From positions 1 through 25,555 of the IMG/VR virus record IMGVR_UViG_3300010354_000577: a stretch of DNA of 25,555 bases. One strand, written 5' to 3'. The position numbers and the translations under genes are program-made. Below are positions 1 to 25,555 of the stretch, in pieces (within the stretch, counting starts at the first letter, position 1; every line of letters starts with the position of its first letter). The stretch is from a virus. Under the pieces are notes generated by a model that was not told the origin of the DNA, ran no database searches, and worked only from the letters and a program-made list of their open reading frames with translations.

Positions 1-2
1 CA

Positions 3-1799
3 CAAACTGGCTTGGCAGGACAAGCAGAGGGCGGCGTTTTTAACATGTTTGGTGCAGGTTTTATACATGAAAGCGCAGCAAAAAAATCTGAAAACGTAAA
101 AGAAATGTTTAGAACTGGAATTCAGCGTAAAAACGAAGAAAATCAAAGAATGCTTATGGAAAGCGAAAAATCAAGATTTGAAGCTCGTCGCTTGGCTATG
201 GGTATTGATGAAAACTTAGCTGTATTAAGAATGCAAGCATCAGCTACCGCAGCAGCAGGTGGGGCAGCAGCTACTGGACTTGAAGCAATTGCTCCTTTTA
301 TCAAAGCTGAAAATAAAAATATAGCACTAACAGAGGGATTTAAAAATACGGCAAAATCATTTGGTTATAATATTCCAAATGTTGAAAATATTATGAAATT
401 TACTTCAAGTGCGGCAATGACCAAAGCAAACAATATAGCAGAACAGTACGCTAAATTAGGGTATACTTTTGCAGAAGCGGGAGCACTGAGAAATACTTTA
501 GCCGCAGTTCGTCCAAATATTACAAGTGGTGAGCTATTTAAGGTAATGCAGCTAACACGTGCAGGAGTGGGTACAGGTGAGCAAATTGCTAGTAATATTT
601 TAGGCATCTCCGCTGTTTCTGGCAAACAAGGCGATGTTAAGCAACTTGAAAATATTTTTGCCAAAGCATTTGAAGCGGGCCTTAAGGGTGCTCCCGCAAT
701 TCAAAGATTTACTCAGGCGGCTACGGAAATGTCAGCGGCGGTTAAGTTACAGTCTGCAACTGGAGCGGCAAATATGCTTTCAGCGTTGACTGCTGCTATG
801 GCTGGCAAAACTGGCTCCGCAACGATGTATATGGAAGAAGCTAGGTCTGGACTCATGGGGCTTGCTGCAGCTACTGGAACCAGAACAGGATTAATGGGAA
901 CATTAAAAGTTTTATCTGCGGCATCTCAAGGTCTTGGAACAGGCTCAACAGGGTTGGTTGCTGGAGCAAATTTAATACAAGTCCAAGACGCTATGTCGCA
1001 ACTATCTGGAAAAGTTGAAGATTATACAAAACTTACTGGATTAGCAAGACAGTTGGTTGGAGCAGAAATTAGCGGCGGCTTAACTCCTGAAGAAGCAATA
1101 AGAAAAGTTAGGGGAACAATTAAAGCACAGGCCGTAGCACAAACCGCTCCTTTTGCTGCTGGATATAAATTAGCTACGGGGGGTAAAGATTTTTTTGCAG
1201 TTCGAGCGCAGGCCGCTGCTTTATTAAAATCAGGAAAATCAGAAGAATTACGCAATTTATTAGCTCGTTTTAAAGGCGAAACATCGGGGCTTACTGGTTT
1301 AGAAACAGAAGGAGCCGCTGAAGCCTTTTTACTTTCAGGATTGTCCCCCGCCGACACAAAAAAAGGTCAACAAATGTTGGCTGCAGAAAAAGGAAAAGGA
1401 GCTGCAAAAGCCGCAGAAGATTTTGCTACTAAAAATTACAAAACAATGTTAAATAAAGCCGCTGCAGAAGCTGCTGTAGGAATGAAAAGAACAGAAGTGT
1501 CAAAAGAAGAATTATTAAAAACAGCAAATGCTCTTAATTTAACTGGAAAAGATGATGAAAAGATAGAACAATTAAAAGCAGTGGTCGGTGTAAAAAAAGA
1601 CGCCCCAATGAGTTTTGCAAATTTAACAACCGCTATGTCTTTATTGTCAGATACAGAAGGAGTGCGGGCACAAAACACAGTAATTCAGGATTTTAGCGAT
1701 AGGGCATTACAAAGACTTGCAACCGCAATAAATGGCGGGTATCAAGAAGGAAGTTTTGAACGCGCTGGTGTGGGTGCCCCAATAACACCAACACAATAA
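3..1799 (+). CDS. Tail tape measure protein, C-terminal part (5' end outside window)
   Basis: The frame is open to the left edge, so the real start lies upstream; the TTG at position 12 is not a credible start and has no ribosome site. The visible 598 or so residues are Ala/Gly-rich. They open with a charged, coiled-coil-like stretch (about residues 20-70, many K/E/R), then long helical segments with short hydrophobic patches. No enzymatic motif is visible. A long Ala-rich helical protein directly upstream of hub and spike genes is where contractile-tail phages keep the tape measure, which sets tail length and passes through the tube. The Ala-rich composition makes this gene richer in GC than its neighbours. 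It ends in tandem TAA TAA, 16 bases before the hub gene. The assignment rests on composition and position; another internal tail protein is possible. Confidence 0.6.
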   Translation, partial: QTGLAGQAEGGVFNMFGAGFIHESAAKKSENVKEMFRTGIQRKNEENQRMLMESEKSRFEARRLAMGIDENLAVLRMQASATAAAGGAAATGLEAIAPFIKAENKNIALTEGFKNTAKSFGYNIPNVENIMKFTSSAAMTKANNIAEQYAKLGYTFAEAGALRNTLAAVRPNITSGELFKVMQLTRAGVGTGEQIASNILGISAVSGKQGDVKQLENIFAKAFEAGLKGAPAIQRFTQAATEMSAAVKLQSATGAANMLSALTAAMAGKTGSATMYMEEARSGLMGLAAATGTRTGLMGTLKVLSAASQGLGTGSTGLVAGANLIQVQDAMSQLSGKVEDYTKLTGLARQLVGAEISGGLTPEEAIRKVRGTIKAQAVAQTAPFAAGYKLATGGKDFFAVRAQAAALLKSGKSEELRNLLARFKGETSGLTGLETEGAAEAFLLSGLSPADTKKGQQMLAAEKGKGAAKAAEDFATKNYKTMLNKAAAEAAVGMKRTEVSKEELLKTANALNLTGKDDEKIEQLKAVVGVKKDAPMSFANLTTAMSLLSDTEGVRAQNTVIQDFSDRALQRLATAINGGYQEGSFERAGVGAPITPTQ

Positions 1800-1815
1800 T
1801 AATATAAGGTATTTT

Positions 1816-3708
1816 ATGAAAGTTAAATACGCTACTAATTCAACAAGATGGGAAGTTATAATATTTAGCTATGCTGAAGATATTCCTTTATCTGAAGAAA
1901 CAGAAGTAGAAGTAGTTAGCGGAAATCATGGCGTGATTGGTGTTAATATTTCTCGCTCAAAATCATCTATTCAAAATGCAGCTAGTATTCAAATTATAGG
2001 AGATGTTAGTCCTTATTATACTGTAGGAAATTGGGTTATTATTAAATCAAAGGTTGGAAAATTTGTTGAAAAAGATGAAAATTTTAAAAAAATATCTCCT
2101 TTAAAAGAAGGTATGATTAGATTTATTGGACAAATTACAACTATAGAAAATAGTTACTCAGTGGCTTCAAACGGATTGTTAAGCAAAAAAGCAACCGTTC
2201 ATATTCGTGAATGGTCCAGTGTTTTAAATATTCCAATACGTTTGGATGCTCTTGCTATTTCTAGCTATGTTAATCAAACAAGCGAATCTTTGGGCAGGGT
2301 TGGATTACTTGGAAACTCCTTAAAAAATACTGATACCGAAATAAACATTTCAGAGCTTGCTTCTGATTTGGTAGATTCTTTTACTAGCGCCTCTATAGTT
2401 TTAGCTATTATTGGAGGGCTTAATACAGACAAAGAAACCGGCGTTAATTTAGAAGATGCTCTTGGAAAATACTCAGGATTAATTAATCTTTCAAAATTAA
2501 TTAGCAGAATGCCAAAACTTCCAAAAGAACTTTTAAAATATTTAGAATTACCTGATTCTGTTTCTGCAGACCAGCCATTTTCAACCGGATTTGTTAATAC
2601 TCTCATAGGAGTCATGAAACCCGAATCAAGCTGGTCGTCTCCAATGGCTCCGGCCTCTCAACAAAAAGCCAATGCAATGAATGGATATGGTAAAGCATCT
2701 AAAGACAAAGGATCTTTCAATGGTTATTTTTCAAGTTATAACAATTTAAAATATTTGTTTAAAAATTATAAAGACAGACCTTTGTCTTCAAATTTTTTAG
2801 CTGGTTTATCAAAAGGTCTATCTGCTTGGAACCTAATCCTTCAGCAACTCGATTTAACAACAAACGAAGCGTTTACTGATATTTGGTATTTTAAAACTGA
2901 TTCGGGAGCTGTAACATCTTTACCAATGGTTGTTTTGCGAGACAAACCGTTTGCTTTAAAAGTTTTTTTAGAAAATCCAGAAGTTCCTATTGAGAATTCA
3001 AAATGGACGGCATTAGATGACATTCCAAGAGTTTTTGTTGATAATGTGTTTATTCAGAGCGTCTCAACTGTAAATTCTTTTTTTAATTCACCTAATTATA
3101 TTGAACCTGATTTTCAATCTGGCGAAGTAGGCTCTGTGCGAGGAGATTCTCCCCAGGCAATTTATGCCAAAGCGGTTCATCGTATTATTGATAATCCTGC
3201 CATTGATCGTTTTGGTACAATTGAGCATTATTGGAACACGGTATATAGTGCCCCAATAAAGCCGGAATCCGGTCAAATTATATACGTAGATTGGTTTAAA
3301 GATACTAAAAAACTTATGTATTATTGGCATACTTTAAATTATCGTTTTGGAGAAGCTAGATTAACTTTAAAAGACAATAACTTGCCAATTATGGTCGGTT
3401 GTAATATATCTTTTGAGTTAGGCGAAAATGTTTTATGTGGCCATGTTGAATCAGTAAGTTGGGGTTTTGTTATACAAATGGATGGCTCTTCGTCAACGGT
3501 AACAAATGTACAATTATCTTATTTGTGTAAAGTAAAAGAAAATGGTCAGTTGTCTCCAATTGGCCCAACTGGTTTTACAGATTTAACATACGAAGGTCTT
3601 ATTAGCGAATCCGTAGAATCTACATTAATGTTCCCTAATTCAAATATTGAAGAGCCTTCTACTATAAAATTATCCGCTAAACTTAAAATGCCAAAGGTGC
3701 CATTCTAA
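1816..3708 (+). CDS. Baseplate hub protein (gp27 / gpD-like)
   Basis: A 630-residue protein with features of contractile-tail hub proteins. Near residues 45-110 there is a beta-rich pattern (YYTVGNWVIIKSK, then GMIRFIGQITTIE) like the first tail-tube-like domain of hubs. Around residues 350-375 comes NEAFTDIWYFKTD followed by a VVLRDKPF strand, a pattern familiar from hub proteins of large myoviruses. The C-terminal region (about 530-560) has GENVLCGHVESVSWGF followed by alternating beta residues, the usual hub ending. The hub would be a trimer joining tail tube to spike. Its stop overlaps the spike ATG by one base (TAATG), so hub and spike are probably translationally coupled, which suits partners needed in equal numbers. 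Function comes from pattern recognition, not a search. Confidence 0.7.
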   Translation: MKVKYATNSTRWEVIIFSYAEDIPLSEETEVEVVSGNHGVIGVNISRSKSSIQNAASIQIIGDVSPYYTVGNWVIIKSKVGKFVEKDENFKKISPLKEGMIRFIGQITTIENSYSVASNGLLSKKATVHIREWSSVLNIPIRLDALAISSYVNQTSESLGRVGLLGNSLKNTDTEINISELASDLVDSFTSASIVLAIIGGLNTDKETGVNLEDALGKYSGLINLSKLISRMPKLPKELLKYLELPDSVSADQPFSTGFVNTLIGVMKPESSWSSPMAPASQQKANAMNGYGKASKDKGSFNGYFSSYNNLKYLFKNYKDRPLSSNFLAGLSKGLSAWNLILQQLDLTTNEAFTDIWYFKTDSGAVTSLPMVVLRDKPFALKVFLENPEVPIENSKWTALDDIPRVFVDNVFIQSVSTVNSFFNSPNYIEPDFQSGEVGSVRGDSPQAIYAKAVHRIIDNPAIDRFGTIEHYWNTVYSAPIKPESGQIIYVDWFKDTKKLMYYWHTLNYRFGEARLTLKDNNLPIMVGCNISFELGENVLCGHVESVSWGFVIQMDGSSSTVTNVQLSYLCKVKENGQLSPIGPTGFTDLTYEGLISESVESTLMFPNSNIEEPSTIKLSAKLKMPKVPF

Positions 3709-4580
3709 TGAATTTAGCAGTTTACACACCAGCAATTACGGTTGGAGAGATAGTTTCTGTCCAAAAGCCAACTTCTGATTCTGATACAGTAATTAAATAT
3801 ATCGTTAGGGTAGAAACAGAAAACGCTACATCGACATTTGTATCAAATGTTGTGGCCTCTACATTTATTGGAGGAATCGCCGATGGATTTAAAGTTTATA
3901 GACGAGCAACATTAACAAATAATAAATCATATAAAGTAGATGATAAAAGTCAATTTGGTGTAGGCGACCGCGTAATTATTGCTTTTATTAATAATGATTT
4001 AAGGCGTGGTATCATTATCGGCGGATATAACAGAGTTATTGATTTTGTCGAATTACCAGAGCCAGAAGAAGAAAAACCTCAAATGCGTTTTCAATATTTG
4101 GGTATGATTTTTGATATTGATACAAAAGGACAACTAAAAATTACTCATACCGGCGCACCTGAAATAACAGATGACCCAAACAGCTTACCAGAAATTAATG
4201 AAAATAAAATTTCAACCATAACCCTTAAAGATGATTCAAGTTTTATTTTTACGGATGCAAATAAACAAACAATTACTGTAGATGCTTCTAAAAAAAATAT
4301 ACAATTAGTTTCTAAAAAAGAAAAAATAATTATTAATCAATCAGGAAAAATAGAAATTGAAGCATCTGATTTAGTAACTATAAAAGCCCCTAAAATTGCT
4401 TTTGGTACATCTTCTACGGAATTACTTGATTTAATTGATAAATTATTAGAGGCATTGCAGCAGTCGGCACCTCAACTTGTTCAAACAGCGGTTGGCCCTG
4501 GAGCAATGGACCCAAACTTAATTTCTTCAATTATTGATATAAAAACAAAACTTTCTCAAATTAAAGGAAAAATAGATTAA
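3708..4580 (+). CDS. Baseplate spike / assembly protein V (gp5-like OB-fold plus beta-helix)
   Basis: A 290-residue protein. Residues about 8-106 look like an OB-fold, ending with the characteristic FGVGDRVIIAFINNDLRRG then IIIGGYNR, the signature strand pair of gp5/gpV-type spikes. After an acidic linker (about 115-125), residues 170-235 are short repeating beta strands (TITVDASKKNIQLVSK, IIINQSGKIEIEA, TIKAPKIAFG), as expected of the trimeric beta-helix needle. The last 50 residues are helical. There is no lysozyme domain as in T4 gp5. It would form the membrane-piercing tip under the hub, whose gene it overlaps by one base. The beta-helix is short and no PAAR-type tip gene is visible here. 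Confidence 0.8.
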   Translation: MNLAVYTPAITVGEIVSVQKPTSDSDTVIKYIVRVETENATSTFVSNVVASTFIGGIADGFKVYRRATLTNNKSYKVDDKSQFGVGDRVIIAFINNDLRRGIIIGGYNRVIDFVELPEPEEEKPQMRFQYLGMIFDIDTKGQLKITHTGAPEITDDPNSLPEINENKISTITLKDDSSFIFTDANKQTITVDASKKNIQLVSKKEKIIINQSGKIEIEASDLVTIKAPKIAFGTSSTELLDLIDKLLEALQQSAPQLVQTAVGPGAMDPNLISSIIDIKTKLSQIKGKID

Positions 4581-4625
4581 GAGTTATCTTTTAAAATATA
4601 TAATTAAGAAGGGGGAAATAGTAAA

Positions 4626-5735
4626 ATGGCTGGATTGCCTGATATATTTAACTTATTTCGCAACAAAAATATTTCAATTAATGAGCTTTTTAAAAAAGCT
4701 GATAATAATATTTATTCAGTTTCTTCTAAAGATTGGTATAAATCATTCCCATACCGTTTTGTGGTTGTTATTGAAACAAAAAAAACAGATGAAATAACTC
4801 AGGAAGAAAAAGTAGAAAAAACTGAAAAATGCTATTATTCTTTACCTATTCCTCCAGAATCTTTAAGTTATCAAATGATACCAGCTTCACAGCTTACTCC
4901 TACATTAGGGGGAGTTGTTGAAGAAACTTCCGCCAATGTTTTTTGGCAAATTGCTTTGTCCGGAACAACAGGTATTTCAATTGGTCGTCAGTATTATAAT
5001 GTTAACGATTCGTTTGCTCTTTATAAAGATGGCTTAAACAAACCGGCAATTAAAGAAGAAAATTTTCGTGCTGTGTTAAAAGGTGGAATATTTGCAAATA
5101 ATTTTAATAATATCAAAAATTTATATGATGCTGGAGTTGATGTTTTTGATTCAGATACTAGAACAGATGCAGCTTTTGGTTTATTAGAAGAATTAGCTAC
5201 TACATCTCAACGTTTTAAAAGGTCTGGGGTTATAGTTGATACTATAGATACTGACCTTCCAGGTGCTTTTTTAAGAAAAGCAAGCAGAATGTTAGGCATT
5301 GATCCGAGAACGGTTGGAGCAGTCGATGCAACTAATGGTTATGTAGAAATTCATTTATTTCATAATTTTTTAAATGTTTATTCAAAAATAAAAGAAGAAA
5401 ATCCAGACACAACTAAATTATATTTTGAATCACAAAAAGATAATATGCAGTGGCAAGTTGCTATAAAAAATTTCGCATTTCAAAAAAACGCAAACCAACC
5501 ATATTTATATAAATATAATATTGTTTTACAAGGATTTAATTTGTTGCCAGCGGGAACAGATGAGCAAAGAAAAAAATTAGTTACCAGTCGGTTTGGCGAT
5601 GAAGGTGATTTGGCGTCCATTAATTCCATTACAATCACTGGAGCCATTACAAAAGCTAATCAATTGGCCTCTAAAATCAGAAAAATTGGAAAAACAGGTG
5701 GCGAATCATTAATTTCAAAACCTCCGGTAATTTAA
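4626..5735 (+). CDS. Tail/baseplate structural protein with XkdP-like N-terminal region
   Basis: A 369-residue protein with strong SD-like purines (AAGGGGG) upstream. Residues about 72-118 read LPIPPESLSYQMIPASQL followed by a Gly-Gly-Val-Val-Glu-Glu turn, a strand and SGTTGI. That layout (Pro-Pro-Glu strand, Leu-Gly-Gly turn, strand, S-G-x-x-G) resembles the tube-binding N-terminal region of PBSX XkdP/LysM-type tail proteins. No LysM repeat is obvious at the C-terminus; a basic, Ser-rich tail ends the protein. Its place between spike and gp25-like genes argues for a part linking tube, hub and wedges. Exact role unknown; it could equally be a tail-tube initiator. Confidence 0.5.
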   Translation: MAGLPDIFNLFRNKNISINELFKKADNNIYSVSSKDWYKSFPYRFVVVIETKKTDEITQEEKVEKTEKCYYSLPIPPESLSYQMIPASQLTPTLGGVVEETSANVFWQIALSGTTGISIGRQYYNVNDSFALYKDGLNKPAIKEENFRAVLKGGIFANNFNNIKNLYDAGVDVFDSDTRTDAAFGLLEELATTSQRFKRSGVIVDTIDTDLPGAFLRKASRMLGIDPRTVGAVDATNGYVEIHLFHNFLNVYSKIKEENPDTTKLYFESQKDNMQWQVAIKNFAFQKNANQPYLYKYNIVLQGFNLLPAGTDEQRKKLVTSRFGDEGDLASINSITITGAITKANQLASKIRKIGKTGGESLISKPPVI

Positions 5736-5745
5736 AGGTTTTAAT

Positions 5746-7302
5746 ATGGCTTATACATATTTTGAACAAGTTTTAACAGATTATTTGGGCTATTTAAAAG
5801 CAACGCAAAATGCTCAATTTACTTTGGCAGATATACAAACAATTGCTTCGGATAGATGGGGGTGGTTTGTTGATAATTGGGAAAAAAGATTTTATCCAAA
5901 TTTTAAACGTATTTTGCCAAAATCAGATTTTTTTAATTCTTTACTAAAAGATTTGAATAATGAAGTAGTTACACAAAAACTTTTTTTAGATAACAACATT
6001 AATCCATTTTTGAATTCAATTAAATTCATTAATTATAAGCCAATTTTGTCTTATATTGATTTAAATGAAATTTCACTTACACAAACAGAAGTTCTTATTT
6101 TAAAAGAAGAGCAAAAGAGACTCAAAAATTTATCAATTACAGATTTTGAGGATATGGCTTACTTTTTAAGAAGTACAGCATCAGATGCTGTGCAAATTGT
6201 TGGGTTGGGTGATGTTGATGGGGTTGCTGTTCAAGGTTTTGCTGTTCTTGACCCTCAAAGGAAATACGCATCAAATGAACTGGAACAAATAAACGATGTA
6301 CTTGAATTAGCCGATGAAATTGATGCAATTATTTTTAATTTACAACAAAAAACAGAAAAAAATCCTAATTTATTAGCAGTAGCTAATCGTAATATAGATG
6401 TTGATAGCCCCGTAGTATTTAATCAAACGTTTGCTGCGGCAATATCAGCTCCATTTGTAGACTCATTGGAATATATGTCCAATGTTTTTTATGGTTCTAA
6501 AGATAGATGGTTTGAAATTGCTGCAATTAATAACTTGCAACCGCCATATGTCGATAAAACTGGAGAAAAAGAATATTTACTTGGACCGGGAACTTTATCT
6601 TCTGTAAAAATTTCCTCAAATAAAGCTAACTATTTAAAAATTGGAACAAAAATTAAAATTGGTTCATATACTGTGCGAGATGAAATTCGTTCTATTATAA
6701 AAATTGTTAATTTTAATGACGGAACAATGATTTTGTCATTATCTGGCGAGCCAGATTTAGCTAAATTAAAACTTTCAGAAAAATCTTACGTTAAAATTTA
6801 TAAACCACAAACAGCCAATGAAGATTCTTTGTTGTTAATACCCGTTGATGGAGCATCTTTACAAATCCAAAGTAAACAGCCTAATTTAGATGTATTAAAA
6901 AAATTAAATAAAGGACTTTTAGATTTTGGTGTAGACATTAAACGAGATGAAAAAACAGGAGAGCTACAAGTTAGTAAAAATGGCGATTTTGACCTTATTT
7001 ATGGTATGCCAGCAGTTCGACAAGCTTTATTTACTTTATTAAACACTAATATCAATGAGTTACCGTTTCATCCCAGTTACGGAATTCCTTCAGTAGATGT
7101 TATTGGCAGTAGTTTTTACGGTAGTATAGGTTTTGCTACTGCTTTTTCTCAAATAATAAGAGATGTTATATTGTCAGATGTAAGATATTCAAATGTTCTT
7201 GTTCAGGATTTGGTTGCTACGGAAACTACAATGTCAATTAATTTAATAGTTTCTATAAATAATTCTGATACAATAATTCCATTAAGTTTTGTTTCAAGCT
7301 AA
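5746..7302 (+). CDS. Baseplate wedge protein: LysM/gp53-like segment fused to gp25 (W)-like domain
   Basis: A 518-residue protein. The N-terminal 190 residues are helical and of unknown type. Around residues 248-290 the pattern FYGSKDRWFEIAAINNLQPP, then a Gly-Pro-Gly-Thr turn, matches the LysM-like fold found in T4 gp53 and related tail proteins. From about 412 to the end it matches gp25/gpW: a GDFDLIYGMPAVRQAL helix, LNTNINELPFHPSYG and a beta-rich end. In T4, gp25 and gp53 are separate inner-baseplate proteins, gp25 nucleating the sheath and gp53 clamping neighbouring wedges; here both signatures sit in one chain. The order (spike, W-like, J-like) fits P2-type baseplates. The gp25 assignment is firmer than the gp53 one. 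Confidence 0.7.
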   Translation: MAYTYFEQVLTDYLGYLKATQNAQFTLADIQTIASDRWGWFVDNWEKRFYPNFKRILPKSDFFNSLLKDLNNEVVTQKLFLDNNINPFLNSIKFINYKPILSYIDLNEISLTQTEVLILKEEQKRLKNLSITDFEDMAYFLRSTASDAVQIVGLGDVDGVAVQGFAVLDPQRKYASNELEQINDVLELADEIDAIIFNLQQKTEKNPNLLAVANRNIDVDSPVVFNQTFAAAISAPFVDSLEYMSNVFYGSKDRWFEIAAINNLQPPYVDKTGEKEYLLGPGTLSSVKISSNKANYLKIGTKIKIGSYTVRDEIRSIIKIVNFNDGTMILSLSGEPDLAKLKLSEKSYVKIYKPQTANEDSLLLIPVDGASLQIQSKQPNLDVLKKLNKGLLDFGVDIKRDEKTGELQVSKNGDFDLIYGMPAVRQALFTLLNTNINELPFHPSYGIPSVDVIGSSFYGSIGFATAFSQIIRDVILSDVRYSNVLVQDLVATETTMSINLIVSINNSDTIIPLSFVSS

Positions 7303-7309
7303 TTTGTTC

Positions 7310-7338
7310 TTGAAAAATAATACTCTTCATTTTAAAAT
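7310..7338 (+). promoter_or_regulatory. Candidate sigma70-type promoter ahead of the J-like gene
   Basis: The 68-base gap before the J-like gene holds TTGAAA (7310-7315), a 17-base spacer and TAAAAT (7333-7338), a plausible -35/-10 pair with ideal spacing. It is the longest gap in the structural block. In DNA this AT-rich such matches arise by chance, so it is only a candidate. Confidence 0.3.
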
Positions 7339-7358
7339 AGACTCACCTGAATCTTATT

Positions 7359-7364
7359 AAGGAG
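7359..7364 (+). promoter_or_regulatory. Ribosome binding site that decides the J-like start
   Basis: AAGGAG lies six bases before GTG at 7371 but directly abuts the in-frame TTG at 7365. Only the GTG has workable spacing, so translation should begin at 7371. Confidence 0.75.
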
Positions 7365-7370
7365 TTGGGC

Positions 7371-10300
7371 GTGACTGTTACGATTAAGTCTAAAGAGCAA
7401 CTATTAGGCGCTTGGGTCAGAAGAATAAAAAATAATACTGATATCACTGACTTTCAGCCAGGTGGTGCGTTAGTTACGCTTATGGAAGCAATCGCACAGC
7501 AGGTTTTTCAGTCACAATTATCTGTATTAAAAGTGCTTGAATTGACAGAAATTGATAATTTAACGGATACAAGACTTGATGATTTTGCAGAGTCATTAAA
7601 AATCCCCAACGGTCAAGGCGGAATTGGAAGACAAGCTGCTCTTCAATCCACTGGTTCAGTAGTTATTGGTTCTGCCTTTAAAAAAATTTCTACCCGCGCA
7701 TATGCTGGTAAGCCAGCTCCTTACGCAGGTTCAAAAACTTTATATGTTCAAGATGCTTATGAGATGTCTTTAATTCTTAATGCGGCTAACAAAAAAATTT
7801 ACATTGGTCGCAACACGGTCGATGCTTTTGAAGGCCCAATTTCTTTTTCAAATATTACATCTACAGGTTCTTATTGGATTATTGAATTAGTAGATCCTCT
7901 TACTAAAGACCATTCATATACCGATGAAATTGTGTTAGCTCAAGGGGGAGATCGCACAATTAACGCTTCGACGGTTGTGCAAGTACCAGCTTATTCTGAT
8001 TCAATAGCAATACAGTTTACGACCGATGTGTCGGTTGTAATGCCGGATGGGGAAGATTCTGTTACAGTTCCAGTAACTTGTACTCAGTTTGGCGTAGTAG
8101 GAAATGTAGCATCAGGTGCTGTCACAGAATTTGGTTCAGTTCCGTTTAATGGAGCCGTAGTTGTTAATCAGCAGGCTTTTGTTAATGGAGCAGATACCGA
8201 ATCAGACGCTTCTTTGCGACAAAGAATAAAAGATTATCCTAATACGTTGGCTCGCGGCACTGTAGGGGCAATTAAGTCGGCGCTTCTTACGGTGGTCGAT
8301 GCAGATACTAAGAAAAAAGTAACTTCGGTTTCTGTTATTCGTCCCCTTGAGCAAGGAGAGCCAACCACCGTATATATTGATGACGGTACTCTTTTAGAGC
8401 CAATTTTTTCTGGCCAAGATTATGAACTATTATTAGCAAAAGCTTCTGGATTGGAGCAAAGTTTTAAAACCGCTCAGGCACCAATTACACCCGCCGTTGT
8501 GGCGGCGACAAAAGCTGCTCCATATGTATTACAAGCAGGAATGACGATTACTTTTTTGATTGATAATATTCCGTATGTATATACAATCACACCTTCAAAT
8601 TATAAAGATATTACCGCTGCTACTGCATACGAACTTGTTCGTGATTTAAATTCAGATGCAGAAGGAATTTTAGATTTTCGAGTTATTGATAATGGAGCAA
8701 AAATAGTTGCAATTGATAGAACAAATGAAGCCGAAGAAATTACTGTAATTTCAGGTACTTTACAAAATACTCTTGGCTTTTCGACTGTTTCTCAAAGACC
8801 AATTTATTTATACAAAAATGGAGTTTTACAGTCATTTAAAGGAAAAACAGCAACAATTTCTTCAAATCCTTTTACAAATTGGGATATTGACGGAAGTTCA
8901 TATACTGGATTGCAAGCAACAATTGATAATGTATTAGTCAATATTTCTGATATCACAGAACTTGATTTTCAAACACGGTTTGGCGTTTCTATGATAGTTG
9001 CTACCGCAGATAATTGGCGCGAAATTTTGCAATCAAAAATTCCTGGTGTAACTGTTATTTTTCAAGATAATAGATTTATCATTACTTCTAATAAAGAAAA
9101 TAACTCATCAAGCGAAATTATTATTAATAGTGGTAGCTGGATAGGCTCGGCATCTATTTTTAGTCAATCTCTTTCAGAACGCTCCTCTGTTGGTTCTTCG
9201 AAAAATTACACATTTAATAGATATACCGGTGACATTAGATTTGTTTCTAGGTTACAAGCTAATGATATTATTGAAATTGCATCTTTAAGCACGAGGGCTT
9301 TTGCTCAATCTGCAAATACCAGCACTGGAAAATATGACACTTCAAATGATTATCCCGGATTTGGCCAAGCAAAATTTATTATTGCTGTAGATGATTTCGC
9401 TGTTATTAAAGATACTGGTAACACTAACACGGGACTTATTAAAGTAATTAATGTAGATACTAACCAATTAACTGTATCGCTAAAAGATGAGCTAGAAAAT
9501 AGCTTATTTAATGCTGCCGAGGTCGGCGATTATCTATATTTAACTTCATTAAAAGAAAACGACACGACTTTACTGCCAAATAGCATCCCCAATGATGCTG
9601 TTGGTTTTTATCGTATTAAAAAAATTATAAATAATTCTTCTGCGTCTAAAACAATAGTAATTGAAACTTCCTCTTATCAAGCAACGGTTGGTTTTGCCTT
9701 GAATGATGAATATGTAACTTCCTACAAAGGAAATGCAGTATTTAGGATTTTTTCATCTAAAGCAACGCCACAAGTAGTAACTTTGCCAAACTCAACGGCT
9801 TTGTTAGTAGAAGATGCCGTTAATTTTATTAACGAACAAATTGTGGGTGCAGCTACAGAAAGAATTTCTGGAGAATATTTTCTTTTAAGAACAAATACTT
9901 ATATTAACGGTTCTTTATCTGTGCTCGCTACATTTGGAAAAGCAAACAACGTATTTTCCGTTGCTAACTCAACCAATCTTCAGGCACACGTTGGTTCGTC
10001 CAATTCAGCAGAATTAGATGGTATATTTCCAGTTGTAACTGAATCTGTTTTACCGGATTTGCCAAACACAGGACGTGCTTTTAGAGATTACCTAAAAATA
10101 CAAAAAAATTATACAGAAATTACACAAACATCTGAAAATCCAATAATTGAAGCAGCTACAAATATTACAAGTTATCCAATGGGTTTTCAAGAACTTTGGG
10201 TTACAGGAAAACTTTTAGGATGGACAGGAAGAACTTATAACAATGAAACAACTGCGCCATTTGAGGGTTTTTTAAGAACAGATAGCGCAATCAAACCAAT

Positions 10301-13300
10301 TGGTGCGATTAGCGTTACGGACGATAATATTAACAGATACACAAATATTTCTTTTCGCCTTGAAGATTTAGCGGCAACGCCATATGATAAATTTATTGTA
10401 GAAATAGATTTAAGCTCAAATAAAACAGTTACTTTGCCTCTTTATAAAAAAGCAATCATCTCCGACGAACAACTTTTAGGCACTTCTGGTAAAGGTCAAA
10501 AATATCAATTTACTTTAAAAGATCCTGAAGATTTTAATAAAGAATTTTTTGATATCACTAGTCCTTTTAAAAATTTTGATTTTAATGATTTTAAAATGGT
10601 TGGTAAATCAGTTGGGATTTATAAACTTAATAGTTCTGGCTTAGGGCCAGCAGAAACTGCTTTAGTTGTTCGGTCTGCTTCTTTTGGCGGAGCAAATAGA
10701 ATTAAATTGAATATTTTATATCCACAATCTCCATCTCAACCAGATATTAAAATATCGCATTCTAATTCATACGGAACCGAAGAGGTAATTACTGCTGTAA
10801 ATGTTGAAATGCCCTCTCAATCTGTTATTCCTTCAACTATTTTTAATAGCGGTAAATACAAAGTTACAAATGTAACAAGCGTTAATAATTTAACAGATAT
10901 TACTTTATCTACTCAAACAGATGCAATTACGGCAACAGCGAATATGCAAAATATTGGTTTATTTGATATTTTGTTTTTTGCAAGAGCAGTTGGAGTGCCG
11001 AGTTTTCCAGGAGTTTTAGGTAATAATATTGAGCTAGTTATTCAAGATTCTGGACATACAGGTTCACCTGGAACCGTTACAATGATAGCTCAATCAACTA
11101 AAAAAGTTACATTAGATTTAAACGGTTCGTCGCCAGACGCTTCCGCTTTGTCTAGTGCTTTATCTGGTAGCACGTATTTTGCATCAGCTAGCGGTACAGG
11201 TTCATTAAGTTTAATGCCTACTGCTTATAACCCTATTTCAGAAATAGCAGCAAAAATTGATAATCCTTACTATACTTTGACTTTTAATCAAATTAACTTT
11301 AATCCTAAAATTCGCGGTGCTTCGGGCAATGCGTGGTCTTTTAAAGTCATTAATACTGGTTCTGGCAGTGTCGTAGCTTCTGTGGATACAGTAAATAAAG
11401 TCATTACTATTGATTTAAAAGGAAACTTAACCGTTGGATTATCTAGTCTTCAAGGGCTATTAGATGGCATTTCTGGATTTAATGGAGCAGTATCCGTTAC
11501 TGTTAAAAATACATCTGTATATTTAGCCGTTTCTGGGCCAACATTTTTTTCCGGAGGTGTTACTAAACAAAATACATTATTTACGTCGGGCGGTGCCGAT
11601 GCAACAAGCGGTGTTTTTGAATCAGGATTATTTTTAGTAAACAATTTATTGCAAGTACAAGGAATTCAGTCAGAAGCTGGAGCCATTGACGGCTCAATGC
11701 CAATTGGTGTTTGGCCAATAGTTGAAAAACCTTCATTAGGTGAGATTAAAATTCGCGTACCAGATTATATTGGGTTAAGAACAATAGGACCAACACTTGG
11801 CGCGGTTTATGTAGATAAAGAATTTGATGCGGCCACATATCAACTTCAATCGTTTCCAATATTGTCTAAAAATATTCAAAATCTCGCCGATGCTATAAAT
11901 CAATATTTGGTAGAAGCTCCTATAGTTACATCACAAATTTTAGGAAATTCAACTGCAGACGTTTTAATGCCCAGTGGTGTAAGTGAATTGCCCAGGTCAA
12001 CATATATTAATTATACAAATGTTTCTTCTTTGCCATCTTATGTAAATTCTCCGTCGGAGGCAATAAAATTTCATTCTTTTTCAGCGAATCGCTCAGAGGG
12101 AGCGTCTATTTATGATTATAATCCAACTAATGGATGGATTCATTCAGTTGTTCAATCTGTTAATTCTATTTTTCCAAAAGACTTAACTACCTCTTATTCA
12201 TCTATAGGAGAAGAAGTTTATTTGCTGCCAACAAATGTTGCTACTTTCAGTAGATGGGCAAATTTTGCTCCAGCTTCGGCTATGCCAACTCAAGCAATCG
12301 TAAGTCGAGCAGAAAAAGCAACCAAAGTACAAATTGCCTCAAAGCTTCGAGGCACTAAAGGCGTTGTTTATCCAAAATCAAACTTAACCAACAGGTTTAC
12401 AACAACTTTATTGGATTCCGCTTCCGCAGAAAATGGTTCTGTATATTTTTCATTGCTTACATCTCAAACAAAACAGTTGCCTAAAAATTCATTAGTAAAA
12501 ATATCTAATGCTCTAACTACTGATTTGTTTAGGCCATTTCGCGTTGCATCTCCAGTTGAAAATATTACTGCAGCAAACACTTTGGATGAAAAAACTTGGT
12601 TTCGCGTAAATACCAATATAATTTATGAAAAAGTAAACGACCCAAATAAACCTAATATTGGTCGTTTATATTTTTTAAGAAATGGTCAATCCGCAAGTTT
12701 TACCAGCGGCTCAACCACAATTACTATACCATCTACTGAACCTTTAGATTCTGGCAGCATTCAAATACAAGCAGGTATACCATCAACAGGGCTTGCGACA
12801 ATTACTTATACTGGTTCAAAAACTTTATCCGCCAGAATTGGCGATATGATGTACATAAGCCCAGGTTCAAGTTTTCCTGCAGAAGTTAAATGTCCTCAAA
12901 TTCCGTTTGGTCTTTCTATGCAAACAAATGTATATGCAAGTGGACTTACAGGATATCCCGGATATCCCGTGGTACAAGTCACGGATGAAAATGAAATTAT
13001 TGTAATTGCTCCAAATATTACAGGAAACAGCACAACTACAATTAGCACAGAGACTGATTTGGTGTTTGTGCCAAGTTTATATACAGAAAAAAACATTAAA
13101 ACTCATTACAGTGCAGGACCAAATGGTGTTGAAATTGTTGGCACCACATCTACTTCTGGGGTTTCTGCTACATGGATTAGCGATAAATATTCATATGGTA
13201 TTCTTAAAAAATTATCAAATGGTTTTTCAGCCGTTATTCTTTCAAACACCTCTAATGATATAGTAGAACCAACTGCCGCCTTAGATTCAATGATGCTAAA

Positions 13301-14294
13301 CGAGTGCGGCGTAAATTCCGATGACTATGTGTTTTTAAATGGTTTTGGTTCGGGAGCAGATGGTCAATATCAACTCGTAGCTCATGATGGAAAAAATACA
13401 ATAATTTTATATAATTCAATTTTGCCATTAGAGGACGTACTAGACGATGGAAAAATTTGGTGGGGCAAAAAATTAGGTGTTACTGGATATTCTAACCCGG
13501 CATCGCCTCCATCGATTCATTCTATTGACCCTCGTCCTATTAGAATAATAGACGCAGAATCAGTTGTAGTTGGCAGTAAAATTAAAATTGCTTCCGCTGC
13601 TCTTGGCTCGTCAAATTGGTTTGAGCAGTCTTTAATTGGAATTTGGTCAATAACTAATATTGGATGGTATAGTTCATCAAGCGGTGTTTGTCAGTTTATT
13701 GAATTTGAAATACCAACTGGAGCACCATCTGGCATAGCTCAAGTTATAGTTGGTTTAGCTAATACTGAAAATATTTCTTTTGTAGAAAAAGAACCGTTTA
13801 GTGCTTTTAGACTTGTGCAAGGTTGGTCCGTTGATCCTAAAAATACAGAAAATTCACAAATTTATATGACACCGTCTAAGTCTTATCAAAAAATTTCTTC
13901 ATCTTTAGGCACAGAAATAGAGTGTTTAAATAAGTTAAATTACGAAGCTGTTCCTAAAACAGGAATTGATGGATATAAAATTTTTGGGGGCTTAATTCGA
14001 GAAGCTCAAAGAACCCTTGATGGTGTTTCAACGTCGATTAATCGTTATCCGGGTGTTAAAAGCACAGGAACAGATGTGTCGGTGCTTCCGCCTATCCCTA
14101 GAGCAGTTGCTGTTACATTTAAAGTAAGAACGCGGGACGGCTTATCTATCAACGTTTTAGCTAATTTGATTAGATCGTCTGTTACAACTTTTATTTCATC
14201 ATTGGGACTAGGCGACTCAGTTATTTTGTCAGAACTTATTGGTTTGGTACAAGATATTCCGGGAGTTGTATCAGTAGAAATTATTAATACGTAG
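7371..14294 (+). CDS. Giant baseplate J-like wedge protein (gp6/gpJ family), ending at an in-frame TAG
   Basis: 2307 residues from GTG at 7371, chosen because AAGGAG at 7359-7364 gives six-base spacing. Residues 1-340 match the baseplate J family: a helical start, LTDTRLDDFAESLKIPNG near 65, then DTESDASLRQRIKDYPN and ARGTVGAIKSAL near 275-305, leading to a VSVIRP strand. The last 65 residues (from about 2243) match the J C-terminus: AVTFKVRTRDGL, a helix, then IPGVVSVEIIN. About 1,900 residues of beta-rich repeats lie between, far beyond P2 J (about 300) or T4 gp6 (660). They include three copies of a roughly 80-residue unit (near 390-470, 512-598 and 787-868) and two GN-type repeats (near 1213 and 1313). 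The protein should form the wedge ring that triggers sheath contraction. The TAG stop is suspicious; see the extension entry. Confidence 0.85.
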   Translation: MTVTIKSKEQLLGAWVRRIKNNTDITDFQPGGALVTLMEAIAQQVFQSQLSVLKVLELTEIDNLTDTRLDDFAESLKIPNGQGGIGRQAALQSTGSVVIGSAFKKISTRAYAGKPAPYAGSKTLYVQDAYEMSLILNAANKKIYIGRNTVDAFEGPISFSNITSTGSYWIIELVDPLTKDHSYTDEIVLAQGGDRTINASTVVQVPAYSDSIAIQFTTDVSVVMPDGEDSVTVPVTCTQFGVVGNVASGAVTEFGSVPFNGAVVVNQQAFVNGADTESDASLRQRIKDYPNTLARGTVGAIKSALLTVVDADTKKKVTSVSVIRPLEQGEPTTVYIDDGTLLEPIFSGQDYELLLAKASGLEQSFKTAQAPITPAVVAATKAAPYVLQAGMTITFLIDNIPYVYTITPSNYKDITAATAYELVRDLNSDAEGILDFRVIDNGAKIVAIDRTNEAEEITVISGTLQNTLGFSTVSQRPIYLYKNGVLQSFKGKTATISSNPFTNWDIDGSSYTGLQATIDNVLVNISDITELDFQTRFGVSMIVATADNWREILQSKIPGVTVIFQDNRFIITSNKENNSSSEIIINSGSWIGSASIFSQSLSERSSVGSSKNYTFNRYTGDIRFVSRLQANDIIEIASLSTRAFAQSANTSTGKYDTSNDYPGFGQAKFIIAVDDFAVIKDTGNTNTGLIKVINVDTNQLTVSLKDELENSLFNAAEVGDYLYLTSLKENDTTLLPNSIPNDAVGFYRIKKIINNSSASKTIVIETSSYQATVGFALNDEYVTSYKGNAVFRIFSSKATPQVVTLPNSTALLVEDAVNFINEQIVGAATERISGEYFLLRTNTYINGSLSVLATFGKANNVFSVANSTNLQAHVGSSNSAELDGIFPVVTESVLPDLPNTGRAFRDYLKIQKNYTEITQTSENPIIEAATNITSYPMGFQELWVTGKLLGWTGRTYNNETTAPFEGFLRTDSAIKPIGAISVTDDNINRYTNISFRLEDLAATPYDKFIVEIDLSSNKTVTLPLYKKAIISDEQLLGTSGKGQKYQFTLKDPEDFNKEFFDITSPFKNFDFNDFKMVGKSVGIYKLNSSGLGPAETALVVRSASFGGANRIKLNILYPQSPSQPDIKISHSNSYGTEEVITAVNVEMPSQSVIPSTIFNSGKYKVTNVTSVNNLTDITLSTQTDAITATANMQNIGLFDILFFARAVGVPSFPGVLGNNIELVIQDSGHTGSPGTVTMIAQSTKKVTLDLNGSSPDASALSSALSGSTYFASASGTGSLSLMPTAYNPISEIAAKIDNPYYTLTFNQINFNPKIRGASGNAWSFKVINTGSGSVVASVDTVNKVITIDLKGNLTVGLSSLQGLLDGISGFNGAVSVTVKNTSVYLAVSGPTFFSGGVTKQNTLFTSGGADATSGVFESGLFLVNNLLQVQGIQSEAGAIDGSMPIGVWPIVEKPSLGEIKIRVPDYIGLRTIGPTLGAVYVDKEFDAATYQLQSFPILSKNIQNLADAINQYLVEAPIVTSQILGNSTADVLMPSGVSELPRSTYINYTNVSSLPSYVNSPSEAIKFHSFSANRSEGASIYDYNPTNGWIHSVVQSVNSIFPKDLTTSYSSIGEEVYLLPTNVATFSRWANFAPASAMPTQAIVSRAEKATKVQIASKLRGTKGVVYPKSNLTNRFTTTLLDSASAENGSVYFSLLTSQTKQLPKNSLVKISNALTTDLFRPFRVASPVENITAANTLDEKTWFRVNTNIIYEKVNDPNKPNIGRLYFLRNGQSASFTSGSTTITIPSTEPLDSGSIQIQAGIPSTGLATITYTGSKTLSARIGDMMYISPGSSFPAEVKCPQIPFGLSMQTNVYASGLTGYPGYPVVQVTDENEIIVIAPNITGNSTTTISTETDLVFVPSLYTEKNIKTHYSAGPNGVEIVGTTSTSGVSATWISDKYSYGILKKLSNGFSAVILSNTSNDIVEPTAALDSMMLNECGVNSDDYVFLNGFGSGADGQYQLVAHDGKNTIILYNSILPLEDVLDDGKIWWGKKLGVTGYSNPASPPSIHSIDPRPIRIIDAESVVVGSKIKIASAALGSSNWFEQSLIGIWSITNIGWYSSSSGVCQFIEFEIPTGAPSGIAQVIVGLANTENISFVEKEPFSAFRLVQGWSVDPKNTENSQIYMTPSKSYQKISSSLGTEIECLNKLNYEAVPKTGIDGYKIFGGLIREAQRTLDGVSTSINRYPGVKSTGTDVSVLPPIPRAVAVTFKVRTRDGLSINVLANLIRSSVTTFISSLGLGDSVILSELIGLVQDIPGVVSVEIINT

Positions 14295-14384
14295 CCACAA
14301 GCAGTTGACGGGAAGATTCCAGTAGCAGATAATGAAAAGGCAATAGTTATTGACCCAGCAACTAACATTAACGTAGGACAATAA
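14292..14384 (+). other. In-frame extension of the J-like gene beyond a single TAG codon
   Basis: After TAG (14292-14294) the same frame stays open for 29 codons to TAA at 14382-14384, one base before the ATG of the next gene. The extension contains GKIPVADNEKAIVIDP and ends in NINVGQ, which resembles the usual ending of J-type wedge proteins (an IPV...NE-A...DP...I-V pattern). The full gene would then abut its neighbour, as elsewhere in this operon. The next gene's ribosome site (AGGA near 14374) sits inside it. The TAG may be leaky, suppressed, a recent nonsense mutation or a sequencing error. No other TAG interrupts the long structural genes, so wholesale reassignment of TAG is unlikely. 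Confidence 0.75.
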
Positions 14385-14385
14385 A

Positions 14386-16911
14386 ATGTCTAATGTTCGT
14401 CAATACTTGCCAAAAATCTCTAAACCAAACAAAGAATCGGCACCATTTTTAAATGCTTTTTTAGATGGTGCTGATGAGCTTATTGAAAGTTTAGAAGTTT
14501 ATACTTCTTACGCCCAAGACCAGTTCTTTTTTACCACTGCTGATGCAGAATATATTTTTAAGTTAGCCGCAAGAAATGGTTTTTATCTCCCTAAAGATGC
14601 TGGGTTAAATATTGATGGGCTAAAACCACTTGCACCCTTGATGATTAATAAACCTAAAACAACTTTAGAATTATTAAATCAAGTTTTAGAAATTTATTTT
14701 TCTCAACAACTTTGTCGTCCAAATTTAACCTGTGCCCAAACAGAGCCATATAGGCTAAAACAAAATGATGAATTAATTGTAAAAACTAGAGAAACTATTC
14801 ATAAACTAACCATTGACGCAACTTTATTTTCAAATCTAAATAACGTTAGTGCCACAGAACTATCTACTTACATTAACAGTGTACAGGGCGATTATTTAGC
14901 AACTGTATATTTTGACAGAAACATTAATAAAAATAAAATTCGCTTGATTCCAAACGGCACAGGAGCAAACGAAATTATTCAGGTATTGGGTGGAACTTTA
15001 CAAAATTTATTGCTTTTTCCGAATGTTGTTGAAACCACAAACACAACTCAAACCGCTTGGACAATATCTAAAATTGCAGATTATTCTGATATTGTTAAAT
15101 TTACATATTCTACTGGACCAACGCCCAGTGTTTTTAAAGTATCTATAGGAGATATAGTTACTTTTCGAAATCAATTTGATGTTGGATCTTCTGGAGTAGC
15201 TAGTCTTTATTTGACTGATGAATTAGGTGAACAAATTATAGACAATAATGGCAATTTTGTAACTGTAGAAGTAGATTTAATTGAAGGTAATTATTCAACA
15301 TTAAACGGTTCTTTTGAAGTAATTGACGTTGGATACGATTACTTTAGTATTAGAAATAAATATTTAAAACTACCAGTAAATAACGAAGGAATTTTAATTC
15401 AATTATCTTCAAGAGATGTAATTTTTACAAAAAATATTCCAAGCAGAGTCTATCAACAACCAAATTTTTCATATTTAACTGAAATGACAGATGACCAAAT
15501 TACGGTTACTGTTCCTGCTGTGCCTCCAATTGTAAAAAGATTTTTAGAGGGCTCTTGGCATATTTATGGAGCAAAACATACAATATTAAGTTTTACTCGA
15601 AACTCTGTGCAAATCAATCCTCTTACATTGACACAATTACCTCAAAATAATAATACTTTTAGGCTTCAATCATCGTCCATGGCAATTGATTTTTTAAAGA
15701 AAAATTTTCAAATTAACACTATAAATTCAACTTCTGGTATAATTTCAATTAGTTTAGCCGATGAGTATGATGTATTTCCTTATACTACACCATTTTTAAT
15801 TGGCACCAATCCATTTTATTGTGATTTTAATAGCAACTTAGTAGAAATTACATTCCCTTATAGGCACGGTTTATGGGTAAATTCAAAAATTATTTTAAAC
15901 TCTACAGCAACAAACTCAGACAGCGGAATTAACTTAAACGGTTCGTGGCGAGTAGAAAAAATACTATCACCTACCAAAGTTGTTATCAGAATTAATTCAA
16001 AAAATATAGGACAGCCCCCTACAGTTACTGGCTCTTTGTATAGTTTGGGAAATAAAAAATATAGAATTGTATACACATCTGGCACTAGTTTAAATTTATC
16101 TAAACTTAATACAGTTGGTAAAAAGTTTAAATTTTTTGACGACGGGTCTTCAACTATTTTTAATAACTACATATGGGAAAAACTAAAAACACGAACTCAC
16201 ATTGTTGCCGCTGTAGGTTCCAACAGTATTGATTTTGAAGTTTTAGATAATTTAAGTGTTTTACCAAACGAACTAATAACTACTGGTGTTAAAACACAAA
16301 CTTCAGTAATTGTGTGGGGCGGTTCTAGCTCTACCTATTATTTTAATAAAAACGATCAAGAAAATATTGATTTGTTGAAAAATTTAGAATTAGTTGTAAC
16401 TGACTTTTTAAAACCAACTAGTGAATTATACTTAGGTTCGTATCTTTACGATCCACAAGGGATATACTATAAATTTTTGCCAAGCGAAGTTGGCACAAAA
16501 ACAACAGCGCAAATATTTAAAGGCGAAAGCGGAATTATATTGCCCGTATCTAATGTCGAAGGTTTTAGTACCGATGGGGGATATTTGATACTTGATTATG
16601 GGACAGCAAAAATTGAAGGTCCATTAAAATATTCAACAATTTCAAGCAATCAAATAATAATTGACCCTTCTTATATTTTTACAAAAACACATTTAGTTGG
16701 AGCAACAGTTAGAGATGTAAAACAATTACAAGCTGTAGTTCCAAAAGAAAATGGGAAACAATATCAACCATTTTTGACTGGCACTTCTGCCGCTAGGGCC
16801 AGTTTTTTTGAAATACTAAATTCAATTATTTCCGCTGGCGTATTTGTTAAAGAAGATGTACTCTATCCAGAACTACGATACTCAGATGAGAGTTTAAAGC
16901 CTTATGAATAG
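14386..16911 (+). CDS. Baseplate wedge / tail protein I-like (gp7-type position)
   Basis: An 841-residue protein directly after the J-like gene, the place of gpI in P2-type and gp7 in T4-type phages. The N-terminus (residues 1-80) is helical and gpI-like, with AEYIFKLAARNGFYLPKDAG near 55-75. Residues about 129-212 form a unit ending in GTLQNLLLFPN that resembles the repeat in the J-like protein ending in GTLQNTLGFST. The rest is beta-rich with recurrent 'lnG-x-f/w-x-v' strands (TLNGSFEVIDV, NLNGSWRVEKI). A helical C-terminus ends in TAG immediately followed by TAA. It would join the J-like protein to the periphery and fibre. The gpI/gp7 equivalence rests on synteny and the N-terminus; identity is unclear beyond that. 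Confidence 0.6.
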   Translation: MSNVRQYLPKISKPNKESAPFLNAFLDGADELIESLEVYTSYAQDQFFFTTADAEYIFKLAARNGFYLPKDAGLNIDGLKPLAPLMINKPKTTLELLNQVLEIYFSQQLCRPNLTCAQTEPYRLKQNDELIVKTRETIHKLTIDATLFSNLNNVSATELSTYINSVQGDYLATVYFDRNINKNKIRLIPNGTGANEIIQVLGGTLQNLLLFPNVVETTNTTQTAWTISKIADYSDIVKFTYSTGPTPSVFKVSIGDIVTFRNQFDVGSSGVASLYLTDELGEQIIDNNGNFVTVEVDLIEGNYSTLNGSFEVIDVGYDYFSIRNKYLKLPVNNEGILIQLSSRDVIFTKNIPSRVYQQPNFSYLTEMTDDQITVTVPAVPPIVKRFLEGSWHIYGAKHTILSFTRNSVQINPLTLTQLPQNNNTFRLQSSSMAIDFLKKNFQINTINSTSGIISISLADEYDVFPYTTPFLIGTNPFYCDFNSNLVEITFPYRHGLWVNSKIILNSTATNSDSGINLNGSWRVEKILSPTKVVIRINSKNIGQPPTVTGSLYSLGNKKYRIVYTSGTSLNLSKLNTVGKKFKFFDDGSSTIFNNYIWEKLKTRTHIVAAVGSNSIDFEVLDNLSVLPNELITTGVKTQTSVIVWGGSSSTYYFNKNDQENIDLLKNLELVVTDFLKPTSELYLGSYLYDPQGIYYKFLPSEVGTKTTAQIFKGESGIILPVSNVEGFSTDGGYLILDYGTAKIEGPLKYSTISSNQIIIDPSYIFTKTHLVGATVRDVKQLQAVVPKENGKQYQPFLTGTSAARASFFEILNSIISAGVFVKEDVLYPELRYSDESLKPYE

Positions 16912-16945
16912 TAAAATCAACATATTGTATTCTTAAGAGGGTTGT

Positions 16946-19471
16946 ATGTCTGTTTTATCAAGAGTAAATTACGTTGGCGGATTGCGGGTAGATTTGCCTG
17001 ATTTATTAGCTTCTGATTCTTACATTACTAATGATATTAGAAATATTATTAGTAGTTTAACAGGCAATACATCATATACGGTACAAGGACTTGAAGTCAC
17101 CAATTGGTCTGGTTTAACAGTTTTTGTTAATATTGCAGATGCGTTAATTTTTTGTCCAAATAACCCCGTTGCTCCCTTTTATAAAGGATTAGTCGGAGAT
17201 ACTGAACTGACGATTACACTTCAGTCTAGTTCTGAAATTTACTTAGAATTAATATTAGAAACAACAACAAGTGGCCCTGTCACAAAAGGGTTTTTTGATT
17301 CACTTGCAATTACAGCCGATTCTCCAGCAGGGTCAGAGTTTACTGAAACAATCGACTCACAAGTTATTGTTGTGCCAAAATTAGTTCAAAAATTTGGCGG
17401 ATTTACGCCTAATTCTATTAAAATAGCTTATATTGAAACCAATGCTTCTCAGGTAACCAAACTCGTAGATTCACGAGAATTATTTTTTAGATTAGGCACG
17501 GGCGGAGCTGTGCCTAACAAATCGGCAAATTTTCCATGGGATTCCTCAGTTAGGCAAGAGCCAGTAGAATCATCAACTTCTCCGTCTCAACTAACTAATA
17601 TTAATCCAAATTCTGTTTATTATTCTAATACAATAAACGGAACTATTTTAAACGACAAGGGCATTAAGACTTTAAAAGATTGGCTTAATGCAATTATGAC
17701 AACTTTTAAAGAAGTAAAAGGAACTCCAGTTTGGTATCAAAGCGCAGGAACTTCTGCAGGATTTCCCTTAAATCTTTCTTTACTGTCTCTTTTTAGAGAT
17801 AGTACGGCTGGACATTCTATAGTAGCTGATTCTTCTAATACTATTTATTGGGGGACAACTACCGGAGTTATTGAAAATTATTTACACAGTCAATGTACTG
17901 GCTCAACAAGGGTGCGTTGGCAAGCGAACTACGGTTACCCAATTACATGGGAGTTGGGCGGAACTTATTCTTCAAATAGAATTTATTCAAACAACAATTT
18001 TCAATCTCCTGCGTTAAGCGAGGGTGATTCTTTATATTTGGCACTGCAGCGCGATGTTGTGTTAACTGACGAAATTGTAGAATGGTGGCCTATTTCCTCA
18101 CCAGGAGGCTCATTGCCAGTTGGCGTAACTCCTTTAGACCCAAATAAATCTGTAAGTGGATTGGGACATTTTGTATCAGTAGCGGTTGGGGATTATATTA
18201 AACGGGAGTCTGAAGGAATTTTAGCGTATTACAGAGTAAATCGCCTTTTGTATAACGACGATACCGTAGTTGATGTAGAGGGTACGGTTGCAGATAGTAG
18301 CGTTAAAGCAGTGGAGCTAGATCGAGCAAAATTGCCCTCCATTTTGTCAGGAATTGAAGAGAAATACACTTATTTTCGAGCAAGATATTCAAATGCCGAT
18401 TTAATTGTGCGCGGCCCAATGTCTGCCGAACCGGCTAATGATGTTGATTTGTATTGGTTAGGCAGAAGAACTGGTTCTTCTTTTTATTTTAGGGATTATG
18501 GCACCTTATCTCAAGGCGAAGAAGTTGAAATTTTAGAAGACAGTGCTCAAGACCAAAACGAAAATAATTTTGGCTCAGAGCCTATATTGGTATTAAACCC
18601 CGATGTTGCTTATGCTGCTGAAGTTTTGTCTTTAAACCCTAACGGAACGGCAATTTCCGGAACTTATTTAAGTATATATAAACGCAAAACCAACAACAGA
18701 ACAAACTCCGACTTAACAACAAACCAAACAGTTTTTGTTTATGAAATTGAAGATTTAATTTCGTTAGGCGCGAATCAAGAATTATGGGTTAAAGTATCAG
18801 ATGAATACTCTGCAACACCATATACGCTTATCGCAGGAAATGTAACTGATTCAAACGTTACTAACAAATATGAAGTAAGAAACGCAAACGACGCCCCGTT
18901 AAGAAATTATGACAATAAATCTGTTTTTATGCTTTGTAAACAAGTAACAATTAATAGTAAATCTTACGTTGTGTTTTTTGATGGCACAGTAGTTGGCGAG
19001 GTCGGCAGAGCAACCCCCCAAAGATTGCAAATTGAAGACGTTTGGATTCATGATACTGATGTCGATGTTATATCAACATCAACTCCAGCGAGCCTTTTTG
19101 CAAGTGCAGATAATATTAAAATTGGACAATCTTCAAGCATTACTAGAATAGAAGGTGCCCAATCAGTTAAAAGAAAAAATGTATCAGGTTCTTATACTGT
19201 AACACCGACCGATTATATTCTTTCTGTTGACACTTCTAGCATATTAGCTACAATTTCTTTACCAGCAATTAGTGCGGTGGAAGATGGGCATACAGTAATT
19301 GTGAAAGATAAGTCAAATAATTCATATACTAATACCATTACCGTATCCCCTAATGGTACTGATAAAATTGATAATGCTGCAGTCGGATACGTAATTCAAT
19401 CCGACGGCGCGTCTTATATTTTTGTAGCAAATAAAGAAGATGGTTCTCCATATAATTGGGAAATTATTTAA
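16946..19471 (+). CDS. Tail fibre / receptor-binding baseplate protein
   Basis: An 841-residue, beta-rich protein with an SD (AAGAGGG) before the ATG. The N-terminus (NYVGGLRVDLPDLLASDSYI) looks like an attachment region of baseplate-linked fibres. The last 100 residues carry a well-known fibre-tip pattern: GSYTVTPTDYILSVDTSS, then ISLPAISAVEDGHTVIVKD, then TITVSPNGTDKID and a final NW near the end. That beta-sandwich is common at the C-termini of phage tail fibres and is probably host-contacting. No chaperone-type autoproteolytic end or collagen-like repeat is visible. It follows the I-like gene, as H follows I in P2. Receptor and specificity cannot be read from sequence. Confidence 0.7.
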   Translation: MSVLSRVNYVGGLRVDLPDLLASDSYITNDIRNIISSLTGNTSYTVQGLEVTNWSGLTVFVNIADALIFCPNNPVAPFYKGLVGDTELTITLQSSSEIYLELILETTTSGPVTKGFFDSLAITADSPAGSEFTETIDSQVIVVPKLVQKFGGFTPNSIKIAYIETNASQVTKLVDSRELFFRLGTGGAVPNKSANFPWDSSVRQEPVESSTSPSQLTNINPNSVYYSNTINGTILNDKGIKTLKDWLNAIMTTFKEVKGTPVWYQSAGTSAGFPLNLSLLSLFRDSTAGHSIVADSSNTIYWGTTTGVIENYLHSQCTGSTRVRWQANYGYPITWELGGTYSSNRIYSNNNFQSPALSEGDSLYLALQRDVVLTDEIVEWWPISSPGGSLPVGVTPLDPNKSVSGLGHFVSVAVGDYIKRESEGILAYYRVNRLLYNDDTVVDVEGTVADSSVKAVELDRAKLPSILSGIEEKYTYFRARYSNADLIVRGPMSAEPANDVDLYWLGRRTGSSFYFRDYGTLSQGEEVEILEDSAQDQNENNFGSEPILVLNPDVAYAAEVLSLNPNGTAISGTYLSIYKRKTNNRTNSDLTTNQTVFVYEIEDLISLGANQELWVKVSDEYSATPYTLIAGNVTDSNVTNKYEVRNANDAPLRNYDNKSVFMLCKQVTINSKSYVVFFDGTVVGEVGRATPQRLQIEDVWIHDTDVDVISTSTPASLFASADNIKIGQSSSITRIEGAQSVKRKNVSGSYTVTPTDYILSVDTSSILATISLPAISAVEDGHTVIVKDKSNNSYTNTITVSPNGTDKIDNAAVGYVIQSDGASYIFVANKEDGSPYNWEII

Positions 19472-19486
19472 TATTTTGGAGGCATT

Positions 19487-19909
19487 ATGAACAATATAGT
19501 AGATTTTAGTGCAAAATTAAAATTAAAAAAAAGAACATTATCTTCTTTAGTTAGAGAGCAATCTTTTGGAATAGATTTAACGCATTATCAAATTTATAAA
19601 TTAAGAGTTGGAACCGCTACATGGTTTGATGCCGACGACGCTATTGTTGCAATTCAAAAAACAAACAATGATTATAAAATTTTACTTTGTCCAGTAAATA
19701 AAAATTTTTTAGAAAATAAATGGAATGTTTTTGGTCTAATCATGTGGATTTGGTTGCGATATTTAAAACACAAGCGCGTTGGTAATTATAGAGCATCAAC
19801 GGATGAGTTTAAGTTTATGCTTCAAAAAACATCTAAAATTGATGCAGATATTGAATTTGTTAGAAATATTCCCCATTTACCTGAAATTAATCCTAAATAT
19901 TCGATGTAA
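19487..19909 (+). CDS. Unknown protein downstream of the fibre
   Basis: A 140-residue protein with GGAGG six bases before the ATG. I do not recognise it. It has a basic N-terminus (KLKLKKRTLSSLVREQ), a mixed alpha/beta middle, and a hydrophobic, Trp-rich segment near residues 80-92 (VFGLIMWIWLRYLKHKR) that could be a buried helix or membrane-associated. It lies 15 bases after the fibre gene and 3 bases before the helix-turn-helix gene, so it is probably co-transcribed with both. A fibre-assembly role is possible from position but has no sequence support. Confidence 0.7.
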   Translation: MNNIVDFSAKLKLKKRTLSSLVREQSFGIDLTHYQIYKLRVGTATWFDADDAIVAIQKTNNDYKILLCPVNKNFLENKWNVFGLIMWIWLRYLKHKRVGNYRASTDEFKFMLQKTSKIDADIEFVRNIPHLPEINPKYSM

Positions 19910-19912
19910 GAT

Positions 19913-20596
19913 ATGGCAAAATTTACAGAACAACAGCTAGCTCAACAAAAAATTTTAAAAGAGCTTCAAGAAGCATATGAACGTGATTACCAATGGCTCA
20001 CAGAAGAGGAAAGGTCTATTGCTGAAAGATCGTTTTCTCAAAATAAAACCTTGTTTGTCAGCCCCTCTCAAGAAGCTGCTTTGTTCGGTGTATATGCAAT
20101 GGGCAGAACCGTAACTCAGATTGCCAGACAATCTGGACATCTTGTTGAAACTATTGTATGCAGTCTTTTGAAATATAACTGGTGTATGAGAATGCAGATG
20201 GCCAACCAACAGGCCGATGGTTCTGTGTTAGAAGTCTTTGGTAAAGAAGCCATTGATACAATCTTTACAATGACAAAGATTGCTATTGAAAATGATTTAA
20301 AAAAAATTTTGGCTGGTGAAATGGCTGCGGGTGAATCCGGTTTTGTGCCAAAAAACATTAAAGAAATGAAAGAGTTTTTAGGAGTTGTTGGCGAAGTTCA
20401 TAAAATAGATGCTTTTATGAGATTGGGGGCCAAACAACCTTTAGTTAATGTTAGTAATCAAACATTAACTCTAACAAATGGCCAACCACAAAGCCAAACA
20501 CAAGTATCTGATGCGCAAACCGTAGAATTACTTGAAACTTCTGAAAAACGCATTGAAGCGTTAAAAGCACTTGAAGAAGAAACAAAAGACAAGTAA
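19913..20596 (+). CDS. Helix-turn-helix protein, possible small terminase subunit
   Basis: A 227-residue, largely helical protein. Residues about 58-92 (VYAMGRTVTQIARQSGHLVE followed by a helix ending in KYNW) look like a helix-turn-helix of the kind found at the start of phage small terminase subunits and regulators. A second helical block (95-165) could be an oligomerisation core. The C-terminus is low-complexity (QPQSQTQ) and then charged, ending in a K/E helix. Small terminases have this plan (N-terminal DNA-binding helices, helical core, flexible tail), but they normally sit next to a large terminase, which is not in the window. No clear SD; it starts three bases after the previous stop, suggesting coupling. 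A DNA-binding regulator is an equal alternative. Confidence 0.4.
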   Translation: MAKFTEQQLAQQKILKELQEAYERDYQWLTEEERSIAERSFSQNKTLFVSPSQEAALFGVYAMGRTVTQIARQSGHLVETIVCSLLKYNWCMRMQMANQQADGSVLEVFGKEAIDTIFTMTKIAIENDLKKILAGEMAAGESGFVPKNIKEMKEFLGVVGEVHKIDAFMRLGAKQPLVNVSNQTLTLTNGQPQSQTQVSDAQTVELLETSEKRIEALKALEEETKDK

Positions 20597-20620
20597 TATT
20601 ATTTTTAATAAGGAGAGTTT

Positions 20621-21775
20621 ATGAGCAGCAAAATTAATATTGGTATTACTTTTAGCGTAGAAGATTATAAAAAATCAAGTTTTTTTAATAACGGAATTAT
20701 GCAAAATGTTGTCACTTTAAAAGAAATTTTTCAAAAATGTCAACAGGTTAATAAAAGTTATTTTATTAATACTCATTCTCAGGCAACAAAAACTTCTCCG
20801 GAATCAACAGCGTGGGAAGAGTACGCTCAAGATATTATTACCAAAGAAGAAGCAAAAGAAAAATGTGATTTGATCGTTGTTTGTCAGGGTTCTCTGTATC
20901 TTGATGAATACAAAGTATATAAAAAATTAGGAAAAAAAATCGTAAAACAAATACTTGGCGCAGAGCTTGCGATTTTTCATGAACGATGTCTTTTTGATAT
21001 CCCAACTGGGGGTATATATAAAAGAAATGATAATGTTGATGCTGTGTGGATGAGTGCGCATTATTATAACAGAGATAAATATTTTTTTAAAAGCATTTTT
21101 AATAATTGCGATGTTGTCGAAGCTCCGTATATTTGGGATTCAAGATTTATAGATAAACATCTAGATACATTAAAAAAATCAAAACAAAATCTTACTGGCA
21201 CTTATGCTCCAAATGGAAATCTTAAAAAAAGAATTTCAACCATGGAAGCAAATTTAAGCGTTGTAAAAACTTGTATCACTCCAATTATTATTGCTGAGCT
21301 ATTAGAAAGAAAATATCCCGAAGTTTTAGAATTTTTTAGTATTTTTGGCGGAGAAAAAATTAAAAACAAGCCCGATATGATTGATTTTGTTCTTAATTTT
21401 GAAGTAAATAAAAATAAAAAATGTTTTTTTGAATCTAGGTATCCAGTTGTTTGGACTTTGTTTAACCACACAGATATTGTATTGTCCCACCAGAATCAAA
21501 ATGAATTAAACTATTTGTATTTAGATGCAGCTTGGCTTGGTTTTCCAGTTGTGCATAATAGCCCAATGATGAGAGAGTTAGGTTGGTATTATCCAGACAA
21601 TAATGCGGATGTAGCGATTGAACACATTAAATATATTGCAGAAAACTTTGATACAATCGACTATGTTGATGAAAAATATCTAAAGAAATCTAGACAATTT
21701 GCTGAGCGATATTTTCCATCAAATATTCAAAATATTAAAGAATATGAAAGACTTATAGAAAATGTATATTCATAA
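20621..21775 (+). CDS. DUF2827-family protein, predicted GT-B glycosyltransferase-like (copy A)
   Basis: A 384-residue protein with AAGGAG upstream and a full-length match to my memory of DUF2827 proteins of Burkholderia and phages. Markers in order: INIGITF start and NNGIMQN (family 'W/F-NNGI-QN'); VDAVWMSAHYY near 145; VEAPYIWDSRF near 167; KKRISTMEANLSVVKTC near 200-220; HTDIVLSHQNQNELNYLYLD near 283-300; GFPVVHNSPMMRELGWYYPDNN near 307-330. The C-terminal part resembles the nucleotide-sugar half of GT-B transferases, so the inferred role is sugar transfer to a host surface or virion molecule. The donor and acceptor are unknown and no activity is proven as far as I know. A paralogue starts at 24835. 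The 3' end overlaps the start proposed for the next gene. Confidence 0.75.
   Translation: MSSKINIGITFSVEDYKKSSFFNNGIMQNVVTLKEIFQKCQQVNKSYFINTHSQATKTSPESTAWEEYAQDIITKEEAKEKCDLIVVCQGSLYLDEYKVYKKLGKKIVKQILGAELAIFHERCLFDIPTGGIYKRNDNVDAVWMSAHYYNRDKYFFKSIFNNCDVVEAPYIWDSRFIDKHLDTLKKSKQNLTGTYAPNGNLKKRISTMEANLSVVKTCITPIIIAELLERKYPEVLEFFSIFGGEKIKNKPDMIDFVLNFEVNKNKKCFFESRYPVVWTLFNHTDIVLSHQNQNELNYLYLDAAWLGFPVVHNSPMMRELGWYYPDNNADVAIEHIKYIAENFDTIDYVDEKYLKKSRQFAERYFPSNIQNIKEYERLIENVYS
21192..21253 (+). repeat. 62-nt block identical to 25397-25458 (DUF2827 copy A)
   Basis: All 62 bases match the corresponding segment of the second DUF2827 gene at a fixed offset of 4205, although the flanking parts of the two genes differ at many silent and replacement sites. 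It encodes the segment ending in KKRISTMEAN. Perfect DNA identity, not just protein similarity, points to recent exchange. Confidence 0.9.
21281..21350 (+). repeat. 70-nt block identical to 25486-25555 (DUF2827 copy A)
   Basis: 70 of 70 bases match at the same 4205 offset, up to the window edge, so the identity may continue further. It encodes the segment from PIIIAELLERKYPE onward. The 27 bases between this and the previous block differ at about half of positions. Confidence 0.9.
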
Positions 21776-22040
21776 AACAAAAGCAATACAGATGTTTAAA
21801 TATTTATTTTTTATCATGTTTTTATTAAGTTGTAGCACAACAGCGCCTTATTCTTCTGTTTTTGTTTGCACTGCGGAATATAATCCTCATTTATGTACAA
21901 TAACAATAGATGATGCCTTATATGCTGGATACGGTTTAAATAGATGTAATGCTTTAAAATCACTAGAACAATCATTAAAAAATCAAAATCAAAACCCTTT
22001 ACTCGCTTATAAAGCTCAGTGCGGCAAAGTATATAAATAA
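21762..22040 (+). CDS. Cys-rich lipoprotein
   Basis: A 92-residue protein with a type II signal: basic N-region (K5, K7, K13), a hydrophobic core (YLFFIMFLL) and lipobox LLSC with lipidated Cys24. The mature part is about 69 residues with four further cysteines, enough for two disulfides, so it should lie in the periplasm or on the outer membrane. Function unknown; small phage lipoproteins include superinfection-exclusion proteins and o-spanins, but the mature part is not Pro-rich as Rz1 is. This start overlaps the DUF2827 gene by 14 bases. The ATG at 21792 would give a more compact signal peptide and no overlap; neither start has a good SD. Confidence 0.7.
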   Translation: MYIHKTKAIQMFKYLFFIMFLLSCSTTAPYSSVFVCTAEYNPHLCTITIDDALYAGYGLNRCNALKSLEQSLKNQNQNPLLAYKAQCGKVYK

Positions 22041-22084
22041 TTTTTTATTAAAGTTTTTTTATTATATGTCGATATGTATTATAT

Positions 22085-22090
22085 AGGGGG
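22085..22090 (+). promoter_or_regulatory. Ribosome binding site that decides the start of the 102-aa gene
   Basis: AGGGGG lies five bases before ATG 22096. An in-frame GTG at 22090 overlaps this site and so cannot be the start. Confidence 0.65.
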
Positions 22091-22095
22091 TGTTT

Positions 22096-22404
22096 ATGAA
22101 AACAATCCAAGTAGATTTGTTTTTAGAAATTTCTGGAAAAGAACAAATTACCCCCATTGATGTAGGGCTAATTCCAAAAATGGAATTAAACCATAGTCAA
22201 GAATTTGTTCTTGATTTAAAGTTAGTTTTTCCAGAAACAATCATTGTTTTTGGAAAAACATATAATGTTTTTAATAATTTATACTACTCTCCAAGTTTAA
22301 TCTGGAGAGGCAATGAAGGTGAGTATAAGACTTATTTGTCTCTAAAACGTTGTTTTGGTTTTTTAAATTCAGACAATTCAATTGAAATTTCCTTAATTGA
22401 ATAA
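22096..22404 (+). CDS. Unknown small protein, 102 aa
   Basis: It starts at ATG 22096 rather than the in-frame GTG at 22090, because AGGGGG at 22085-22090 overlaps that GTG and is well placed for the ATG. I do not recognise it. The protein is beta-rich: alternating strands (TIQVDLFLEISG, EFVLDLKLVFPETIIVFG, YKTYLSLKRCFGF) with no signal or membrane segment, so it is likely a small cytosolic beta-sheet domain. It follows a 55-base AT-rich gap and leads a run of closely packed genes (11 bases to the next). Confidence 0.7.
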   Translation: MKTIQVDLFLEISGKEQITPIDVGLIPKMELNHSQEFVLDLKLVFPETIIVFGKTYNVFNNLYYSPSLIWRGNEGEYKTYLSLKRCFGFLNSDNSIEISLIE

Positions 22405-22415
22405 AGGAGGCGATT

Positions 22416-22634
22416 ATGTATATTGTTATGGTTGAATTGAATGGCGTCCCCGCTTCAAAACCTGAATGGACTGTAAATTATTCTTATGAAGCTAGTTTTG
22501 ATAGCCTTGATGAGGCGCAAATGTATTTAAGATCTTTAGTAAGATGGTCAGCGGTAGATTCATATGATAAAAAATATGCAACCGATAAGCCTTCTTTTTC
22601 AATCTATTCTGAAGAGTTGGGTGAATACGTATAA
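22416..22634 (+). CDS. Unknown small protein, 72 aa
   Basis: A very strong ribosome site (AAGGAGG at 22404-22410) overlaps the stop of the previous gene and supports the ATG. The product begins with a beta strand (MYIVMVELNGVP), has a helix with the pattern SLDEAQMYLRSLVRW and ends in an acidic stretch. The strand-helix-strand plan and acidic composition are typical of small phage early proteins that bind a host partner, but nothing identifies a target. Confidence 0.75.
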   Translation: MYIVMVELNGVPASKPEWTVNYSYEASFDSLDEAQMYLRSLVRWSAVDSYDKKYATDKPSFSIYSEELGEYV

Positions 22635-22655
22635 ATTTTTATAAAAGGGTTAAGT

Positions 22656-22868
22656 ATGACTGATTCAAAATGGCTAGAAGCACAAAAAATATATGGCCGA
22701 GTAAGAGAACTTTTAGTTAAAGATGGTATGACAATGGAACAGGCTCAAAAAACCTTGGAAACACTCATTATGTTTGTTGCAGGCAGCGAGCTTTCAAAAG
22801 AAGAAACAAATATTTATTTAGCTAAATTTATTGAGGCAATGTTAAAAGGCGATAAGCCGCAATGCTAG
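22656..22868 (+). CDS. Unknown all-helical small protein, 70 aa
   Basis: Three or four predicted helices (DSKWLEAQKIYGRVRELLVK, MTMEQAQKTLETLIMFVAG, SKEETNIYLAKFIEAMLKG) with no signal peptide. It ends in Cys then TAG. The TAG (22866-22868) is part of TAGGAGG, the ribosome site of the next gene, so here TAG is almost certainly a true stop. That bears on the interrupted J-like gene upstream. Function unknown. Confidence 0.7.
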   Translation: MTDSKWLEAQKIYGRVRELLVKDGMTMEQAQKTLETLIMFVAGSELSKEETNIYLAKFIEAMLKGDKPQC

Positions 22869-22878
22869 GAGGCTTTTT

Positions 22879-23109
22879 GTGGACCAATGGATTAGCACAA
22901 GCAAAGTAAAAAAAATGTTTAATATTGATACAGAAACTTTAAATCAATTAGAAAGTGAAGGCAAAATAAAAGCAATGTTGGTTATGGGCAATAAAAAGTT
23001 ATATCTTTTGTCTGAATTAAAAGATATAAAACCAGAAAACTCAATTATTGTTACTAAACCAGTAAGTTTTTTTAAAAGATTTTTTTCTTGGTTTAGGCGA
23101 GGGAAGTGA
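22879..23109 (+). CDS. Small MerR/Xis-like winged-helix protein with a basic amphipathic tail
   Basis: A 76-residue product from GTG at 22879, with GGAGG (22868-22872) six bases upstream. Residues 3-50 follow the helix-turn-helix plan of MerR/excisionase-type domains: WISTSKVKKMFNIDTETLNQ then LESEGKIKAM, a two-strand wing and YLLSEL. It is probably a DNA-binding regulator. The last 14 residues (SFFKRFFSWFRRGK) form a strongly basic aromatic helix unusual for this fold, perhaps binding membrane or nucleic acid. Its TGA overlaps the ATG of the next gene (TGATG), so the two are coupled. Its targets may include this cluster; that is inference. Confidence 0.6.
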   Translation: MDQWISTSKVKKMFNIDTETLNQLESEGKIKAMLVMGNKKLYLLSELKDIKPENSIIVTKPVSFFKRFFSWFRRGK

Positions 23110-23438
23110 TGAAGAGTGTTTTTATTTTTTTTATTTTTTTAATAAATTGTGTTTCATCTCCTCAACCAATCGTTTTACCAAAAGAAAACAAAATACAGCC
23201 TAAATATCAAATTGGTGATTGTTTAATGATAGTTGATTTACCATCGGGCCAAACTTATTCACGACACAGAATAAAAATAGAAAAAATTACTGATAGATAT
23301 TGGTATAGATGGCTTTTAGATAACAATAAGTGGGATAGCAATTTATCAACAATCGTTGGACAATTTGAAAAATTAGAAAAAATTTCTAAAAAAGTAAATG
23401 ATTGTCCAGTTCCAGTTGCATTAAGAGGTAATAAATGA
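23109..23438 (+). CDS. Lipoprotein, 109 aa
   Basis: Start taken at ATG 23109, where GAGGGA (23099-23104) has four-base spacing; a GTG one codon upstream is too close. The N-terminus MKSVFIFFIFLINC is a short type II signal with lipobox LINC and lipidated Cys14. The mature part is basic and contains two more cysteines (IGDC, NDC) that may pair. The middle (YQIGDCLMIVDLPSGQTY ... IKIEKITDRYWYRW) has the strand pattern of a small beta-barrel, SH3-like domain. Function unknown. It overlaps both neighbours (TGATG upstream, ATGA downstream). Confidence 0.7.
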   Translation: MKSVFIFFIFLINCVSSPQPIVLPKENKIQPKYQIGDCLMIVDLPSGQTYSRHRIKIEKITDRYWYRWLLDNNKWDSNLSTIVGQFEKLEKISKKVNDCPVPVALRGNK

Positions 23439-23536
23439 GTGAATATCCATTTTTTGTATTGTTTGGGATAGCAAGTTCTTTAATTTTTGGAATAAGTATA
23501 ATATTTAACGTTTTCAATGACTTAAGAAGTAAATGA
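23435..23536 (+). CDS. 33-aa single-span membrane protein
   Basis: A short frame starting at ATG 23435, overlapping the lipoprotein stop (ATGA), with AGAGG at 23424-23428 as ribosome site. The sequence is an acidic N-terminus, a hydrophobic span (PFFVLFGIASSLIFGISIIF) and a basic end (LRSK), which predicts N-out/C-in topology. Too short for ordinary gene callers, but the overlap, SD and clean transmembrane pattern support it. It could be a small membrane effector or an accessory to the lipoprotein; function unknown. Confidence 0.6.
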   Translation: MSEYPFFVLFGIASSLIFGISIIFNVFNDLRSK

Positions 23537-23542
23537 GTTTTT

Positions 23543-23827
23543 ATGGCAAACCCTAAAGTTATTCAACAAGCAGCTACATTTTTTATAGAAAATGGGATTA
23601 AATACAAATCTATAAAAATGTATGGAAAATTATTAGTTATTAATGTCTTTGATTACAAAACAGCTAAAGATGTTCAAGATATATTAAATGGCTCGTATGT
23701 GCAAAAAACTGGGATTGAAGGGCCAACCGAAGACGATGATTATGATGTTACTGGATTAATTGAAGATGCGCTCGCTCAACACATTAAAGAGTCTTCTGAG
23801 TGGAATGAAAAAGAATTAGAAGAATAA
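23543..23827 (+). CDS. Unknown acidic protein, 94 aa
   Basis: Starts six bases after the small membrane protein, with a weak SD, so probably coupled. The N-terminal half is an alpha/beta unit (VIQQAATFFIENGIKYKSI then KLLVINVFDYKTAKDVQDIL). The C-terminal third is very acidic (PTEDDDYD, then a Glu-rich helix), which recalls DNA-mimic or partner-binding phage proteins without identifying one. No signal or membrane segment. Function unknown. Confidence 0.7.
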   Translation: MANPKVIQQAATFFIENGIKYKSIKMYGKLLVINVFDYKTAKDVQDILNGSYVQKTGIEGPTEDDDYDVTGLIEDALAQHIKESSEWNEKELEE

Positions 23828-23838
23828 AGTTTTTAAAA

Positions 23839-23871
23839 AATTTGCCGATAAGCTGTATATGGAGGCAAATT
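23839..23871 (+). promoter_or_regulatory. Inverted repeat covering a ribosome binding site
   Basis: AATTTGCC (23839-23846) is perfectly complementary to GGCAAATT (23864-23871), with a 17-base loop. The right arm takes in part of GGAGG (23861-23865) and ends one base before ATG 23872, so folding would hide the start of the second 33-aa protein. There is no U-tract after it, so it is not a typical terminator. Confidence 0.5.
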
Positions 23872-23973
23872 ATGGATATAATTTTAAATTTAATTGTTAT
23901 TTTTGGCGGTGGAATTTTATTTATTACTTTTAGTGACTATCTTTTAGGTCTTTTCTTTAGGATAAAAAGATGA
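23872..23973 (+). CDS. Second 33-aa single-span membrane protein
   Basis: ATG 23872 with GGAGG (23861-23865) at six-base spacing; the TGA overlaps the next gene's ATG (ATGA). Nearly the whole chain is hydrophobic (ILNLIVIFGGGILFITF, then YLLGLFF) with a basic end RIKR, so C-terminus in the cytoplasm. It has the same length and topology as the protein at 23435 but no obvious sequence similarity. Coupling to a secreted protein gene suggests they act together at the inner membrane. Function unknown. Confidence 0.6.
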   Translation: MDIILNLIVIFGGGILFITFSDYLLGLFFRIKR

Positions 23974-24164
23974 AATTTTTTATTTATACTATTTTATTGT
24001 ATCAAATTTGCGGCAACGAAATTGTTTATATTAAAAATAGTATGCCGTATGCTACTTGTAATATTGTGACTCGCAATTGTTTTTTATTAGATGAACCTGG
24101 GTTAATTCTTCTTAGAGAAACCACTTCATGTTCGCGTCTTAAAAAATTTAACATTATGGAGTAA
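23970..24164 (+). CDS. Small exported Cys-rich protein
   Basis: A 64-residue protein beginning MKFFIYTILLYQICGN: a short basic start and hydrophobic core typical of an export signal. Cys14 is placed like a lipidated Cys, but Y-Q-I-C is a poor lipobox, so either a lipoprotein with an odd box or a plain secreted protein. Three more cysteines follow in the mature part (ATC, RNC, SC). It overlaps the preceding membrane protein by four bases (ATGA) and lies two bases before the metalloprotease gene, whose ribosome site is inside its 3' end. Function unknown. Confidence 0.6.
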   Translation: MKFFIYTILLYQICGNEIVYIKNSMPYATCNIVTRNCFLLDEPGLILLRETTSCSRLKKFNIME

Positions 24165-24166
24165 TT

Positions 24167-24808
24167 ATGAATTTTTCTTTATGGATAAGTCACATGCGCC
24201 AATCATCTGCCAAGTTTTTGATGTTCGTCGTTGCTGTTTTTTTACTAGCTAGTTGTGGAGAAAACACAGAAACAAAAATAATTGAGCTTGAAAAAAAAAT
24301 AAATACTCCGTTTTATATTGATAAAGTAAAAGTAGATTCACAATTACTTCCGCATGTTATGGAATTTGCTGGATATTGTGAAAGATTTAAAATTTCTGAA
24401 TTATGCCAAAAAAACTTTAATAATACTCTTTCAGTTCGTTTAGTTCCATCATTTAAAGAAAAAAACGTTGTTGGCAAATGTTTTGTTGATTTTTATACTG
24501 GCAAAAGATGGGTTGAAGTTCTCGATTGGAAAGATTATGAGTCTTTATTAACTAAAACGCTTGTAATGCACGAGATGGGGCACTGTGTTTTGGGCGACCC
24601 TTACCCACATTTTGATAATGATTATGATATTATGAATTCTTATCTGCTTCCACAAAAAATTATACAAATGTATTGGCCAATACTTATTCAAAATATGTTT
24701 TTAAGGGTAGGCGGCAGTTTGTTGACAGAAGACATAAAAGATTCTAATGTAAGTAGTGTTATTTTGGATGAGTTTGGCAATTTTTCTTGCGAAAAAGAAA
24801 AATTTTAA
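24167..24808 (+). CDS. Lipoprotein with metzincin-like zinc metalloprotease motif
   Basis: A 213-residue protein. The N-terminus has a type II signal ending in LLASC (Cys30). H135-E-M-G-H139 is the zinc-binding HExxH motif; Gly144 and His148 follow, then DYDIMNSYL with Met156, resembling the third zinc ligand and Met-turn of metzincins. Spacing (H-E-x-x-H-x3-G-x4-H) is slightly longer than the classical x2-G-x2-H. Other cysteines (71, 80, 105, 140, 208) may form disulfides in the periplasm. Likely role: an envelope-anchored protease acting on a host surface or periplasmic protein; substrate unknown. ATG 24167 has GGAG at five-base spacing; ATG 24194 would shorten the N-region and also fits. 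Two bases separate it from the preceding gene. Confidence 0.65.
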   Translation: MNFSLWISHMRQSSAKFLMFVVAVFLLASCGENTETKIIELEKKINTPFYIDKVKVDSQLLPHVMEFAGYCERFKISELCQKNFNNTLSVRLVPSFKEKNVVGKCFVDFYTGKRWVEVLDWKDYESLLTKTLVMHEMGHCVLGDPYPHFDNDYDIMNSYLLPQKIIQMYWPILIQNMFLRVGGSLLTEDIKDSNVSSVILDEFGNFSCEKEKF

Positions 24809-24834
24809 AACATTTATACATAATAGGAGTTTTT

Positions 24835-25555
24835 GTGTCAAAAAAAATCAATATTGGTATTACGTTGCAAGTCGAAGATTACAAAACTTCTAGTTTTTTT
24901 AGCAATGGTATTAAACAAAATATTATTACGTTGAGGGAAGTTTTTGAAAATTGTAAAAATGTTAATAAAAGTTATATTATTAACACTTCGTCAAAGTTCA
25001 GCGCAATTGCCGGCACACATTGGGAAAAATATGCTGAATATATTATTACCAAAGAAGAAGCAAAAAAGAAATGCGATTTAATTGTAGAAGCGCACGGGTC
25101 GTTATTAATAGATGAATATAAAAAATATAAAAAATTAGGAAAAAAAATCGTAAAACAAGTGCTTGGCGCAGAACTAGCAATGTTTAACGAACGGGTGCTT
25201 TTCAATATTCCCGCTGGTGGTATTTATAAAAAAAATAACGACGTTGATGCCACATGGATTAGTCCTCATTTTTACGAAAGAGATAAACATTTTTTTGAAT
25301 GTTTATACGAATGCAACGTTTTAGAAGCCCCATATATATGGGATTCAAGATTTATTAATATGCACATTGAGTCTTTAAAAAAAAATAAACAAAATTTTAC
25401 TGGCACTTATGCTCCAAATGGAAATCTTAAAAAAAGAATTTCAACCATGGAAGCAAATATTAATATGGTAAAGACTTGCTCTGTGCCAATTATTATTGCT
25501 GAGCTATTAGAAAGAAAATATCCCGAAGTTTTAGAATTTTTTAGTATTTTTGGCG
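24835..25555 (+). CDS. DUF2827-family protein, copy B (3' end outside window)
   Basis: Starts at GTG 24835 with AGGAG (24825-24829) five bases upstream and runs open to the window edge (240 residues seen of about 384 expected). It aligns without gaps to copy A over its visible length: same NIGIT start, FFSNGIKQN, ITKEEAK, KKIVKQVLGAELAMF, APYIWDSRFI and the KKRISTMEAN block. Differences are concentrated upstream of 25397; two later blocks are DNA-identical to copy A. Predicted role as for copy A, perhaps with a different sugar or acceptor. It follows the protease gene by 26 bases. Confidence 0.75.
   Translation, partial: MSKKINIGITLQVEDYKTSSFFSNGIKQNIITLREVFENCKNVNKSYIINTSSKFSAIAGTHWEKYAEYIITKEEAKKKCDLIVEAHGSLLIDEYKKYKKLGKKIVKQVLGAELAMFNERVLFNIPAGGIYKKNNDVDATWISPHFYERDKHFFECLYECNVLEAPYIWDSRFINMHIESLKKNKQNFTGTYAPNGNLKKRISTMEANINMVKTCSVPIIIAELLERKYPEVLEFFSIFG
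25397..25458 (+). repeat. 62-nt block identical to 21192-21253 (DUF2827 copy B)
   Basis: Partner of the copy A block; identical at every base and in the same codon frame. Bases just upstream (25396 and before) differ from copy A. Confidence 0.9.
25486..25555 (+). repeat. 70-nt block identical to 21281-21350 (DUF2827 copy B)
   Basis: Partner of the second copy A block; identity runs up to the end of the window, so its full length is unknown. Confidence 0.9.

Follow-up and report, generated by a model that had tools for sequence, protein, structure and literature searches.

An in-frame TAG codon, private to one viral contig, 30 codons short of the usual end of a baseplate wedge gene

The sequence analysed here (the window) is the whole of the IMG/VR virus record IMGVR_UViG_3300010354_000577, with a length of 25,555 bases. 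Because its relatives reach 163 kb, the record is probably a fragment of a larger genome. On its profile matches, the gene at 7365-14384 codes for a very long wedge protein of the Baseplate_J/gp6 type: it matches PF04865 (Baseplate_J) in Pfam with an E-value of 1.8e-18 (67.2 bits, compared with a curated cut-off of 21.1) and phrog_6 in PHROGs with an E-value of 1e-26. A previous reading of the window from its letters and open reading frames alone (the sequence-only reading) had called the gene J-like, and these matches agree. The features discussed below are as follows.

7365..14294, plus strand: J/gp6-type baseplate wedge gene up to and including the TAG (2,309 aa, TTG start), with full-length relatives in viral contigs
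7365-14384, plus strand: the same wedge gene through to the TAA
14292..14294, plus strand: in-frame TAG, private to this contig
14295..14384, plus strand: conserved 29-codon C-terminal tail and TAA (from alignments and codon comparison), untranslated if the TAG is obeyed
14088..14381, plus strand: predicted coding region of a gp6-type C-terminal domain (residues 61-158 of the model, with the stop at residue 129)
14375..14378, plus strand: AGGA, a possible ribosome-binding site that may be due to chance
14386..16911, plus strand: the next gene, 841 aa

After the TAG, the frame runs on for 29 codons to a TAA at 14382-14384, and a single base separates this TAA from the ATG at 14386. The TAG lies 30 codons short of the gene's natural end, within its last 1.3%, and is the only in-frame internal stop among the 20 ORFs scanned in the window (about 8,300 codons). 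This is the layout that the sequence-only reading had described. The remaining window genes that have homologues align to them without interruption. An antisense ATG open frame of 107 aa also spans the stop site (14045-14368, minus strand) and is probably a chance occurrence.

Scans of viral contigs provided ten close and six distant homologues, to which we added Myxococcus phage Mx1, the one annotated isolate that matches the wedge C-terminus (n = 17). Three of the ten close relatives (L010-L012) look like a single population, so that the close set is not wholly independent. Alignment of the C-terminus with related phages, a check proposed at the outset, gives a sense codon at the TAG position in all 17 homologues and a stop in none. 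The residue concerned is Leu in each of the ten close relatives (codons TTA, CTA, CTC and CTG) and varies in the distant ones. One base change can explain the stop, as had been suggested, but an origin from CAG (Gln) is not what the Leu of the close relatives indicates. The 29-codon extension can be aligned over its whole length with the C-termini of the 16 viral contigs and of Mx1, and in all 17 the tail stops level with the TAA at 14382 or close to it, the close relatives all ending in VGQ. Judged by these alignments, the extension is the genuine C-terminus of the wedge protein and not a chance open frame; its identification as the ordinary end of the protein was correct. Several hundred additional bases are found near residue 1231 of the J-like protein in three relatives (L008, L015 and L016).

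The close relatives also provide a view of the junction with the downstream gene. In them, only one or two bases separate the J stop from the next ATG, and TTGG lies upstream, an arrangement that suggests translational coupling. In the window, the TAG shifts termination 91 bases upstream. The AGGA located seven bases 5' of the ATG at 14386 occurs in this contig alone, being absent from the close relatives, and stems from a synonymous GTA codon; since GTA is common in the wedge gene (64 of 184 Val codons), chance alone can explain the motif. The adjoining genes at 14386-16911 and 16946-19471 are both exactly 841 aa long, have no Pfam or PHROGs match and are mutually dissimilar. A pair of paralogous genes of the DUF2827 family (PF10933), with 70% identity over 243 aa, is present 3' of the tail genes (20621-21775 and 24787-25554, the latter cut by the window end).

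Of the 29 tail codons, 14 differ synonymously and 6 nonsynonymously from those of the nearest relative; in the region just upstream, the corresponding figures are 54 and 13 of 87 codons. Residues unique to the window number 2 of 29 in the tail against 11 of 128 upstream, proportions on which we rejected an old stop followed by a decaying tail. The sole non-conservative change in the tail, a Gln, also occurs in an intact homologue (L049). Without drift in the tail, the stop should be either very young, or wrong, or not obeyed (possibly because it is suppressed by the host).

The stop would be wrong if the phage carried a sense codon and the TAG were simply an incorrect base introduced into the contig during assembly or consensus calling. 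We regard such an error as a serious candidate, if a rather unlikely one. It would fit a TAG that is private to one metagenomic contig, a tail without decay and homologues that are all open, and no near-identical copy was found for comparison. A DNA pattern allowing any codon at the TAG site retrieved neither a second copy of the phage nor a second TAG-bearing sequence from viral_contigs, the variable middle of the gene gave no match above 65%, no relatives were found in genome_contigs and there was no DNA match among phage isolates. However, no other gene in the window is broken, and the stop falls at the very end of a long gene. Of the single-substitution routes to a stop across the window, only 8.3% are 30 codons or less from a gene end, and the position therefore gives mild support to a real, tolerated change rather than a random base error.

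Judged by gene ends, both this phage and its relatives use TAG as a normal stop. The gene that follows the wedge gene terminates in TAG (16909-16911), level with its close homologues, and TAG is also found there in seven of the eight relatives checked; the sequence-only reading was right about the stop at 22866 but had missed this nearer one. A tandem TAG-TAA (16909-16914) closes this 841-aa gene, again as in seven of the eight relatives checked. For the gene at 22656-22868, the terminal TAG is level with the TAA of its homologues. Among homologous gene ends in relatives, 26 of 139 are TAG (some contigs being counted twice because of overlapping loci), and in the 163-kb relative, whose coding density under the standard code is an ordinary 0.87, TAG is a minor stop (6 of 138 ORFs).

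Recoding was rejected on the basis of genes that end in TAG together with the single internal TAG, and a changed code in which TAG is a sense codon can be given almost no weight. It has in its favour that the in-frame TAG lies in a late structural gene, a class in which recoded phages do carry TAG (PMC10607447). However, in the 136-kb recoded phage phAss-1, 41 ORFs contain TAG and three genes for suppressor tRNAs are present (PMC10607447), compared with one internal TAG in the entire window. A phage using code 15 would be expected to have internal TAGs in many genes and not to use TAG as a stop; here, only 1 of 20 ORFs contains one, and two genes (with ends at 16911 and 22868) terminate in TAG, level with their homologues. 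The 163-kb relative, with its ordinary coding density, also argues against a changed code. The event is local, as had been anticipated.

An amber suppressor supplied by the host, or encoded elsewhere in the phage genome, could nevertheless read the TAG partly or fully and yield both a short and a full wedge protein. We consider this improbable. In its favour, the tail behind the stop is intact and constrained, and both the host and the part of the genome beyond the record could carry a suppressor. On the other hand, the TAG is conserved in no relative, and the same codon is a plain stop for the adjoining gene. Programmed readthrough generally conserved in the group was rejected, the stop being private to the contig (0 of 17 homologues). 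Searches for tRNA genes of any kind were negative in the window (the genome being incomplete), in 10 relative records using the Rfam tRNA model, and in the 163-kb record, which is one of these, using ARAGORN. A phage-borne suppressor tRNA with a CUA (DNA: CTA) anticodon, frequent but not universal in code 15 phages and proposed as a check, was thus found neither in the window nor in these records. Stimulatory RNA structure was also rejected: around and 3' of the TAG, folding is no better than that of shuffled sequence. We found no report of baseplate amber readthrough in the literature. The earlier suggestion that readthrough produces two wedge forms receives no support from these results.

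To see what termination at the TAG would remove, we examined an AlphaFold2 model that covers the C-terminal 158 residues of the read-through protein, built from an alignment of 13 sequences (the window and relatives); an earlier model, based on nine close sequences, was of poor quality (mean pLDDT 48.5) and was set aside. The model is confident from about residue 61 onward and has the fold of a gp6-type C-terminal domain. It matches the C-terminal domains of wedge proteins, including those of phi812 (9euf_I, Z 11.3), T4 gp6 (3h2t, 11.0), diffocin (10.9) and R-type pyocin (5ces, 10.1), and these matches run mostly through the last residue. Unrelated ferredoxin-like proteins align only over about residues 63-131, limits that mark the core remaining after truncation. 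In the model, the stop falls just past this ferredoxin-like core, and truncation would remove the last two strands (143-146 and 154-157). In T4, the C-terminal domains of gp6 from adjacent wedges form pairs, and the baseplate is held together by the gp6 ring (PMC3004832).

Our preferred explanation, to which we attach a probability of roughly 0.58, is a private and recent nonsense allele that terminates the wedge gene. It would have arisen very recently at a single site in this phage lineage, where close relatives have Leu. Read as a stop, the TAG would give a 2,309-aa product that retains the ferredoxin-like core without the last two strands and, by analogy with T4 gp6, weakens the contact between wedges. 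Such an allele is supported by the homologues, all open through a full tail, by the tail's lack of decay, by the use of TAG as a stop in the window and relatives, by the negative searches for tRNA genes and RNA structure, by the position of the TAG near the gene end and by the limited loss that the model predicts. Against it, the tail is conserved down to Mx1, so its loss should cost the phage something, and a second TAG-bearing sequence was not found in viral_contigs. Such a change would probably harm the phage, mildly or strongly, and be a minor or short-lived variant in the sampled population.

In a single metagenomic contig and a known protein family, a nonsense allele or base error is an ordinary finding and matters little. 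If readthrough were true, this would be a natural case in which one amber codon sets two forms of a ring-forming baseplate protein. It is very doubtful that a host or private phage suppressor allows the lineage to obtain two wedge proteins from this single gene, of which one would lack the last two strands of the inter-wedge domain.

The window shares with TAG-recoded phages (phAss-1 and crAss-like phages using code 15) an in-frame TAG within a late structural gene. Those phages, however, have many internal TAGs and often suppressor tRNAs, whereas here there is one internal TAG, the tRNA searches of the window and relatives were negative, and TAG serves as a gene end as well. The Baseplate J-like protein of Myxococcus phage Mx1 (OR576727) is 28.6% identical over the matched parts and has a C-terminal tail of like kind, but it is open through the tail and shorter (a 5,778-bp gene). 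With Baseplate_J (PF04865) and T4 gp6-type wedge proteins in general, the protein shares a J-like domain, a predicted gp6-type C-terminal domain and a location in a tail gene cluster; it differs in being far longer and, in this contig only, in its early stop.
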